Shown here: piece after piece, positions 1 to 64,000 of the stretch
How the letters are laid out: the number at the start of each line of letters is the position of its first letter
Position numbering within the stretch: position 1 is the stretch's first letter
Assembly: GCF_003966735.1 (NCBI RefSeq)
Contig: NZ_AP017378.1
Coordinates: forward strand, 915,501-979,500
Length of the DNA: 64,000 nt
Reading direction: 5' to 3'
DNA from: Desulfovibrio ferrophilus
GTDB taxonomy: Bacteria > Desulfobacterota > Desulfovibrionia > Desulfovibrionales > Desulfovibrionaceae
Position numbers and translations under genes: made by a program
The notes under the pieces: model-generated
What the model saw: the letters and a program-made list of their open reading frames with translations, nothing else
The model's database searches: none
What the model was told of the DNA's origin: nothing

Positions 1-332
1 TTCCCACAGATGCAGACATGGTGTTTGACCTGCGTTTCCTGCCGAATCCGTATTTTGACGAGAAGCTTCGTCCCATGTCGGGCAAGGACAAGCCTATTGC
101 GGATTTTGTTCTTGGTTCGGACGAGGGCAGCGAGTTTTTACGACACCAGATGGAATATTTGAACTATATCCTGCCATGCTATGCCCGCGAGGGGCGTTAC
201 CGCCTGACACTGGCTTTTGGCTGTACCGGCGGACGTCATCGATCAGTGGCTACTGCCGAGGCCGTCTTTGACTCCTTGCGCAAGTCGGATTATGCAGTCT
301 TTCTTGAACATCGCCACCTCGACCTAGAATAG
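1..332 (+). CDS. rapZ: RapZ (RNase adapter protein / UPF0042 nucleotide-binding protein), C-terminal part
   Basis: Only the last 109 codons are in the window (frame begins at base 3); the N-terminal P-loop domain lies off the left edge. The visible part has the family's conserved LRFLPNPYF stretch and the [11 protein letters not shown] signature near the end, both diagnostic of the RapZ/YvcJ C-terminal domain. In enterobacteria RapZ binds RNA and steers RNase E towards the sRNA GlmZ; in other bacteria the family binds GTP or UDP-GlcNAc, and its role in deltaproteobacteria is not established. It is followed after 55 bp by PTS EIIA-EIIB-EIIC genes on the same strand. Linkage of rapZ with PTS genes is common in proteobacteria and suggests cotranscription. 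The family call is firm, the function less so. Confidence 0.9.
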
Positions 333-387
333 GGACGGCATCTTGCTGAGGTGATGGGCGTCGCTGTCCCCCGGACGAACATAATAC

Positions 388-825
388 ATGAGCAAAGAAA
401 CCAAGAAGATCAAGAATGTGGGCGTGGTTGTTGCCACGCACACGGATTACGGCACACGGCTGATTGCCGCGGCCGAGATGATCCTGGGAGAACAGAACGA
501 TTGTGTCTCTGTGAGCGTGGACATTTCCCACGGCATGGACGACATCGTTGAATCGTTGCGTCAGGCTGTGGAGTCCGTGGACAAGGGCGGGGGAGTGATG
601 ATTCTGACCGACATGTTCGGCGGAACTCCTACCAACCTGAGTCTCTCACTGCTCGGTGCCTATAAGCTCGAGGTGATCACCGGGGTCAACCTGCCCATGC
701 TGCTCAAGGTTCTGGGGATGCGTTCCATGCCTCTGGCCAAGCTGGCGGATGAAGCCAAGAGCGCTGGCATGCAGGGCATCGTTGTGGCCGGTGAGGTGTT
801 GCGAAAGAAAGTCGCCGGAGGGTAG
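388..825 (+). CDS. PTS system mannose/sorbose-family EIIA component
   Basis: This 145-residue cytoplasmic protein matches the EIIA-Man fold. It has an N-terminal beta strand ending in ATHTDYG, with His18 at the position of the phospho-accepting His, and the typical GGVMILTDMFGGTPTN stretch in the middle. In the family, phosphate passes from HPr to this His and then to EIIB. Its start follows rapZ closely and EIIB begins 5 bp after its stop, so rapZ-EIIA-EIIB-EIIC is probably one operon. Because no EIID follows, a regulatory rather than a sugar-transporting role should be considered. Confidence 0.9.
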   Translation: MSKETKKIKNVGVVVATHTDYGTRLIAAAEMILGEQNDCVSVSVDISHGMDDIVESLRQAVESVDKGGGVMILTDMFGGTPTNLSLSLLGAYKLEVITGVNLPMLLKVLGMRSMPLAKLADEAKSAGMQGIVVAGEVLRKKVAGG

Positions 826-829
826 GGCC

Positions 830-1297
830 GTGTTCTGGGTTCGAGTGGACAATCGACTCATCCACGGGCAGATCATCGAAACCTGGCTGCCGTATACGAA
901 ATCCCGCACGATCATTGTGGCCAACGATGAGGTGTGCGGCGATCCTCTGCGCCAGGAGATCATGGGCCTGGCTATTCCCAGTCATATCGACAAGATATTT
1001 GTGTGTGTCGAGGATACGCATGAATATATGTCACGTGCTTATGCCGTGGAAGAACCCGATGTACTGGTGCTGTTTTCCTCCTGTGTCGATGCAAGGCGGG
1101 CCCATCAGAAGGGATTGGCTTTCAAATCCTTGAACCTCGGGAATATGCATTATGGCCCAGGCAAGGAGCAAGTCTGCGCGCATGTGGCCCTGGATGGTCA
1201 TGATCGCTCCTGCCTGCAATATTTCGATGACAACGACGTTGATCTTGATTTCCGCTGCGTGCCTAACCAACCAATCCAGGTCAGTCGATCATGGTAG
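830..1297 (+). CDS. PTS system mannose/sorbose-family EIIB component
   Basis: This 155-residue protein opens with WVRVDNRLIHGQ, the EIIB-Man signature; His12 is the expected phosphorylated residue. I chose the GTG at 830 because a GCCGGAGGG ribosome-binding sequence ends about 8 bases upstream and the start lies just after the EIIA stop; the in-frame ATG at 749 would add 27 unrelated residues inside EIIA. In mannose-family PTS, EIIB passes phosphate from EIIA to the sugar bound at EIIC/EIID. The 3' end overlaps the next start (ATG at 1291), which indicates translational coupling. Confidence 0.9.
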   Translation: MFWVRVDNRLIHGQIIETWLPYTKSRTIIVANDEVCGDPLRQEIMGLAIPSHIDKIFVCVEDTHEYMSRAYAVEEPDVLVLFSSCVDARRAHQKGLAFKSLNLGNMHYGPGKEQVCAHVALDGHDRSCLQYFDDNDVDLDFRCVPNQPIQVSRSW

Positions 1298-1995
1298 AGG
1301 TGTCCACCGCGGCCATTATCTGGATTCTGACGGCCACCAGCCTGTATACTTTATTCGCCTTTCTTCGTTTTTCCTTGAACCTTGGCATTGTTGAGCGCCC
1401 ACTGGTACAGGGCCTTGTCTGGGGCCTGCTGACGGGCAACGTCACCCTTGGAGTGTCCGTTGCTTTGGTTTTCGAACTGTTCTGGCTGGATTTGATTCCA
1501 GCGGGGACGTTCATCCCCCCCAATGCCGCTGCAGCGAATCTGGCTGCCTTGTGTCTGACAACGGTGTTTGGTTTCAGTAATCCTGCGCAAGTCGTCTTTC
1601 CCATTCTTTTGGCGTTCCCCTTGGCTTGGATTAGTTCGCGCTTGGAACAGGCGCATCGCCGCAGACAGGACCGTGGCTACAACATACTCCAGAGTTGGCT
1701 CCGTTCTGAACGGCAGGGGGATTATGCTCCTGGGCGGCTCATCCGGCGCGCTATCACCCAGACTCTCACCGCATATTTTCTGTTTTTCCTGCTGACGATG
1801 ACTTCACTTGTGGCGTTGACCTCGTGGCTGCTTGCTCACGGCTTGTTACGTCCTCCCTCTGAAATGTTCTCCTGGGGGTATCTCTGGATTGGAGCCACAC
1901 TTGGAGGCATGCTGGCGCTTCGGGTGCCAGGGGCCTATGTCATTCTTGTTCTGGGCGCCTGCGGCGTCGCAATGCTTAGCCTATTTATGGGTTGA
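1291..1995 (+). CDS. PTS system mannose/sorbose-family EIIC membrane component
   Basis: This 234-residue polytopic membrane protein has the EIIC-Man hallmark ERPLVQGLVWGLLTGN followed by FELFWLDLIPAGTFIPPNAA. Hydrophobic segments lie near residues 5-30, 40-70, 75-110, 155-185 and 195-232. It is somewhat shorter than typical EIIC (about 260 residues). It overlaps the EIIB stop by 7 bases. No EIID partner follows; the next gene is the pyrophosphatase, after about 140 bp. The EIID component may be encoded elsewhere, or this may be an incomplete PTS. The family assignment is secure, the transported substrate unknown. Confidence 0.85.
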   Translation: MVEVSTAAIIWILTATSLYTLFAFLRFSLNLGIVERPLVQGLVWGLLTGNVTLGVSVALVFELFWLDLIPAGTFIPPNAAAANLAALCLTTVFGFSNPAQVVFPILLAFPLAWISSRLEQAHRRRQDRGYNILQSWLRSERQGDYAPGRLIRRAITQTLTAYFLFFLLTMTSLVALTSWLLAHGLLRPPSEMFSWGYLWIGATLGGMLALRVPGAYVILVLGACGVAMLSLFMG

Positions 1996-2053
1996 GATTC
2001 CCCCTTCCAATCAAAAATCGTATTTCATTCCTGATCCCCTCTTGGCAGGCGCT

Positions 2054-2085
2054 AAGCTTTGTGCTATTTGGCACAAGCTTTGTGC
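2054..2085 (+). repeat. Nested direct/inverted repeat upstream of the pyrophosphatase gene
   Basis: The 11-mer AAGCTTTGTGC occurs at 2054-2064 and again at 2075-2085. Between them GCACAAGCTT (2071-2080) is the inverse of the first copy with one base missing, so the two copies also form a hairpin. The site is 50-80 bases before the gene start, where a promoter or operator would be expected. No regulator is identified. Confidence 0.45.
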
Positions 2086-2135
2086 GCAAGAGAGACGTTT
2101 AAGGAATTCAGTCAATACTTAGAGGAGGATCTCCA

Positions 2136-3053
2136 ATGCTCGTTTTCGGTCACATGAACCCGGATACCGACACCATTGTTTCCGCTATTGCCTACGCCGA
2201 TCTGGCCAGCAAACTTGGCAAAGACGCCAAGGCCGTTGCCCAGGGCGCAGTGACTCCCGAGTCCGCTTACGTGCTCGAGAAGTTTGGTCTTGCCACTCCT
2301 GAGGTCGTGACCTCCGTGGCCGGCCAGCAGGTCGCCGTTGTAGATACCACTGAGCTGTCCCAGCTGCCTTCCGACATCGGCGAAGCCGAAGTCGTGGCTG
2401 TTGTGGATCACCACAAGCTTGGTGACCTGGCCACTTCCCAGCCCCTGGAAATGTGGGTCTGGCCTGTTGGTTGTACCGGCACCGTGCTGAAGAACATGTA
2501 CGATTTCTACAACGTCGAGATCCCCAAGGGTATCGCCGGCGCTATGATGTGTGCCATCCTGTCCGACACCGTCATGTTCAAGTCCGTGACTTGCACCGAC
2601 GCTGACAAGAAGGCTGTTGAAGCTCTGGCCAAGATCGCCGGCGTTGCTGATCCCATGGAGATCGGCCTGGAGATGTTCAAGGTCAAGAGCGCCGTGGACG
2701 GAACCCCCATCCGCGAGCTGGTCTTCCGTGACTACAAGGACTTCGACATGGACGGCAACGGCGTTGGCATCGGCCAGCTGGAAGTCGTTGATGGTGCCAT
2801 GCTCCTGCCCCTGGTTGACGACCTGTACGCTGACATCGCCAAGGTCAAGGAAGAGAAGGGCCACCACACCGTGATCCTGATGCTGACCGACATCATGAAG
2901 GAAGGCTCCGAGATTCTGTACGTGACCGATGACAAGGCCGTCTTCAAGAAGGCCTTCGGCATCGACGCCGCAGACAAGAGCTTCTGGATGCAGGGCTGCA
3001 TGTCCCGCAAAAAGCAGATCGTGCCTGACTTCCAGGGCAAGGCTTTTAAATAA
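2136..3053 (+). CDS. ppaC: Manganese-dependent inorganic pyrophosphatase (family II, DHH)
   Basis: This cytoplasmic enzyme hydrolyses pyrophosphate to two phosphates and so pulls biosynthetic reactions forward; in sulfate reducers it also removes the pyrophosphate released by ATP sulfurylase. At 305 residues it has normal family II length. Metal-ligand motifs are visible: GHMNPDTD (His6, Asp10, Asp12), VVDTTE (Asp70), and DHH at 91-93, followed by the C-terminal DHHA2-type substrate domain. There is no CBS-domain insertion. A strong AGAGGAGG ribosome-binding site precedes the ATG, and codon use is strongly biased to C/G third positions, consistent with high expression. The gene ends at a clear terminator (3089-3122). 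Confidence 0.95.
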   Translation: MLVFGHMNPDTDTIVSAIAYADLASKLGKDAKAVAQGAVTPESAYVLEKFGLATPEVVTSVAGQQVAVVDTTELSQLPSDIGEAEVVAVVDHHKLGDLATSQPLEMWVWPVGCTGTVLKNMYDFYNVEIPKGIAGAMMCAILSDTVMFKSVTCTDADKKAVEALAKIAGVADPMEIGLEMFKVKSAVDGTPIRELVFRDYKDFDMDGNGVGIGQLEVVDGAMLLPLVDDLYADIAKVKEEKGHHTVILMLTDIMKEGSEILYVTDDKAVFKKAFGIDAADKSFWMQGCMSRKKQIVPDFQGKAFK

Positions 3054-3088
3054 GCTGATTTGATCGCAAGGCCTTCGGGCCACTGAAT

Positions 3089-3122
3089 AAGCCCGGCACG
3101 GTTCTCCGTGTCGGGCTTTATT
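3089..3122 (+). terminator. Rho-independent terminator after ppaC
   Basis: A 13-bp imperfect stem (AAGCCCGGCACGG pairing with CCGTGTCGGGCTT) with a TTCT loop is followed by TTATTA. It lies between convergent genes and could also serve the minus-strand gene ending at 3185. Confidence 0.85.
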
Positions 3123-3184
3123 ATGTTTTGCGCGAGGAGGAGCGCTGCGGGATGAACAGAATGAGAGTCAGGCTGTGAGTTGAG

Positions 3185-3685
3185 TTAAGCCTCATTGCTT
3201 TGCAGTTGGGCAAGTTCCACTTGCTTGGCGGAAAGCTCCTGCTGCTTCTGCTCCAGCTTTGTCTTGCTCTGTTCGTCGGTCTTGCCTTGAAGTTCTCGAA
3301 TTTCCTGCTCAAGCTCTTCGATTTCCTCTTCTAACTCTTCGATATCGTCGGACTCTTCGCTGCTGTCGGTTGCACCTACGCCGCCTGCGATACCTGTACC
3401 GCCTGCCTGGGCTTTGGCTCCCTGTTTCTGGTCACCTTCAGGTTGCTGTTTCAAATCACTTTGAGGAGAGTCTTCACTTTTCTGGACGAATTCCATGGCC
3501 TTAGCCATGGCCTCTGGAGAAAAATCGACATGGTCTTCGGGATTGAGCCCCTGCTCTTCCATGGCGGTTTTGATCTTGTCCAGCTGTTCCTTGGATGGCG
3601 GGCTAACGCCCTGCTCGCGAAGCGCATCAGTCGGTTGGGTGAACATCCCCAGTTGCGAAGCAATATCCGAGTAAATATCTGACAT
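3185..3685 (-). CDS. Conserved-type hypothetical protein with acidic C-terminal coiled coil
   Basis: I do not recognise a named family. The 166-residue protein has three parts: an N-terminal stretch mentioning GVSPPSKEQLDKIK and a FSPEAMAKAMEFVQ helix; a Gly/Ala/Gln-rich linker (about residues 75-110); and a Glu-rich heptad region of about 50 residues (ELEEEIEELEQEIRELQ) that should form a coiled coil. No signal peptide or membrane segment is seen. The start at 3685 is preferred over an upstream in-frame ATG at 3700 because GGAGG sits between the two, 8 bases before 3685. The gene stands alone, divergent from the gene at 3935 and convergent with ppaC. Confidence 0.75.
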   Translation of the reverse strand: MSDIYSDIASQLGMFTQPTDALREQGVSPPSKEQLDKIKTAMEEQGLNPEDHVDFSPEAMAKAMEFVQKSEDSPQSDLKQQPEGDQKQGAKAQAGGTGIAGGVGATDSSEESDDIEELEEEIEELEQEIRELQGKTDEQSKTKLEQKQQELSAKQVELAQLQSNEA

Positions 3686-3934
3686 TGCGGCCTCCTGCAT
3701 AATAAATGTGTCTTCTGATTCTCGTTATCGGAGTTTTACAGCCTGGCTATAGAGTGATTTGTATTAATAATTGTAATTTTCATCGGGTGTAATTCGTCAT
3801 TCATTGCTTATTGCCAGGGACGCCTTTGCTGAATGTATACGCTACAGGGGGCGTCGGTTTGATGAGGATGTTTGATATACAGCCGAGATGTGTCATATTT
3901 CCATCAAAGGCATCCTGCCGTGAGGAGGACACCA

Positions 3935-4582
3935 ATGAAGGATCATATTTTTTTGACTTCTTCGGAAGCTTTGGAGGCGGTGCGAATCGATTTGATGTCC
4001 TATGGATCGCAAAGGGAACTGGAAGGGCCATTGCTGGCGTTATTGGGCGAGATGGGATGCCGGGGGCAGAGGGGGGAAACAATACCCCTTGAGCGCCGGA
4101 TTGAGAGCCTCAAATCTCAGAATCTGTCATTGGAAGAGTTGATCCCCTTGTGCATGCTTGTTTTCAGTACACCGGTCCAAATGGGTTCTGACAGCAAAGG
4201 ACACTCTGGGCTCTGGGTTGAGACCGGAATGGAGTCTTTTGCCTGCACTCGCTGCGGTCAGTGTTGTTTGAAGTTGGATATACATCTGGACTGTACTGAG
4301 TCTGATGTCGAAATGTGGATCAGAAGCGGGCGTGACGATATCATGGCTTGGGTGGGGCAGGATGTTGGAATAGATGGGCAGGTTGAGTACCGGGTTTGGC
4401 GTTATCCCGACACGCCATATTATACTGAGACTTGTCCCTGGCTCAGGCGTGTTCCTGGGGATACGGCCTTTGTATGTTCCATTCAGGATGTAAAGCCGGA
4501 AGTCTGTCGTTTTTATCCGGGAACGGCCAAACACGCCAGAATGACCGGCTGTCCCGGACTAGGCGGGAGTCCCAAGCCATGA
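3935..4582 (+). CDS. YkgJ-family cysteine-cluster protein (putative metal-binding CxxCxxCC domain)
   Basis: This 215-residue protein has the CTRCGQCC motif (Cys104, 107, 110, 111) and later ETCPWL, FVCS and PEVCRFYPG, the pattern of the zinc/iron-chelating CxxCxxCC domain family. Members are thought to bind a metal or Fe-S cluster; their biochemical role is unknown. The first about 95 residues are helical and have no recognised domain. The ATG at 3935 is preceded by TGAGGAGGA and is preferred over the ATG at 3872. The stop codon overlaps the first base of the downstream terminator stem. It is monocistronic, facing the dapF-dapA operon. Confidence 0.85.
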   Translation: MKDHIFLTSSEALEAVRIDLMSYGSQRELEGPLLALLGEMGCRGQRGETIPLERRIESLKSQNLSLEELIPLCMLVFSTPVQMGSDSKGHSGLWVETGMESFACTRCGQCCLKLDIHLDCTESDVEMWIRSGRDDIMAWVGQDVGIDGQVEYRVWRYPDTPYYTETCPWLRRVPGDTAFVCSIQDVKPEVCRFYPGTAKHARMTGCPGLGGSPKP

Positions 4583-4625
4583 CAAAAGCCCGGCGAAAGG
4601 GTTCCACCGGGCTTTTGTCTTTTTC
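4581..4625. terminator. Bidirectional terminator between the cysteine-cluster gene and dapA
   Basis: GACAAAAGCCCGG pairs with CCGGGCTTTTGTC (4581-4593 with 4607-4619) around a 13-base loop, followed on the plus strand by TTTTTC. The A/T-rich stem base gives a U tract on either strand, so it can end transcripts from both convergent units. Confidence 0.9.
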
Positions 4626-4640
4626 AGGTGAGTGGCCTGT

Positions 4641-5519
4641 TTAGATCAAGCCATTCTCTTTGAGTGCGATTTTGAGCTGCTCCAGATTCTCGGGCAGCAT
4701 TTCCACCAGAGGCAGGCGCAGTTCCAGGCCGATCTTGCCCATCATGGTAAGACTCGTCTTGACCGGGATGGGGTTGGTCTCCAGGAACATGGCGCGATTC
4801 AGAGGCTGCATTTCGAAATGCAGCTTGCGAGCAGTTTCCATGTCACCCTCGTTGAAGGCTTTGACCATCCCGGACATTTTGTCCGGCACGATGTTGGAAA
4901 CAACGGAAATGACACCACAGCCACCCACGGAGAGCAGAGGCAGGACAGTGAAGTCATCGCCTGACAACATGCAGAAATCCGGTCCCATGATCTCGACCAT
5001 GTCGGACACCTGTTGCAGATTGGCGGTGGCTTCCTTGATGCCCACGACCTTGGGCACGGCCTCTTTGATGGCTTTCAAGGTTGCCGGAAGCACGTTCAAT
5101 GCGGTGCGGCCAGGGACGTTGTAGACCACAAACGGCATGGGTACTTCGTTTGCGATGGCTTTGAAATGGGCGACAAGACCGGCGGGAGTCGGTTTATTGT
5201 AGTAGGGAGTGATGAGCAATGCGCCATCGGCACCGGCTTCTTTGGCGTAGCGGGTCAGCTCGATGGCTTCGCGGGTATTGTTTGATCCTGCTCCGGCCAG
5301 CACGGGCACACGGCCTTTGGACTGGTCCACGCAGATGCGGATGACCTCGCCGTGTTCGGCGTGGCTGAGTGTTGCGGATTCACCTGTGGTGCCGCAGGGC
5401 ACAAGCCCATTGATTCCTTGTTCGATTTGCCATTCGATGAGCCCGCGATAGGCCTCCTCATCGACGGCTCCGTTCTTGAACGGCGTAATTAACGCCGTGA
5501 ACGCTCCCTTAAATTGCAT
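4641..5519 (-). CDS. dapA: 4-hydroxy-tetrahydrodipicolinate synthase
   Basis: This enzyme condenses pyruvate with aspartate semialdehyde in the lysine/diaminopimelate pathway. At 292 residues it has exactly the usual length. Key residues are visible: GTTGES (43-48), ITPYYNKP with Tyr107, YNVPGRT with Tyr133, and the Schiff-base Lys162 in GIKEAT. The start at 5519 is chosen because GGAGGGAG lies just upstream; the in-frame ATG at 5537 has no such site. It follows dapF by 43 bp on the same strand, and lysC, the pathway's first enzyme, is at 29760. Its transcript ends at the terminator at 4581-4625. Confidence 0.97.
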   Translation of the reverse strand: MQFKGAFTALITPFKNGAVDEEAYRGLIEWQIEQGINGLVPCGTTGESATLSHAEHGEVIRICVDQSKGRVPVLAGAGSNNTREAIELTRYAKEAGADGALLITPYYNKPTPAGLVAHFKAIANEVPMPFVVYNVPGRTALNVLPATLKAIKEAVPKVVGIKEATANLQQVSDMVEIMGPDFCMLSGDDFTVLPLLSVGGCGVISVVSNIVPDKMSGMVKAFNEGDMETARKLHFEMQPLNRAMFLETNPIPVKTSLTMMGKIGLELRLPLVEMLPENLEQLKIALKENGLI

Positions 5520-5562
5520 TGCTCCCTCCATAGTCACGTATCATAAGACTCGATCCCTAGAG

Positions 5563-6405
5563 CTACAGCCCAAGAGATTCGATAAACATTTCACCTGAAT
5601 AGGTCTTTACAGCTGGGCCTTCGAGAAAGAGCGTACCGTTTTCCAGATGGATTTGCAAAACTTCGCCGCCGGACGTTTTGAGTTCAACAGACTCATCAAC
5701 CAACCCCAGTTCATGGGCAACCAGAGCCGAGGCCGCAGCTCCTGTTCCGCAAGCAAAGGTCTCGCCTTCCACTCCGCGCTCATAGGTGCGCAGCAGGAGT
5801 TTGCAGTTGCCTCTGATCTGAATGAAATTGACGTTGGTCCCGGCCGGGGCAAAATGCTCATGGTTGCGCATGGCACGCCCAAGTTTGTCCACATCAATGG
5901 CGGAGACGTCATCGACAATGATCACGGCATGAGGAACGCCCGTGTTCACGAAATGCACTTCATATTGGACACCGTCCACGGTCAGACTGGTCCCAAGGAG
6001 TAAATCCTGGGGCGGAGTCAGCTGAACCTTGACCAGAGTGGAGTCGGGGCGGACTTGGGCGCGAATGGGGCCAGCGTCCGTTCCCAGCACATGGTTGCGG
6101 TCTGCAAGGCCGATTTCACAAGCCAGGCGTGCTGCGCAACGCGATCCATTTCCGCACATTTCCGCACGTGATCCGTCTGCATTGTAGAAATGCCAGATGT
6201 AATCAACCTGTTCACCTGCGGGGGCATTTTGAAGAAAGATCAAGCCATCTGCGCCAATGCCAAAGGCTTTGCGGCAGATGCGCTGTGCCCAGAGGGTCAT
6301 CTGGGCTCGGGGCAGAGCCAGCTTTCTATTATCGATAAGAACGAAATCATTGCCGCTGCCATGCATCTTGAAAAAGGGCACGGTCATGCCTGTGGATTGA
6401 CTCAT
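5563..6405 (-). CDS. dapF: Diaminopimelate epimerase
   Basis: DapF converts LL- to meso-diaminopimelate for lysine and peptidoglycan synthesis, with a two-cysteine acid/base mechanism. Both catalytic cysteines are visible: Cys84 in MCGNGSRC and Cys219 in FACGTGAAAS. The N-terminal KMHGSGNDF motif is present. The start at 6405 gives 280 residues, close to the usual 274-280; the open frame continues upstream to 6474 but the extra residues do not fit the family. An alternative ATG six codons downstream (MTVPFF) is possible. The gene sits between the UshA-like selenoprotein gene and dapA on the same strand. Confidence 0.96.
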   Translation of the reverse strand: MSQSTGMTVPFFKMHGSGNDFVLIDNRKLALPRAQMTLWAQRICRKAFGIGADGLIFLQNAPAGEQVDYIWHFYNADGSRAEMCGNGSRCAARLACEIGLADRNHVLGTDAGPIRAQVRPDSTLVKVQLTPPQDLLLGTSLTVDGVQYEVHFVNTGVPHAVIIVDDVSAIDVDKLGRAMRNHEHFAPAGTNVNFIQIRGNCKLLLRTYERGVEGETFACGTGAAASALVAHELGLVDESVELKTSGGEVLQIHLENGTLFLEGPAVKTYSGEMFIESLGL

Positions 6406-6474
6406 GATGGTACCAAGTGGTTGTGCGTTTGCGGATAGGTCAACTAGCGTGGCCGTTTTCCACATGGATTGCAA

Positions 6475-7365
6475 CTATTTTGGTGGGGGGAGTGTGAATT
6501 TTCCAAGCAGAGCGACCAGGTCGGCGTCTTCGGAAAGATCCTGATTGAGCACTTCCAGCTTCATGCTGATGTTCCCATTCTTGATCCATTTCCAGTCATT
6601 ACTCCGAGTGGGCAACTTGCTGATGTGGATGACGTGGACTGCTTTTCCACGCTTGTAGGATCTGACCCAGAACGTTTGGCCATTCCTGGCGAATCGTCCT
6701 GCCAGGCCAGGGCCGGGCCCTGCACCGAGCAGAAGGTGGATTTGTGGAGTGTGCTTCTCCAGAAGCGTACGTTCGGCATTACCACCCCAAGGGCTGATGC
6801 CGATGACGATGTCAGAACGTTTGCTCAAACTTTCAGCCTTGCGAACAACGGCCTTCATCATCATTGCAGAGGGTTCTTTGGCCCCTTTGATCAGCTTGGG
6901 GAAATAGATCAAGCCTACTTTGTAGCCAGCGCGGTCAATGATTCTTTCCTGAATTCTGTCGGAGGCAGTGACCCAGTTTTCGGGAGGCGTCGTACCGGAA
7001 TCCTCCAGCCAAGCCTTTTCGCCCGGGACCAGATATCCAGTATGGTATTCAAGGCTGCTGTAGGCTTTGCTGAGAGCCTGAGCCAATTCTTTGGATTCCA
7101 GCCCTTCCCGGGTCAAGGGAAGGAATTCGAAGGCCCCGGCGATGAACAGGTTGTGTTCATCACCGGGGTCTGAATTCTTGAGATTCTTGAAAAGCGTGGC
7201 GCGCCTAGCCAGGCCGCCCAGAGTCTTGCCCCCTCAGGTGGGACAGGGAGCATATTCCCCGACACTATTGGCTGAATAGATGAGCGTCAGGGCATCTTCT
7301 GCGACAGCCGGTGAGGACCCAATCGAGAAAATGAGCAGCAGGAAGAGAAGTAGTGTTCGGGTCAT
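6475..7365 (-). CDS. UshA-like secreted selenoprotein (in-frame UGA at 7236-7234 read as selenocysteine)
   Basis: Translated from the ATG at 7365 the frame gives 296 residues, interrupted only by one TGA at codon 44. Residues 1-22 form a typical signal peptide ending PAVA. The mature part begins with a LIYSANSVGEYAPCPTU stretch, so Cys41 and Sec44 form a CxxU pair, then GGKTLGGLARRATLF. The rest, to 6475, has no further stop and resembles the 5'-nucleotidase/UshA metallophosphatase superfamily only distantly (for example IGISPWGGNAE). Homologues commonly carry Cys at this position, and from memory public annotation uses the name 'UshA-like (seleno)protein'; I could not check this. A hairpin fitting bacterial SECIS rules follows the UGA. 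The start lies 3 bp after the hup stop, so it is probably cotranscribed with hup. A naive call would start at 7116 and lose the signal peptide and redox motif. It could instead be a nonsense pseudogene, but conservation on both sides argues against that. Confidence 0.8.
7198..7218 (-). promoter_or_regulatory. Putative bacterial SECIS element
   Basis: On the minus strand GGCGGCCT pairs with AGGC-G-CGCC (8 bp with one bulged G) around a GGCT loop. The loop begins 23 nt after the UGA, inside the 16-37 nt range described for bacterial SECIS elements, and it starts with G as that consensus requires. The fold was judged by eye. Confidence 0.6.
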
Positions 7366-7368
7366 CAG

Positions 7369-7644
7369 CTATTTATTGACGAATTCCTTCAATTCCTTAC
7401 CTGGGCGGAAGAAAGGAAGCTTCTTCGGGCTGACCTTGACCACATCCCCAGTCTTGGGGTTGCGACCGGTGTATCCACCGTAGTCTTTGACCTTGAAGCT
7501 GCCAAATCCGCGAATTTCAACGCGTTCATCATTGGACAGCGAGTCCTTGATTGAATCGAAGAATGTGTTGACTACCATGGATGCTTCGTCGACATGGATG
7601 TCATTCTTCTCTGCCAGAGTCTTGATGAGTTCACTTTTATTCAT
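7369..7644 (-). CDS. hup: HU-family DNA-binding protein
   Basis: This 91-residue nucleoid protein is the normal length for HU/IHF. It has the dimerisation helices at the N-terminus, the GFGSF motif, and the DNA-gripping beta-arm sequence GRNPKTGD, followed by the conserved basic C-terminal region ending in a VNK-type tail. It bends and compacts DNA as a dimer. The start at 7644 is chosen from the GGGAGGG sequence about 7 bases upstream; the ORF is open for seven more codons. A good sigma-70-type promoter lies at 7716-7744. The UshA-like selenoprotein gene begins 3 bp after its stop. Confidence 0.95.
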   Translation of the reverse strand: MNKSELIKTLAEKNDIHVDEASMVVNTFFDSIKDSLSNDERVEIRGFGSFKVKDYGGYTGRNPKTGDVVKVSPKKLPFFRPGKELKEFVNK

Positions 7645-7715
7645 ACTTGCCCTCCCTGTTTTCAAAACGGCCCCCCAACGGCCATTTCGACTTCGATACT
7701 ATCAGCATCATGACA

Positions 7716-7744
7716 ACTATGCGAATTATGAGGGTTTTCGTCAA
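7716..7744 (-). promoter_or_regulatory. Sigma-70-type promoter for hup
   Basis: On the minus strand TTGACG (7744-7739) and CATAGT (7721-7716) are separated by 17 bases, about 70 bases before the hup start. It was assigned by eye. Confidence 0.5.
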
Positions 7745-7747
7745 GTG

Positions 7748-8575
7748 TTAATCTGTATTATTTTCCTGTGGCAACGACAGACCTTCCTGATCGCCAAGTT
7801 CTGGCAAACGGGCGTCACGCATGCGCTTCAGGCGTACTGCCAGTTGCAGGATATCCCGGCCAGCATTGCACGAGGGAGCCATTTTCAGTAGCGGGGTCTG
7901 TTTGATGACTGCCTGGATCAGTGTTGGGTCCTGGCGCACCGTCCCGGCGTATTTGATGTCGAGCCCCAGGAAACGTTCACAGGCAGCGTGCAGACGCTGG
8001 AAACTGCGCTTGCCTTCCTCGTGGTCCGTGGCCATGTTGACCACCACGTGAAAGTTCTTCACCCCATGCTCGGAATTCATGACCTTGATCATGGCGTAGC
8101 CATCGGTCAATGATGTGGGTTCAGGCGTGATGATGACAATCCGCTCCTGCGTCATGGCAGAGAATCGCATTACTGTCCGGCTGATTCCGGCTCCCAGATC
8201 AAGCAGCAGGAAGTCGTAGCCGCTTAAAACATTGTTCAATTTGTCGAACAACAGGCCCTGAAGGTCCTCATCGAGGTCGATGAGTTCGGGTACGCCCGAT
8301 GCCGAGGGCAAAAAGTCGAAACCGCCTTGCTCGATGGGGACAACCACATCCGCCGGGTCCACGTCCTGCGTCAGCAGATCTTGGAGGGTCTTGTCCGGGG
8401 TCAGGCCCAGTAGAACATCCAGATTGGCCAGGCCGAGGTCGCAGTCCATGAGCATGACCTTGTGATGCCCCCGGTACAGGGCATAGCCCAGGTTCAGTGC
8501 GAGGTTGGTCTTGCCCACGCCGCCTTTGCCACTGACAATGGAAAAACTGACAACTCTATTCGTATTGTTCGCCAT
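7748..8575 (-). CDS. MinD/ParA-family ATPase, FlhG-like
   Basis: This 275-residue protein is a deviant-Walker-A ATPase: SGKGGVGKT at residues 15-23, the signature-lysine form, with LMDCDLGLANLDVLLG as the switch region and FLLLDLGAG as Walker B. The DLGLANLDVLLG wording is typical of FlhG (YlxH/FleN) proteins, which control flagellar number and placement at the membrane with FlhF, rather than of MinD or Soj. The C-terminus lacks an obvious amphipathic MinD-type membrane helix. It follows the diguanylate cyclase by 14 bp and has an AAGGACC ribosome-binding site. No flhF or flagellar genes are in the window, so the cell-division or plasmid-partition alternatives cannot be fully excluded. Confidence 0.85.
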   Translation of the reverse strand: MANNTNRVVSFSIVSGKGGVGKTNLALNLGYALYRGHHKVMLMDCDLGLANLDVLLGLTPDKTLQDLLTQDVDPADVVVPIEQGGFDFLPSASGVPELIDLDEDLQGLLFDKLNNVLSGYDFLLLDLGAGISRTVMRFSAMTQERIVIITPEPTSLTDGYAMIKVMNSEHGVKNFHVVVNMATDHEEGKRSFQRLHAACERFLGLDIKYAGTVRQDPTLIQAVIKQTPLLKMAPSCNAGRDILQLAVRLKRMRDARLPELGDQEGLSLPQENNTD

Positions 8576-8589
8576 GGAATGGTCCTTGG

Positions 8590-9465
8590 TTAACCGTTGC
8601 CGGTGAACAGAAATTTCTTTTCGTTGGATTCAACAAGCGAGGCCTTGGACAGCTTTTGCATATCCGCAAGGGGGGCAGTGATAACCCGGTCCTTGCCCTG
8701 CGCCTTGGCCTTGTAGAGGGCTTTGTCTGCCAGGTCCACAAGGTCAGGTATCGGTGAATCGGAGACCCCTTTGTAACAGACCAGTCCTGCCGAGCAAGTC
8801 ACCGAGAAGGGGGTACCGTCAGCCGAGCAGTTGAAGGTCAGTTCGCGGACTGATTCCAGGATACGCTCCAGCATGGCTCGGGACTTGAGCAGGCCGGTAC
8901 CGGGCAGGAGCAGCGCGAATTCTTCGCCTCCAAGGCGGGCTGCAACGTCGTAGCGTCTGATCTTGGTCAGTAGCAGCTTGGACAGGCCCACGAGCACATC
9001 ATCCCCGCAGGGGTGGCCGTGAGTGTCATTGACGGCTTTGAAGTTGTCCAAGTCGAGAATGGCGATGGAGAGAGAGTCTCCCATACGCTTTGCCCGTTCG
9101 ATTTCCTGGTCCAGCAACCGGTCGAATGCCCGGCGGTTGGCAAGGGTGGTCAACGGGTCGTGCTCGGTCTGGTAGGCCAACTCCTGCAAGCTGTTCTGGA
9201 TTTGCGATAGAAATGGGTATTCCTCACCATCCACGGGCAGGGCAAGCCAGTCTCGCAGTCCATACTCTTCGGAGAGTGCCGGCCATTGATCCATGGACAA
9301 TCCTGGACAGAGGCGAAGGATCCCGAGCACTTTTTGCGTGCTCTCGACGCATGTTGCATCAGCCCCGTGGACCTGCAGCAGCTTGCGCAACGATTCCAGT
9401 TCGCTCAGGATTTCCTTTTCCTTGGCGGAGAGTATGTCTTCAGCTGTGTTTTTGGGCATGTTCAT
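8590..9465 (-). CDS. Diguanylate cyclase with C-terminal GGDEF domain
   Basis: This 291-residue protein has an N-terminal helical domain of about 95 residues that I do not recognise and a complete GGDEF domain (about 100-270). The active-site loop is GGEEF at 179-183, a catalytically competent variant, and RRYD at 170-173 is spaced five residues before it as expected for the inhibitory I-site. No membrane segment is seen, so it should be cytosolic and make cyclic di-GMP. The start is placed at 9465 (9459 is nearly as good); either overlaps the end of prfB by about 20 bases. The open frame continues upstream inside prfB and should not be used. Neighbouring flhG and the PilZ gene at 13089 make a link to motility control plausible. 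Confidence 0.9.
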   Translation of the reverse strand: MNMPKNTAEDILSAKEKEILSELESLRKLLQVHGADATCVESTQKVLGILRLCPGLSMDQWPALSEEYGLRDWLALPVDGEEYPFLSQIQNSLQELAYQTEHDPLTTLANRRAFDRLLDQEIERAKRMGDSLSIAILDLDNFKAVNDTHGHPCGDDVLVGLSKLLLTKIRRYDVAARLGGEEFALLLPGTGLLKSRAMLERILESVRELTFNCSADGTPFSVTCSAGLVCYKGVSDSPIPDLVDLADKALYKAKAQGKDRVITAPLADMQKLSKASLVESNEKKFLFTGNG

Positions 9466-10556
9466 GCAGCAACTGATTCCGGATGAGGGTGTCGAGGGAG
9501 CCGTCGAGGACAGCATCCACGTTGGATTCTTCGGTTTTGGAACGATGGTCCTTGACCAGCCGGTAAGGCTGTAAGGTATAGGTCCTGATTTGGCTACCAA
9601 AACCGATGGCATCTTTGGAGTCGTACTGGGCCTGCTTTTCGGCGCTGAGCTTTTGTTGTTCCAGTTCGTAGAGGCGGGCCTTCAAAATTTTCATGGCCGT
9701 GTCCTTGTTGCGGAACTGGGACTTTTCATTCTGGCAGGAAACCACAATTCCCGAAGGCTCGTGGGTCAGGCGGACCGCCGAACTGGTCTTGTTGACCTTC
9801 TGTCCACCAGGACCGCTGGCGCGGAAGACGTCAACGCGCAGGTCTTCATCCTTGATCTCGATTTCAATGTCCTTGCCCGCGTCGGGATACACATCCACCG
9901 AAGCAAACGAGGTATGTCTGCGCCCCGATGAATCAAAAGGTGAAATGCGGATCAGACGGTGGATGCCGCGTTCGGCCTTGAGTAGACCGTAGGCATAGGG
10001 GCCTTCGATTAGCAGGGTGACGCTTTTCACACCTGCCTCGTCGCCGGGAAGGAAATCCAGCGTTTTGACCGTGAACTCGCGGCGCTCACTCCATCGCTGG
10101 TACATGCGCAGCAACATTTCGGCCCAGTCCTGAGCCTCGGTGCCGCCTGCACCGGGATGGATTTCCAGCAGTGCCGCCGCAGAGTCCTGCTGACCCGAGA
10201 GCAATGTTCTGAGCTCGGTCTCGGCAAGATGTGCGGTGAGGGCATTCACCTGCTCATTCAGCGCTTCAAGGACTTCCGTGCTCTGGTCTTCCTGGGCCAG
10301 CATCAGCCATTCGTCCAGGTCTTCCTTGGCTTGTCGCAGGTTGTCCCACAACTCCACCATGGCGCCTAAACGACTTTTTTCCTGCAACAGGGGCTTGAGT
10401 GCGTCAGGATTGTCCCAAGCACCGGGCTTGGACAGGGCCGCTTCGATTTCTTTCAGGCGAGAGTCACTCTGGTCGTGGTCAAAGACGCCCCCAAAGGGAA
10501 CTGAATTGTTCCAGAAGGGTGGAACCTTGTGCCTTTAAATCAGTATACTGAAGCAT
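9440..10556 (-). CDS. prfB: Peptide chain release factor 2, with programmed +1 frameshift
   Basis: RF2 ends translation at UGA and UAA codons. The frame from 10387 downward carries the RF2 SPF anticodon-like tripeptide (RISPFDSSG) and the GGQ motif (SGPGGQKVNK) that triggers peptide release. The start is not in that frame: an ATG at 10556 opens 25 codons that end in CTT TGA C (UGA at 10481-10479), with GGGGG a few bases upstream. This is the classic autoregulatory site. A +1 slip continues at 10480 as D-H-D-Q and gives 371 residues, the usual size. Low RF2 favours slipping and so makes more RF2. It lies downstream of lnt, and its 3' end overlaps the diguanylate cyclase start. Confidence 0.95.
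10478..10490 (-). promoter_or_regulatory. prfB programmed +1 frameshift site
   Basis: On the minus strand GGGGG acts as an internal Shine-Dalgarno, followed by CGT CTT TGA C. The ribosome slips from CTT TGA to C TTT GAC. The layout matches the E. coli prfB site. Confidence 0.93.
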
Positions 10557-10664
10557 ATGATAAGATAATCCGTAGGGTTAATGTCGTTCTGCGGCAATTT
10601 GTAAGTATATCCCGAAGACCGCTGTGAAGCAAGCCTTGCGGTTTCAGGCTTGGATCTGTGTTTT

Positions 10665-12182
10665 TCAGCTCTTGGGGCGCGTGAGAAGGGCGCACAGGGA
10701 GCACAGTGCCAGCAGGATGGCGGGCAGCCATGCCAGAAGGTCATAATTGCGATGATAGAAGCTTGTAGACGTCAGGATCGGTACGTCGGTTTTAGTCACG
10801 ACCGCAGCACTGAAAAGTCGGCTTGCCGACTGGATTCGACCATGGGGATCGATGAAGGCGCTGATTCCGGTGTTGGTGCAGCGTGCGATGCTGCGCTGTT
10901 GTTCAACGGCACGTAGCGCCGAAAGGTACAGGTGCTGGAGCGGGGCCGAGGAACGACCAAACCAGGCATCATTGGAGATGTTGACCAGCAGGTTGGCTCC
11001 CGCTGCCACTCGGGCCTGGGCAAGTTCTGGGAAGATGGTCTCGTAGCAGAGCAGTATCCCCGAGCGTATCTTGCCGGAAGGCAGAGGACCTTCGTTGTTA
11101 CCGGGCTCGAAGTCTCCTACGCCTTGCACCAACTTGGTGATGAACGGGAGATACTCGCCAAAGGGAACATATTCGCCGAAGGGGACAAGGTGCTCTTTGT
11201 CGTAATAAGAACCAAGTCGCCCCGAAGGCTCAATCAGAAAGGCCCGGTTATAGAGTGTGGGCTTTCGCCTGCCGGGAAGAAAGGTGAACGCAGGAGAACC
11301 CGTGATGATGGGCGTCTGGATATCCCTGGCTAGGTTGCGCACAGACAGGGACAGGGAATTGAGTTCCTGAAGGTAGAACGGCAGTGCTGTCTCGGGCCAG
11401 ATCATCAGATCGGGCTTGTTGCGGTCTGATTCGCCCCGGGTCAGTGTTTCGTACCGGGCCAGTGTTGCGTAACGGTAGGCTTCGTCCCACTTGAGGCTCT
11501 GGTCGATATTGCCCTGGATGAGGCTGATGCTGGCCGTGTTTGTCTCAGGGAGTGGCAGGGAGAGGTTCCAGAACCCCGTCGCTGCGAGAAGGGCCAGGAT
11601 CAGAGCCCCTGCCAGTCGTTGTCGTGACAGGATTCCCGTGCCACGCGAGATGAGAACGGCCGCTGTGGCCAGTAGTCCAGAGAGGCCATAGGAACCGACA
11701 ACGGAGGCTGTCTGGATCGCAAAGGGCCAGGGGGAGAAGGCCGAGGCCAGGGTCAGCCACGGAAATCCGGTGAACAGGATGCCTCGCAGCAGTTCCAGGA
11801 ACCACCAGGAGGAACCGACCCACAGGGCCAAAAAAGGCCAGGAGAGTCGCCCCTTGACCAACCTGAGTCCCAGGCAGAACAGGCCATGATACAGGCCCAG
11901 AAATAATCCGATGAGGATGGGGCAGGGCACTGCCAGAATCCAGGGCAGTCCCCCAAAATCATGAACCGGCAATGCGACCCAGTACAGGCTTCCGGCAAAG
12001 GCTGCCGCGCCGATGAGCCAGCCACGTTTGAAGGCTGCCTTAGGGCTAGGGGCGTGCCGGGCGCAGAGCATGAGCCCAATGGGCAGGAGTAACGCCAGAG
12101 GCGGAACATGGGCCAAGGGATTGGCGAAGCCAAACCAGGCTCCGATGCAGGCCAGAATTGCCGGAAAGAGCAGATTAATCAT
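10665..12182 (-). CDS. lnt: Apolipoprotein N-acyltransferase
   Basis: Lnt adds the third acyl chain to the N-terminal cysteine of lipoproteins in the inner membrane. The 505-residue protein has about six hydrophobic segments in residues 1-205, then a nitrilase-type domain. Its catalytic triad is visible as Glu264 (WPETALPF), Lys329 (YDKEHLVPFGEY) and Cys379 (GILLCYETIFPE). The start at 12182 overlaps the last bases of the corC-like gene; the open frame runs 48 codons further into that gene but without family similarity. Lnt next to a CorC/HlyC gene is a widely conserved pair. Lipoproteins it could process in this window are at 14137 and 41144. Confidence 0.95.
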   Translation of the reverse strand: MINLLFPAILACIGAWFGFANPLAHVPPLALLLPIGLMLCARHAPSPKAAFKRGWLIGAAAFAGSLYWVALPVHDFGGLPWILAVPCPILIGLFLGLYHGLFCLGLRLVKGRLSWPFLALWVGSSWWFLELLRGILFTGFPWLTLASAFSPWPFAIQTASVVGSYGLSGLLATAAVLISRGTGILSRQRLAGALILALLAATGFWNLSLPLPETNTASISLIQGNIDQSLKWDEAYRYATLARYETLTRGESDRNKPDLMIWPETALPFYLQELNSLSLSVRNLARDIQTPIITGSPAFTFLPGRRKPTLYNRAFLIEPSGRLGSYYDKEHLVPFGEYVPFGEYLPFITKLVQGVGDFEPGNNEGPLPSGKIRSGILLCYETIFPELAQARVAAGANLLVNISNDAWFGRSSAPLQHLYLSALRAVEQQRSIARCTNTGISAFIDPHGRIQSASRLFSAAVVTKTDVPILTSTSFYHRNYDLLAWLPAILLALCSLCALLTRPKS

Positions 12183-13005
12183 CGGCCTTGGGACGCTCCA
12201 CGGCCTGAATGATAAGCCAGTGTACCTGTTTGGGGTCGGCTTCCTTGATGATGAGACGGTGACCATCGGTGGAGAATGTTTCGCCGGAGTACGGTACGCG
12301 ACCCGCCAGTTCACAGACAAATCCACTGACGGTATCGACCTGTTCCGAAGTCAACTGCAGGTTGAACTGCTCGTCCAATTCAAAGAGAGGGGTTCGTCCT
12401 GAGACCAGGATGTCGCCGTTCTCCAGAACCTGAATATCGTCGGGGCGCGGAGCATCGTACTCGTCCTCGATATCTCCGACGATTTCTTCCAAAACATCTT
12501 CAAGGGTCACCAGTCCAGAGGTGCCTCCGTATTCATCCAGGGCAATGGCCATGTGGATCTTCCTGGTACGGAAGACCTGCAGCATGTCCATGACGTTCTT
12601 GGTGTCTGGAATGAACAAGGGCTTGCGCATGATGTCGGCCGTAGACTTAGGGTCGCCCCCCAGCATGCAGTGGCGCAGCATATCCTTGGCGTGGACGATG
12701 CCTACGATATTGTCTCGGTTGTCCTGGTAGATGGGAATGCGCGAATGGCCGCGTTTCATCAGGTGCTCGGCAACGGCCTGAAGTGGCTCGTCTACAGCTT
12801 CGCAGGCGATGTCGGTGCGCGGGATCATGATTTCACGGACTTGTTTCCGCCCCAGGCGCAGCACATTGAGCAGCAGACTGACTTCGTCGCCGGTCAGGTC
12901 GCCGTCGCGCTTGGCAGAGTGGATGAACTTTTCCAGGACGGAGTCGTCCCTCTTGAAGAGTTTGCCAAAAAGGGTGGAGAACAAACTGTCTGATTCGTCT
13001 TCCAA
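12175..13005 (-). CDS. CorC/HlyC-family CBS-domain protein (transporter-associated domain)
   Basis: This 276-residue soluble protein has two CBS domains (about residues 60-180, including the VREIMIPRTDI entry motif and DEYGGTSGLVTLEDVLEEIVGD, given here as a motif family rather than a full match) and a C-terminal CorC_HlyC domain (about 195-270). It lacks the N-terminal DUF21 membrane domain of the longer paralogues, so it is the short CorC type linked to Mg2+/Co2+ handling. The start is a TTG at 13005, supported by GAGGAGG seven bases upstream; no ATG fits better. It is the first gene of the corC-lnt-prfB-GGDEF-flhG unit. Confidence 0.88.
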   Translation of the reverse strand: MEDESDSLFSTLFGKLFKRDDSVLEKFIHSAKRDGDLTGDEVSLLLNVLRLGRKQVREIMIPRTDIACEAVDEPLQAVAEHLMKRGHSRIPIYQDNRDNIVGIVHAKDMLRHCMLGGDPKSTADIMRKPLFIPDTKNVMDMLQVFRTRKIHMAIALDEYGGTSGLVTLEDVLEEIVGDIEDEYDAPRPDDIQVLENGDILVSGRTPLFELDEQFNLQLTSEQVDTVSGFVCELAGRVPYSGETFSTDGHRLIIKEADPKQVHWLIIQAVERPKADD

Positions 13006-13088
13006 CTGGAGACCTCCTCACGTAGATTGAATTAACCTTAGGTATAGGAAGTTACAGGAGTGTTGGCAATCCCTGCCGGTTGGGTTTT

Positions 13089-14183
13089 TTAGACAATTCC
13101 TCTGGAACGGTAGAGTTCCAGATGCCTGCGTTGAATCCAGTTGCCCAACTTGTCGATACCGCCCCCGCCGATTTTGGTCCAGGTGATCTGCATGGTTTCC
13201 GGGTCGGATATTTCGCCGGTTTCAATAAATTTGAATCCAATCTCCAGGTCCTTGGTCTTGAAATCTTCGTAGCGGTTCTGCACACGACCGACAAACCACA
13301 GCTTTTGTTTGCGTTTCATGTCCGGGTCGAAAAGCTTGGTCAGGATGTAAAAGCGTTGCCCGATTTCAAAGTCCAGGCCGTTTTCTTTCAATGATTGTCG
13401 CGTGATATCAATTCGTAGGCCACCAGCCGAGATGTTTGCCACGCGCATCATGTCGGTTTCTCCGGCGTGATGAACAAGGGAAGGCTTCCCCCAGCATTTC
13501 AGGCATTGTTCAAGAGTCCCATCCTTGGAGTGGACCTCGGGCCACAGGGCCATGCCGAGCATGTATTCCAACGGAGGCTCCATACGCAGGTGGATGCGTT
13601 TCTGCTGCATCCGGACACTGTCCGGAATGGGCAGAGTGATGAGAGTGCTCCCGTCGGAACGTTTTTTGATGCCAGCCACTTCGGATTCGAAATTATAGAA
13701 TTGCGAGGCTCCGCCTCCTCCGCGCGAGGCGACTCGAAAATAGCAGGTCACTGGTCGCGCAATCCATCCCTGATGGGCTTGCACAAAATCGCCTGCATCC
13801 AGAGTCAGGTTGCTGTGGCTGAGTTCCTCGATGGAACAGTGCAATGGCCTGGAAACCTGCTCATCCCTGGAGAAGCTGAATTCGATCTTGTTGCGCTGAT
13901 CAAGGGCGGCTTGCAGCAGGTCGGTCACCTGTTCCGGGGCGACAATCACACCAATGGGGAGAGAGGGCTTGCGGCGAAAGACATAGTGGTTGGCCAAAAG
14001 CACAGAACCGCCAGCAATGCAGGCCAACGCAACGGTCCAGACAATGATCTCCAGCCCTTGGGAAGAGAACCCGAGAGCCGCGAAGTTGTCCTTGACGCTC
14101 CCGAGAAAGGAGCGGTCTATTCCTGCGAGAATATGCTCAGTCGCAAGGGAAGATCTGGTCGTCAAGAATCCGAATGCGGTCAT
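13089..14183 (-). CDS. Membrane-anchored PilZ-domain protein
   Basis: This protein of 364 residues has one transmembrane helix near residues 45-68, then a cytoplasmic part with two beta-rich domains. The C-terminal one is PilZ: an arginine motif in QQKRIHLRMEP and, further on, NISAGGLRID, the two signature elements that bind cyclic di-GMP. The N-terminal soluble domain may be a YcgR-like partner domain. It could respond to the diguanylate cyclase at 8590. The start at 14183 is a compromise; the frame is open to 14216, and either choice overlaps the upstream lipoprotein gene by 47-80 bases. No output partner is evident. Confidence 0.8.
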   Translation of the reverse strand: MTAFGFLTTRSSLATEHILAGIDRSFLGSVKDNFAALGFSSQGLEIIVWTVALACIAGGSVLLANHYVFRRKPSLPIGVIVAPEQVTDLLQAALDQRNKIEFSFSRDEQVSRPLHCSIEELSHSNLTLDAGDFVQAHQGWIARPVTCYFRVASRGGGGASQFYNFESEVAGIKKRSDGSTLITLPIPDSVRMQQKRIHLRMEPPLEYMLGMALWPEVHSKDGTLEQCLKCWGKPSLVHHAGETDMMRVANISAGGLRIDITRQSLKENGLDFEIGQRFYILTKLFDPDMKRKQKLWFVGRVQNRYEDFKTKDLEIGFKFIETGEISDPETMQITWTKIGGGGIDKLGNWIQRRHLELYRSRGIV

Positions 14184-14817
14184 TGATAGCTTGCCTTTTC
14201 TGCGGGTTATCCTCAATGCTCAGGCGCAATCGCCAATCTTCACGTAAAAAAGTCACCCAGCCTTGCCGGGCGTCCCGAATCCTTGCCAATTCAATCAGCG
14301 TCAGGGCTGTGGTGTCGTCTCCCTGAGCGATGGCGGTACGCGCTGCCTTGCGTGCATAGACGGAGGCGAACAGACTGTCTTTTTCAGCCTTCAGGCTCCG
14401 CTCAAGGCGCAGGTAGTTGCGTTCTTCAATCAGTGTCTCGTAATCCTTGTCTCTTTGGGTTCGCTGTTCAAGAGAGCCGGGACAATCGAGGGCTGCCTTG
14501 GCATAGCGCCTGGCCTCCTGTTCAAGGACACCTGCGTCCATGTCCAGGTAGGCCCTGAGTCTTGCTGCCAGTTTTGCGGTTTTGGCCGCAGCGCAGAAGT
14601 CGTCACTGCGTAGCGACGATTCCAGGCTCTTGGTGTACTGGATCTCAGCTTCACACCAATAACCTTGCAAGAAAGAGTCCACAAAATCACGACGTTGTAT
14701 GGGGGCTTGGGCCGGGGATGTACTGAGCGGATAGGGGCTGCGATCAGTTGCTGTGCTGCAGCCAGTAACGCAACAGGCCAAGAGAATAATATATATGGAG
14801 AAATATCTGAATATCAT
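14137..14817 (-). CDS. Lipoprotein of unknown function in the Mla-type cluster
   Basis: This 226-residue protein has a short hydrophobic N-terminus ending in a VTGC lipobox (Cys20), so it should be acylated and anchored in a membrane. The mature part is mostly alpha-helical, with many Arg/Glu/Ala and a TALTLIELARIRDA segment, but I recognise no family. AGGAGATTACTC before the ATG at 14817 supports the start. It lies 10 bp after the MlaD-like gene and may be the cluster's outer-membrane or periplasmic accessory lipoprotein, by analogy with MlaA or other lipoproteins in such operons. That role is inferred from position only. Confidence 0.75.
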   Translation of the reverse strand: MIFRYFSIYIILLACCVTGCSTATDRSPYPLSTSPAQAPIQRRDFVDSFLQGYWCEAEIQYTKSLESSLRSDDFCAAAKTAKLAARLRAYLDMDAGVLEQEARRYAKAALDCPGSLEQRTQRDKDYETLIEERNYLRLERSLKAEKDSLFASVYARKAARTAIAQGDDTTALTLIELARIRDARQGWVTFLREDWRLRLSIEDNPQKRQAINDRIRILDDQIFPCD

Positions 14818-14827
14818 GAGTAATCTC

Positions 14828-15811
14828 CTATGGGGCCGGGTGTTCCTCGGGGGCAGGTGAACCGAGACCTCTGGACAGGGGCCATGTGTTGTTCAGACGC
14901 TCCAGGAGTTCGGTGCCGAGACGAATGGTGTGCTCGGTGCGTGCCCGCAGGCGTGCAAGGTCTGTCGTGGCCGCGCGAATGTCCTCAGTGATGGCAACGG
15001 AATTATCTACGGCTGGCTGGATGTCTGTCCTGAACTGCTTGAGTTCCTTAACAAAACTGTTGACTTCCTGCATCATGCTCACCGCTTCTTTCTGCAACGG
15101 TTCAAGGTCTTCCACTCGTTCTGTGGTGGCATCAACCAAACGGGTCATGCGGGACATGGCCATGTCCGTATTGGCCAGCAACGAGTCAAGCTTTTGGACG
15201 GGTTCGGGATTTTTCGTCAGGTATCCGACAAGGCCCTTGTCCGAGCGTAGATCCTCGGAGAGTTTTCCGAGGTTAACCAACACGCTTTGGACCGGACCGT
15301 CCTTATCCAGAAGCTGAGCGGTGATGGCCCGGATATTGGCGACGATGACCTTCAGGTCCTCAATGACCGGTTTGGCTTCGGCAATGATTTCATCCAGCCC
15401 ACCGATACGATTCAATTCGACTTGGGTGTATTCTTCGAGCACGGGGCTGTTCTGTGATCCGGGAGCCAATTGCAGGTAGGTTTTACCGATAATTCCCCCC
15501 TGCACAAGGATGATCTGGGAGTCCTGACGGAACCATTCCCTGTATTTATCCAGGATGTCGATTTCAATGATGACGCGACCCACATGAGATAGATCCACAT
15601 CATTGACGTTACCGATGCGGAATCCAGACAGCCGTACCGGGGTGCCGCGTTCCACGTTTTCGCCGGTGGTACTGATGACATAGAATGTGGCGTAGTCCGA
15701 AAACAGATCCTTCTTGATGCCGAGAACGATCAGGGTGCCAATGAGCACGGCAACAAAAATCAGGACAAAGGCGCCAACCCGCAATTCCATAGTTTCATGT
15801 CTGGTGCTCAT
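14828..15811 (-). CDS. MlaD-family (MCE) lipid-transport substrate-binding protein
   Basis: This 327-residue protein has an N-terminal anchor helix (about 11-30), a single MCE domain (about 38-118, with STTGENVERGTPVRLSGFRIG) and a long helical region (about 130-310) rich in coiled-coil-like heptads. In Mla/Ttg2 systems MCE proteins form a hexameric ring that carries lipids between inner and outer membranes. The long helical extension is more like PqiB/YebT or plant TGD2 types than the short E. coli MlaD. AAGGAACCCC supports the start at 15811, which overlaps the upstream stop by four bases (ATGA). Confidence 0.9.
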   Translation of the reverse strand: MSTRHETMELRVGAFVLIFVAVLIGTLIVLGIKKDLFSDYATFYVISTTGENVERGTPVRLSGFRIGNVNDVDLSHVGRVIIEIDILDKYREWFRQDSQIILVQGGIIGKTYLQLAPGSQNSPVLEEYTQVELNRIGGLDEIIAEAKPVIEDLKVIVANIRAITAQLLDKDGPVQSVLVNLGKLSEDLRSDKGLVGYLTKNPEPVQKLDSLLANTDMAMSRMTRLVDATTERVEDLEPLQKEAVSMMQEVNSFVKELKQFRTDIQPAVDNSVAITEDIRAATTDLARLRARTEHTIRLGTELLERLNNTWPLSRGLGSPAPEEHPAP

Positions 15812-16314
15812 GGGGTTCCTTGCAATGCCATGGGTTTCAGATTGAACTGGTCATAAGCCGGGGCGGTCTTGTCCAGGCAGGCAACCCAGATACGTACGCC
15901 ATTCTTGAGCGCCTGTGCGGCCTCGAACGCTTGAGTGACATCCTCGACGCCGGGAGTCGGCAATAGGATGATACCGCTGTCCTGGCCGAGGCAGCGCAAC
16001 AGCTTGACTTTTAGGGTGTCGCGTCGGCTCAGGTTGGTCGGGCGCTGGCTCAGGGCGCCGAGCAGGTCCAGAATTTCCAGAGGGCCCTGCAGCCGCTCGA
16101 TGACCTGCTGAGGATTCAGATTGCGGTGATACATGCCGGGCAGAGCGATGTTCTCCTCCACTGTCAGTTCCTCCAGAAGAGGATAGCGGCGGCCGACCAC
16201 ACCGATGTGGAAATCAGTCTGCAACGAGAGATCGACCAATTGCTGAATGCCACCTTTGTTGGAGGCTGTCAGCAGCAGGTCTGTGGTCTCGGCGAGCAGT
16301 GTGGCAATGTCCAT
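15808..16314 (-). CDS. Degenerate ABC-type ATPase subunit of the Mla-like cluster
   Basis: In this position Mla operons encode the MlaF ATPase (about 250-270 residues). Here the intact frame is only 168 residues. It aligns by eye with the helical and C-terminal parts: LTVEENIALP (50-59) matches the post-Q-loop segment, NLSRRDTLKVKLLRCL (94-109) stands where LSGGQ...RVALARAL belongs, and IILLPTP (115-121) replaces the Walker B LLLDEP. No Walker A glycine loop exists at the N-terminus, and only 44 bp separate it from mlaE, so there is no room for a lost exon-like part. It should not hydrolyse ATP. Four-base overlap with mlaD and an unbroken frame argue that it is retained, not decaying. The family call is an inference from position and residual motifs. 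Confidence 0.65.
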   Translation of the reverse strand: MDIATLLAETTDLLLTASNKGGIQQLVDLSLQTDFHIGVVGRRYPLLEELTVEENIALPGMYHRNLNPQQVIERLQGPLEILDLLGALSQRPTNLSRRDTLKVKLLRCLGQDSGIILLPTPGVEDVTQAFEAAQALKNGVRIWVACLDKTAPAYDQFNLKPMALQGTP

Positions 16315-16358
16315 GTTGTACCTGTTGAATGCCGCAACGGGCTTGTTTGCTATGAAAA

Positions 16359-17153
16359 TCAGGTGAAGAGGATGAAGATGACTTCCACACCTACGATGGC
16401 TGCCAAGGCATACATCAACCCCTGGATGAGTTGCCTGGGCAAGTCCGTGAGCTTGGCCTGGATATTCAGGCCGCGCTGCACACTGATGGCCGCGACAAGC
16501 GTGGCGAACAGGAATGGTTTGGCCGTGATGTAGAGCAGATCACTTGGCACAAGCGCTTCGGCAATCTGGTCCAGATAGTTGGCCAGGGTGATATCCTGAA
16601 GATAGCCCATGACCAGGAAGCCGCCGAGTAATCCGACCAGACTGAAGGCCAGGGTCAGGCAGGGGCCAGCGACCGCAAAAGCCATGATGCGTGGCAAAAA
16701 GAGATAATCCCTGAGTCTGATGTCCAGCATGGACAGGGTGTCCAGTTCGCCACGGATTGCCATGAGCGCGGTTTCGGAAAGGGTGGCTGTGCCTGCTCGC
16801 ACCATCAGAATGACGGCCACGGTGACCGGGGCAATTTCATGCAGCATGGCGTCAATGAGATAGTCACCGATGCGGTCATAGGCACCGAGTCCAGTGAGGA
16901 TGGACAACAGGTAATGGACAGTGATGGAACCCATGATCAGGGCAATGAAACAGGTTGATGGCAGGCTTTGCACGGCTACGGCGTAGAGGTGCCTCACCAT
17001 GGACCGGTAGCAGGCCGTATTCAGGAATGTCAGGCGTACGAATGAGCGGGCCGTTTCCATGAGGATGGCGTTGGTCTGCACAAGCGGTCTGCTTTTGCGG
17101 AGTGTGAATTCGCCAACGCGGCGTACCGTATTCCGGGCGTTCATTGCACTCAT
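16359..17153 (-). CDS. MlaE-family ABC transporter permease
   Basis: This 264-residue inner-membrane protein has about five to six hydrophobic segments and the MlaE core motifs: HEIAPVTVAVILMVRAGTAT (family position of the coupling region) and SETALMAIRGELDTLSML. MlaE permeases couple an MlaF-type ATPase to an MCE ring to move phospholipids. It is the first gene of the cluster mlaE - degenerate ATPase - mlaD - lipoprotein - PilZ protein, 40 bp after mnmG. If the adjacent ATPase is inactive, another NBD must energise it. The start at 17153 has a weak ribosome-binding site; an ATG three codons later is an alternative. Confidence 0.9.
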   Translation of the reverse strand: MSAMNARNTVRRVGEFTLRKSRPLVQTNAILMETARSFVRLTFLNTACYRSMVRHLYAVAVQSLPSTCFIALIMGSITVHYLLSILTGLGAYDRIGDYLIDAMLHEIAPVTVAVILMVRAGTATLSETALMAIRGELDTLSMLDIRLRDYLFLPRIMAFAVAGPCLTLAFSLVGLLGGFLVMGYLQDITLANYLDQIAEALVPSDLLYITAKPFLFATLVAAISVQRGLNIQAKLTDLPRQLIQGLMYALAAIVGVEVIFILFT

Positions 17154-17193
17154 GTAACCGGAATTATTGCCGAGGGGAAGGGTGTGCGATTTG

Positions 17194-19068
17194 TCAGTTG
17201 GACAATTTGCGCAGGTGGATTTCCAGACAGGATATGGCCGCAGGAGTAATGCCGGAGATACGAGCCGCCTGACCCAGAGTCATGGGCCGGACATGATCGA
17301 GTTTTTCCTCGGCCTCTCGGGTCAATCCGGCCACTTTGGAATAGTCCATGTCTTCTGGGAGCCGCTCGGATTCAAGGTGGGCGGAGCGGGCCACAAGCTG
17401 TTCCTGGCGCTTGAGGTAGCCTTCGTACTTAACGATGGTTTCTGCTTCGCGCAGGACTTCGGGTGCCGCTTGGGCGATAGCCGGGTATAAAGGCTCGAGG
17501 CGTTCGATGGTCAATTCCGGCTGGCGCAGCAGGTCTCCAAGGGAGACAGCCTTGCCCGGAATGGAGGCACCGATGTTTGCCAGAATGTCGCAAGTGGCGA
17601 CGTCGGGGCGGATGCGCGTTTCCTTCAGGCCTGCAAGCAGGGTGTTCAAGGCGTCGCGTTTGGTCGTATAGATCTGCCAGTGATCGTCTGTCACCAGCCC
17701 CAGGTCACGACCCAGTTCCGTCATTCGTGCGTCGGCATTGTCCTCGCGCAGGAGCAGACGGTGTTCTGCGCGGGAAGTGAACATGCGGTAGGGTTCTTCG
17801 GTGCCTTTGGTCACCAGGTCGTCCACAAGCACGGCCATGTAGGCCTGATCACGGCCCGGCAGGAAAGGCTCGCGTCCGTTCAGGGCGCAGAAGGCATTAG
17901 CTGCGGCCCACAGGCCTTGGGCTGCGGCTTCCTCGTAGCCTGAGGTACCGTTGATCTGGCCCGCCAGATACAGGCCGGGAAGGATCTTGGTCTGTAAGGT
18001 CGGGTCCAACTGCGTGGGAAAACAGAAATCGTACTCGATGGCATAGCCTGGGCGTACGATCTGAGCCTTCTCAAGGCCCGGCACCGTCGCCAACAATGCT
18101 TTCTGTACATCCAGGGGCAGGCTGGTGGGAATGCCGTTGGGATATACCTCGGGACTGTTCAGGCCCTCGGGCTCCACGAAAATCTGATGACGATTCTTGT
18201 CCGGGAATCGGGCGACCTTGTCCTCGATGGAGGGACAGTAACGCGCGCCAACGCCCTTGATCACTCCTGTGAACATGGGGGAGCGGTCAAATCCGGAGCG
18301 GATGGCCTCGTGGGTCTGCTCATTGGTCCAGGTGATGTGGCAGGGCAACTGGGGGAGCGGATTGAAGGGGGCGTGGAAGCTGAAGGACGGGGGCGGAACA
18401 TCGCCGTGCTGCACATCCAATTTCGAGAAGTCGATGGAGTCAGCCAGCAGACGCGGAGTCGTACCCGTTTTCAAGCGCCCCAACTCCAGCCCCAAAGCAG
18501 CAAGACTGGCAGAGAGGCCTTTGGAAGCCGGATCGCCCAGTCTGCCCCCTGCGAAATTGCTCTGTCCGATGTGGATGAGCCCCTGCAGGAACGTGCCTGT
18601 GGTCACCAAGACCGTGCGTGCACCAAAACGTTGACCCAATTGGGTGGTCACTCCGGCCACACGGCCCTGCTCGACCAGCAGGTTTTCAGCCATATCCTGA
18701 AAGACCCAGAGGTTTTCCTGGTTGAATATATCTGCCTGGACGGCTTTCAAATAGGCATCTCGGTCTATCTGGGCGCGGGTGGCGCGAACGGCGGGGCCTT
18801 TGGAAGTGTTCAGACGTCGGAACTGGATGCCCGCTTTGTCGGCCCAGATGCCCATACGTCCGCCCAAGGCATCGATCTCACGGACCATATGCCCCTTGGC
18901 CAATCCGCCGATGGCGGGATTGCAGGACAGGTGGCCGATGCGGTCCGCATTGATGGTCAGCAGCAGGGTGGACATGCCCAGAGATGAGGCCGTCATGGCG
19001 GCTTCACATCCGGCGTGGCCTGCGCCAACGACGATGCAGTCGAAGATATCCGGGAAGATGGGCTTCAT
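17194..19068 (-). CDS. mnmG: tRNA uridine-34 5-carboxymethylaminomethyl modification enzyme
   Basis: MnmG (GidA) works with MnmE to modify the wobble uridine of several tRNAs, using FAD, NADH and methylene-tetrahydrofolate. The 624-residue protein is full length: the FAD-binding GAGHAGCEAA motif (15-24), SCNPAIGGLAKGH (49-61) and the helical C-terminal MnmE-binding domain (about 550-624) are all visible. The ATG at 19068 follows AGGACATTATA. It lies between the M20 hydrolase and the Mla-like cluster on the same strand. mnmE is not in the window. Confidence 0.97.
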   Translation of the reverse strand: MKPIFPDIFDCIVVGAGHAGCEAAMTASSLGMSTLLLTINADRIGHLSCNPAIGGLAKGHMVREIDALGGRMGIWADKAGIQFRRLNTSKGPAVRATRAQIDRDAYLKAVQADIFNQENLWVFQDMAENLLVEQGRVAGVTTQLGQRFGARTVLVTTGTFLQGLIHIGQSNFAGGRLGDPASKGLSASLAALGLELGRLKTGTTPRLLADSIDFSKLDVQHGDVPPPSFSFHAPFNPLPQLPCHITWTNEQTHEAIRSGFDRSPMFTGVIKGVGARYCPSIEDKVARFPDKNRHQIFVEPEGLNSPEVYPNGIPTSLPLDVQKALLATVPGLEKAQIVRPGYAIEYDFCFPTQLDPTLQTKILPGLYLAGQINGTSGYEEAAAQGLWAAANAFCALNGREPFLPGRDQAYMAVLVDDLVTKGTEEPYRMFTSRAEHRLLLREDNADARMTELGRDLGLVTDDHWQIYTTKRDALNTLLAGLKETRIRPDVATCDILANIGASIPGKAVSLGDLLRQPELTIERLEPLYPAIAQAAPEVLREAETIVKYEGYLKRQEQLVARSAHLESERLPEDMDYSKVAGLTREAEEKLDHVRPMTLGQAARISGITPAAISCLEIHLRKLSN

Positions 19069-19097
19069 TATAATGTCCTGATCTGTCGACCTGAGTG

Positions 19098-20324
19098 TTA
19101 TCCGAAGAGCACTCGGGCCATGACCTTGGCATCCGAGACTTGGGTGGAGATCAGGGAGCGCTCATTGGGCTGATGGGCGTTATGGACACAGGTGGACCAG
19201 ACTGCGGCTTCATGTCCTGCGCGGCGCAGGATGGCCGCAACAGTACCGCCTCCAATGCCTTCGGGACGGGCATCGACACCGTAGAATTCCTTGATGCCCG
19301 CAGCCAGGCGCGTGACGATTTCACTGGTCATGGAGGTGGACGGAGCTGCTTCTTCACGCTGGGCTTCGTGGTAATCGATGGTCACGTTGTATTGATCCTC
19401 GATTGTCTTGCCCAGGGCGGCAATGGCATCCTTGACCTCCTGCACTGAATATTCGGGCAGGATGCGGCAATCCATGCAGAATACGTCCTTGCCGGGGATC
19501 GTATTGATATTGGGCACGTTGGCCTCACGCTTGGTGGGGCTGAAGGTGCTGGTCGGAGGTGAGAACAGATCATCAGTGGCCGGAAATTTGATGGGAAGCT
19601 CACTATTGAGGAGCAGAACCAGGGCCGATGCGGCGACCATGGCGTTGACGCCTTCGGAAGGTGTCGAGGCGTGGCACTGCTTGCCGGTGACGGTTGCTTC
19701 AAGCCAGAGCATGCCTTTTTCCGCTACTTCAACCAAGGCGGCGTCGGGGGTTCCGAAATCCGGAATCAAGAAGAGATCGTTTTTGCCGAACAGATCGTCG
19801 TGCTCTTCAACCACATATCCAAGACCCTTGTGGCTGCCGGTTTCCTCGTCGGCCACAAGCAGGATGCCCAGATTCATGGGGGGAGTCAGGCCGGATTCCA
19901 GCAAGGCCTTGGTCAGAATCAGGGAAGGGACGATGCCACCGTGATCGTCTTCCACTCCACGTCCGATGATGCTGTCGCCTTCGACGCGCAGTTCGTACGG
20001 GTCGCTGTCCCACAGGCTGGGGTCTCCCGGAGGCACGATGTCGGTGTGCGAGATGATCCAGAAGGTGCGGGAAGCATCCTCACCGGGGATGAAGGCCATG
20101 ATATTGGGGCGGTAGCCACAGGAGACCCGGTCATCCGGCGCATTGATTTCCCGGATATCCTCAACGCCAAGGCCTTTGAGATAGTCGATCAGGAAGTCCG
20201 CCTTCTCTTTTTCTCCATCACCGTCGTTGTCGGGGCCCAAAGCGGGGATGGCGACCAGCTTGCGCTGGAGGTCGACGACTTCGTCGCTCATGGAATGGAT
20301 GCGCTTGATCAACGTCTCGGACAT
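19098..20324 (-). CDS. M20-family metallo-hydrolase (DapE/ArgE-like)
   Basis: This 408-residue protein has the M20 zinc-peptidase layout: ISHTDIVPPGD with His93 and Asp95, GRGVEDDHGGIV with the bridging Asp, DEETGSHKG with the catalytic Glu pair, and a central dimerisation domain. Relatives include succinyl-diaminopimelate desuccinylase, acetylornithine deacetylase and dipeptidases; the exact substrate cannot be told from sequence. GGAGAC before the ATG at 20324 decides the start over the longer open frame. It is 29 bp upstream of mnmG on the same strand. Confidence 0.88.
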   Translation of the reverse strand: MSETLIKRIHSMSDEVVDLQRKLVAIPALGPDNDGDGEKEKADFLIDYLKGLGVEDIREINAPDDRVSCGYRPNIMAFIPGEDASRTFWIISHTDIVPPGDPSLWDSDPYELRVEGDSIIGRGVEDDHGGIVPSLILTKALLESGLTPPMNLGILLVADEETGSHKGLGYVVEEHDDLFGKNDLFLIPDFGTPDAALVEVAEKGMLWLEATVTGKQCHASTPSEGVNAMVAASALVLLLNSELPIKFPATDDLFSPPTSTFSPTKREANVPNINTIPGKDVFCMDCRILPEYSVQEVKDAIAALGKTIEDQYNVTIDYHEAQREEAAPSTSMTSEIVTRLAAGIKEFYGVDARPEGIGGGTVAAILRRAGHEAAVWSTCVHNAHQPNERSLISTQVSDAKVMARVLFG

Positions 20325-20397
20325 GGTGTCTCCGTAACTGCGTTCACAAAGAAATTTGGGAGAGGGCAAATCTTAGTATGTACATGATTGCCACAGC

Positions 20398-20428
20398 AAA
20401 ACAAAGGGGCGGACTCGCGCCCGCCCCT
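20398..20428 (-). terminator. Rho-independent terminator after the PxxKW gene
   Basis: AGGGGCGG (20405-20412) pairs with CCGCCCCT (20421-20428). On the minus strand the stem is followed by TTTGTTTTG. Confidence 0.88.
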
Positions 20429-20456
20429 GTAGAAACATGAGAATAACCTAGAGGGC

Positions 20457-20747
20457 CTAGCGACCGCGAGCAGCGCGCTTGGAGGCCTTCAAGGGGTTGA
20501 TCTTGACCTTGCCGCCAGTGTCCTTCTCGGCGCGGACGTGGGTGGCGAAGTTGCAGACGCCGTGGGACCACTTGGAAGCGGGCTGGGCGTAGCTGGTGCA
20601 GTAGTTGCCGCCAGAGGCGTGGTCCATCACGCGCTCACAGCCTTCACACTTGTCGATGACCTGCTGCAGCACAACACCGTTGAGGGTCAGACCGGCGTCG
20701 GTCATAACTGCATTGTCCAGAATGGTAGTGACTTTCTTCTTTGCCAT
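20457..20747 (-). CDS. PxxKW-family cysteine-rich protein
   Basis: This 96-residue protein carries the motif that names the family, QPASKWSHGVCNFATH, with further cysteines in KCEGCERV and GNYCTSY, and a very basic C-terminal tail (KASKRAARGR). The cysteine spacing suggests a bound metal or iron-sulfur cluster, but no function is known. Such proteins are found in sulfate-reducing deltaproteobacteria. GGAGACACTCC precedes the ATG. The gene has its own promoter (20825-20852) and terminator (20398-20428), so it is monocistronic, and its GC-biased codons suggest strong expression. Confidence 0.88.
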   Translation of the reverse strand: MAKKKVTTILDNAVMTDAGLTLNGVVLQQVIDKCEGCERVMDHASGGNYCTSYAQPASKWSHGVCNFATHVRAEKDTGGKVKINPLKASKRAARGR

Positions 20748-20824
20748 TGGAGTGTCTCCTTAAAAAATGCCTGCCTGTGATCAGCGGGCTGTGGATTAAT
20801 TGTCAGTCATAGAAAGCAGAGGAT

Positions 20825-20852
20825 TCTTTATGGATAGTTGCGTCTCTGTCAA
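20825..20852 (-). promoter_or_regulatory. Sigma-70-type promoter for the PxxKW gene
   Basis: On the minus strand a consensus TTGACA (20852-20847) is followed after 16 bases by TAAAGA (20830-20825), about 80 bases before the start codon. Confidence 0.55.
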
Positions 20853-20869
20853 GCTAAAACTGCTCGTGT

Positions 20870-22195
20870 CTATTGATTCCGGGCCAAAGCCCATTGTCTG
20901 AGGGTGGTGGCCAGCCCATTCAATTCATCCTGCGGCAGTGAGGGGAACTGTCCGTCTTCATAAACGATTTCACCTGCCACCATGGTCATGCGCACCTCGG
21001 CGCCTGTGGCTGCATATACAGAATGCGAGATGGGTTCGTAAAGCGGCGCCAAGCCCGGATGATCGAGGTCCAAGGCCGTTAGGTCTGCCGGACTGCCGGG
21101 AGCGAGGCTCCCCAGTTCGGGCCATCCCAGAGCGCGGGCCCCTGTCAGGGTTGCTGCGTCCAGGACATCGGCGGCTTTGGTGACTGTGGGGTCCATGCGG
21201 TGGGCCTTTTGGAGCAAAGCCATGGCATTCATTTCGGCGAACATGTTCAGGCTGTTGTTGCTGCCCGCGCCGTCAGTGCCCAGTGAAACGGGAACGCCAG
21301 CATCCATGAACTTTTGGGCCGGGCAGAAGCCGTTGGCCAGTTTCATGTTGCTGCGCGGATTGTGTGAGACTCCCGCACCGGCCTTGGCCACCAGATCGAT
21401 ATCGTTTTCGTCGATATCAACCATATGAACCAACAGACTTCGCGGGGTCAACAGGCCCAGATCAGCAAGATAAGGGACAGGACGCTTGCCAAAATGCTCC
21501 AGACACTGTGTCGTTTCCGTGGCTGATTCGGCGGCATGAATCATCCAGGGCAGATCCAGACGCTTTGCCAGGGCATAGCTGTCCTGCAGAATTTCGGGCG
21601 ACGTGGTGTAGACCGCATGAGGTGCCACGGCCGTACGTACCAGTGTGGAGTCGCGAGTGGCGTGCGTGAAAGCCTCGATGTGTTCGAAAGCCTGCTGAGG
21701 TGTTTCGTAGGCACGTGTGGGGAAGGAAAGGACACCTTCGCCAAGCACGGCCCGCATGCCAAGCCTTTCAACGGCCCGTGCGGCTTCCGGCTCGAACAGA
21801 TACATGTCGCCAAAGCAGGTTGTGCCTGTTGCCAGCATCTCTGCGCAGGCCAACAAGGTGCCAGCGTATACGATTTCAGGGCTCAGTCGGTTTTCCACGG
21901 GCCAGATGTGGTCGGTCAGCCACTCCATCAAGGGCAGGTCGTCGGCCAAACCACGGAAGGCGGTCATGGCGGCGTGGGTATGGGTATTGACCAATCCGGG
22001 CAGCACAAGCCGACAGGACAGATCAAGAGTCCGGGATGCGCTGTAGGCGCTTGCAACCTCAGCCCACGGGCCCGAGGCTACAATGATACCGTCGATAATG
22101 GCCAGGCCTCCGTCAGACAGGACAGATCGGTTCTCATCCTGAGTGATGAGGACACCGGCACGAATCAGGAGATCGCAGGGGCTAGGCGTTTGCAT
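20870..22195 (-). CDS. Amidohydrolase, 5-methylthioadenosine/S-adenosylhomocysteine deaminase family (copy 1)
   Basis: This 441-residue member of the metal-dependent amidohydrolase superfamily has HxH ligands His72 and His74 (NTHTHAAM), further metal/substrate positions in PHAVYTT and HAAES, and GTDGAGSNNSLNMF with the catalytic Asp. It deaminates adenine nucleosides in characterised relatives (MTA, SAH, adenosine, or aminodeoxyfutalosine). The start at 22195 follows AAAGGA and lies 15 bp past the stop of the paralogue at 22210. The two are tandem copies sharing whole motifs but only about half their residues by eye. The exact substrate is not decidable here. Confidence 0.85.
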   Translation of the reverse strand: MQTPSPCDLLIRAGVLITQDENRSVLSDGGLAIIDGIIVASGPWAEVASAYSASRTLDLSCRLVLPGLVNTHTHAAMTAFRGLADDLPLMEWLTDHIWPVENRLSPEIVYAGTLLACAEMLATGTTCFGDMYLFEPEAARAVERLGMRAVLGEGVLSFPTRAYETPQQAFEHIEAFTHATRDSTLVRTAVAPHAVYTTSPEILQDSYALAKRLDLPWMIHAAESATETTQCLEHFGKRPVPYLADLGLLTPRSLLVHMVDIDENDIDLVAKAGAGVSHNPRSNMKLANGFCPAQKFMDAGVPVSLGTDGAGSNNSLNMFAEMNAMALLQKAHRMDPTVTKAADVLDAATLTGARALGWPELGSLAPGSPADLTALDLDHPGLAPLYEPISHSVYAATGAEVRMTMVAGEIVYEDGQFPSLPQDELNGLATTLRQWALARNQ

Positions 22196-22209
22196 AGTGG
22201 AAATATCCT

Positions 22210-23526
22210 TTAGAGCTGTTTCTGCACCCAATGGGCGGCTTCACGGATTTCATTCAACAGGGCTGGGTAGTCCAGCCGGGTGTACGAACCATCCTGATAG
22301 AGGACTTCGCCTTCGACCATGGTCAGTCGGACTTCGCCGCCATTGGTCGCGTAGACGGCATGAGAGGCCGGATTGTACATGGGCTGCATATTGGGCCGGG
22401 TCAGGTCCAGCGCGATCAGGTCGGCGGCCTTGCCGGCTTCGATGGAACCAAGCTCGGGCCAGTGCAGGCTGGCCGCACCGCCCAGGGTCGCCATGTCCAA
22501 GACAGTTTGGGCGCGCAGCACCGTGGGATCCATACGATGGACCTTCTGCACGAGGGCGGCAGTGCCCATCTCCGTGAACATGTTAAGGTTGTTGTTGCTG
22601 CATGCTCCGTCGGTGCCGATGCCCATCATGGCTCCTGCATCCAGGAGCTTCTGAGCCGGGCAAAACCCGCTGGCGAGTTTCATGTTGCTTTCCGGGCAAT
22701 GCGAGACGCAGGTGCCACTGTCAGCCAGGATTGAAATTTCATCGTCAGTCAGATCCACACAATGTGCGGCAAGGGTCCGGGGGCCAAGCAGGCCGAGGTC
22801 CTGCAAGTAGGCCACTGGGCGCTGACCGGTCTGCTCCAGGCATTGAGCTGTTTCCGTTGTCGATTCGGCCAGGTGGATGTGCAGGGGCACGTCCAGTTCT
22901 TCGGCCAAGGCGTAGGATCGCTGCAACAGGTCGGGATTGGTGGTGTAGACCGCATGCGGCATCACGGCCGTGCGGATGCGGGTATCGCTTTCCCAGCGTT
23001 CCTCCAGGCCGCGGGCAACATCCAGCGCTCCGTCAAGGTCGGGATACGCCGGAGAGGGGAACGCGAAAATTACTTCTCCCACGCGGGCCCGGATGCCCGA
23101 TTGATGAACGGCTTCGGCAACGGCAGCTTCCATCAGGTACATGTCGCAGAAGCAGGTGGTGCCGGTGCGCAGCATTTCTGCACAGCCCAGCAGAGCCCCC
23201 AGCCGGACCAGCTCCGGGGTGAGTTTCTGCTCGACAGGGAAAATGTGTTTGGTCAGCCAGTCCATGAGTGGCAGGTCGTCGGCCAGTCCCCGAAGCAAGG
23301 TCATGGACACGTGAGTATGCGCATTGATCAAGCCCGGCATGACAAGGCTAGGCCCCAGGTCCAGGTGGGATGCGGGAGTAAATGAGCCTTGCAGTTCAGT
23401 CTTGGGACCAACGGCGGTGATGGTTCCATTTGTGATGGCAATGGCGGCGTCATTGATGGTTGTACGGGCCATGTCCTGAGTCATCAGAACGTCGCAGGTG
23501 AGTAGGGTATCACAAGGTGTGGGCAT
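22210..23526 (-). CDS. Amidohydrolase, 5-methylthioadenosine/S-adenosylhomocysteine deaminase family (copy 2)
   Basis: This is the upstream member of a tandem pair, 438 residues. His70 and His72 (NAHTHVSM), PHAVYTTNP, HIHLAES, and GTDGACSNNNLNMF give a complete metal and substrate site. The PHAVYTT and NLNMFxEM stretches match copy 1 closely, so the pair arose by duplication. Cysteines in HCPESNM and TCFCDMY differ from copy 1 and hint at a diverged substrate. CTGGAG before the ATG supports the start. Because MqnA is encoded at 54202, one of the pair could deaminate 6-amino-6-deoxyfutalosine in menaquinone synthesis; MTA/SAH salvage is the default reading. Confidence 0.85.
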   Translation of the reverse strand: MPTPCDTLLTCDVLMTQDMARTTINDAAIAITNGTITAVGPKTELQGSFTPASHLDLGPSLVMPGLINAHTHVSMTLLRGLADDLPLMDWLTKHIFPVEQKLTPELVRLGALLGCAEMLRTGTTCFCDMYLMEAAVAEAVHQSGIRARVGEVIFAFPSPAYPDLDGALDVARGLEERWESDTRIRTAVMPHAVYTTNPDLLQRSYALAEELDVPLHIHLAESTTETAQCLEQTGQRPVAYLQDLGLLGPRTLAAHCVDLTDDEISILADSGTCVSHCPESNMKLASGFCPAQKLLDAGAMMGIGTDGACSNNNLNMFTEMGTAALVQKVHRMDPTVLRAQTVLDMATLGGAASLHWPELGSIEAGKAADLIALDLTRPNMQPMYNPASHAVYATNGGEVRLTMVEGEVLYQDGSYTRLDYPALLNEIREAAHWVQKQL

Positions 23527-23678
23527 GCTGGCTCCAGGGAGGGCTTGTTTGCGGTAAGGGTCTGAAGTATGTAATGGAAGTCCCGGTCATTCGCAAGACA
23601 GCTATGGTGCTTCCCGCCTGTGTTTCGTAAAGATACCGGATTGTCCCCGGAAAGATTTTTGATGCTGAGGAGTTTGTC

Positions 23679-24449
23679 TTGATTTCTGATTTTTCCCTTG
23701 TCGATACTGCGGCGCTCCTGATTCATGGGTTCGGTGGGGAGCCGTTTGAAATGCTGGGGCTGGCAGAAGCACTCGAATCCTTTGGGTGCAAGGTGTCAGT
23801 GCCCCTGCTACCGGGGCATGGAACCAGTATTGCGGATTGGCGGAAATCATCCTTCTCGGACTTGACCATGGCAATGGAACAGGAGTTCGACGCCTTGGTC
23901 CAAAGCCATGAGCGTGTCCTGGTCTGTGGCCTGTCCATGGGGGGAACCCTGGCCTTGCATCTGGGTATTGTTCGCGAGCCAGCGGGGGTGTTGACCATTG
24001 CCGCTCCGGTCCACCTGTTCCAATTCTGGCCGCCCGAGTTTCCTGATTGGCGCATGCCACTTGTTCCGCTGCTCAAGCATATCCGTCCGGTCTGGCCGAC
24101 AGGATCACCAGATCCCAAGGCCAGGCGGATTGCCCCTTGGAAGGGGTATGAGGAGTATGTGTCTTTGGAGGCGTTGGACAGCTTTTTGGACGGAATGCGG
24201 CAGGTGAAGATGGGGCTTTCGAAATTGGAGGCGCCTTTGCTTTGTGTGCACAGTCCCTGTGATCGGACGGTCCCCCTGTCCAGTGCCTATGCCATCATGT
24301 CTGGAGTTTCGTCGCTTGAGCGTCGGCTGGAGTTGCTGCCCATTCATGAAACGGTGACCAAACACCATGTGCTGACAACGCATGAGGAAACCCGCGATCG
24401 GGTTCAGGAGTTGGTCGAGGGTTTTGCTCTGAAGCAGTTGGCTGAATAA
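23679..24449 (+). CDS. Alpha/beta hydrolase (esterase/monoacylglycerol-lipase-like)
   Basis: This 256-residue protein has the alpha/beta-hydrolase features: oxyanion HGFGG (16-20), nucleophile elbow GLSMGG with Ser86, an acid in SPCDRTVP, and a terminal His in TKHHVLT. It resembles the carboxylesterase Est30/thermostable monoglyceride lipase group, which hydrolyses short- to medium-chain esters in the cytoplasm. No signal peptide is present. The start is a TTG at 23679, six bases after GAGGAG; no ATG nearby fits. The gene is divergent from the deaminase pair and stands alone. The natural substrate is unknown. Confidence 0.87.
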   Translation: MISDFSLVDTAALLIHGFGGEPFEMLGLAEALESFGCKVSVPLLPGHGTSIADWRKSSFSDLTMAMEQEFDALVQSHERVLVCGLSMGGTLALHLGIVREPAGVLTIAAPVHLFQFWPPEFPDWRMPLVPLLKHIRPVWPTGSPDPKARRIAPWKGYEEYVSLEALDSFLDGMRQVKMGLSKLEAPLLCVHSPCDRTVPLSSAYAIMSGVSSLERRLELLPIHETVTKHHVLTTHEETRDRVQELVEGFALKQLAE

Positions 24450-24494
24450 AGAGAAGATGCAGGCAGGTTGCCGTGCAGGAGGGCGGTTTGGAAT

Positions 24495-25859
24495 TTACAT
24501 GAACATCATGTCGATTTCGAATTTGATTTCCTTGTTTTCCTCTTTGAATTTCTGCTTTTGACGTTCCTGGGCGGCTTCGATGATCTGGAGCAGTTCCGAC
24601 TCCTGCTCGGAAGTCAGGTCGTGGAGTTCAAGGCCTACGGTCTCCTCCTCGACGCGCATGACTTTGCCCTTCAGGTTTTTGATTTCCGGCTTGGTCCCGA
24701 CTTCGCCCAGTCTGAGGATATGAATCTTTGCCTTTTGGCCAATCTCGAATGACGTGTCATCCATGGGGTTCAGGCCCAGTGAATTCAGGCTGAGTTCTGT
24801 TAGGGCGAAATGATCCTTGTGTCCGACGACCTCGATGAGCAAGTCGGGAACCCAGAAGCGGACGGTGCCGCGTTTATCTTCATCTTCCTTTTCTTTTTGC
24901 TTCTTTTTGGCCGCAGCGTCGCTCTGGTCGCTTGAGGTCCATTTCTCTCCGGTCAATCCCTTGTACAACTTGCGGGCGTCAGGGAAATCATCCTGAATCG
25001 TCAGGGCTTCCGTGACCCGTTGTTTGGCATCGTCGAGTTGTCCTGTCTTCATCAGGCATTCACTGAGGGCGAAGAAATTTTGCGCGTTGTCGGGCTCGAC
25101 TCCGATGGCTTTTCTGAACAGGGCGATGGCACTTTTCATGTCACCCTTGTCGCGCAGGGCTGAGGCCGCAGCAGAAAAAGGATTTGGGGCTGAGGCGTCG
25201 TACATCCGCAGTTCATTGAATATTTTTTCGGCGGCCGCATGATCTCCGTTTGCCACGAAAACCTTGGCTGCCGTGTTCATGAAAATCGAGAACTGGTCCA
25301 TGTCCTTCTTGATCTTGCAGGCGTGAGCCAGGCCTTTGTAAGCCTCTGCACACTTGGGGTTGGCCCGTGCCGCCTGGGTGAACAGGGCAAGAGCCCTATC
25401 CGCATCATAGTTGTCCAGGCAGTGATACCCCTGCTCCAGAAGTTTCTTCTCGTTTGAAGATGCAGGGGGCGTCGGGGGTTTGGAAAGGGCGTTTTTGAGT
25501 TTGGTCAGCAGTGTTGCCGCATCGAAAGGCTTGATCAGGAATTCCGAAGCACCGGCCTTCATGTGCGCGGCAACGATCTTGGGGTCCTTCTTGGATGACA
25601 TGATTAACACTGGGAGCTTGGCTACGCCCTGGGTGGAGCGGATTTTCTTCAGCAGATGGATGCCGAATTTATCGCCCACTACGGCTTCGCAGATCAGTAG
25701 GCCTACTTTTTGTCTGGCAATGGATTTCCAGGCACCGAGCAGGTCCCCGGTAGCGGAAACGTTTGTAAAACCAATTTTGCCAAGGGCAGTGGCGATGGCT
25801 TTTTGCACGGATTCGTTTTGCTCAACGATCAGCACATGAATATTTTTAATTGAAGCCAT
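24495..25859 (-). CDS. Pseudo-receiver / TPR / PilZ-like protein
   Basis: This 454-residue protein has three parts. Residues 6-122 form a response-regulator receiver fold, with the conserved Lys in FLIKPFD and a Ser pair in IMSSKKD, but the phospho-acceptor position in GLLICEA is Glu58 and the usual DD acidic pair is EQ. About 135-300 are tetratricopeptide repeats (for example ANPKCAEAYKGLAHACK). About 330-440 are beta-rich with RGTVRFWVPDL and LTELSLNSLGLN, reminiscent of a degenerate PilZ domain, after a charged KKKQKEKEDEDKR linker. It probably acts as a phosphorylation-independent scaffold. It is 19 bp downstream of the membrane gene at 25879. Confidence 0.75.
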   Translation of the reverse strand: MASIKNIHVLIVEQNESVQKAIATALGKIGFTNVSATGDLLGAWKSIARQKVGLLICEAVVGDKFGIHLLKKIRSTQGVAKLPVLIMSSKKDPKIVAAHMKAGASEFLIKPFDAATLLTKLKNALSKPPTPPASSNEKKLLEQGYHCLDNYDADRALALFTQAARANPKCAEAYKGLAHACKIKKDMDQFSIFMNTAAKVFVANGDHAAAEKIFNELRMYDASAPNPFSAAASALRDKGDMKSAIALFRKAIGVEPDNAQNFFALSECLMKTGQLDDAKQRVTEALTIQDDFPDARKLYKGLTGEKWTSSDQSDAAAKKKQKEKEDEDKRGTVRFWVPDLLIEVVGHKDHFALTELSLNSLGLNPMDDTSFEIGQKAKIHILRLGEVGTKPEIKNLKGKVMRVEEETVGLELHDLTSEQESELLQIIEAAQERQKQKFKEENKEIKFEIDMMFM

Positions 25860-25878
25860 GGTCGTGCCCCGTTTGGAA

Positions 25879-27390
25879 TCACATCAGTCGATCGTTGCCT
25901 TTGGACAGAAGTACTGCTCTTCGTTCCGGGGCGCTCCCGAGACGGTTCAGGGCCAATGTCATCTCATGTTTCAGACGGGCTCGCAACGCAGTCTGAGTCT
26001 GCAGAGGGATCTTCGACAATCGTTTTTCACGTTCGCGGAAGACTTCCTTGAGCAGTGTTACAACATAATCCTTGCCGGGATGCCCCTTTGCTCGGCTGTT
26101 GGCCTTGATGAAAATGGATGCTCCACCGCTTGGGCCGTGTTGTACTGCCGTGCTCCAGAGGACCTCGCGAACCACTGGAGGGTGTGAGTCCAGGTCCAGC
26201 CCGGCACGCATTTTTACCTCATTCAAGGTGGGAGAATAATAGTAGTTGTGGATGAAGTCATCCTGAAGTTTTTCAAAAAGCTTCGGGTGTTCTGATGCGA
26301 TGTTCTTCCAGGTTCTGGGCATTGTGCCCAAAGTCCCGCCCGTATTGGATCGCCCGGCAATTTTCAGACGCTGGGCCCAGGAGGGAGCACGTTTTTCCAG
26401 ATAGGTGATGAAATTACGCATGGCCCCTTTGCGGCTCGAGATCTGGTATTTTCCGTAGGAGGTTCCCCCCTTGACGTCATAGCCAATGGCGAAGATGCCG
26501 CGAACACCAGATTCGAACAGGGCGCAGAGGCTCCCCAGTCTGTTGCGTCGAGATTCTGCAGAGCGAATCTTGTCGAGACGGGACATGGGCGGGGCAATGG
26601 CGCTGCTGGGCAGGCTGGCCAGTGAGGCGTGTGCCATTTTTGGGCTTTTCAGGCGTGCGAACAGGCCGGACAAACGGGTCCTGCGAGTTGCCGTTGCCTG
26701 AAAAGCGGCACGGTCCAGGGGATGAACGGCTTCAGGATCCACCGGCATGCGCAGAGTTGAACGGTCTACACTGAGCCTGACACTGTCAAAGGGGACAGCT
26801 GGCTCCTGATGGGATGGGGTCACGTTCAGTGTGAGGAGCTGGTGCTGGAATTCTTCAAAAATTTCAGATGGTTCGTAAAATATCGAGAGTGAGTCGGGAT
26901 CACTGAAAAAAACAGCAGTGCTGCCTGTGATGCGTAGCGGGGAGAGGTGGGTCATGAACGCCGAGGGCAAGGCTGCAAGGATGACTTCACGTGCATCGGC
27001 GATTTCATCCGGGTCCCAGATCGCCATGAGTCCTGATGACGATTTCTTGGGTTGAATGGCGATGTCGCCGGGCAAGAATGTCTTGAGAAAAAAGACTTCC
27101 AGAGCAAAGACCAGAAAAAGATAGGCCAACAACGCAACTGGGAATCGCGCTTTGGCGGGCAGAATGAATTCGGCACAGCGTTTGGAACTGATGATGATTT
27201 CTGCCGTGGCAAGTCGCAGAGCTCGGCTCAATTGCGAGACTATTGGAGCGCATGCGGCTTGGGCCAGACGCAGCTTTTGAGCCTGGATCATGCTGAGGGT
27301 GTGGTTATAAGAAATTCTCCAGCCCTGGCGCAATGTGGCCGGGACAGTGAATTTCCAGAAACCACTGGTGAACGGTCTATTCAAATCCAT
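25879..27390 (-). CDS. Membrane protein with C-terminal lysozyme-like domain
   Basis: I do not recognise this 503-residue protein as a whole. It has one clear transmembrane helix near residues 83-105 (VALLAYLFLVFALEVFFL), a middle region of about 180 residues without a known domain, and a C-terminal domain from about 285 that contains ALFESGVRGIFAIGYD and GGTSYGKYQISS. An ESG glutamate followed by a GGxSYGxYQ motif is typical of phage-type and secretion-associated peptidoglycan hydrolases, so a periplasmic muramidase-like activity is possible. The call is by motif resemblance only. It precedes the pseudo-receiver gene by 19 bp, suggesting a functional link. Confidence 0.6.
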   Translation of the reverse strand: MDLNRPFTSGFWKFTVPATLRQGWRISYNHTLSMIQAQKLRLAQAACAPIVSQLSRALRLATAEIIISSKRCAEFILPAKARFPVALLAYLFLVFALEVFFLKTFLPGDIAIQPKKSSSGLMAIWDPDEIADAREVILAALPSAFMTHLSPLRITGSTAVFFSDPDSLSIFYEPSEIFEEFQHQLLTLNVTPSHQEPAVPFDSVRLSVDRSTLRMPVDPEAVHPLDRAAFQATATRRTRLSGLFARLKSPKMAHASLASLPSSAIAPPMSRLDKIRSAESRRNRLGSLCALFESGVRGIFAIGYDVKGGTSYGKYQISSRKGAMRNFITYLEKRAPSWAQRLKIAGRSNTGGTLGTMPRTWKNIASEHPKLFEKLQDDFIHNYYYSPTLNEVKMRAGLDLDSHPPVVREVLWSTAVQHGPSGGASIFIKANSRAKGHPGKDYVVTLLKEVFREREKRLSKIPLQTQTALRARLKHEMTLALNRLGSAPERRAVLLSKGNDRLM

Positions 27391-27565
27391 CCTTGAGCAG
27401 CCTCAAGTCTTCGGTGCATTACGGCGTGTGGTCATCCTCAGCATAAAAAAGGAACTGGAATTGTCGGAAAAATGCCGCCGCATGAAGTTCTGCTGCAAAA
27501 TTGCAATAAATATACCTCATTTGCCGGTGGTCGGCAATCAGCAGTCTGCTACGCTAAATGCAGCC

Positions 27566-28114
27566 TTAGGGAGCGGGTGTCGGCTGAATGCGAATTAGGA
27601 TTTGATCGCTCCCTGGGCGCTTGCGCAGGATAAGGACAGTATCGGGCGAAAGATTGGCTGAGGACGGCTCGGCCATGTCAAATTCGGTGCGTTGCAAACG
27701 GATGGGAATCACGTCTGCCCCGGCCACGGCCATGAGCGATATGTATGAGTCATTGTTTGTTATGTGATCAGCCCAGCGCTGTGCGCAATTCCAGTTTGTC
27801 TGCAACTGCTCGCTAATCCCCTTGGCGTCGGTATAAGGGGCAATGAATCCTGCATGATTGAAGGGAAACTGAAAGATATGGGACAGGGAGACCCGCAATT
27901 CGGGAGCCTCTGAGTTCATCAGCGCTGCGGCATGGCGCAGATTTTCTTGCGCCGATTCAACCCGTGCAGGATGTAACTCTGCGCAGGGGACCGTTGCCGC
28001 AGATTCGATACGGTTCCATAGGATGTACGACAGCACCAAACCAGCGAGAAATAGCACCGCCGCTCCCAAGAGCGCCAGCAACCATCCGCGCATTGCCGCG
28101 TCGTGCTCAGCCAT
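27566..28114 (-). CDS. Membrane-anchored hypothetical protein
   Basis: This 182-residue protein has an N-terminal transmembrane helix (about residues 11-34) followed by a soluble, presumably periplasmic domain with two cysteines (VPCAELHP and NWNCAQRW) that could form a disulfide. The C-terminus is a beta-rich segment ending in a short proline tail. No family is recognised. GGGAGAG supports the start at 28114, and it begins 38 bp after the stop of cimA, so it may be the last gene of the pdxJ-to-cimA unit. Between it and the next gene (27391-27565) there is only an unassigned 17-base palindrome (27519-27535). Confidence 0.7.
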   Translation of the reverse strand: MAEHDAAMRGWLLALLGAAVLFLAGLVLSYILWNRIESAATVPCAELHPARVESAQENLRHAAALMNSEAPELRVSLSHIFQFPFNHAGFIAPYTDAKGISEQLQTNWNCAQRWADHITNNDSYISLMAVAGADVIPIRLQRTEFDMAEPSSANLSPDTVLILRKRPGSDQILIRIQPTPAP

Positions 28115-28152
28115 CAGTCTCTCCCGTCCGAGTCAGGACCCGCCGGTTCCGC

Positions 28153-29763
28153 CTAGTCAGCCTTGGAAGGCCATTTTTTTGGGTCATCCTTGAACAGTTT
28201 GTAGTTGACGGAGTCCACCAATGCTTCCCAACTGGCATGGATGACGTCGTAGGACACACCCACTGTGGTCCAGCGGGAATCCTTGTCTGCGGATTCGATG
28301 AGGACTCGGACATTGGAAGCGGTGCCGCCAGTGTCGCGGGTGGTCCCGGACAGGACTCGCACCTTGAAGTCGTCCAGGCGCATTTCCTTCAGACATGGAT
28401 AGAACGGATACAGTGCCTTTCTGAGCGCTTGGTCAAGGGAGTTGACCTGACCCATGCCCGAAGCGGCAGTATGCTCGATCTTTCCGCCAACCTTGAGCCT
28501 TACGGTCGCCTCGATGAAGGCTTCTCCATTTTTGCGCATGGCATCCATCACGCTGAAATTCATGAGCTTGAAGTACTGTTTGGACCAGCCCATGGCACGG
28601 AAGAACATCAATTCGAAAGAGGCTTCGGCAGAAGAATATTCATAACCGATGCTTTCGCGTTCCTTGATTTCGGTCAGCAGGTCCAGCACGGCAGAATCGT
28701 TCTTGTCCAAGTCGTAGCCGTATTTTTTGGCCATGAACAGGATGTTGCTGCGTCCCGACAGGTCAGAAAGCAGAATGCGCTGGTGGTTACCGACGCCCTC
28801 GGGCACGATGTGTTCATAAGTCAGGGCATTGCGCATCACTGCCGAAACATGGACTCCGCCCTTGTGGGCGAAGGCCGAGCGTCCAACATAGGGCTGGCGC
28901 AGGAAGGGGCGCAGGTTGCAGGTCTCGGAAACGAAGTTGCTGATGGTGGTCAGCTGTTGCAGTTTGCCTTCGGGCAGGCACTGGTATTGACCATCAAATT
29001 TCAGTTCCAGATTGGGAATGATGGAGCAGAGATTGGCATTGCCGCAGCGTTCTCCATAGCCATTGATTGTGCCCTGAATCTGTTCTGCACCCTGCAGGAC
29101 GGCCTGGATGGAGTTGGCTACAGCCATTTCGGAATCGTTGTGGGTGTGGATGCCGAAACGGGCGTCGCCGAGTTCCTTTTTCAGGTCAGCGATGATGTCA
29201 CTGATCTCCTGGGGCATGGTTCCGCCGTTGGTGTCGCACAGCACCAACACATCAGCACCGGCTTCATGGGCCTTCTTGAGGGTCGCAAGGGCATAGTCCC
29301 GGTTGGCCTTGTATCCGTCGAAGAAGTGTTCGGCGTCGTAGAAAATTTCGGAGAATTTGGGGCGCAGGTAAGCCAGGGAATCGTGGATCAGTTCAAGATT
29401 GCGTTCCAGAGGCACACGAAGGGCCTCGCGGACATGCAGGTCCCAGGTCTTGCCGAACAGGGTCACGACATCCGGGGCGGCGTCGATGAGCATGTTCAGG
29501 TTCTTGTCGTTCTCGGCGTTGTTCTTGGCCGCATGCGTGCTGCCAAAGGCTGCAATCTTGGAATGATTGAGTTGGTGTTTCTTGATCTCGGCGAAAAAAG
29601 CCCTGTCCGTTTTATTGGAACCGGGCCAGCCGCCTTCGATATAGTCAACACCCAATTCATCGAGCTTGAGCGCGATGCGTATCTTGTCCGGAGACGAAAG
29701 GTTGATTTCGTCCGCCTGGGTGCCATCTCTTAATGTGGTGTCGTAGATGGATATTTTCTTCAT
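28153..29763 (-). CDS. cimA: (R)-citramalate synthase
   Basis: CimA condenses pyruvate with acetyl-CoA to citramalate, a threonine-independent entry to isoleucine. The 536-residue protein begins with YDTTLRDGTQ, the HMGL-like/DRE-TIM barrel metal-binding motif, and has GIHTHNDSEMAVAN (metal-binding His pair) and the GKGGVH-like stretch FAHKGGVHVSA, followed by a LeuA-type allosteric dimer domain. These features fit the long citramalate synthases rather than 2-isopropylmalate synthase, though the two families are related. The start at 29763 overlaps lysC by four bases and follows GAAGGACACG within it, so the two are translationally coupled. Confidence 0.92.
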   Translation of the reverse strand: MKKISIYDTTLRDGTQADEINLSSPDKIRIALKLDELGVDYIEGGWPGSNKTDRAFFAEIKKHQLNHSKIAAFGSTHAAKNNAENDKNLNMLIDAAPDVVTLFGKTWDLHVREALRVPLERNLELIHDSLAYLRPKFSEIFYDAEHFFDGYKANRDYALATLKKAHEAGADVLVLCDTNGGTMPQEISDIIADLKKELGDARFGIHTHNDSEMAVANSIQAVLQGAEQIQGTINGYGERCGNANLCSIIPNLELKFDGQYQCLPEGKLQQLTTISNFVSETCNLRPFLRQPYVGRSAFAHKGGVHVSAVMRNALTYEHIVPEGVGNHQRILLSDLSGRSNILFMAKKYGYDLDKNDSAVLDLLTEIKERESIGYEYSSAEASFELMFFRAMGWSKQYFKLMNFSVMDAMRKNGEAFIEATVRLKVGGKIEHTAASGMGQVNSLDQALRKALYPFYPCLKEMRLDDFKVRVLSGTTRDTGGTASNVRVLIESADKDSRWTTVGVSYDVIHASWEALVDSVNYKLFKDDPKKWPSKAD

Positions 29764-30998
29764 GTGCAGACGTGTCCTTCCTTATCGAGTTCGAAGGTGT
29801 CATGCAGAGTGCCCACGGCAAGCTCCGTGTATTTCTCTTCAATCAAGCAGGTGACCTTGATCTCCGAAGTCGAGATCATGAGGATATTGATGCCTTCCTT
29901 GCACAGGGATTCGAACATGCGTGACGCAACACCGGAATGGCTGCGCATGCCCACGCCGATGACCGAAACCTTGGAGACCCGCTCATCAATGAGGACTTCG
30001 GAAGCTTTGATGTCGCTTTCGATGCGGTTGATGATCTCCTGGGTTTTTTCCAGGTCGTTTCTGGGCACGGTGAAGGTCATGTCCGTGGTTTTGCCGTCAC
30101 GTGAGGTGTTCTGGATGATCATGTCGACCACAATTCCGGCATCGGCCAATGGCAGGAAGATGGCAGAGGCCACTCCGGGCCGGTCCTCAACGTCGCAGAC
30201 AGTGACGCGAATCTGATCCTTGTCGTAGGCAATGCCCGAAACCAGTACGGCTTCCATGCTTTCATCCTCCTGGGTCACGAATGTACCGTTACAGTCCGAG
30301 AAGGTCGAACGGACATGGACGGTCATATTATATTTTTTGGCAAATTCAACGGAACGAATCTGGAGTACCTTGGCTCCCATGCTGGCCATCTCCAGCATCT
30401 CGTCATACGAGATTTTTGGGATTTTGCGAGCCGTGGAACAAAGGTTCGGGTCTGTGGTGTAGACGCCTTCAACATCGGTGAAGATCTCACAAACATCGGC
30501 ATCAACAGCGACTGCCAGCGCAACGGCTGAGGTGTCAGAGCCCCCACGACCGAGAGTCGTGATGCGGCCATCGCAATTGATGCCCTGGAAGCCGGCGACA
30601 ACGAGGATGTCGTATTCTTCCAGATAGCTTTTGAGTCTGTCGGAGTTGATGTCCAGAATGCGAGCTCGACCGAACTTGGAGTCGGTCTTGATCTCGGCCT
30701 GGTGACCAAGAATGGAGCGGGCGTTGTAGCCTGCATCCTTCAAGAGCATACTGAATAGAGCCACCGAGACCTGTTCCCCGGTAGAAACCAGGGAATCCAT
30801 CTCTGCGGAATCGGGTCTCGTGGACCACTGGCTGGCCAGATCGATGAGGCGGTTGGTTTCTCCGGACATGGCCGAGAGTACGACAACGACCTTGTTGGCC
30901 CCGTCGCAATGTGCGCTAGTCACCTTGGCCAGGACCTGTTGCATGCACTCCAGATTGGCCACGGAGGTTCCGCCGAATTTTTGAACAATGATGCCCAT
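29760..30998 (-). CDS. lysC: Aspartate kinase
   Basis: This enzyme phosphorylates aspartate in the first step to lysine, threonine and methionine. It is 412 residues, the length of the monofunctional lysine-sensitive type, with the catalytic KFGGTSV (7-13), GRGGSDTSA nucleotide-binding loop, FTDVEGVYTTDP and two C-terminal ACT domains that bind effector amino acids. AGGGAG supports the start at 30998. It overlaps cimA by four bases and follows tsaE by 51 bp. Together with dapA and dapF at 4641-6405 it supplies the diaminopimelate pathway. The 51-bp gap is too short for a lysine riboswitch. Confidence 0.96.
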   Translation of the reverse strand: MGIIVQKFGGTSVANLECMQQVLAKVTSAHCDGANKVVVVLSAMSGETNRLIDLASQWSTRPDSAEMDSLVSTGEQVSVALFSMLLKDAGYNARSILGHQAEIKTDSKFGRARILDINSDRLKSYLEEYDILVVAGFQGINCDGRITTLGRGGSDTSAVALAVAVDADVCEIFTDVEGVYTTDPNLCSTARKIPKISYDEMLEMASMGAKVLQIRSVEFAKKYNMTVHVRSTFSDCNGTFVTQEDESMEAVLVSGIAYDKDQIRVTVCDVEDRPGVASAIFLPLADAGIVVDMIIQNTSRDGKTTDMTFTVPRNDLEKTQEIINRIESDIKASEVLIDERVSKVSVIGVGMRSHSGVASRMFESLCKEGINILMISTSEIKVTCLIEEKYTELAVGTLHDTFELDKEGHVCT

Positions 30999-31049
30999 TT
31001 CCGTCTAAACTCCCTCGCGTCGTTGGTCGGTTTGGCAGTAGGTAATCGA

Positions 31050-31532
31050 TTATGCCAAAGCAAGAAGAGTCTGTTTGGCCTTCTTTCCTTTTGCCGTCAA
31101 CAAAATTGTGCGTCCCGATTCCGCTGGCTGCCATTCAAGCAGCAGGTATTCTTCAGGCCAATCTTCTTTTTGCAGAAACTGCGCCCATTCCACCAGCACC
31201 AGACTTCTATCATCCTGCATGTGTTCAAGCAGGGAATCATCGGCCGGAAAGCCCTCCAATCGGTACAGATCGAAGTGAGCGGTTTCCGGATCGGTGGGGT
31301 ACATGTTCATTATATTGAAACTCGGGCTTGAGACCCGCGCTTCGTCACCACCCGGAAGGGCGGACACGAGGCCACGCACAAGGGTTGTTTTGCCCGCGCC
31401 GAGGTCGCCCGAGAACAGCAGTACCTGCTCCGGTTCTGAACCTGTCAGTGCTCTTGCCAGTTTGGCCCCGAAGTCGAGGGTCGCACCTTCATCGGGCAGT
31501 CGAATTTCAACAATGGCCAGCGCGTTGCTCAA
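31050..31532 (-). CDS. tsaE: tRNA threonylcarbamoyladenosine biosynthesis protein TsaE
   Basis: TsaE is the ATPase that helps TsaB-TsaD attach threonylcarbamoyl to A37 of tRNAs reading ANN codons. The 160-residue protein has Walker A GDLGAGKTT (42-50), SPSFNIMNMY (conserved switch region) and the HFDLYRLE motif, all typical. Length is normal. The start is a TTG at 31532, whose last bases overlap the TGA stop of the CBS protein; no ATG upstream is free. tsaB and tsaD are not in the window. Confidence 0.93.
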   Translation of the reverse strand: MSNALAIVEIRLPDEGATLDFGAKLARALTGSEPEQVLLFSGDLGAGKTTLVRGLVSALPGGDEARVSSPSFNIMNMYPTDPETAHFDLYRLEGFPADDSLLEHMQDDRSLVLVEWAQFLQKEDWPEEYLLLEWQPAESGRTILLTAKGKKAKQTLLALA

Positions 31533-31990
31533 GAATTGCCTCCCGGAAGCAGAGTGCGCAGTACATCTTCTTTGCCCAGAACGCCAACCAGGCTGTCACC
31601 GTCCATGACGGGCAGGGTGTGGTATTTATTCTCGACCATCAGCGATGCGATTTCATCAATGGGAGTGTCCGGAGTGACTGTTTTCGGGTCAGGGGTCATG
31701 GCCTGGCCTACCGTCAATGCCGTGATCTTTTCCATTTCCTGCTGCAAATCTTTGGTGGACGACAGGGGAATCATCCCATCCAGCAGAGTGAAGACCGAGG
31801 GCAACCGCAAGCGCTTTTGCTGAGCCACGAGGTCGCTCTGACAGAGGATGCCGGCAAGGGTGCCATCGTCATGCACCACAGGCAGTCCGTTGATACGTTT
31901 TTCAATCATGATTGCCGCGGCATTGGCCACGTCGTCGGAGGTCTTCAGAGTGATCGGGTCAGAAGTCATGATGTCTTTAGCTGTCAGCAT
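31529..31990 (-). CDS. CBS-pair domain protein
   Basis: This 153-residue cytosolic protein consists of little more than two CBS domains, with entry motifs TAKDIMTSDPITL and VGQAMTPDPKTVTPDTP, and ends each with a GxLxxxD-type pattern (LAGILCQSDL, LVGVLGKEDVL). CBS pairs bind adenine nucleotides and act as energy sensors or regulators; this stand-alone protein has no attached catalytic domain. It overlaps nnrDE by 14 bases at its 5' end and tsaE at its 3' end, so it is embedded in the operon. Its specific partner is unknown. Confidence 0.88.
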   Translation of the reverse strand: MLTAKDIMTSDPITLKTSDDVANAAAIMIEKRINGLPVVHDDGTLAGILCQSDLVAQQKRLRLPSVFTLLDGMIPLSSTKDLQQEMEKITALTVGQAMTPDPKTVTPDTPIDEIASLMVENKYHTLPVMDGDSLVGVLGKEDVLRTLLPGGNS

Positions 31991-33548
31991 CGATCAGTTC
32001 CTCCAGTGTTTGGGGTAGCTCAAGGGCGATATCGCCAGCGAGATTGCCACGCAGGGGGTAATCATTGGCCAGTCGTTCACCGGCCAGTCCATGCCAGTAG
32101 ACACCCAGGCAGGCTGCTTCCAAAGGAGTCAGGTCCTGGGCAAGCATGGCGCTCAATAGGCCGGAAAGAACGTCTCCAGATCCTGCGACGGCAAGATTGG
32201 GTGATGAGAAGGGCGAGAGCCATGCTTGGCCACCGGGTTGGGCGATGACCGTGCCTGCGCCCTTGAGAATTGTGATGGCCCCGTATGTGTCGGCTGCCTC
32301 GCGGGCAGCTTGCAGGCGGTTGGCTTGAATATCGGCCGTTGAACGCCCCAGCAGGCGGGCCATTTCTCCGGGGTGTGGGGTGAGAATGGTCTGTGGAGCG
32401 TTGGGACCCAGCAACTCGGGTTGTTCTGCCAGCCAGTACAGGCCGTCGGCATCCAGGACCAGTGGTGGCAATTCCTGTTCCAGCAGAGCGTCCAGGAATT
32501 CCAGAGTGCGTTCGTCGCGACCGATGCCCGGTCCCAGGGACAGGGCGGAAAATTTAGCGATATGATGGAGAAGATCATCAGCCATGGGAGCCATCCAGGC
32601 ATCACCCTTGCCCAGGGGCAGGGTCATGACCTCGGGGACACCGGCCTTGATCTCCATGGCCAACCCACGTGGGCAGGCCACGGTTGTTAGCCCGGCGCCA
32701 GCTCGCAATGCCCCCAAAGCAGCCAGCAGAGGTGCTCCCGTGAGTCCCGGTGAACCACCCATGACCAAGACGTGTCCGGCGTGTCCTTTATGCATGGCTT
32801 CGTCAGGGAGCGGAGCAAGAATACCCACGCCGTGCGTCAAGAGGGCACAGGTCGGAGGGGCAGAGCGTTCGATAAATCCCGGAATCCCGATGGGGTGCAC
32901 AATGATTTCACCGGTCCAGACATCGGCTCCGGGCATCAGTAAGCCCAATTTTGGAGCATGAAAGGTCACTGTACAGTCTGCCATAACGGCCACGGGCTGG
33001 GGCCTGCCATTCTCGCCGTTGAGTCCGGAGGGAATGTCCACGGCCAGGACATAGGCTTCCTGGCCGAGACCATTGATCGCATTGATCCAATGTTGCGCGT
33101 TGCCGCGCAACTCTCCGGTGAACCCCGTTCCCAGTAAACCATCAATGATAATGTCGGGTGTGCCCAGCTCGGAGGTCATTTCCGTCAGGTTGGGTCCGGA
33201 GAGATAGGTCATGGGCAAGCCCATGCGTTGCGCCAAGCGAAGGTTGGTCGCTGCTGCCCCCCGATAGCGCTTTTTGCGCCCGGTATGGATCACTGAAACA
33301 AGAGCCCCTGCATCGGCCAGCAAACGGGCGATCACAAAGGCGTCACCGCCATTATTGCCGGACCCGGCCAGCACCAGCGCTCGCAGTCCTTCCAGAGATT
33401 CGAATTGTTCTGTCAGGGTATCGAAACAGCCACGTCCGGCGCACTCCATGAGGACTTCCTGGCGCAAGCCGAAATCACTGATGGTCTCTTGGTCCCACAA
33501 GGCCATTTCGTATGGCGTGGGCAGTGGGATGCAGGAGGGGATGCTCAT
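31977..33548 (-). CDS. nnrD: Bifunctional NAD(P)H-hydrate epimerase / ADP-dependent dehydratase
   Basis: This enzyme repairs hydrated NADH and NADPH. The 523-residue fusion has an N-terminal NnrE/YjeF epimerase domain (about 1-215) with GSGNNGGDAFVIARLL, and a C-terminal NnrD/ribokinase-like dehydratase domain (about 230-520) with GPGIGRDERT, DADGLYWLAE, LTPHPGEMARLLG and GSGDVLSGLLSAML. Both halves look intact. It overlaps acpS by four bases and the CBS gene by 14. The acpS-yjeF pairing is widespread in bacteria. Confidence 0.94.
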   Translation of the reverse strand: MSIPSCIPLPTPYEMALWDQETISDFGLRQEVLMECAGRGCFDTLTEQFESLEGLRALVLAGSGNNGGDAFVIARLLADAGALVSVIHTGRKKRYRGAAATNLRLAQRMGLPMTYLSGPNLTEMTSELGTPDIIIDGLLGTGFTGELRGNAQHWINAINGLGQEAYVLAVDIPSGLNGENGRPQPVAVMADCTVTFHAPKLGLLMPGADVWTGEIIVHPIGIPGFIERSAPPTCALLTHGVGILAPLPDEAMHKGHAGHVLVMGGSPGLTGAPLLAALGALRAGAGLTTVACPRGLAMEIKAGVPEVMTLPLGKGDAWMAPMADDLLHHIAKFSALSLGPGIGRDERTLEFLDALLEQELPPLVLDADGLYWLAEQPELLGPNAPQTILTPHPGEMARLLGRSTADIQANRLQAAREAADTYGAITILKGAGTVIAQPGGQAWLSPFSSPNLAVAGSGDVLSGLLSAMLAQDLTPLEAACLGVYWHGLAGERLANDYPLRGNLAGDIALELPQTLEELIDADS

Positions 33549-33922
33549 GAATCATTCTCCAGGACCACCACCGCGGCTGCCGTGTCGCGACCATGGGTCA
33601 GGCTGATGTGTGCGTGGGTTGCGCCAAGTTCCTGACAGCGTAGGGCTGCCCCATCGGTAAAGGTGAGTATCGGTTTGCCCAGTGAGTCTCGCAGGATTTC
33701 CATTCCCTGGAAACCCACTCCCTGAGCGATGCCGGTGCCCAAGGCTTTCGAGGCGGCCTCTTTGGCCGCAAAACGTACGGCGACAAAACGAACCTTGTCA
33801 CCCCGGATGATATCGATTTCAGCGGGAGTCAGGATGCGTTTCACGAATCGGTCGCCAAAGCGCTCCAACGAGTGTTCGATGCGATCCACCTCCACGATAT
33901 CTATGCCCAGGCCAATGATCAT
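33545..33922 (-). CDS. acpS: Holo-[acyl-carrier-protein] synthase
   Basis: AcpS transfers 4'-phosphopantetheine from CoA to acyl carrier protein. The 125-residue protein has the two family signatures: GLGIDIVEVDRI (Asp8 binds Mg2+) and RFAAKEAASKALGTG. Length is typical for the trimeric AcpS group. The ATG at 33922 lies 13 bp after the pdxJ stop, and its stop overlaps nnrD, so it sits in the pdxJ-acpS-nnrD unit found in many bacteria. Confidence 0.95.
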   Translation of the reverse strand: MIIGLGIDIVEVDRIEHSLERFGDRFVKRILTPAEIDIIRGDKVRFVAVRFAAKEAASKALGTGIAQGVGFQGMEILRDSLGKPILTFTDGAALRCQELGATHAHISLTHGRDTAAAVVVLENDS

Positions 33923-33935
33923 AGAATGATATTCC

Positions 33936-34661
33936 TTAAGAGACGAAGGAACGAACCAGTTCGTTCATCTCGCGTACAGCCTGACCGATGCCAACATAGG
34001 CGGCGCGGGAAATGATACTGTGCCCGATGGAATATTCGTTGATTCCAGGGACCTGGGAAAAATCCATAACGTTGACGTAGTTCAGGCCGTGCCCGAGATT
34101 GACTTTGAGGCCAATATCCTGAGCCTGTTTGATCCCGGTCAGGATTTTTTCCAGTTCCGCCTTGGTTGCAGCGCGTCCCTTGGCATCGGCGTAGTGACCG
34201 GTGTGAATTTCGATGTATTCGCTGCCTGTCGCCTTCGCAGCTTCGATCTGCTTGGGGTCGGCGTCGATGAACAGACTTGTCTCGATGTCTGCAGCGATGA
34301 TCGGAGCCAGGAAATCGCGGATTTCGTCAATTCGGGAAGCCACGTCCAGACCGCCCTCGGTGGTCAGTTCCTCTCGTTTTTCCGGAACCAGACAGATGAT
34401 GTCCGGCATGGTTTCCAGGCAGATGCGTTGCATCTCGTCGGTGGCGGCCATTTCCAGATTCAAACGGGTCTGCACGGTCTGGCGCAGCAGGGCGAGGTCG
34501 CGGTCATTGATATGGCGGCGGTCTTCGCGCAGGTGGCAGATGATGCATTGAGCTCCGGCCAGTTCAGCCATGTGGGCTGCTGTTACCGGGTCTGGCTCTG
34601 TGCCTTGCCGCGCCTGGCGCAGCGTGGCAATATGATCGATATTTACGGCAAGCGAGGGCAT
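33936..34661 (-). CDS. pdxJ: Pyridoxine 5'-phosphate synthase
   Basis: PdxJ closes the pyridine ring of vitamin B6 from aminoacetone phosphate and 1-deoxyxylulose phosphate. It is 241 residues, the usual length, with N-terminal [23 protein letters not shown], the catalytic glutamate region in [14 protein letters not shown] and C-terminal GHGLNY. A strong GGGAGGGG lies just ahead of the ATG at 34661. It is the first gene of the unit through cimA, with a promoter expected in the 234-bp divergent gap to ugd (34662-34895), where I could not pick one confidently. Confidence 0.96.
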
Positions 34662-34895
34662 GGGTCCCCTCCCTGAGGGATTGAGGTTTGGATTGGTACT
34701 GCCCGTTGTGCGGGTGGATTAAACCGAAATTGTGCCCAACCGTGCTGGAAAGTCAAGGAAAATGGCGGTGTGCATGGGTTCCAGCGGACGGTGACCGTTA
34801 TGCTATTTATTGACTTGACGTGCCCCCATGGCTACGTTCTGCGCTTCAAGAAATTTGCTTTGCATTAAGCCATAAGGAAACCAAAGGATATTTGA

Positions 34896-36233
34896 ATGAA
34901 TCTCTGCATTGTCGGCACTGGCTACGTTGGTCTCGTGAGCGCGGCATGTTTTGCTGAAATGGGCAATAATGTGTGCTGTGTAGATGTCAACCCTGCTGTT
35001 GTTGAACGCCTCAACAATGGTGAAGTGCACATCTATGAGCCCGGCCTTGAGGAAATGGTCGCCCGGAACAGGGCTGAAGGTCGATTGGCCTTTACCACCA
35101 CCTTGGCTGAGGGACTTAAGGACGCTGCAGTCGCCTTCATTACCGTTGGTACTCCTAGTCGTGAAGATGGTTCCTGCGACCTGTGCTATGTGCACCAGGT
35201 TGCCCGTGACATCGGCCAAGCCATGACTGAACCTTTGGTGGTGGTGGACAAGTCCACCGTACCTGTGGGTACAGCCGATCAGGTTCGGGAAATCATCGCG
35301 GAGGAGCTTTCCAAACGAGGGGCTTCCATTGATTATGATGTGGTCTCCAACCCCGAATTCCTCAAGGAAGGAGATGCGGTTTCAGACTTCATGAAACCTG
35401 ATCGTGTGATTTTGGGTACCGAGAATGAGAATAGTGCCGAGATCATGCGTTCCCTGTATTCCCCGTTTGCCCGCAGTCGCGAGAAGGTCATGGTCATGGG
35501 TGTGCGCAGCGCCGAAATGACCAAGTATGCGGCCAATTGCATTCTGGCGACGAAGATTTCCTTCATCAACGAAGTCTCCGGCATTTGTGAAAAGGTCGGG
35601 GCGGATGTGCGTGATGTTCGTCTGGGAATTGGTTCCGACCATCGCATCGGCTATCATTTCATTTATCCTGGTGTTGGATACGGTGGCTCCTGCTTTCCCA
35701 AGGATGTGAAGGCGCTTATCAACACGGCGCGTGAGGTTGGCCATGAACCCCAACTTCTTGCTGCGGTGGATGAGGTCAATAATCGCCAAAAATTTGCTAT
35801 TGCCAAGAAAGTGGAAAGCTATTTTGCCCAGCAGGGCGGTCTGGAAGGGCGGACTTTGGCCCTGTGGGGATTGGCTTTCAAGGCGAATACTGACGATATC
35901 CGTGAAGCATCTTCTCTGGAGACCATCAAGTATCTTACGGCCAAGGGAATGCGTGTCAAAGCGTTTGATCCGGTCGCTGGCCCCAATACGGCCCGTGAAC
36001 TGGAAGGTGTGCAGGGTTTGGAGATCGTCGATAGCCAGTACGAGGCCCTGAACGGAGCTGATGCGTTGGCCGTGGTCACGGAATGGAATCAGTTCCGCAA
36101 TCCTGATTTCGGACAGATCAAGAACAGCTTGAAGGCTCCCTTGATTTTTGACGGGCGCAATCTGTATCCGCCGCGTGATCTTGCGGAAGCCGGGTTTGCC
36201 TATTTCTGCATCGGGCGTCCTGATCCCGCATAG
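34896..36233 (+). CDS. UDP-glucose/GDP-mannose dehydrogenase family, UDP-glucose 6-dehydrogenase
   Basis: This 445-residue NAD-dependent enzyme oxidises UDP-glucose to UDP-glucuronate for surface polysaccharides or LPS. It shows the N-terminal Rossmann motif GTGYVGLVSAACF (7-19), VDKSTVPVGTAD, NPEFLKEGDAV, and the catalytic Cys in GYGGSCFPKD. The C-terminal UDP-binding domain is complete. AAAGGA precedes the ATG. Its transcript ends at the terminator at 36271-36315. It stands alone; UDP-mannuronate or GDP-mannose dehydrogenase would be the alternative, but motif wording favours UDP-glucose. Confidence 0.93.
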   Translation: MNLCIVGTGYVGLVSAACFAEMGNNVCCVDVNPAVVERLNNGEVHIYEPGLEEMVARNRAEGRLAFTTTLAEGLKDAAVAFITVGTPSREDGSCDLCYVHQVARDIGQAMTEPLVVVDKSTVPVGTADQVREIIAEELSKRGASIDYDVVSNPEFLKEGDAVSDFMKPDRVILGTENENSAEIMRSLYSPFARSREKVMVMGVRSAEMTKYAANCILATKISFINEVSGICEKVGADVRDVRLGIGSDHRIGYHFIYPGVGYGGSCFPKDVKALINTAREVGHEPQLLAAVDEVNNRQKFAIAKKVESYFAQQGGLEGRTLALWGLAFKANTDDIREASSLETIKYLTAKGMRVKAFDPVAGPNTARELEGVQGLEIVDSQYEALNGADALAVVTEWNQFRNPDFGQIKNSLKAPLIFDGRNLYPPRDLAEAGFAYFCIGRPDPA

Positions 36234-36270
36234 AAAATTATTCGCCTTGTTTTAGGCTAAGCCGCTTATG

Positions 36271-36315
36271 AGGGCAGGCCCCACATGCGAATGCGTGTCG
36301 GCTCTGCCCTTTTTC
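36271..36315 (+). terminator. Rho-independent terminator after the UDP-glucose dehydrogenase gene
   Basis: AGGGCAG (36271-36277) pairs with CTGCCCT (36304-36310), with an inner ACATGC/GCGTGT stem, followed by TTTT. Confidence 0.8.
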
Positions 36316-36378
36316 ACGCCTGAGGTGTGAGGTCTGGTGGCTGTACCTGAGAGATGGTGTGTGAAAGCAGAGGTGCAC

Positions 36379-36412
36379 GAAAAAGCGCCCTGGTTCAGAT
36401 GAACCAGGGCGC
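36379..36412 (-). terminator. Terminator of tRNA-Trp
   Basis: A perfect 12-bp stem (GCGCCCTGGTTC with its complement, 36385-36412) around a 4-base loop is followed on the minus strand by TTTTTC. Confidence 0.95.
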
Positions 36413-36424
36413 TGATGTTTTCAT

Positions 36425-36501
36425 TGGCAGGGGTGGAGGGATTCGAACCCGCAACATCCGGTTTTGGAGACCGGCGCTCTAGCCGTTGGAGCTACACCCC
36501 T
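36425..36501 (-). tRNA. tRNA-Trp (anticodon CCA)
   Basis: On the minus strand the 77 bases fold as a standard cloverleaf: acceptor AGGGGTG with CACCCCT, D-arm GTAGCTCCAACGGCTAGAGC, anticodon stem CCGGT with ACCGG around CTCCAAA (anticodon CCA), T-arm GGGTTCGAATCCC. The 3' CCA is encoded. A single gene with its own terminator lies downstream. Confidence 0.97.
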
Positions 36502-36520
36502 GCGCTGTTGAGGGCGCGAA

Positions 36521-36547
36521 ATTATGGGAATCTTTGCTAAATGGCAA
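36521..36547 (-). promoter_or_regulatory. Putative promoter of tRNA-Trp
   Basis: On the minus strand TTGCCA (36547-36542) and CATAAT (36526-36521) are separated by 15 bases, and the -10 lies about 19 bases before the tRNA. The short spacer lowers confidence. Confidence 0.4.
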
Positions 36548-36555
36548 GGGATTTT

Positions 36556-36777
36556 TTAGGCCGGTAAACGAAGGCTTCGGCGGCAAGAACGGAACTGGAG
36601 TTCCAACAGGATGAGACGCTCGTATTCCACCGTGGTGTCGAGGTCATTCATCTCGTCTCCGAGGAATTTTTCCAGGTGTTGGGCTTCTTCCCAAAAGTCC
36701 AAAAGTTCGTCGTCGGCCAGGGTCTTGATTTGTTCTTCGAGGGGAAAGTTCGACGACTGGGGCAGAAAATGGGCCAT
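36556..36777 (-). CDS. Small hypothetical acidic protein
   Basis: This 73-residue protein has no recognised family. It is helical and acidic (ELLDFWEEAQHLEKFLGDE) up to a basic C-terminal end (RSCRRSLRLPA). An AAGGAGGAG ribosome-binding site just before the ATG at 36777 makes it a real gene. No signal peptide or membrane segment is present. It lies between tRNA-Trp and cheW with no operon partner, and its promoter is not identified in the 266-bp gap to cheW. Confidence 0.7.
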   Translation of the reverse strand: MAHFLPQSSNFPLEEQIKTLADDELLDFWEEAQHLEKFLGDEMNDLDTTVEYERLILLELQFRSCRRSLRLPA

Positions 36778-36957
36778 AAAAAGGGCTCCTCCTTGAGCTT
36801 GCCGATTGTCTTGGCAAGCGAAGGGCGGACCTTACAGCAGCCTGTGAACAAGGGCAAGTCTGTATGCAGTATGAAAAACATATATCATATCAGAAAGATA
36901 GCGGTAAACTCCTGAGGGGGAGCTGCCGATATGACCTGTGGAAGTTCTTGAAATGTG

Positions 36958-36985
36958 TTGCAAATTGGGAAAAATTTCGTAAAAT
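36958..36985 (+). promoter_or_regulatory. Sigma-70-type promoter for cheW
   Basis: TTGCAA (36958-36963) and TAAAAT (36980-36985) are separated by 16 bases, 58 bases before the cheW ATG. This was assigned by eye in an A/T-rich stretch. Confidence 0.45.
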
Positions 36986-37043
36986 TAAAAACAAGAACCA
37001 ATTTGAAGGCACGGTTTTAATCCGGGCAACCTAGGAGAAGAGC

Positions 37044-37520
37044 ATGGACGAGACCCAGAAGAAGCAGGATGCCGAGCTGATTCAGCTTGTGACTTTCTCT
37101 ATCGGCGAAGAGGAATTCGGCGTCGATATTCTCAAGGTCCAGGAAATTATTCGCACCATGGAAATTACCAAGGTGCCCAAGGCCCCGGACTTTGTTGAAG
37201 GGGTGATTAATCTGCGCGGAAATGTGATCCCCATCATTGACCTGCGTAAGCGTTTTGGCCTGCAAACGCGTGAACACGACAAGCACACCCGCATTATCGT
37301 TATTGAGATCAATAAGATGGTTGTCGGGTTTGTGGTGGATTCGGTCTCCGAAGTATTGCGGATTCCCGCAAATACGGTTGAGCCGCCGCCGCCGGTCGTC
37401 TCTGGTCTGGAATCCGAGTACATCAGTGGTGTGGGCAAGTTGGAAGACCGCCTGCTCATTCTGCTTGATCTTGATCGCCTGCTGTCCGGTGAAGAGAAGG
37501 ACGTTCTGTTGCAGGTCTAG
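37044..37520 (+). CDS. cheW: Chemotaxis coupling protein CheW
   Basis: CheW bridges chemoreceptors and the histidine kinase CheA at the inner membrane. The 158-residue protein is a single CheW domain, with LVTFSIGEEEFGVDILKVQEI, the conserved INLRGNVIPIIDLR loop and VDSVSEVLRIP. TAGGAGAAG precedes the ATG. It is a lone cheW with no che operon around it, and it ends at a terminator (37571-37613), so its partner receptors and kinase must be encoded elsewhere. Confidence 0.95.
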   Translation: MDETQKKQDAELIQLVTFSIGEEEFGVDILKVQEIIRTMEITKVPKAPDFVEGVINLRGNVIPIIDLRKRFGLQTREHDKHTRIIVIEINKMVVGFVVDSVSEVLRIPANTVEPPPPVVSGLESEYISGVGKLEDRLLILLDLDRLLSGEEKDVLLQV

Positions 37521-37570
37521 ACGGCGACTGGACAATACCGTATCCAAAGGCCGCGGAATACGGCCCTGTG

Positions 37571-37613
37571 GAGCCGCCGTGTCCGCGTAAGCGGAGCGGC
37601 GGTTCTGTTTTTT
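37571..37613 (+). terminator. Rho-independent terminator after cheW
   Basis: GAGCCGCC (37571-37578) pairs with GGCGGTTC (37598-37605, one G-T pair), with an inner TCCGC/GCGGA stem, followed by a run of six T. Confidence 0.85.
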
Positions 37614-37640
37614 CAACTCATCAAGGTTACCCTCAAAGCA

Positions 37641-40600
37641 GTGATTCTTCCCGAAATATTACGCCCGTTCGTTTCGAGTGAAGCGGAGCGAAACCTCAGG
37701 GTCTACAAATCAGGCCCAGGAACCCAGGCCGCTGCGGCTGCGGGACTTTTGTCACGTGGGCGAAGTGTTGTCATGGTCGTTCCCGGTGCTCGTGAATTGC
37801 ACCAGACCAAGGCTCTGCTGGAACTCATGACCCCGGGCGGAGGCAAAGCCTTTCCCGAAAATCCCTGGACAATGCTGCCGCCGTATCCGGCGCAGTCGGC
37901 AGATCCTGGACGCTGGGCCGGTCGCTGGGCCGGGCTCTACGGACTGGCCCGTGGCTCTGGCGCGCGCGGAGTATTGTTGTCCGTTGATAATCTGCTGCCC
38001 AAGTGGCCACCTGTAGATGTTCTGGACCATCATCACCTGATACTGTCCAAGGGTGAGGAACTGCTGCTGGACGACCTGCTCGAGCAATTTGCGTTGTGGG
38101 GATACGAGCGGGTCACCCGGGTGAGTCGCCCTGGTGAGATCGCCATGCGTGGCGATATTTTGGATCTGTATGCGCCAGGATACGACAACCCGCTGCGGTT
38201 TGAATTTTTTGGAGACAGCCTTGAAGACATCAGGCTGTTCGACGCGACGACACAGCGCTCCCGCACCGATATCCAGCAAGCGGTCATCCTGCCATGCGCG
38301 CCTGCCCTCCTGACTCCGCCCTTAGTGGAAGCGGCGCAGGCCAAGTGGAAACGTTTGAAGGGGATCGGTGAACTTTCAGGGCAGGCCTGCGAAGAGCTTG
38401 AACGCCGGGTTGAGTCCACCAACGGCATGACCCGTCCAGGATTGTTTTATGAGAATCCGACTGCGTTGAGCCAGTGGCTCCCGCGTGACGCCGTGTGGCT
38501 GCTGTGTGGTGCAGGGACCATTCGAACTCGCCTGGACGAAACCGAATGGGCCTGGACCGGGCGTCTGGATGAAGAGGCCGATCAACATGGCTGGCGTCCG
38601 CCTCGCGCTCAGCTGTTGGAAACTGGCGAACGGGCCCGGCAGTCCTGGATGGATCGTGCACAGATCCATTTTGAGGACCTGACCATCGGCGACAAGAAGG
38701 ATGGAGCCGAATTGCCGGAGAAGGCAATCCATTCCTTTGATGATCTGTTCTGGAAGCCGGAAGAGCGCAATCGGCCTTGGCATGCGCTTTTGGACTCCTT
38801 GCGCAAGTGGACGCGAGAGAGACCGCAGACGATCCTGAGTTTTCGTAATGAGGCTTCGCGCCGCAAGTTCATGAAGCTGGCTGCTCAGGACGACGTTGTT
38901 CCTGCGATGGAGTACGCACCCGATCGTAAGGGGCTGTTTGCTCTGATTTCCCCCATGCGCAAAGGGTTGGAGCTTTCCTGGAGCCATGTGCTGGTACTGT
39001 CGGAAGACGTATTGCAGCCCACTCCGCGTGGTGCGCGGCTACCCGGTTCGGATAAAAAATTCAAGGGCATGTCCAGCCACGAAGACCTGAGCGTTGGCGA
39101 TCTGCTGGTGCATCGGGACTGGGGACTGTCAAGATTCGAAGGGCTGCATCGACTTGAGCTTGGCGGAGTTTCCAACGACTACCTGCTGCTGATCTATTCA
39201 GGGGAGGACAAACTCTATTTGCCTGTGGACCGCCTGGATGTTGTGCAGCGATTCAAGGGCCCGGAAGGAACGACACCGGTCCTGGACAAGATGGGTGGTG
39301 CGGCCTGGACACGAGCCAAGTCCAGAGCCCGCAAGGCTGTGGAGAAAATCGCCCAGGGACTGGTTGAGATGTATGCCTATCGTCAGGTGGTGAAGGGGCA
39401 TGCCTATGCTCCCGGTGGTGACGAATACGCCGAATTCGAGGCCTCTTTTGGCTTTGAAGAAACCCCAGACCAGGAAGCTGCGATTCGTGACGTGATGGCC
39501 GATATGGACAAGCCAGCCCCTATGGACAGACTGGTTTGTGGCGATGTCGGTTTCGGCAAGACCGAGGTTGCCATGCGGGCCGCTTTTCGTGCTGCCATGG
39601 GGGGGCATCAGGTGGCCCTTCTCTGTCCCACAACGGTACTGGCCGAGCAGCATTATCAGAATTTCAGGAGGCGCATGGAGGGATTTCCTCTTCAGGTGGC
39701 CATGCTCAGCCGTTTTGTCACGCGCAATAGTCAGAAATTGACCCTTGAAGCCGCAGCCAGGGGGCAGGTGGATGTCCTGATTGGGACCCACCGCATGTTA
39801 TCCAAGGACGTCAATCTCCCCAACCTGGGATTATTGATTCTGGACGAGGAGCAACGCTTCGGGGTGCGACACAAGGAGCGCATCAAGGAACTACGCAAGA
39901 ATATTGATGTTCTGACTCTGACTGCCACTCCCATTCCACGCACCTTGCAGTTGTCATTGGCCGGAATCCGAGGGCTGTCGGTCATGGAAACACCGCCTCT
40001 GGACCGCAAGCCTGTGCGCACTTCAATTTTGGAGCGGGAAAAGAAACCACTTGGGGCCATGCTGGCGCGTGAACTGGAACGTGATGGACAGGTTTTCTGG
40101 GTCCACAACCGGGTCAAGAGTTTACCTCGGGTCGTTGAATACGTGCAGGAATTGGCGCCCGGTGCCCGTATCGGCCTGGCTCATGGTCAGATGAAGGAGC
40201 GTGAGCTGGAGGAGACCATCCATCAGTTCTGGCATGGGGAATTGGATATTCTGGTTTGTACGGCCATTATCGAATCCGGGTTGGATTTTCCTCGGGCCAA
40301 TACCCTGATCGTCGACCAGGCCCAAATGTTCGGTTTGGGGCAGCTGTATCAGCTCCGAGGACGGGTGGGGCGCAGTTCCCGCCAGGCTTATGCCTGTTTT
40401 GTGATTCCCTCGCTGGATGGACTGCCCGAGCTTTCGCGCAAGCGTTTGCAGGTTATTTTGGACATGGACTATCTGGGAGCCGGTTTCAAGGTCGCCATGG
40501 AAGACTTGCGGCTGCGTGGGGCCGGCAACATTCTGGGTGAAGCTCAGTCCGGTACTGTGGCCAAGGTTGGGCTGGATCTGTACCTTGAGATGCTTGAAGA

Positions 40601-41120
40601 GGAAGTGCGGCGTATTCGTGGTGAGGATCTTGTACAGGAGACCAGTCCTGAATTGAATTTCATGTTCGAAGCCCATATTCCCGAAGAATATATTCCAGAC
40701 ACGCAGGAGCGGTTGCGTTATTACAAGGCCCTGTCCTCTGCTGCTGACCCGGCAGCCTTGGAAGAGTTGACCTCCGAGGTGCGTGACCAGTTCGGAGTGC
40801 TGCCGGTGCCATTGGAACGTTTTCTGGCTGTGCTGCGTTTCAAACGTCTGCTTGGGCGTTTGCAGGTGGCGAAGGCGGATGTTTCGCCGGTCAGGGCTGT
40901 ACTGACCTGGGCCGAAGGTGCAACGGTTGTCACCTCTGACAGAATTGTCGCCTTTGTTCAGGAAAATGGACACGAGGCACGTTTGTTGCCGCCGGGCAGG
41001 CTGGAAATTCGTGTTCAAACTGATGGTAGCGTTCGCCAGGGGTTGTCCACTCTGGAAAAGGCGTTGACCGCTCTTCTCCCCGGGGCTACAACACCCGGAA
41101 ACGACAAATTGCCCCAGTAA
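37641..41120 (+). CDS. mfd: Transcription-repair coupling factor
   Basis: Mfd removes RNA polymerase stalled at DNA damage and recruits UvrA. The 1159-residue protein has the usual order: UvrB-homologous N-terminal part, RNA-polymerase interaction domain (SVGDLLVHRDWGLSRFEGL, about 485-505), the translocase helicase module with Walker A GDVGFGKTE (about 634-642), DEEQRFG, TATPIPRTLQ and the Q/TRG motifs (LRGRVGRSS), and the C-terminal autoinhibitory domain. The start is a GTG at 37641; the upstream ribosome-binding site is weak, so a nearby start remains possible. It opens the unit mfd to glyS and overlaps nothing. Confidence 0.97.
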   Translation: MILPEILRPFVSSEAERNLRVYKSGPGTQAAAAAGLLSRGRSVVMVVPGARELHQTKALLELMTPGGGKAFPENPWTMLPPYPAQSADPGRWAGRWAGLYGLARGSGARGVLLSVDNLLPKWPPVDVLDHHHLILSKGEELLLDDLLEQFALWGYERVTRVSRPGEIAMRGDILDLYAPGYDNPLRFEFFGDSLEDIRLFDATTQRSRTDIQQAVILPCAPALLTPPLVEAAQAKWKRLKGIGELSGQACEELERRVESTNGMTRPGLFYENPTALSQWLPRDAVWLLCGAGTIRTRLDETEWAWTGRLDEEADQHGWRPPRAQLLETGERARQSWMDRAQIHFEDLTIGDKKDGAELPEKAIHSFDDLFWKPEERNRPWHALLDSLRKWTRERPQTILSFRNEASRRKFMKLAAQDDVVPAMEYAPDRKGLFALISPMRKGLELSWSHVLVLSEDVLQPTPRGARLPGSDKKFKGMSSHEDLSVGDLLVHRDWGLSRFEGLHRLELGGVSNDYLLLIYSGEDKLYLPVDRLDVVQRFKGPEGTTPVLDKMGGAAWTRAKSRARKAVEKIAQGLVEMYAYRQVVKGHAYAPGGDEYAEFEASFGFEETPDQEAAIRDVMADMDKPAPMDRLVCGDVGFGKTEVAMRAAFRAAMGGHQVALLCPTTVLAEQHYQNFRRRMEGFPLQVAMLSRFVTRNSQKLTLEAAARGQVDVLIGTHRMLSKDVNLPNLGLLILDEEQRFGVRHKERIKELRKNIDVLTLTATPIPRTLQLSLAGIRGLSVMETPPLDRKPVRTSILEREKKPLGAMLARELERDGQVFWVHNRVKSLPRVVEYVQELAPGARIGLAHGQMKERELEETIHQFWHGELDILVCTAIIESGLDFPRANTLIVDQAQMFGLGQLYQLRGRVGRSSRQAYACFVIPSLDGLPELSRKRLQVILDMDYLGAGFKVAMEDLRLRGAGNILGEAQSGTVAKVGLDLYLEMLEEEVRRIRGEDLVQETSPELNFMFEAHIPEEYIPDTQERLRYYKALSSAADPAALEELTSEVRDQFGVLPVPLERFLAVLRFKRLLGRLQVAKADVSPVRAVLTWAEGATVVTSDRIVAFVQENGHEARLLPPGRLEIRVQTDGSVRQGLSTLEKALTALLPGATTPGNDKLPQ

Positions 41121-41143
41121 GTATTTAAAGGTCTATTATCATT

Positions 41144-42169
41144 ATGAAAAGACTGTTTTATGCTGTCACTTTGATGCTCTTGGCAGTATCTGGTCTGTCT
41201 GGTTGCGGTGGCGATCAGGAAGAGCACGGTATTGTTGCACGGGTCAATGGACGTCCGATTACTCTGGAGCAACTTCAGCTCAAATACGATTTCAAGAAAC
41301 TGTCCTACGCCGCTGAAACAGCCGGTGTAGCTGCCTTGAAAAAGGACTATGGCGGTATTCTTACAGATCTGATCGTCCAGGAGCTTGTGACGCAGGAACT
41401 TGAGACCTTGGGGCTTTCGGTGACTGACGAGGAACTTGCTGCTGCCGAGAACGAGATTCGTGCCGACTATCCCGAAGGGGCCTTTGAAGAGGTTCTTGTC
41501 GAGGAGTATCTGGATCTGGAATTCTGGCGTCAGGAATTGCGTAATCGGTTGGTCATGGAGAAATTCTTCAGCGAAGTCCTGCGCCCCGATATCACCATTG
41601 GCTATGAAGAAGCCGAAGCGTATTACAAGACGCATATTCAGGACTTCTTCCTGCCTTCCAGACTCAGTTTCCAATTGGTCTCAGGTCCCAGCCGTGAAGG
41701 TGTCCAGAATGCCCTGGATCTCTATCGCAAGGGTGAGACTCTCGAATCGTTGCAAGGACGGTTTGATCGTATCGCCATTCGTGAAATTCGGCTTCGGGAA
41801 GATCGATTGACCGTGAATTGGAAGAATGCTCTCAAAGGCTTGGCACCTGGAGAGGCCAGTTCTGTACTCGGTGGTGAAAATGGCTATGAAGCCCTCGTGT
41901 TTTCCGAGAAAATTCCGGCCAAGGTTTTGGATCCATCTCAGGCCTATCCCGTTGTAGAGAGGGTTTTGCTGGATCAGAAACTGAGGGAATCTTTTGATTC
42001 CTGGTTGGATGATGCGTTGGCTGTTGCCGTGATCAAGGTGACTCCACATCTGCCCATCAAGCTCACAGCCGAGGAGCCTTCCGTGGAGGAAGGGGTTTTC
42101 CCCGCTGAGGAGGTTGAGCCGCAGCAGGAAGGAGTTGCTTCAGATGCAGAGGCCGCTTCCGGCCAGTGA
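41144..42169 (+). CDS. SurA/PrsA-like periplasmic chaperone lipoprotein
   Basis: This 341-residue protein has a signal peptide ending in a LSGC lipobox (Cys21), a SurA-N-type helical domain (RVNGRPITLEQLQ, then a long helical part), and a parvulin-like region (about 175-265) whose sequence is weak, so peptidyl-prolyl isomerase activity is uncertain. It ends in an acidic Pro/Glu tail (EVEPQQEGVASDAEAA). It probably assists outer-membrane protein folding in the periplasm, along with the gene that follows. It starts 23 bp after mfd with AAAGGT ahead of the ATG. Confidence 0.82.
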   Translation: MKRLFYAVTLMLLAVSGLSGCGGDQEEHGIVARVNGRPITLEQLQLKYDFKKLSYAAETAGVAALKKDYGGILTDLIVQELVTQELETLGLSVTDEELAAAENEIRADYPEGAFEEVLVEEYLDLEFWRQELRNRLVMEKFFSEVLRPDITIGYEEAEAYYKTHIQDFFLPSRLSFQLVSGPSREGVQNALDLYRKGETLESLQGRFDRIAIREIRLREDRLTVNWKNALKGLAPGEASSVLGGENGYEALVFSEKIPAKVLDPSQAYPVVERVLLDQKLRESFDSWLDDALAVAVIKVTPHLPIKLTAEEPSVEEGVFPAEEVEPQQEGVASDAEAASGQ

Positions 42170-42289
42170 TCTGTGTCTCCGGCATGGTCTGGAGTTCGAG
42201 AGAAACGTCATCTGGCACCATTTAGCCGGATGCAGGATAGTTGAATGCGGAACCCCATGGGGCCGCGCCTAGAACCAAGGAGAGTTCAG

Positions 42290-43228
42290 TTGCTGTCCAT
42301 TATCCGTATTGCCATCCTGGTGGTGGCGCTCACAAGCGTACAGCCTGCCGTCGCAGGGGACGTCGTTGATCGTATCGTTGGCATGGTCAATGGCGAAATT
42401 ATCACATTGTTCGATCTCAATGAGCGTATGAAGCCGGTTTTTGAGAAGTTCCAGGGCCGTGAAGTGACCGATAAGGAAAAGGCGGCCATCGTTAATATCC
42501 GTAAGAATTTACTGGAGCAGATGGTTCAGGACATCCTGATCAAACAGCAGATAGCCAAGTTGGGCGTGACTGTGACCGACAGCGAGATTCTGAATGAGAT
42601 GGAGTCGGTGCAGAGCCGCAACAAGATGTCGAAGGAAGATTTCGAAGCTCAGCTGAGGCTTGAGGGAATGACTGTTGAGCAGTACAAGAAGAAGCTTGGG
42701 GATGACATCCTGAAGCATCGTCTGATTGGGGCGATGGTCAAGCGCAAAGTCGTGGTCAGCGATGAAGAGGTCAAATCGTATTTTGATGAGCATCGCAGCC
42801 AGTACGCCAAGGACAAGCGGGTCGAACTTGCCGTCATTCTTGTGCCTACGAAAGACGGAGCGGATAAGCTTCACGCGGCCATCACCAAGGGTGAAATGAC
42901 CTTTGCCGAGGCTGCGGCCAAGTATTCCCAGGGGCCGGGAACGGACCAGGGAGGTAATCTTGGGACGTTGGAGTGGGGCAGTATTGCGTCGGACTGGCGT
43001 GACGCCCTTGAAGGTGTCCAGCCCGGTGGTCTGAGCAAGTCTTTTGAGTTCAGGCAGATGGGGGCGATTCTTCAGCTCGTGTCTGTGGCCGGTGGCGAAG
43101 CCCTTGAGTTCGATGCTGTTGTGGAAGCTGAAATTCGTCAGAAGCTTTATCAGCAGCAATTGGAAGAGCGTTTTAATTCATACATGGAACGCCTCCGCTC
43201 TGAAGCGGTGGTTGAGATAAAGCTCTAG
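42290..43228 (+). CDS. SurA-like periplasmic peptidyl-prolyl isomerase
   Basis: This protein of 312 residues has a cleavable signal peptide (ending VQPAVAG), a SurA-N domain with RIVGMVNGEIITLFDLNERM, and a rotamase region with VELAVILVPTKDGA and KYSQGPGTDQGGNLGTLEWG, the parvulin core. It folds outer-membrane proteins in the periplasm in characterised relatives. I start at the TTG at 42290, six bases after AAGGAGAG, because this gives a clean signal peptide; the in-frame ATG at 42245 would place 15 mostly polar residues before it. It sits between the lipoprotein chaperone and a RodZ-like gene. Confidence 0.85.
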   Translation: MLSIIRIAILVVALTSVQPAVAGDVVDRIVGMVNGEIITLFDLNERMKPVFEKFQGREVTDKEKAAIVNIRKNLLEQMVQDILIKQQIAKLGVTVTDSEILNEMESVQSRNKMSKEDFEAQLRLEGMTVEQYKKKLGDDILKHRLIGAMVKRKVVVSDEEVKSYFDEHRSQYAKDKRVELAVILVPTKDGADKLHAAITKGEMTFAEAAAKYSQGPGTDQGGNLGTLEWGSIASDWRDALEGVQPGGLSKSFEFRQMGAILQLVSVAGGEALEFDAVVEAEIRQKLYQQQLEERFNSYMERLRSEAVVEIKL

Positions 43229-43260
43229 GCTTTGTGTCTGGAGCCAACGGGAGTCAGTGA

Positions 43261-44157
43261 ATGAATCTCAATGATATGGGTCAGAACCTTCGGCGCGAAC
43301 GTGAGCGTCAGGGATTGACCATTGATGAAGTGGTCCAACGAACCAAGATCAGCAAGTCGAATATCCTGGCTATGGAGGCCGGGAATATGGACGAGTTGCC
43401 ACATCCTGTCTACGCCAAGGGTTTTGCACGTAACTACGCAAAGCTGTTGAAACTTGATCCTGAAGAGTACGCGTCTGCCATGGGTCGTGAATTCGTGACC
43501 GAGGATAACGTCGGCAAGGACGTTGCTTCGGATGAATTCGAAGAACAGATTCCACTGGAATCCTCGGGTAACGGGCTCAAGATCCTGGTGCTTGGGCTGG
43601 CCTTGTTGGCAATGGTTATTGGTGGTGCCATCTTCATGTTTTCCTCTCCAGCGTCTGAGGCGCCTTCGGATGTTCTGGCTCCGGCGCATGTTGAGCAGCC
43701 AGCAGTTGAACAACACACGACTCCGGTTATTGACGATACAGTCTCTGCCACTGAAGTACCTGTAGAGGCTGATGTGGAACAACAGGCTGCGGGGACTGTT
43801 CAGGATGAAGTGGCCCGGGCAGAACAAGCGGTTCAGGATGCTGCTCCAGTTGTTACCGGCCATGCAGCTTCGACCGATGCCATGCACGATCCTTCCGATT
43901 CCCGCGAGCGGGTGGTCGTGGAGGCCGAAGAACCCTGCTGGGTGTTGGCCGAAGTTGACGGCGGTGAGAATGGCGAAGGTGGCGTCACCGTGGATGTGAT
44001 GCTCCAGCCGGGGCAGTCGAAATTGCTTCGGTTTCACAAGACTCTTGTTGTCAAACTGGGCAATGGAGGCGGTGTGAAAGTGACGTATAACGGTCAGCCT
44101 TATTCCTTCACAGCGCAGTCCGGTCAGGTCAAGACGCTGCTTTTCCCCGCTCCCTAA
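43261..44157 (+). CDS. RodZ-like helix-turn-helix membrane protein with DUF4115 C-terminus
   Basis: This 298-residue protein has an N-terminal Xre-type HTH (about 5-70; GLTIDEVVQRTKISKSNILAMEAGN), a transmembrane helix (about 103-126; LKILVLGLALLAMVIGGAIF), a low-complexity Glu/Ala/Val linker and a C-terminal beta domain (WVLAEVDGGENG...) of the DUF4115 type. RodZ connects MreB to the cell-wall elongation machinery. GGGAG precedes the ATG. It is in the surA-recO unit and reads with it. Confidence 0.87.
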   Translation: MNLNDMGQNLRRERERQGLTIDEVVQRTKISKSNILAMEAGNMDELPHPVYAKGFARNYAKLLKLDPEEYASAMGREFVTEDNVGKDVASDEFEEQIPLESSGNGLKILVLGLALLAMVIGGAIFMFSSPASEAPSDVLAPAHVEQPAVEQHTTPVIDDTVSATEVPVEADVEQQAAGTVQDEVARAEQAVQDAAPVVTGHAASTDAMHDPSDSRERVVVEAEEPCWVLAEVDGGENGEGGVTVDVMLQPGQSKLLRFHKTLVVKLGNGGGVKVTYNGQPYSFTAQSGQVKTLLFPAP

Positions 44158-44172
44158 AGGTAAGGGCCGCAT

Positions 44173-44919
44173 ATGGAGTTCACGGAACGGTCCCTGATCA
44201 TCAAGGTGGGGCGCTTCCGCGAGATTGATCTCTGGGTGCGGCTCGCCACCCCCTCACGCGGTGTATTCACCGCTTTCGCATTTGGGGGGTCCAAGAGTCG
44301 GCGCCGTTTTCTTGGCTGTCTGGACCCCTTGAACCATGTTCTCTTCCGGTTCAAGAAGAGCCCCCGGGGCGAGTATCTTTACCTGATGGAAGGTACGCTC
44401 ATTTCGGGGCATCCTCATTTGCGGTCCAATCAGCGAATGCTGGGCCGTGCGGCCAACTGCCTGAAATTTTACGAATCTGTTTACGAAGGGCCTGGCGATT
44501 CCCGACAGGGGTTCGAACTCTTGTCCGAAGCGCTGTCTGTACTGGAAGCCGCTGTTGATTCCTCTCCCATGTTCCCTGTGTTGTTCCGGGCCAAGGTGGC
44601 CTTCACGCAGGGATATGGCCCGGCGCTGTTGACTTGCCCTCATTGCGGAAAAGACTTAAGGAATTCCGTTGCGCCGATGTTCCTGGTGGAGCAGGGCCAA
44701 GTGGCCTGTACCGAGCATATCCAGGGAAGTGGTAGACGAATCCCCCTGGGAACGGAAGCCTTGGATATCTTGAGGATAGTCAAGGCTGGCCGCCCCGAGG
44801 ACTGGCATGCTCTGGAGCCTTCTCCCGTAGCCAGGCGACAACTGTATGATATCGTTGACGGCATTGTGCGTTACCATCTGGGCCTGGCCTGGGAAGATGG
44901 CCGTTTTCAACGAATTTGA
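44173..44919 (+). CDS. recO: DNA repair protein RecO
   Basis: RecO acts with RecF/RecR to load RecA on gapped DNA. The 248-residue protein has the N-terminal OB-fold ([20 protein letters not shown]) and a zinc-binding motif with CPHCGKDL and CTEH downstream. Length is normal. AAGGTAAGGG lies before the ATG. The stop overlaps the start of the next open frame by four bases, but the true glyQ start is at 44970, giving a 50-bp gap. Confidence 0.93.
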
Positions 44920-44969
44920 CGCTATTCCCGAGTAGTTCTGTCCTTCTGGGCAGTGAGAAAGGAGACGAT

Positions 44970-45839
<870 letters not shown>

Positions 45840-45864
45840 GGCGACAAGCGAGAAGGACGAACGA

Positions 45865-47955
45865 ATGTCGAAATTCATTCTTGAGATAGGCACCGAGGAA
45901 CTCCCGGCGCGATTTTTTCCCAGATTGTCCGATGATTTGGGGAAGGCAGTTGAAAAGGGCCTGAGCGAGGCTCTGATCGAATATGGAACCGTTGAGACCT
46001 TTACCACGCCGCGTCGCGTGGTGGTCATGGTCGACGATGTGGCTCAGACCCAGCGTAGCGAGGAAGAGCTTGTCTCCGGCCCGCCGAGGCGCATCGCCTA
46101 TGGCGAGGACGGTCAGCCCACCAAGGCCGCACTGGGCTTTGCCAAGACCCAGAACGTGGATATCGCAGACTGCTTTATTCAGGAAACGGGAAAGGGTGAA
46201 TACCTGGCCGTGAAAAAGACCATGGGGGGCGGCAACAGTATCGACCTGCTTGCGGGCATCTGCGCAGCCGCCATTTCCGGCTTGCAGTTCCCCAAGAAGA
46301 TGCGTTGGGGCTCTGGTGACTTTGGTTTTGGTCGTCCCATCCAGTGGTTATTGGCTCTGCTTGATGAACAGGTTGTTTCCTTCGAGTTGGCCGGAGTCAA
46401 GTCCGGTCGTCAGACTTGGGGACACCGGGTTCATGGCGCGGGCCCCTTTGATGTCTCTACCGCAGCCGACTATCAGAATGTCGTTCGGGACCAGTGCAAG
46501 ATTGTCCTCAGCCGCGACGAGCGTAGCGAGACTATCCGCAAGGAGGCCGACGAGTTGGCCGCTGCTGCGGGCGGTTCCGTGGTCTGGAAGGAGAGCCTGA
46601 TGGTCGAGGTCGTTGGCCTGGTGGAGACCCCCGTGGTCATCATGGGCGATTTCGATCCGTCGTTCCTCGAGGTACCGCGCGAAGTCCTGCTGTCCAGCAT
46701 GGAAGGGCACCAGAAGAGCTTTGGTGTAGAGGCCTCGGATGGCTCTCTGCTGCCGCATTTTATCTCCACCCTGAACCTGGAGCCCAAGGACCGTTCTCTG
46801 GTCAAAAAGGGATGGGAGCGCGTACTGCGCGCCCGCCTGGAGGACGCACGTTTCTTCTGGAAGGCGGACCTGGACGCCAAGGTGGACGACTGGCTGGCCA
46901 GCCTGGATAACGTAATCTATTTGAAGGGTCTGGGCAGCATGGGTGATAAAACTCGCCGCCTGGAGACCCTGTGTGGTGCCTTGGGTTCGCAGATCGATTC
47001 GAACCTGAAAGAAGATGCCGCCCGTGCCGGACGTTTGTCCAAGGCCGATCTTGTTTCCGAGATGGTTGGTGAATTCGACGAGCTTCAGGGCCTTATGGGC
47101 GGGATTTATGCTGAAAAGCGTGGCGAGCCCCAAGCCGTAGCCGACGCCCTGTATCAGCAGTACCTGCCCGCAGGCCCCAATAGCCCGGTTCCCACAAGTC
47201 TGTTCGGAGCGATCTTGTCCATGGCGGACAAAGCCGACTCCATGGCTGGTTGTTTCGGGCTGGGTAAGGTGCCGACAGGTGCCAACGATCCTTATGCTTT
47301 GCGTCGTGCTGCTCTGGGTATCATTCGCATCATCCTGGCTTTTGATCTCAAGATCGATCTGGGTGAGTTGCTGAAGGCCGCGCAGGACACCTATAAAGGG
47401 ATCAATTGGAAGCTGGAGCCCGAAGAGATTCACACGCAGCTCATGGACTTCTTTGCCGGTCGTCTGAAGGCCTACTTTACGGGCAAGGGCTATGAGACCC
47501 TGGTTGTCGAGGCAGCTCTGGGAGCCGGATTCACTGATTTGTGTGCGTTGGCTCGACGGGTCGAAGCCTTGGCGGAATTCAGCCGCCGTGATGACTTCGG
47601 ACAGGCTGTTCTGACCTTTAAGCGTGCCGCCAATATCATCATCAAGCAGGGCAACGCTGATGGCGTTGAACTGACCGGCGGATATGATCCCACATTGTTC
47701 GAGGATGACCAGGAAAAGGCTTTGGCCGCACGCCTGGACGAAATAGGTCCCACTTGGGACAAGCTCTGGGCCGAGGCGGACTTTGCTAGCCTGCTGGGCT
47801 TGCTGGGTGAGCTTCGACCGGATGTGGACGCCTTCTTTGATGGCGTGATGGTCATGTGTGAAGACGAGACCCTGCGTCTGAATCGCCTGAATCTGTTGCA
47901 GGCTTTGGTGTCCCGTTTGGGTCGGCTGGCTGATTTTTCAGCTTTGCAGGTGTAG
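45865..47955 (+). CDS. glyS: Glycyl-tRNA synthetase beta subunit
   Basis: The beta subunit binds tRNA-Gly. The 696-residue protein begins with LEIGTEELPARF, the family signature, and has the KMRWGSGDFGFGRPI motif and an anticodon-binding domain at the C-terminus (about 560-690). The ATG at 45865 follows AGAAGGACGA; the open frame upstream from 45715 runs inside glyQ and is not used. The gene ends at 47955, one base before a long palindromic element (47956-48081) that separates it from rpsT. Confidence 0.96.
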   Translation: MSKFILEIGTEELPARFFPRLSDDLGKAVEKGLSEALIEYGTVETFTTPRRVVVMVDDVAQTQRSEEELVSGPPRRIAYGEDGQPTKAALGFAKTQNVDIADCFIQETGKGEYLAVKKTMGGGNSIDLLAGICAAAISGLQFPKKMRWGSGDFGFGRPIQWLLALLDEQVVSFELAGVKSGRQTWGHRVHGAGPFDVSTAADYQNVVRDQCKIVLSRDERSETIRKEADELAAAAGGSVVWKESLMVEVVGLVETPVVIMGDFDPSFLEVPREVLLSSMEGHQKSFGVEASDGSLLPHFISTLNLEPKDRSLVKKGWERVLRARLEDARFFWKADLDAKVDDWLASLDNVIYLKGLGSMGDKTRRLETLCGALGSQIDSNLKEDAARAGRLSKADLVSEMVGEFDELQGLMGGIYAEKRGEPQAVADALYQQYLPAGPNSPVPTSLFGAILSMADKADSMAGCFGLGKVPTGANDPYALRRAALGIIRIILAFDLKIDLGELLKAAQDTYKGINWKLEPEEIHTQLMDFFAGRLKAYFTGKGYETLVVEAALGAGFTDLCALARRVEALAEFSRRDDFGQAVLTFKRAANIIIKQGNADGVELTGGYDPTLFEDDQEKALAARLDEIGPTWDKLWAEADFASLLGLLGELRPDVDAFFDGVMVMCEDETLRLNRLNLLQALVSRLGRLADFSALQV

Positions 47956-48081
47956 CAGACTGTTGAAAAACGGATGATTGCTGTGTTGCTTCGGATAACT
48001 CTAAGCCTCGCGTATTATGCAGATACGTGTCGGCATTGAGTTATCCTTGCGCCTTTCACTCATCCATTTTTGAACAGCCTG
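47956..48081. repeat. Long palindromic element A (between glyS and rpsT)
   Basis: The outer arms CAGACTGTTGAAAAACGGATG and, read in reverse, CAGGCTGTTCAAAAATGGATG match at most positions. Inside are GGATAACTC/GAGTTATCC arms and a core CGTAT-ATACG hairpin. The element starts at the base after the glyS stop. It belongs to the same family as elements B-E. Confidence 0.75.
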
Positions 48082-48151
48082 AATAAAAGGTGTTACCTTT
48101 TTTTGCGCTCAGGATTTTTCCGGAGTTGCTACTTTGGCAGAAGGCTCGATA

Positions 48152-48209
48152 TTGACTGTTTGCAAAGATCGGGCATAATGACTTGACAAGAGTGTGGGGA
48201 ATAGATAAT
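48152..48209 (+). promoter_or_regulatory. Tandem sigma-70-type promoters of rpsT
   Basis: The first pair is TTGACT (48152-48157) and CATAAT (48174-48179), 16 bases apart. The second is TTGACA (48183-48188) and GATAAT (48204-48209), 15 bases apart. An inverted repeat GTGGGGA/TCCCCAC spans the second -10 hexamer. Confidence 0.5.
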
Positions 48210-48231
48210 TCACTGCTCCCCACTGTTGAGG

Positions 48232-48250
48232 ACAATGAGATAATCATTGT
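48232..48250 (+). promoter_or_regulatory. Inverted repeat in the rpsT 5' leader
   Basis: ACAATGA (48232-48238) and TCATTGT (48244-48250) form a perfect 7-bp inverted repeat around GATAA, about 25 bases before the TTG start. It could be an mRNA hairpin for S20 autoregulation; this is inference. Confidence 0.35.
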
Positions 48251-48274
48251 GTAATTTTTTTGGAGGAAAAGACA

Positions 48275-48538
48275 TTGGCTAACCACAAGTCCGCAGTTAA
48301 GCGGCATCGCCAGAGCCTGAAGCGGAATGAGCGCAACCGCGCCGTTAGGACTCGTATCAAGAACGTGGTCAAGGCTGTGCGCCAGGCCGTGGAAGAGAAT
48401 AACGTCGAGCAGGCTCAGGCCGCTCTTCTGACTGCTACTTCCGTCCTGGACAAAGCTGCTACCAAAAAGGTGATCCACAGCCGTCAGGCTGCTCGACGGA
48501 TCTCCCGCCTGAACCTGGCCGTTAACAAGCTCGGCTAG
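48275..48538 (+). CDS. rpsT: 30S ribosomal protein S20
   Basis: S20 binds 16S rRNA early in assembly. The 87-residue basic protein begins [15 protein letters not shown] and ends in [13 protein letters not shown], as in the family. The start is a TTG at 48275, about 8 bases after GGAGG; the first ATG upstream (48260) overlaps the ribosome-binding site. A TTG/UUG start is typical of rpsT in E. coli too, where S20 represses its own translation. Two promoter-like sites and two inverted repeats lie upstream, and a terminator follows at 48564-48594. Confidence 0.97.
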
Positions 48539-48563
48539 CTTTAGCAAACCGATTCGGCAATTC

Positions 48564-48594
48564 AGCCCACCCGCGAAAGTGTGGTGGGCTTTTT
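48564..48594 (+). terminator. Rho-independent terminator after rpsT
   Basis: AGCCCACC (48564-48571) pairs with GGTGGGCT (48583-48590), followed by TTTT. Confidence 0.92.
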
Positions 48595-48708
48595 GCGTTG
48601 GACAACTTTTGGACATTGTTGTCGGGCCTCTGAGACTGGATTTACCCGTGTAATTCCTATACAGAAGAAAAGCGGCTTGAGCCGTTTTGGATGAACCAGC
48701 AAAGCGAG

Positions 48709-50073
48709 ATGTCATTGAAGGTTATCATCATCGGCGCGGGTGAGGTCGGTTATCATATCGCCCGTCGTCTTTCTGCAGAAGCCAAGGATGTCGTGATCAT
48801 CGATAGGGACCCAAAAGCCCTGAAACGGATCATTGAATCCATTGATGTTCAGATCATTGAAGGGTCAGGCTCGGTCCCCGGAATCCTGCAAAGCGCCGGT
48901 ATTGATGAAGCCGACGTGCTGTTGGCCGTGACGGATTCAGACGAGATCAATATCATTGCCTGTACTTTTGCCTCGGCACTGGCCCCGGATATCGTCAAGC
49001 TGGCTCGTATCCGCAACGACGAATACGTCAATGTGGGAGAGCACAGTGTCAAGACATTGCTGAATATCGACAAGACCATCAACCCCGATGTTGAAGTGGT
49101 CAAGGCTATTGAGCAGGCCGTTACCGTTCCTCAGGCTTCTGAAATAATTGATTTTTCCGGAGGCAGAGTCAAGCTTGTAGGCTACAGGATCGGTGAGAGT
49201 TCCGTGGTCGGGCGCAAGCTGATCCATTTGCCCGAGCTGATGCAGGGGCTCTCCGTCATCATCGCAGCCATTGTACGCGGTGAGAAGCTGATCATTCCTT
49301 CGGGTGAAGACGTCATCGAGCAAGATGATCTCGTCTATTTCGTGTGCATGGAAGACCGGGTGCATGACATCATGGCCAGTCTTGGGAGCAAGGCGGAGCC
49401 AGTCAAAAGTCTGTTGATCATCGGCGGAGGCGATATCGGGTTTCGTCTGGCGCAACGCCTTGAAAGAAGCTACCACGTCCGCTTGGTGGAGAATGATGCC
49501 GATCGCTGCCAATGGCTGGCTCAGAGTCTGAATCGTGCCATCGTGCTGCATGGTGATGGCCGGGATCAGGATCTGCTCCAAGAAGAAAACGTGAAAGATA
49601 TGGATATGGTGGTCAGCCTGACCGGAGACGAGGAGACCAATATCCTGACGTCTCTGCTGGCCAAGAGCCTGGGAGCCAAGAGAGCGGTCACACGGATCAA
49701 CAAGTTTGCCTATTTCCCGCTGGTGCGGGCCATCGGTATCGAGAACATCGTCAGTCCGCGTCAGAGCGCGGTCAATTCCATCCTGCAATACATGCGCAAG
49801 GGTATGGTTATCTCCGCCGCCTCCATCAGGGGCGACGAGGCCGAAGCCCTGGAAGCCATCGTGCCGGAACATTCGGACCTTGTGGGCAAGGCCATCAAGG
49901 ATTTGAAGCTGCCCAAGGGCGCGCTCATCCTGACCATCCAGCGCGCAGGCGAAATCGTATTCCCCTCCGGAGACGCAGTGATTGAACCCGGTGATCGCAT
50001 CGTCATCCTGTCCACACGCAAGACCATCAGCCGCATCGAGAAACGACTCGAGGTCAAGTTGGAGTCGGTTTAA
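48709..50073 (+). CDS. trkA: Trk potassium uptake regulatory subunit TrkA
   Basis: TrkA is the NAD(H)-binding cytoplasmic ring that gates the TrkH channel. This 454-residue form is the full double unit: two RCK-N Rossmann domains (KVIIIGAGEVGYHIA at the N-terminus and SLLIIGGGDIGFRLA near residue 230) each followed by a TrkA-C domain. An in-frame ATG at 48691 gives six more residues; I prefer 48709 because AGCGAG lies near it, but neither ribosome-binding site is strong. trkH begins 1 bp after its stop, so both are coupled. Confidence 0.93.
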   Translation: MSLKVIIIGAGEVGYHIARRLSAEAKDVVIIDRDPKALKRIIESIDVQIIEGSGSVPGILQSAGIDEADVLLAVTDSDEINIIACTFASALAPDIVKLARIRNDEYVNVGEHSVKTLLNIDKTINPDVEVVKAIEQAVTVPQASEIIDFSGGRVKLVGYRIGESSVVGRKLIHLPELMQGLSVIIAAIVRGEKLIIPSGEDVIEQDDLVYFVCMEDRVHDIMASLGSKAEPVKSLLIIGGGDIGFRLAQRLERSYHVRLVENDADRCQWLAQSLNRAIVLHGDGRDQDLLQEENVKDMDMVVSLTGDEETNILTSLLAKSLGAKRAVTRINKFAYFPLVRAIGIENIVSPRQSAVNSILQYMRKGMVISAASIRGDEAEALEAIVPEHSDLVGKAIKDLKLPKGALILTIQRAGEIVFPSGDAVIEPGDRIVILSTRKTISRIEKRLEVKLESV

Positions 50074-50074
50074 G

Positions 50075-51523
50075 ATGCGCTGGCAATACACCCTCTACGT
50101 GGTTGGAGCGCTTCTCGTTTCCATTGGCATGACCATGCTCCTGGCTTTGGGCTGGTCGGTGTACTATGGAGATTCCGCTATCATGCCGCTCATGGAGTCG
50201 ATTCTTATTACTCTGAGCATCGGTGGGGGCATGTTCCACATCTTCCGTAACCCGGAAGCTCCAGCCATGAACCACCGCGAGGGCATGGCCATTGTCGCCA
50301 TCGGCTGGATCGCCGCCGCGCTTATGGGGGCGTTGCCGTTCTGGTTTGCCGGGACATTTGCGACGTTTACCGACTGCTTCTTTGAATCGATGTCCGGCTT
50401 CACCACCACCGGAGCCAGTGTGCTTTCGGATATTGAGGCCCTGCCACGGGGTATTCTGTTCTGGCGTTCACTCACGCACTGGCTGGGTGGTATGGGAATT
50501 ATCGTGCTTTCCCTGGCCATCCTGCCTTTTCTGGGCGTTGGCGGCATGCAGCTGTACAAGGCCGAGGTGCCTGGGCCTGTGGCCGAGAAGCTGAAGCCCC
50601 GCATCAAGGACACAGCCATGTTGCTGTGGAAGGTCTATCTGCTGTTTACGGTTTTGCAAACGGTGCTTTTACTGTTGGGGGGTATGGATTTGTTCGAATC
50701 CCTGTGCCACACCTTCGGGACAATGGCCACGGGGGGCTTTTCCACACGCAATACTTCCATCGCTGCTTATGACAGTGTGTATTTCGACACGGTCATCACC
50801 ATCTTCATGCTCATTGCCGGAGCGAACTTTACCCTGCATTACAACGTGCTTCGGGGACGCCCGGCGGTCATGTTCCGTGACCCTGAATTCAAGTTCTTCA
50901 TGAGTATTTTCGTTATTTTTACCCTGGCTTCCACCATCAGCATCTGGGGCAATAACTACGAATCCCTCGGTGATGCGCTGCGGTTTGCCTCTTTCCAGGT
51001 GGCATCCATCATGACCACCACAGGCTATGCCACGGCGGATTATGAAATCTGGACACCGCTGCCTCAGGCGTTGCTCCTGTTGCTCATGTTTCTGGGCGGT
51101 TGCGCCGGTTCCACCGGGGGCGGCATCAAGTGCATGCGCATCATGCTGCTGCTGAAGCTGGCCTATCAGGAGCTGTTCAGGCTCATCCATCCGCGCGCCG
51201 TGACCCGAGTCAAGTTGGGACGCCACAATGTTGAACCCGAGGTTCTGTCGTCCATCACTGGGTTCTTCATGCTCTTTCTGGGTCTGTTCATTCTCTCATC
51301 GTTCCTGCTGGCGGCCATGGGAGTGGATGTGGTTACAGCCTTCTCCGCGGTGGTTGCCAGTATCGGCAACATCGGCCCCGGTCTGGGCGGTGTCGGCCCA
51401 ACGGATAACTATGCGCATTTGCCCATGATGGGGAAATGGCTGCTGGTCTTCTGCATGCTCTTGGGACGCCTGGAGATTTATACCGTAATCATTCTGTTCG
51501 TTCCCGAGTTTTGGCGCAAATAG
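50075..51523 (+). CDS. trkH: Trk potassium uptake membrane subunit TrkH
   Basis: TrkH forms the K+-conducting pore in the inner membrane. At 482 residues it has the four pseudo-repeats of the superfamily with selectivity-filter loops visible as SGFTTTGASV, FGTMATGGFST, MTTTGYATAD and ASIGNIGPG. About ten to twelve hydrophobic helices are present. The ATG at 50075 follows GGAG in the last codons of trkA; the open frame upstream lies inside trkA. The stop is followed after 3 bases by palindromic element E (51527-51638). Confidence 0.93.
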   Translation: MRWQYTLYVVGALLVSIGMTMLLALGWSVYYGDSAIMPLMESILITLSIGGGMFHIFRNPEAPAMNHREGMAIVAIGWIAAALMGALPFWFAGTFATFTDCFFESMSGFTTTGASVLSDIEALPRGILFWRSLTHWLGGMGIIVLSLAILPFLGVGGMQLYKAEVPGPVAEKLKPRIKDTAMLLWKVYLLFTVLQTVLLLLGGMDLFESLCHTFGTMATGGFSTRNTSIAAYDSVYFDTVITIFMLIAGANFTLHYNVLRGRPAVMFRDPEFKFFMSIFVIFTLASTISIWGNNYESLGDALRFASFQVASIMTTTGYATADYEIWTPLPQALLLLLMFLGGCAGSTGGGIKCMRIMLLLKLAYQELFRLIHPRAVTRVKLGRHNVEPEVLSSITGFFMLFLGLFILSSFLLAAMGVDVVTAFSAVVASIGNIGPGLGGVGPTDNYAHLPMMGKWLLVFCMLLGRLEIYTVIILFVPEFWRK

Positions 51524-51526
51524 CGC

Positions 51527-51638
51527 GGCGTTCGGTCGGACTGGCCTATCGTCGGCTGATTCGGCTGGGCGTGTGCTGCGTCAGTTTGCATCGCGATAGC
51601 TTTGCTATCCCTGTTTCGGCTTTCTTGTCTGAACGCCG
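51527..51638. repeat. Long palindromic element E (after trkH)
   Basis: The outer arms CGGCGTTCGGTC and GTCTGAACGCCG pair at 10 of 12 positions, and a core GATAG-CTTTG-CTATC hairpin lies near the centre. It starts 3 bases after the trkH stop. It is the most diverged member of the family. From 51639 to 51818 I see nothing further. Confidence 0.55.
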
Positions 51639-51818
51639 AATCTCTTCGCCTTAATGCGTGGAACATCCTCCCTCGCGCCGCGTGTGGGCATATGAGGGTA
51701 AAGAAGGAGAGAAGAGGGCAGGGCTTTTATTGTTTCTGACGAGGTTACTTCGGCTGATTATGCACGAGGGTGCCTCATCTCGATACGTTTACACCTCGCT
51801 GGGTTAGGCGTATATCCC

Positions 51819-53189
51819 GTGACCATGAGGCTCTTCAAACACGGTTCCCCTTCTTTGATGCTCATTATGGGCTTTGCGCTGACCATTGTGGTCGGCACGG
51901 CCTTGCTCCTGCTTGATGCCTGCCGAGCAGGGGGAGAGTTGTCTCTGGTGGACGCCTTGTTCACCGCCACGTCCGCCGTGTGTGTCACCGGGCTTGCCGT
52001 GGTGGATACGGGGTCCTTTTTCTCTTCCACGGGGCATGTGGTGCTTCTGGGGCTCATTCAGCTGGGTGGCCTGGGCATCATGACCTATTCCAGCATGGTC
52101 TTTCTGCTCTGGCGGCAGCGTGTTTCGTTATCCGACCGGTTGGCCGTGCGCCAGACCTTGCTGCATGACCCGTCCTTCAACATGGCGACGTTTTTGCGAC
52201 AGGTCGTTTTGGCCTGCTTGCTTCTGGAATTGTTGGGAGCAGCGTGTCTGTATCTGTTCGATTCCGAGTCCTTTCCCCCGTTCTCTGCGCTGTTCCATGC
52301 TGTTTCCGCCTTTTGCAACGCGGGTTTTTCCTTGCAGGGCGATAGCCTTGTGGCCTGGAAGGATCACGCCGGGATCAATCTGACCTTCATGGCTTTGATC
52401 ATATTGGGTGGGCTTGGGTTTGCCGTGCTTTTGGAATTGGCCGAACGCATCGGCCGCATCCGCCTGCGGGATAGAGCTTCGCTTCCCGCCCGCTTGTCCT
52501 GGCACAGCCGCATCGTGCTGACCACGAGCTTCATGCTCATTGCGGGCGGGGCATTGGCAATCTATCTGGCTGAGTTTTCGTTGCATCAGGGCCAGTTCTC
52601 CCATGCCGAGGAGTTTTTGGCCTCGGTGTTCCAGTCCGTGACCTGCCGGACCGCCGGATTCAACACCATGAATATTGGTGGACTGACCAATATTTCCCTG
52701 CTGGTGATGATGGGCCTGATGTTTGTGGGCGGCTCGCCCGGTTCCTGTGCGGGCGGCGTCAAGACCACGACCTTCCGAGCCTTGCTGGCCTTTTGTCTGG
52801 CGCGCTTGCGCGGGCGCAGGCAGTCGGTCGTGGCACGTCGTTTTGCCCTGGATGAGGCCAGCATGAACGATGCCCTGACGCTGATCATGTTCGGCATGGT
52901 CATTATCGGTGTAGCCGCGCTGGTGCTGTCCATTACCGAAGTCGGGGCTGTGCCCCATAATCAGACACGTGGTTTGTTTCTGGAACTTTTGTTCGAATGC
53001 GTCAGCGCCTTCGCTACAGTGGGCCTGTCCACAGGAGTAACACCCAATCTGACCGTCACCGGCAAGCTGGTGATCACGGTGCTGATGTTCATTGGGCGTT
53101 TGGGGCCCATCGTATTTATTTCCCTGCTGCATGACCTGCAACGCACGGAGCGGTTTATGTGGCCTGAGAAGCGTCTCCCCATGGGGTAA
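51819..53189 (+). CDS. KtrB-type potassium uptake membrane subunit
   Basis: This 456-residue TrkH/KtrB-family protein is shorter than the TrkH at 50075 and resembles the Na+-dependent KtrB group. The four filter loops are readable: TSAVCVTGLAV, SAFCNAGFSL, TCRTAGFNTMN and SAFATVGLSTGV. The start is taken at GTG 51819; ATG at 51825 is equally possible, as the upstream ribosome-binding site is weak. It is followed by element B and then by its gating partner KtrA, so it makes a second complete K+ uptake system within 5 kb. Confidence 0.88.
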   Translation: MTMRLFKHGSPSLMLIMGFALTIVVGTALLLLDACRAGGELSLVDALFTATSAVCVTGLAVVDTGSFFSSTGHVVLLGLIQLGGLGIMTYSSMVFLLWRQRVSLSDRLAVRQTLLHDPSFNMATFLRQVVLACLLLELLGAACLYLFDSESFPPFSALFHAVSAFCNAGFSLQGDSLVAWKDHAGINLTFMALIILGGLGFAVLLELAERIGRIRLRDRASLPARLSWHSRIVLTTSFMLIAGGALAIYLAEFSLHQGQFSHAEEFLASVFQSVTCRTAGFNTMNIGGLTNISLLVMMGLMFVGGSPGSCAGGVKTTTFRALLAFCLARLRGRRQSVVARRFALDEASMNDALTLIMFGMVIIGVAALVLSITEVGAVPHNQTRGLFLELLFECVSAFATVGLSTGVTPNLTVTGKLVITVLMFIGRLGPIVFISLLHDLQRTERFMWPEKRLPMG

Positions 53190-53313
53190 TAGGCTGCTGA
53201 AAAATATACATTTGCGGCGTTGTTTCGATAAATTCAAAACCTCACGTACCCTAAGTACGCTTCGGCCTTGAATTGAGCTCACGCCTTGCAACTGCACATT
53301 TTTGAACAGCCTA
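53190..53313. repeat. Long palindromic element B (between ktrB and ktrA genes)
   Basis: TAGGCTGCTGAAAAA (left) and TTTTTGAACAGCCTA (right) are outer arms; TTCAA/TTGAA inner arms and a CGTAC-CCTAA-GTACG core follow. It starts at the base after the ktrB stop codon. A GCGTTGTTTCG box between the arms recurs in elements A and D. Confidence 0.8.
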
Positions 53314-53363
53314 TTCGTAGAGAATGTAAAAGAAAGAAGTGAGTGGGAATAGGGAGAAAGTCG

Positions 53364-54026
53364 ATGTTGAATAAGCTTGAAATCGGTGTGATCGGTCTGG
53401 GGAAGTTCGGTTTCTTCGTGGCTCAGCGGTTGATGGAACTGGGGCATCAGGTGGTCGGTCTGGATGGTAATCCCGATAATGTGCGCCGCGCTCAGGAAGC
53501 ATTGACCCAGGTCTATCAGGGCGATGCCACGGACAAGAAAGTTCTGGAACAGCTGGGATTCGCCGAGTTCAACAATGTCGTTGTCAGCGTCGGCTCCGCC
53601 ATGGAGGCCAGCATCCTGATCTGCCTGCACCTCAAGGAAATTGGGGTGGAGAAGGTCTGGATCAAGGCCATTTCCTGGGAGCATGAAAAGGTGCTGCGCA
53701 AGATCGGTGCGGACGAGGTCTTTTTCCCGGAGCGCTTCGGAGCCCATCAGGTGGCCTTGCAGCTCACCAACCCCGGTCTCATCGAATACATGCAGTTCGG
53801 TCAGGGCGTACTGATGCAAAAGCTCACCGTGGACGAGTGGGCGGGCAAGGCATTACGCGATTTGGATTTGACCAAGAAATTTAGGGCGCAGGTCGTTGCC
53901 GTTCGCAAGGCAGGATCTCCCGAAAACGACTTTACCTATCTGCCCAGCGCGGATGACGTGCTGAATAAGGGCGATGAGTTGGTTGTTATTGTGCAGGAGG
54001 AGATGTTGGAGAAGCTCAAACCCTGA
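53364..54026 (+). CDS. KtrA-type potassium uptake regulatory subunit
   Basis: This 220-residue protein is a single RCK unit: an N-terminal Rossmann domain (IGVIGLGKFGFFVAQRL, then VVGLDGN) that binds NAD(H) or ATP and a C-terminal RCK-C domain (about 140-220). It gates the preceding KtrB pore as an octameric ring. GGGAGAAAG before the ATG at 53364 fixes the start. Its stop is followed immediately by element D, whose inner stem looks like a bidirectional terminator shared with the convergent mqnA. Confidence 0.92.
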   Translation: MLNKLEIGVIGLGKFGFFVAQRLMELGHQVVGLDGNPDNVRRAQEALTQVYQGDATDKKVLEQLGFAEFNNVVVSVGSAMEASILICLHLKEIGVEKVWIKAISWEHEKVLRKIGADEVFFPERFGAHQVALQLTNPGLIEYMQFGQGVLMQKLTVDEWAGKALRDLDLTKKFRAQVVAVRKAGSPENDFTYLPSADDVLNKGDELVVIVQEEMLEKLKP

Positions 54027-54149
54027 CAAACGACACCAGAAAAAGCGATTGCGTTGTTACGTCGAAAAAAACAGGACCTCATGTATTCTTGATACACATC
54101 GGTCCTGTTTTTTCTTGTGCCTAGCACTCGCATCTTCTGGTGCCGTTTG
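54027..54149. repeat. Long palindromic element D with bidirectional terminator core (between ktrA and mqnA genes)
   Basis: The outer arms CAAACGACACCAGAAAAAGCGA and (reverse complement of the right end) CAAACGGCACCAGAAGATGCGA match at 18 of 22. The inner arm AAAAACAGGACC pairs with GGTCCTGTTTTT around a TGTAT-TCTTG-ATACA core. The A/T runs on both sides fit a bidirectional terminator for two convergent genes. It starts at the base after the ktrA stop. Confidence 0.8.
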
Positions 54150-54201
54150 ACGCCCTTTGTGGGAAGATGCTTTAAAGAAATTATGCGGAAAAATTACGAT
54201 T

Positions 54202-55056
54202 CTACAATGCCCAACTCAGACCCGGCATTCCTTCGATAAGACCCAGACGGGTGCAGTAGTCACCGAACAGCGCCAGAGAGGCCATTTCCTGCGGGCCAAG
54301 GTCATAACCCAGAGTGGAGAGGTAGTTCTCCACGCCGTTCCGGTCGATCCAGGGTTTGATGCCCGGCAGTTCAGCGATCTCGTCGATGGACTCGTGGCAG
54401 GACGCCTTGCAGTGCATCAGAGCGGCGTGAACGTCGCCCAGCAGCTCCATTTGCCTCTCATTCAGTCCCCGCCGTACAATCCACACCGCAAACACGAAGG
54501 GCAGTCCCGTGTGGCGCATCCACTCGTCGGCCAGATCAATGATCTGCCAGCCTTCTGGCGGGTTCAGGTAGTTGCGAAGGGCATGGTTGCCGATCTCCAG
54601 AAAAGGGCGCTCAAAATCCAGGCCGGTGCCCGGTTCGATGTCCTGCCAGTCAGCTTCGGGCAGCTTCCAGAAATACTTCCAGAGCACCTTGAGCAGCGCC
54701 ACGGAGCTGGCTGTGGCCTTGGTGATGCTGATGGTGTTGCCATGGGCTTGCATCCAGGCAGGCAGGTCTTCCAGTGGAGTGGGGCTGACCAGCAGTACAC
54801 TCTTGACCGGGCCATGGGAGGCGGTGATGGAAAGGTCCGGCAGCAGGCAGTATTTCTCGGCATCATGCAGATACTCGAAAGCCGAGGCCGGGGCGGCATC
54901 CAATGTGCCCTTGGCCAGCATGGCGTTCATTTCCGAGGGATGCCCGGGAATGTACTCGATGGCTTCGGTGGTCGGGAAGATTCGCTTCAGATGATGGTAG
55001 AGGGGCAGCACGTTCAGATAGCTGATCTGCCCGATGCGCAGTGTGTGATTGCTCAT
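54202..55056 (-). CDS. mqnA: Chorismate dehydratase, futalosine menaquinone pathway
   Basis: MqnA removes water from chorismate to give 3-[(1-carboxyvinyl)oxy]benzoate, the first step of the futalosine route to menaquinone. The 284-residue protein has the family opening LRIGQISYLNVLPLY and the IGNHALR and WVRR-like patterns of the periplasmic-binding-protein-like fold. No signal peptide is present. The start at 55056 is chosen for family length; the open frame from 55152 extends into the hairpin at 55133. No other mqn gene is in the window. Its transcript ends in element D. Confidence 0.87.
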   Translation of the reverse strand: MSNHTLRIGQISYLNVLPLYHHLKRIFPTTEAIEYIPGHPSEMNAMLAKGTLDAAPASAFEYLHDAEKYCLLPDLSITASHGPVKSVLLVSPTPLEDLPAWMQAHGNTISITKATASSVALLKVLWKYFWKLPEADWQDIEPGTGLDFERPFLEIGNHALRNYLNPPEGWQIIDLADEWMRHTGLPFVFAVWIVRRGLNERQMELLGDVHAALMHCKASCHESIDEIAELPGIKPWIDRNGVENYLSTLGYDLGPQEMASLALFGDYCTRLGLIEGMPGLSWAL

Positions 55057-55132
55057 GGGCTGTGGGTAGCTGAAAACTCCTTTCGATGGAAGGATTTTGT
55101 GCTGTTTTAAGCGTACTCTTTTGACAGAAAGT

Positions 55133-55160
55133 GGCCCTCGATGCCGGAGCATCGAGGGCC
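55133..55160. terminator. Hairpin downstream of the 39-codon ORF
   Basis: A perfect 12-bp stem, GGCCCTCGATGC with GCATCGAGGGCC, around CGGA. It has no strong T tract on the minus strand, so it may be an attenuator or weak terminator. It nearly duplicates the adk terminator hairpin at 55433-55460. Confidence 0.6.
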
Positions 55161-55167
55161 TTGATAA

Positions 55168-55287
55168 TTATACCCAAGTGGAGAGTGTTAGCGAAACACA
55201 GCCAAATCCCAGAAGACCCGCGCAAACATAGAGTAGTGTGAGTTTTGGGAACCATTCAATGAGGGATGCCTTGCTCCAGTCGATCAT
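55168..55287 (-). CDS. Small membrane protein of 39 residues
   Basis: This short frame is absent from the long-ORF list. ATG at 55287 is preceded by GCGAGGATTGA, with GAGG six bases upstream. The product starts MIDWSKASLIEWFP, then has one hydrophobic segment of about 20 residues (LTLLYVCAGLLGFGCVSL), with two cysteines, and stops at 55168. It is bounded by two near-identical hairpins, so it may be its own transcript. I recognise no family; small single-pass proteins are common but this one is unconfirmed. Confidence 0.5.
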   Translation of the reverse strand: MIDWSKASLIEWFPKLTLLYVCAGLLGFGCVSLTLSTWV

Positions 55288-55425
55288 TCAATCCTCGCTT
55301 GATTAATGGGGAAGGACGGGGCGGAATGGATGAATGGATTTTGGCAGAATGAATTTGATCAAGGTGTCGGGCAGGCGACGATTTCAGGGAAAATTGATGT
55401 CGCACAGAACAGAGCGATTTCAGTG

Positions 55426-55460
55426 AAAAAAAGGCCCTCAATGCCGAAGCATTGAGGGCC
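55426..55460 (-). terminator. Rho-independent terminator after adk
   Basis: A perfect 12-bp stem, GGCCCTCAATGC with GCATTGAGGGCC (55433-55460) around CGAA, followed on the minus strand by seven T. Confidence 0.96.
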
Positions 55461-55484
55461 TGAAAGGCTCTATAACAAGATGAA

Positions 55485-56150
55485 CTAGACGAGCTGGCCC
55501 ATCAAGTATTCTTTGATCTCGTTGATACCCTGTTCGCCGTCGAGCTCGATGTACTTGTACTTGGCGCCGGGCATGTTCTTGTAGAACAGGCAGCCAGCCA
55601 TGGTGCCGGTGGTCTCATCGTAGTAGATGTCGTGGCGCTTGTTGATGGCTTCCTCGTCCTGGTCGTCATCGCGGGAGGACAGGGCACCACCGCACACGCG
55701 GCACTTGTCGCCGTCGGGGGCGATTACAGCGATACCGATGTTGTTGGGGTGATTGGGGTTGTTCTCGCAGAGGCGACGACCCATGATGCGGTCCTTGGCG
55801 ATCTGGCGGGGCAGTTTGATCTCGATGACGTAATCAAGAGCAACGCCGTCTTTCTCCAGAGCTTCCCACAGCTTCTCGGCCTGAACCAGGGAGCGGGGGA
55901 AACCGTCGAGCAGCCAGCCATTCTTGGACTCGCCAAGAACGTCCAGAACCATGGGGATGGTGATATCATCAGGGACGAGCTCGCCCTTGTTGATGTATTC
56001 TTTGGCCTTCATGCCCAGCTCGGTGCCGCCGCCGATGTGCTTGCGGAAGATGGCGCCGGACTCGATGTGATCGAGACCGTACTTGTCTTTGGCCAGGGTA
56101 CCCTGGGTGCCTTTACCGGAGCCGTTGGGGCCGAAAATCAGAATATTCAC
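55485..56150 (-). CDS. adk: Adenylate kinase with metal-binding Cys/His lid
   Basis: Adk interconverts ATP, ADP and AMP. The 221-residue protein has Walker A GPNGSGKGTQ (8-17) and the GFPRS signature. Its LID holds Cys-x5-His-x15-Cys-x2-Cys (in CENNPNH and CRVC), the exact spacing of the zinc/cobalt/iron site described for Desulfovibrio gigas adenylate kinase, so this is a metal-containing form. The start is GTG at 56150 after TAGGAGGAAA. It lies downstream of tilS and ends at a strong terminator; codons are highly biased, consistent with abundance. Confidence 0.96.
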   Translation of the reverse strand: MNILIFGPNGSGKGTQGTLAKDKYGLDHIESGAIFRKHIGGGTELGMKAKEYINKGELVPDDITIPMVLDVLGESKNGWLLDGFPRSLVQAEKLWEALEKDGVALDYVIEIKLPRQIAKDRIMGRRLCENNPNHPNNIGIAVIAPDGDKCRVCGGALSSRDDDQDEEAINKRHDIYYDETTGTMAGCLFYKNMPGAKYKYIELDGEQGINEIKEYLMGQLV

Positions 56151-56271
56151 GAGGTTTCCTCCTACAAAGTAAAAATTTCACAAAGCTAAGTATCCCCTGA
56201 ATCTTCCGCTGTCAATGGCCGGAAGCCTGTTGGGGGCAAAGTTCCTGAGTTTTGGACGTGTTTTGCGGACC

Positions 56272-57306
56272 TTAACCCTCTGCATTGGGTTCAATTGAAA
56301 AATCAATTCCCCGGGCATTGACCTTTGCCTGCTTATTGCCTGGGAATTGGATTGTTTTGCCCCCTTCGCCGCTGGTGAAGGCCGTTTCCAGGCGATTCAG
56401 GCTGTCGGCCAGAGGTTGGCCGGGACCAAGGGCTTCCAGGCAGGCCTTGTACAGGCGCAGGCGCAGGGCTGCGGGCAGTTCGGTGAGGTGCGGGCGGGGA
56501 AGGAAAGTGGGGTCAGCCAGAGTCTTTAGTTGTTTTTGAACCTCTGCATCAAAGAATTCGCGGTCCTGGCGAGAGCTGCGCCACAGGCTGGCGACGGATT
56601 GCAGGAAATTAGGGTTTTCCTTGAGGAATAATGGCAGCAGAGAGTGCCTCATGCGGTTGCGCTGATAGGCTGGGTCCTGATTGGAGGCGTCTTCGACCCA
56701 CGGCAGGGAGAGTTCGCGGGCAAGGGCTTCGATATCGGCGCGTGGGGTCATGAGTAGAGGGCGGATTAGGCCTCGTTCTGGATCGAAACAACGCATGCCG
56801 CCGAGTTGGGGCCAGCCAGAACCGCGAGTCAGGCGCATGAGTACGTCTTCGGCCAGATCATTGAGGTGGTGCCCCATGGCGATGAAACGGGCACCTGTCT
56901 CGGCCTGTACGCTTGTCAGAAAATTATAGCGGGCTTTGCGGGCGGCTTCCTCAATCCCTGTGCCGTTTGGGCACCTCGCGCCGACATCCACACGCCGGGC
57001 GGTGCCGGGCACACCCAAGGCTGTGCAGAAAGCCAGAGCGTGTTTGGCTTCGGCTGCGGATTCGGGGCGTAACCCGTGGTCCAGATGTGCGGCATGGACG
57101 GTACATCCCAAACGCGGGGCAAGGGCGTTCAAAACGGTGAGTAAAACGGCGGAATCCACCCCCCCGGAATAGGCGCAAACGATTGTGCTCCCGGAGAGGT
57201 CCAACCCCGGTTCCTCGCGCAGAAAACGCTCCACATCCAGACAGAAATGCGCCGCTGTTGGGGGCATTTCCTGCAAGGTGCGGGGCAGGCGATTGGGAAC
57301 GGTCAT
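56272..57306 (-). CDS. tilS: tRNA(Ile)-lysidine synthase
   Basis: TilS converts the wobble cytidine of tRNA-Ile(CAU) to lysidine so it reads AUA. The 344-residue protein has the PP-loop SGGVDS (47-52), HLDHGLRPES, and HHLNDLAEDVLMRLTRGSG, and a short C-terminal domain. The start at 57306 gives a normal length; the open frame to 57375 runs into palindromic element C. It lies 121 bp upstream of adk on the same strand. Confidence 0.93.
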   Translation of the reverse strand: MTVPNRLPRTLQEMPPTAAHFCLDVERFLREEPGLDLSGSTIVCAYSGGVDSAVLLTVLNALAPRLGCTVHAAHLDHGLRPESAAEAKHALAFCTALGVPGTARRVDVGARCPNGTGIEEAARKARYNFLTSVQAETGARFIAMGHHLNDLAEDVLMRLTRGSGWPQLGGMRCFDPERGLIRPLLMTPRADIEALARELSLPWVEDASNQDPAYQRNRMRHSLLPLFLKENPNFLQSVASLWRSSRQDREFFDAEVQKQLKTLADPTFLPRPHLTELPAALRLRLYKACLEALGPGQPLADSLNRLETAFTSGEGGKTIQFPGNKQAKVNARGIDFSIEPNAEG

Positions 57307-57341
57307 GGAGATTCCGGTTTTTGGGATTATTATTCCACTGA

Positions 57342-57466
57342 GATCGTTCAAAAACTGGTCAGATGCTCGGCGCAAAAAACGTTCAAGCTCGCAGCGTATT
57401 CATTTATACGTAAGAGTTTGAACGTTTTGAGGCAACGAAGCAAATTGCTGTTTGTGGTTTTCCTGT
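57342..57466. repeat. Long palindromic element C (between the 111-residue hypothetical and tilS)
   Basis: The inner arms AAAACGTTCAAGCTC (57376-57390) and GAGTTTGAACGTTTT (57414-57428) pair at 14 of 15, around a CGTAT-TCATTT-ATACG core (57395-57410). The outer arms are weaker. On the minus strand it begins at the stop codon of the gene at 57466, as the other elements abut stops. Confidence 0.65.
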
Positions 57467-57801
57467 TAGACGGGGATGTCCAACTCCTCGAACATGCCGT
57501 CCAAGGTGTCCATGCCCCAGGCACGCTGGGCAGCATCGGCGTAAGTAACGCAAGAGCAGCGCATGCGGCCTCGGGCGCGCACCAGGAGTTCCAGGGTGAT
57601 GCTTTCCTCGCCGATCTCGATACCGAAGGCGTGCGGGCCACATTCGGGGGCGTGTTCGGCCTGTTCGGTCGAGAGCAGGTCTTCGGGCAGGTTCAGCCAG
57701 TAGATTCCACCCATGGAGGCCGCTTCGGTCTTGGAGGCGACGTGAGTCTGGAATCGTTCGATGTCGTCGGTATTGAGTTCGTCTACGATATATGCGCGCA
57801 T
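57466..57801 (-). CDS. Hypothetical cytosolic protein of 111 residues
   Basis: I recognise no family. The protein mentions MRAYIVDELNTDDIERF at the start and has clustered His/Cys in HAPECGPHAFG and RMRCSCVTYAD, which could bind a metal. No signal or membrane segment is visible. GAGGACCCC precedes the ATG at 57801. It lies 89 bp after hemA and before tilS on the same strand, and its stop abuts palindromic element C. Confidence 0.72.
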   Translation of the reverse strand: MRAYIVDELNTDDIERFQTHVASKTEAASMGGIYWLNLPEDLLSTEQAEHAPECGPHAFGIEIGEESITLELLVRARGRMRCSCVTYADAAQRAWGMDTLDGMFEELDIPV

Positions 57802-57849
57802 TGAGGGGTCCTCGTCATCATGCGGCCATTACCAATGCACGGTGAGCCC

Positions 57850-57869
57850 TGCACATTGTTGAACAGCCT
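57850..57869. repeat. Solitary arm of the palindromic element family
   Basis: The 20 bases TGCACATTGTTGAACAGCCT match the right arm of element B at 19 of 20 positions, with no matching left arm nearby. It may be a relic of a deleted copy. Confidence 0.5.
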
Positions 57870-57890
57870 TGAGTTGATTCGTTCTTGTCT

Positions 57891-59276
57891 TTAGCCGTTG
57901 TTTTCTTCGCTGTCGCTCGCATCGCCCCCGTCCGGAGGCAACGTACAGTCGCGTCGCAGAGGGACAACATTTTTGCGTCTGGCGTGGGCATCGGTGGGAA
58001 TCTGCTCATGGTCCAGATTGAACATGCGGCGGGTGGAATCGATGAAACGCCCGGCTTTGCCTTCTTCCTGGGTGCGACGTTTCAGGAAATTGATGGGCTC
58101 GTGGTAAAGCTTGTGCACCAGCGAGGTGACCAGGGTTTCCAGAGCTTCTTCAGTTTCCGGGGGCAGGTCCGGTCCGAGGCGTTTGAGTGTCTTGGCCAGT
58201 TCGCGGCGGCCGATGTCCTCGCCTTGTTCCAGCAGGTCCACGATGGTGGGCTTCAGGTCCAATGATTCCAGCCACAGGGCGAACTGTGCAGTTTCAGACT
58301 CGATAATGGCCTCGGCCTTGACGGCTTCCTCGCGGCGCTGAGCCAGGTTTTCCTCCACCACTTCCTTCAGGTCGTCGATGTCGTAGAGGTAGACGTTGTC
58401 CAGGGCGTTGACGTCGGGATCGATGTCGCGTGGTACGGCGATATCGATGAAGAACATGGGCCGGTTCTTGCGTGCCTTCAGGACGGGCTTGATGTCCTTG
58501 GCATGGATGATGGCCTCGGTGGCACCCGTGGACGAAATGATGATGTCGGCTTCGGGCAGGCGGCGCATGAGTTCGTTGAAGTGGATGGCCCGGCCATTGA
58601 ACCGCCCGGCCAGTTCCTCGGCCCGGGTGAAGGTTCGGTTGGAGACCAGCACTTCCTTGATTCCTGCATTGACCAGATGCATGGCGGCTAGCTCGGCCAT
58701 TTCGCCAGCACCGATGAGCAGGGCGGTGTTGTCGCCCATGTCACCAAAGATTTTTTTGGCCAGTTCCACGGCTGCGTAGCTGATGGAGACCGCCGATGAA
58801 GCAATGGCGGTTTCTGTGCGTACACGCTTGCCGACGGTAAAGGCCTTGTGCAGCAGGCGGTTCAGGACCACGCGTGAGGTGTTGTGCTCTACTGAATTGC
58901 GGTAGGCATCCTTCAGCTGACCCAGGATTTGCGGCTCGCCCATGACCATGGAATCCAGGCTGGAAGCCACGGTGAAGACGTGGTTCACGGCGTCCAGACC
59001 CTGGTGGATATAGACGTGGGGCGCAAGAGTGCCCACGCTGCCGCCGCAGGCCTTGGCCCAGAATTCGAGGATGACCTCGGGGGGGGTGCCTTGGTCGGCC
59101 ACAGCCATGATTTCCACACGGTTGCAGGTGGAGAGCAGCACGGCTTCAGAGATCGGGCCGGTGTCTGTCACGAGTCCCTGCGCCCGAGGGTCACAGTCCG
59201 TCAGAGCATAAGACTCGCGGATTTCTACGCCCGCGGTCTTGTGATTGAGTCCGATGAGATAAAGTGTCTGATCCAT
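57891..59276 (-). CDS. hemA: Glutamyl-tRNA reductase
   Basis: HemA reduces glutamyl-tRNA to glutamate-1-semialdehyde, starting tetrapyrrole synthesis. The 461-residue protein has the catalytic Cys51 in LLSTCNRVEIM, GLNHKTAGVEIRE at the N-terminus and the NADPH-binding VLLIGAGEMAEL-like stretch (ALLIGAGEMAELAA). It carries an extra C-terminal tail of about 35 residues (RDCTLPPDGGDASDSEENNG) beyond the usual 420. It follows ccsA by 9 bp and forms a unit with precorrin-2 dehydrogenase. Confidence 0.95.
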   Translation of the reverse strand: MDQTLYLIGLNHKTAGVEIRESYALTDCDPRAQGLVTDTGPISEAVLLSTCNRVEIMAVADQGTPPEVILEFWAKACGGSVGTLAPHVYIHQGLDAVNHVFTVASSLDSMVMGEPQILGQLKDAYRNSVEHNTSRVVLNRLLHKAFTVGKRVRTETAIASSAVSISYAAVELAKKIFGDMGDNTALLIGAGEMAELAAMHLVNAGIKEVLVSNRTFTRAEELAGRFNGRAIHFNELMRRLPEADIIISSTGATEAIIHAKDIKPVLKARKNRPMFFIDIAVPRDIDPDVNALDNVYLYDIDDLKEVVEENLAQRREEAVKAEAIIESETAQFALWLESLDLKPTIVDLLEQGEDIGRRELAKTLKRLGPDLPPETEEALETLVTSLVHKLYHEPINFLKRRTQEEGKAGRFIDSTRRMFNLDHEQIPTDAHARRKNVVPLRRDCTLPPDGGDASDSEENNG

Positions 59277-59285
59277 AGGTCCGTA

Positions 59286-60107
59286 CTAGAAATTATGGTG
59301 CGATTGGGTCAGGAAATTAACGCCAACAAGCGATGCGATGGAGAAAATGAAGACCAGCATCGCCAACTTGGCTGCCTTGCCACCACGCCAGCCCTGGGCC
59401 AGCCGTTGGTGGAACAAAAAGGCGTAAAGCATCCAGATAAGTAGAGAGACAATTTCCTTGGGGTCCCACGTGAGCAGTTTGCCCCAGGTGAAACGTCCCC
59501 AGACAAAGCCGGCCAGAAGTCCCACGGAGTAGAGTGGGAACCCCCAGTTCACAGCCCATTTATTAGCGAGGTCAAAGGTGTTCAGGCTGGGTAAATCTTT
59601 GCGGAAGCCAGCGAGCTTTTCCTTGGTTTTGATCTTTTTTTCGATGTGCAGAAACAGCGCCCCGGCGGCAAAGGCCATGGCCAGCAGCGAAATGCTCACG
59701 AACAGCGAGCCGATATGCAGCGTAAAGAACAGGCCCGAGAGATTGTCGGGCATTTTGACGACGCTGTCGGGCAGGGCGATGGAAGAAAGGTAGAGCAGCA
59801 GAGCCAGAGGCGAAGCCGCCAGCGCCATGAACTCCAGCTTTTTGCGCCAGGAGATGGTGAAAAAGACCAGAAGAACCACCCAGGCCATAAGGCTGAAATA
59901 CAGTCCACCCTGAGTGAACGTCATGTGCTTGGTGCTGGCAAACATCAGGGCAATGCGCAGGGTGTGCAGGATGAACCCGCCGCCAGCGGTCAACCCGGCC
60001 AGGCGCATCAGCATGGGCTTGCGCCCCAGCATTCCCGCAGGATACAGGGCTGCGCCGGACAGATACAGTGCGACTACGGCAATCTCGATGAGATTAACAA
60101 ATTCCAT
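59286..60107 (-). CDS. CcsA/HemX-type cytochrome c assembly membrane protein
   Basis: This 273-residue polytopic protein (about eight hydrophobic segments) has the heme-handling motif WGRFTWGKLLTWDPKE and FLFHQR, the WWD-like region of the CcsA/HemX family. CcsA proteins carry heme for cytochrome c assembly; HemX-type members sit beside hemA and may regulate its level. The start at 60107 is preferred because GGAG lies upstream; it overlaps the precorrin-2 dehydrogenase stop by 14 bases. Confidence 0.87.
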   Translation of the reverse strand: MEFVNLIEIAVVALYLSGAALYPAGMLGRKPMLMRLAGLTAGGGFILHTLRIALMFASTKHMTFTQGGLYFSLMAWVVLLVFFTISWRKKLEFMALAASPLALLLYLSSIALPDSVVKMPDNLSGLFFTLHIGSLFVSISLLAMAFAAGALFLHIEKKIKTKEKLAGFRKDLPSLNTFDLANKWAVNWGFPLYSVGLLAGFVWGRFTWGKLLTWDPKEIVSLLIWMLYAFLFHQRLAQGWRGGKAAKLAMLVFIFSIASLVGVNFLTQSHHNF

Positions 60108-60771
60108 CCAACAACTCCGCAATGCGCCCGGAGAGTGACCCGGGCAGGATGTTCGCAAGTTCGGTTTCCACAGCCTGACGGTCATTGGATGCCAGCAGCG
60201 CCAGCAGATCCGAGGCGGTCAGGGAACGGAAGAGAGCGGTGTTCTCCGGGGTGGGGCGGCCCATCCCGAGTACCATGGGTCTGATACGCTCCATCAGTCG
60301 TAAAAACAAGCCGTAATGGGGGCCGAAGTGTTCTTCCATTTCGGCACGGATGCGTCGGGCCATGGCCGGGCTGGCCCCTCCGGTGGAAAAAGCAACGGTC
60401 AGTGGCCCTTGCTCCACGGTGCTGGGCACGAGGAAAGAGCTTTTTTCCGGGGCGTCAGCCAGGTTGATCAGAATCCCGCGTTCACGGGCCAGACAACCAA
60501 TTTTGGCATTGAGCTTGGGGTTGGAGGTGCAGGCGAACACCAGATTGCGTCCTTCCAGGTCCGACGGGCGGAATTCGCGCTGCTCGAAATGAATGCCGGG
60601 AGCTTCGGCCAGGGTTGCCATTCGGGCCGAGGGAGCCTGAGAGTCCAGCACCAGCACTTTGTGGGCGCCGCAAGCTGCCAGGGTGCCAATTTTACGCAGG
60701 CCGACTTCGCCTGCCCCAATGACGAGGCAGGAAAGGTTCGAAGGAGCCAGAAACGCAGGATAATGTCGCAT
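60094..60771 (-). CDS. Precorrin-2 dehydrogenase (SirC/CysG N-terminal type)
   Basis: This 225-residue protein oxidises precorrin-2 to sirohydrochlorin with NAD. It has the N-terminal Rossmann motif CLVIGAGEVGLRK, GILINLADAPEKSSF and STGGASPAMARRIR, characteristic of the CysG N-terminal half. The chelatase Asp and C-terminal helical domain appear present but activity as a ferrochelatase is uncertain. In sulfate reducers sirohydrochlorin feeds siroheme for sulfite reductase and heme through the alternative Ahb route. Together with hemA it makes a tetrapyrrole unit. The start has a weak ribosome-binding site. Confidence 0.9.
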   Translation of the reverse strand: MRHYPAFLAPSNLSCLVIGAGEVGLRKIGTLAACGAHKVLVLDSQAPSARMATLAEAPGIHFEQREFRPSDLEGRNLVFACTSNPKLNAKIGCLARERGILINLADAPEKSSFLVPSTVEQGPLTVAFSTGGASPAMARRIRAEMEEHFGPHYGLFLRLMERIRPMVLGMGRPTPENTALFRSLTASDLLALLASNDRQAVETELANILPGSLSGRIAELLDGIC

Positions 60772-60910
60772 CGAGGTTACATAGCAGAACCATTGACTGC
60801 CTGCAAAAGAAGATAATGGAGATTCTCCCGCTGACAGGACCTTGCCCCGTTGCCCTATCTGCGATAGTTTCCGGGCAGTTGAACAATGCCCTCAGCAAGC
60901 GACGGAATCC

Positions 60911-62200
60911 ATGCCTGACACTCCGGCCAAGCGCCATCTCGTGATCCAACTCGCCCGATTTGGCGACCTGATGCAGACCAAAAGGCTGATGGCTACGCTC
61001 ATGGCCGAGCAGGGAGTTGAAGTGCATCTGGCTGTAGACCATTCTTTGGCTGAGCTGGCTGGGCTGGTCTATCCCGGGGTGGTAGTGCATCCCCTGACGG
61101 CTCATGCTTCGGGAGTGGAGACGGCGGCCCAGGCGGCCGCAGCCAATCTACCTGTGTTTGCCGAATTGCGCAGTCTGAAGTTCAAACGAGTCTACAATCT
61201 CAATTTTTCCGGCCTGAATGTCGCCGTTGCCGGCCTTTTCGATCCGACGACCGTCGTGGGCTATCGTCTGGAACACGGGCATGAACGGCGTGGGGTCTGG
61301 CAGGATATGGCGATGCGCTGGACGCGGCTTCGGCGTTTTGCCGGGCTGAATCTTGTGGATTTCTGGGGATTGTTTGCCCCACAAGCCGTGGCTCCGGGCG
61401 AGGTCAACCCCATTGCCCGCCGGGGTGGACGTGGTGTGGGCGTGGTGCTGGCGGGGCGTGAAACGCGTCGTTCTTTGGCTCCACAGGTGCTGTCCACCCT
61501 TGCCGCTGCAGTGACCCAGGGCATTCGTGCCGAGCGGGTCGTTCTGCTGGGTTCCAAAGCCGAACAGGGATTGGCCAAGGAAATGATGGCGACCATGCCG
61601 TCGGCCATTCGCTCAAGAACAGTGGATCAGGTGGGACGTACTGACTGGTCCGGGTTGATTGACGAACTGACCGATTTGGACGCCGTGTTAACTCCGGATA
61701 CTGGAACAATGCACCTTGCCGCACATCTGGGTGTCCCTGTGCATGCCTTTTTCCTGTCTTCGGCCTGGTGTTGGGAAACCGGCCCCTACGGCATGGGGCA
61801 CCGAGTCTGGCAAACAGCCGAGGACTGTGCCCCTTGTTTGGAATCCACCCCCTGCCCATATGATGTGAAATGCGCGGCCCCCTTTGCATCGCGGGATCTG
61901 ATCCGGCACCTGTCGGGCAATCCGGCCTTCGAGGTACCAGAGGGATTGATGGGGCTGGTCAGTGGATTTGATGCGCTGGGTGTGGTCTATCGTCCTGTTT
62001 TGGGAGAGGATGCCCTCGCCTCACGCCGTTTGAAATTCAGACAGACGATAGGCTCCTGGCTGGGGCTATCCATGGGCGGAGATCCGGATCATGAATTGGC
62101 GCAGGAGTTGTTTGCAGAGGAGGATTGGATGCTGGACCGGGGTACGTTGCCAGAGAATCCTTTGGAGTTTTTCGAGCGAGCCGAGAGGAACCGAGCATGA
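60911..62200 (+). CDS. Glycosyltransferase family 9 (heptosyltransferase-like)
   Basis: This 429-residue GT-B protein has the GT9 pattern: RHLVIQLARFGDLMQTKRL at the N-terminus, and TPDTGTMHLAAHLGVPVHAFF near residues 260-280, the sugar-nucleotide site. It probably adds a heptose or related sugar to LPS or another surface glycan. CPYDVKC and other cysteines follow. The ATG at 60911 is preferred; the open frame to 60842 begins inside the intergenic region without a family match. Its last codons overlap the next glycosyltransferase by ATGA. Confidence 0.85.
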   Translation: MPDTPAKRHLVIQLARFGDLMQTKRLMATLMAEQGVEVHLAVDHSLAELAGLVYPGVVVHPLTAHASGVETAAQAAAANLPVFAELRSLKFKRVYNLNFSGLNVAVAGLFDPTTVVGYRLEHGHERRGVWQDMAMRWTRLRRFAGLNLVDFWGLFAPQAVAPGEVNPIARRGGRGVGVVLAGRETRRSLAPQVLSTLAAAVTQGIRAERVVLLGSKAEQGLAKEMMATMPSAIRSRTVDQVGRTDWSGLIDELTDLDAVLTPDTGTMHLAAHLGVPVHAFFLSSAWCWETGPYGMGHRVWQTAEDCAPCLESTPCPYDVKCAAPFASRDLIRHLSGNPAFEVPEGLMGLVSGFDALGVVYRPVLGEDALASRRLKFRQTIGSWLGLSMGGDPDHELAQELFAEEDWMLDRGTLPENPLEFFERAERNRA

Positions 62201-63492
62201 CCATGATTTCTGATATTCCCCCGGCGCGTCCATTGCGTGTCCTTGTTGTGTTACCCCTGTACGGCGGTTCATTGCCCGTAGGGCATTCCTGCGTGCGTGC
62301 GCTGAAGTCCATGGGCCATCTCGTGGATGTGTTCGAAGCCCCTGCTTTCCATCCTGCGTTTACGGCTCTGAAGGATTTATCCGTATCCTCCCAGAACTTG
62401 GGGCAGTTGGAAAATGGCTTCCTGCAGGTGGTCTCGCAGGCGATTTATTCCAAGGTAGAGAGCTTTGAACCGGACCTGGTGCTCTCTCTTGCTCAGGCCC
62501 CTTTGGCCGCGCAGACCCTGCGCAAGCTGCGCAAAGACGGGGTCGCCACAGCCATGTGGTTTGTGGAAGATTTCAGGATATTTACATACTGGAAGGGCTT
62601 TGCCCCGCTCTACGACACCTTTGCCATTATTCAGGAAGATCCGTTTTTTGAAGAGTTGGAAAAGGTGGGACAGCCCAACGCTGTGTATCTCCCTTTGGCT
62701 GCAGACCCCGACTTCCACATGCCCATGGAACTCTCCAGCGTGGACCGACGAACTTTTGGTTCGGATGTGTCGTTCATGGGGGCAGGATATCCCAACCGTC
62801 GCCAGGCCTTCCGGCAACTCATCAAATACGATTTCAAAATTTGGGGTACTGAGTGGGATGGAGATCCGACTCTGGAGCGCCATCTGCAATTTGATGGCAG
62901 GCGCATCAGTTCCGAGGAATGTGTAAAAATTTTCAATGCTTCCCGCATCAATCTGAATCTGCACTCCAGTGTGCAGTCGGATGAGTTGGTCAGCAAAGGT
63001 GATTTCGTGAATCCGCGGACCTTCGAGCTGGCTGCTTGCGGGGCGTTTCAACTGGTGGATGAACGGGGTTTGCTGTTCGATATGTTCCATTCTGATGAAT
63101 TGGCGACCTTCGATAGTATGCCTGATTTGATTGAAAAAATTGATTATTATCTGGCTCACCCCGAAGAGCGGGCAGAGGTTGCCGAACGAGGGCGCACCAA
63201 GGTTCTGGCCGAGCATACGTACGCCCATCGCATGCAGACCCTGATCGATTTTATTGCTTCCCGTCGTCCTGGCTGGCCCACGCCACGACGCAAGGCCGTG
63301 GATGCCATGAGAGACTTCCCTCCGGAGTTGAAGGAGAAGCTGACCTCGCTTTTGGACAGGCTGGATCTGCCAGCTACAGTCTCCTTCGAGGATTTGATTG
63401 CCGTGGTCCGTCAGCAGAACGGTAAATTGTCGGACATCGAAACCGCGGTGTTGTTCCTTGATGAATGGAAGAAGCAATACGGTGGTAAATAG
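62197..63492 (+). CDS. CgeB-like glycosyltransferase
   Basis: This 431-residue protein has an N-terminal Rossmann-like half (LVVLPLYGGSLPVGHSCVRAL) and a C-terminal half with VSFMGAGYPNRR, ASRINLNLH and NPRTFELAACGAFQLVDE, the GT1/CgeB signature. It is probably a retaining glycosyltransferase for surface glycan or flagellin. GAGAGGAACCG precedes the ATG, which overlaps the preceding stop. A helical tail of about 80 residues after 350 has no assigned role. Sugar and acceptor are unknown. Confidence 0.82.
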   Translation: MTMISDIPPARPLRVLVVLPLYGGSLPVGHSCVRALKSMGHLVDVFEAPAFHPAFTALKDLSVSSQNLGQLENGFLQVVSQAIYSKVESFEPDLVLSLAQAPLAAQTLRKLRKDGVATAMWFVEDFRIFTYWKGFAPLYDTFAIIQEDPFFEELEKVGQPNAVYLPLAADPDFHMPMELSSVDRRTFGSDVSFMGAGYPNRRQAFRQLIKYDFKIWGTEWDGDPTLERHLQFDGRRISSEECVKIFNASRINLNLHSSVQSDELVSKGDFVNPRTFELAACGAFQLVDERGLLFDMFHSDELATFDSMPDLIEKIDYYLAHPEERAEVAERGRTKVLAEHTYAHRMQTLIDFIASRRPGWPTPRRKAVDAMRDFPPELKEKLTSLLDRLDLPATVSFEDLIAVVRQQNGKLSDIETAVLFLDEWKKQYGGK

Positions 63493-63508
63493 ATCGAGGA
63501 GATAGGGG

Positions 63509-64000
63509 ATGGACATTACCCATCTCCAGAGGATGTCAGTGCCTGATTTTGGCCCCTTTCCCCTAGATGTTGAGACACCGTGTGTCCTGGTGGATGGTGC
63601 GAGGCTTGCCGCAAATATTGAACGTGTGGCTGCCATTGGGCGTTGTCACCGTGTGGCCGTTCGCCCACATATCAAGACTCATAAGAGCGTGGATATTGCC
63701 CGGATGCAGATGCAGGCCGGAGCCTGCGGCGTGACTGCATCCAAGGTCGATGAAGCTTTGGTTTTTGTGCGGGCTGGAATCCCCAGCGTGACCTGTGCCT
63801 ATCCTGTTCTTGACGGGGCCAAGTTGGACCGGCTGCTGGCTGTTGGTAGGGACTACGACTGTGACTTGCGTTGCCTGGCGGATTCGGACGCAGGAGTGAC
63901 AGCTCTGCATCAGGCAGGTGAACGGGCTGGTTTGGTTATTCCGGTCTCTATGAAGATCGACGTGGGCCTTCACCGTTGTGGCGTGGCCGTGGACGATCCA
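63509..64000 (+). CDS. D-threonine aldolase/D-serine deaminase-like PLP enzyme, 5' part
   Basis: The right edge cuts this gene after 164 codons. The frame has TPCVLVDGARLAANIERVA, then RPHIKTHKS with the Schiff-base lysine, and GVTASKVDEA, the alanine-racemase-like N-terminal domain of low-specificity D-threonine aldolase/D-serine deaminase (DSD1-like) enzymes. The ATG at 63509 follows GAGGAG by about 8 bases; an internal ATG at 63533 is an alternative. It is 16 bp after the glycosyltransferase. Product substrate cannot be told from this part. Confidence 0.8.
   Translation, partial: MDITHLQRMSVPDFGPFPLDVETPCVLVDGARLAANIERVAAIGRCHRVAVRPHIKTHKSVDIARMQMQAGACGVTASKVDEALVFVRAGIPSVTCAYPVLDGAKLDRLLAVGRDYDCDLRCLADSDAGVTALHQAGERAGLVIPVSMKIDVGLHRCGVAVDDP

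Follow-up and report, generated by a model that had tools for sequence, protein, structure and literature searches.

In the current study we analysed the window, a 64,000-nt stretch of contig NZ_AP017378.1; coordinates count from its first letter unless another locus is named. Homology, the selenocysteine (Sec) machinery of the genome and selection tests, though not the stability of the hairpin, indicate that the minus-strand gene at 6475 to 7365 is almost certainly a genuine selenoprotein gene. It is a member of the known family NF049981, and the reading that we prefer, with a probability of roughly three in four, is that its product would be an exported selenol/thiol redox protein on a former phosphoesterase scaffold. 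The features concerned are:

6475..7365, minus strand: UshA-like (seleno)protein family 2 gene, 296 aa, TAG stop (NF049981, E 4.5e-90)
7300..7365, minus strand: probable signal peptide, residues 1-22, a hydrophobic stretch with an AxA end read from the translation
7234..7245, minus strand: CxxU motif, Cys41-Pro-Thr-Sec44, its last position Sec or Cys in 109/109 homologous stretches
7234..7236, minus strand: in-frame UGA codon very probably read as Sec (homologues, Sec machinery, selection)
7198..7218, minus strand: candidate SECIS hairpin, 8 bp and a single bulge, with GGCT as its loop (7210-7207); weak alone
7369..7644, minus strand: HU/IHF-type DNA-binding protein gene, directly upstream (NCBIfam IHF beta 5e-29, and HU, below cut-offs)
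7748..8575, minus strand: MinD/ParA-type ATPase gene, upstream in the conserved block (MinD models 2.7e-32 and 4.4e-26, both below cut-off)
5563..6474, minus strand: dapF, diaminopimelate epimerase, downstream (TIGR00652, 6.7e-79); an open frame whose true start is probably later
4641..5537, minus strand: dapA, downstream, part of the conserved block (TIGR00674, 9.6e-104)

The frame that runs from 7365 to 6475 holds a single in-frame TGA, codon 44 (7236-7234), and closes with TAG at 6477-6475. An earlier note on this DNA had described a minus-strand frame of 296 residues with CPTU at codons 41-44 and more than 250 open codons after the UGA, down to 6475; the translation bears this out, with 252 open codons counted past the TGA, a length that stayed open in 1 of 20,000 base shuffles of the same stretch. 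Its placement of the gene 3 bp after hup is likewise correct, as the stop of the HU/IHF-like gene lies at 7369 and the gap is 3 bp. The putative signal peptide, as read from the translation, ends in AVA ahead of ED. The further claim that the gene is missed by ordinary ORF calling need no longer be true, since an NCBIfam model for the family now exists.

With 301.6 bits over profile positions 1-261 of 262 (E 4.5e-90), the protein clears the cut-off of 140 for NF049981 (UshA-like (seleno)protein family 2), whereas against NF041198 (family 1) it reaches only 61.4 bits, below the threshold of 275, and its motif is CPTU rather than the PCGU of family 1. A Pfam search of the protein gave no match up to E 1. 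Since NF049981 stands in NCBIfam and a 2026 review (PMC13188914) lists "UshA-like selenoprotein family 2, NF049981, CxxU" as GenBank-annotated, the family is already known and the window gene is one of its members; in the open-licence literature searched, where one paper mentions NF049981, no dedicated study of family 2 was found. Family 1 originates in the 2008 GOS survey (PMC2398784; UshA-like, CxU, COG0737 in its entry) and is included in a table of a 2022 review (PMC9312934). A phylum sample of 395 genomes contained 153 with a match to NF049981 at E <= 0.001 and six above its cut-off, all six from the window's own bacterial family. UshA-like selenoproteins seem to extend beyond the two families named so far. 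We also observed UshA-like genes with one in-frame UGA in six loci from other families of the same phylum (L009, L010, L013, L015, L024 and L026), which score below the cut-offs of both curated families; L009, for example, reaches 135.2 of 275 bits for family 1 and 111.2 of 140 bits for family 2.

The AlphaFold2 model, built with 60 aligned sequences, has a mean pLDDT of 95.2 and a pTM of 0.93. Its top fold match is SoxB (2wdc; Z 24.4, rmsd 2.9 over 252 residues, 14% identity), with the 5'-nucleotidase 2z1a (Z 23.9) and UshA (1ush; Z 22.0, rmsd 3.6 over 251) also among the top solved structures, rows within one Z unit being counted as tied; the alignment profile matches 2z1a at 2.6e-17. Both the profile and the predicted fold thereby uphold the earlier description of the protein as UshA-like. 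The dimetal ligands of UshA we take to be D41, H43, D84, N116, H217 and H252, together with second-site residue 254. When these were mapped by eye through the profile alignment to 2z1a (not SoxB), the aligned places in the window protein were found to hold N33, V35, F79, P114, G115, P192, G216 and G218. Among the 49 family-2 rows of the alignment the H252 place is Gly in every one, and ligand-type residues survive at D41 in 4, at H43 in 3, at D84 in 2 and at N116, H117 and H217 in 1 each, while the 11 rows from other groups keep D41 in 4, D84 in 6, H217 in 3 and H252 in 4. The Sec position, by comparison, is Sec or Cys in 60/60 rows (the alignment programs read Sec as Cys) and the partner Cys is present in 59/60. 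The protein of 296 aa comprises one domain, of which 274 modelled residues align over approximately 250 with two-domain chains of 495-565 residues; the C-terminal nucleotide-binding domain of UshA is absent. Given the fold match and the loss of every aligned ligand, the model and alignment indicate that the protein retains the fold of the SoxB/UshA catalytic domain and has lost the metal site. Judging by where it sits in the loop that follows strand 1, Sec44 would lie near that old site.

The probable signal peptide, the CxxU pair and the lost metal site together suggest an extracytoplasmic role in selenol/thiol redox chemistry. In the sequence of events that we propose, SelB with Sec-tRNA would read the UGA at 7236-7234 as Sec during translation, aided by a SECIS hairpin just past it; the protein would be exported by means of its signal peptide and would adopt the fold of the N-terminal domain found in SoxB/UshA phosphoesterases, the two metals no longer being bound; and the pair of Sec44 and Cys41, located in the loop that follows the first strand, would most likely alternate between selenol/thiol and an Se-S bond, which would make the exported protein a redox enzyme or an electron relay. 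We infer the redox role, and with it a substrate and a partner, with somewhat better than even expectation. Two hints come from relatives: in L022 (1372-2814) and L030 (1390-2985), family-1 UshA-like selenoproteins carry a C-terminal Cytochrome_C554 domain (Pfam PF13435) with four CxxCH motifs on the same chain, and the UshA-like gene of L009 is followed by one for a CCG/4Fe-4S protein. The neighbours in the window, HU, dapF and dapA, are not redox genes and speak against it.

The main rival to the redox role is that Sec44 serves without redox turnover, either structurally or, within the cell envelope, as a binder or carrier of a metal or of selenium or sulfur species, which we regard as possible though clearly the less probable of the two. 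Three of the 109 homologous stretches (L026, L028 and L108) have no partner Cys while the Sec position is always Sec or Cys, which is in keeping with such a role and also means that an Se-S bond is not the whole mechanism in all relatives; moreover, the closest folds by Z include SoxB, an enzyme that works on a sulfur carrier. Nevertheless, 48/49 family-2 rows keep the Cys, the usual redox arrangement, and the fusion of two family-1 chains to a multihaem cytochrome domain also argues against a binding or carrier role.

It is far less probable that the protein is still a metal-dependent hydrolase of the 5'-nucleotidase/UshA type with Sec as an accessory. The profile match to 2z1a and the fold matches to SoxB and UshA would be expected of such an enzyme, but the residues now found at the ligand places, the invariant Gly at the H252 place in the family rows, the lack of a Pfam match up to E 1 and the single domain of 296 aa, set against the two-domain 5'-nucleotidase and SoxB chains, disfavour it as a working metal hydrolase.

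The redox reading of Sec44 presupposes that the UGA is decoded as Sec, of which we are very nearly certain. The loci fetched, a subset of all matches, were the best matches of profile searches together with hand-picked stretches, and yielded 113 distinct homologous stretches, of which four are pieces that do not cover the site; the 109 read there comprise 85 from the window's bacterial family and 24 from other families. The site is UGA in 90/109 and Cys in 19/109 (17 TGC, 2 TGT), with no other residue, and the homologues conserve the flanks on both sides of the codon whichever of the two it is. A second copy (paralogue) in the same genome reads CPTC and has no stop, while the nearest orthologue, in G495, is 75% identical and keeps the UGA. 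Compared with G495, pN/pS is 0.33 before the UGA and 0.31 after it, that is, equally purifying selection. The earlier interpretation as a selenoprotein is thus supported by the homologues and by the Sec machinery described below; Sec incorporation itself we infer from these computed observations.

Were the UGA an ordinary stop, the product would be a 43-residue peptide and the remainder untranslated, a pseudogene or the result of a sequencing error. Table 11 would end the frame there, and a 213-aa ORF starting at TTG does follow downstream of the UGA, but the UGA recurs at the same place in 90 of the 109 stretches with Cys in the remaining 19, selection is equal on its two sides and its presence tracks the Sec machinery; ordinary stop, pseudogene and sequencing error alike are consequently rejected as highly improbable. 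Reassignment of UGA in this organism, for example to Trp, for which nothing was found in favour, is rejected as more improbable still, as TGA closes 9 of the window's 33 long non-overlapping open frames and thus also serves as a normal stop, and the homologues have Cys at the site and never Trp.

The genome encodes SelA, SelB and SelD as well as a tRNA-Sec (80.9 bits), so that selA, selB, selC and selD, for which the earlier note had advised a check, are all present. Its SelD (L049 1402-2416; C1:455441-456355) itself seems to be encoded by a selenoprotein gene, AGUAAK containing an in-frame UGA. The window's bacterial family is represented by 288 genomes, of which 153 match NF049981, 150 of them above the cut-off; after removal of a weak match (G464) and retention of two split genes (G525, G599), 152 genomes were left, 138 with a copy having one in-frame TGA and 14 without. 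The residue was read in fetched loci only, and is Cys in 12 of these 14, G400 and G401 having been seen merely to be without a stop. SelA is found in 129/138 genomes with a UGA copy versus 4/14 without (Fisher 5e-8). A search for tRNA-Sec, in which at least 77 bits counted as true, covered 27 of the 152 genomes: seven of the nine UGA genomes without a SelA match have one (77-84 bits), the remaining two without either marker being G501 and G546 (65% and 67% complete), whereas no true tRNA-Sec was found in the ten genomes that lack both a UGA copy and SelA, the matches of 47.3-48.4 bits in four of them (gathering score 47) being counted as other tRNAs. In G499, G509 and G658 (62-83% complete), UGA and SelA are present and no true tRNA-Sec was found. 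Taken together, SelA or tRNA-Sec occurs in 136/138 genomes with a UGA copy versus 4/14 without (Fisher 5e-11), both p-values overstating the evidence since the genomes are related. Four genomes, G399, G400, G401 and G502, run against a simple rule in that they have no UGA copy but both markers, the SelA match of G502 being weak (5.9e-51).

With regard to a SECIS element, the earlier note had proposed an 8-bp hairpin with a GGCT loop that starts 23 nt after the UGA; stem length and loop stand, although it is the loop that lies at 23, the stem starting 15 nt past the UGA. The window hairpin is no more stable than chance when compared with dinucleotide shuffles of the 42 nt (z -0.28) or with 40 synonymous recodings (z -1.1). 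Raw stability is the same whether a gene has UGA (mean -13.6 kcal/mol) or Cys (mean -13.8 kcal/mol), whereas the excess over synonymous recodings averages z -1.06 in UGA and -0.33 in Cys genes (Mann-Whitney p 0.02, kinship ignored), with z < -1 in 40/90 and 6/19, respectively. An Rfam search of 5500-8700 gave no match near the gathering score, and RNAalifold on 21 hand-picked downstream stretches (20 from the loci plus the window) gave four pairs, one with both sides changed in one sequence, which is too little to claim covariation. As to bSECISearch, one paper (PMC12013277) reports that it yields more hits at higher GC content and misses 13% of known genes in the test genomes.

Better signs of a SECIS than hairpin stability are suggested by the sequences themselves, namely frozen codons, a loop register confined to UGA genes and a codon bias. 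Between the window gene and G495, identical 13-codon windows begin only at codons 42, 43 and 44 (of 284), and degenerate codons for the same residue are identical in 12/13 cases after the UGA versus 109/196 elsewhere (one-sided p 0.007, the 13 codons having been picked after the alignment was seen). In 49/90 UGA genes and 0/19 Cys genes the best hairpin carries a loop of 3 nt located 28 nt past the codon, and the second basic codon of GGLARR ends in G, a base that pairs within this hairpin, in 80/90 UGA versus 5/19 Cys genes, kinship being ignored in both comparisons. The window gene is an exception to both the register and the bias: it uses AGG CGC, as do L116, L085, L120 and L017 and also the Cys genes L101 and L105, and it shares with L116, L085 and L017 (the window gene itself being L002) a 4-nt loop at 23, a register seen in no Cys gene.

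A quick tree was computed from 92 of the 109 proteins, leaving out two short pieces and 15 of the 24 proteins from other families, among them L016, the one Cys relative of that set. It needs six Sec/Cys label changes, two of which are forced by well-supported branches; shuffled labels need 16.8 on average, and none of 500 shuffles was as low as six. Since the nine outgroup rows are all Sec, a Sec ancestry is suggested. Among the 85 same-family stretches, an HU-type gene lies upstream on the same strand in 79 (65/67 UGA and 14/18 Cys), a MinD-like ATPase occurs in 72 and DapA or DapF downstream in 54; flanks are mostly 1.5 kb, and the absence of a neighbour hence means little. The six without HU comprise four Cys copies located elsewhere (L003, L117, L119 and L121), L090, which starts near a contig end, and L088; among the 24 stretches from other families, HU is upstream in none. 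As HU precedes both UGA and Cys copies, Sec and Cys genes occupy the same locus.

A number of other arrangements were noted. Tandem copies stand behind HU in L115 and L083 (genus code g281), the first CPTC and the second CPSU, while in L009, L013 and L015, which belong to other families, a DNA polymerase III delta-like gene and then an HD-domain-like gene precede the UGA gene, these neighbours being named by eye with a profile check only for the Fe-S protein after the L009 gene. The CPTC paralogue of the window's own genome (L003 / L113 3655-4512, C1:2130666-2131427) has nearby genes whose products bear prepilin-type N-terminal methylation motifs, with PF07963 above cut-off in two of the three scanned; the gene directly upstream is pilin-like by eye with no Pfam match, and in G495 and G423 pilin-like genes, again by eye, adjoin the Cys copy. 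The second contig of the genome gave no match to plasmids over the 8,000 of its 43,052 bases that were compared.

The family having already been named by NCBI, the possible importance of the gene lies in a combination of features: a phosphoesterase fold free of metal ligands, a loop position occupied by Sec or Cys only, and repeated Sec/Cys exchange at one locus that tracks the machinery. It is possible, and here we hold the balance to be even, that a phosphoesterase scaffold turned into an exported selenol redox enzyme, the adjacent CxxU loop taking over the chemistry as the dimetal site was lost; that this form is conserved across the bacterial family at a fixed gene position, slipping repeatedly to Cys on loss of selenium decoding; and that it belongs to a UshA-like group exceeding its two curated families. 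In what it reports on the subject, a 2006 survey (PMC1794560) describes Sec-to-Cys replacements as few in number and as found mostly in formate dehydrogenase and SelD, and this, together with the combination of features, would make the gene a case that can be put to the test, in which selenium chemistry takes over from metal chemistry on a single scaffold and positional orthologues exist with Sec and with Cys.

When set beside known systems, the window protein comes closest to NF049981, to which its match is full-length and above cut-off, with the CxxU motif common to both and no essential difference found. Family 1 (NF041198) has a related N-terminal domain and Sec in the same loop, but differs in PCGU as against CPTU and in the Cytochrome_C554 domain of the two scanned family-1 chains, which the window protein does not have. 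SoxB (2wdc) is the top fold match, while the metal-ligand positions of the superfamily are lost and the C-terminal domain is absent in the window protein. E. coli UshA and the 5'-nucleotidases (1ush, 2z1a) share the same N-terminal metallophosphoesterase fold, in which the window protein has its metal ligands replaced and a CxxU motif added, again with the C-terminal domain absent.
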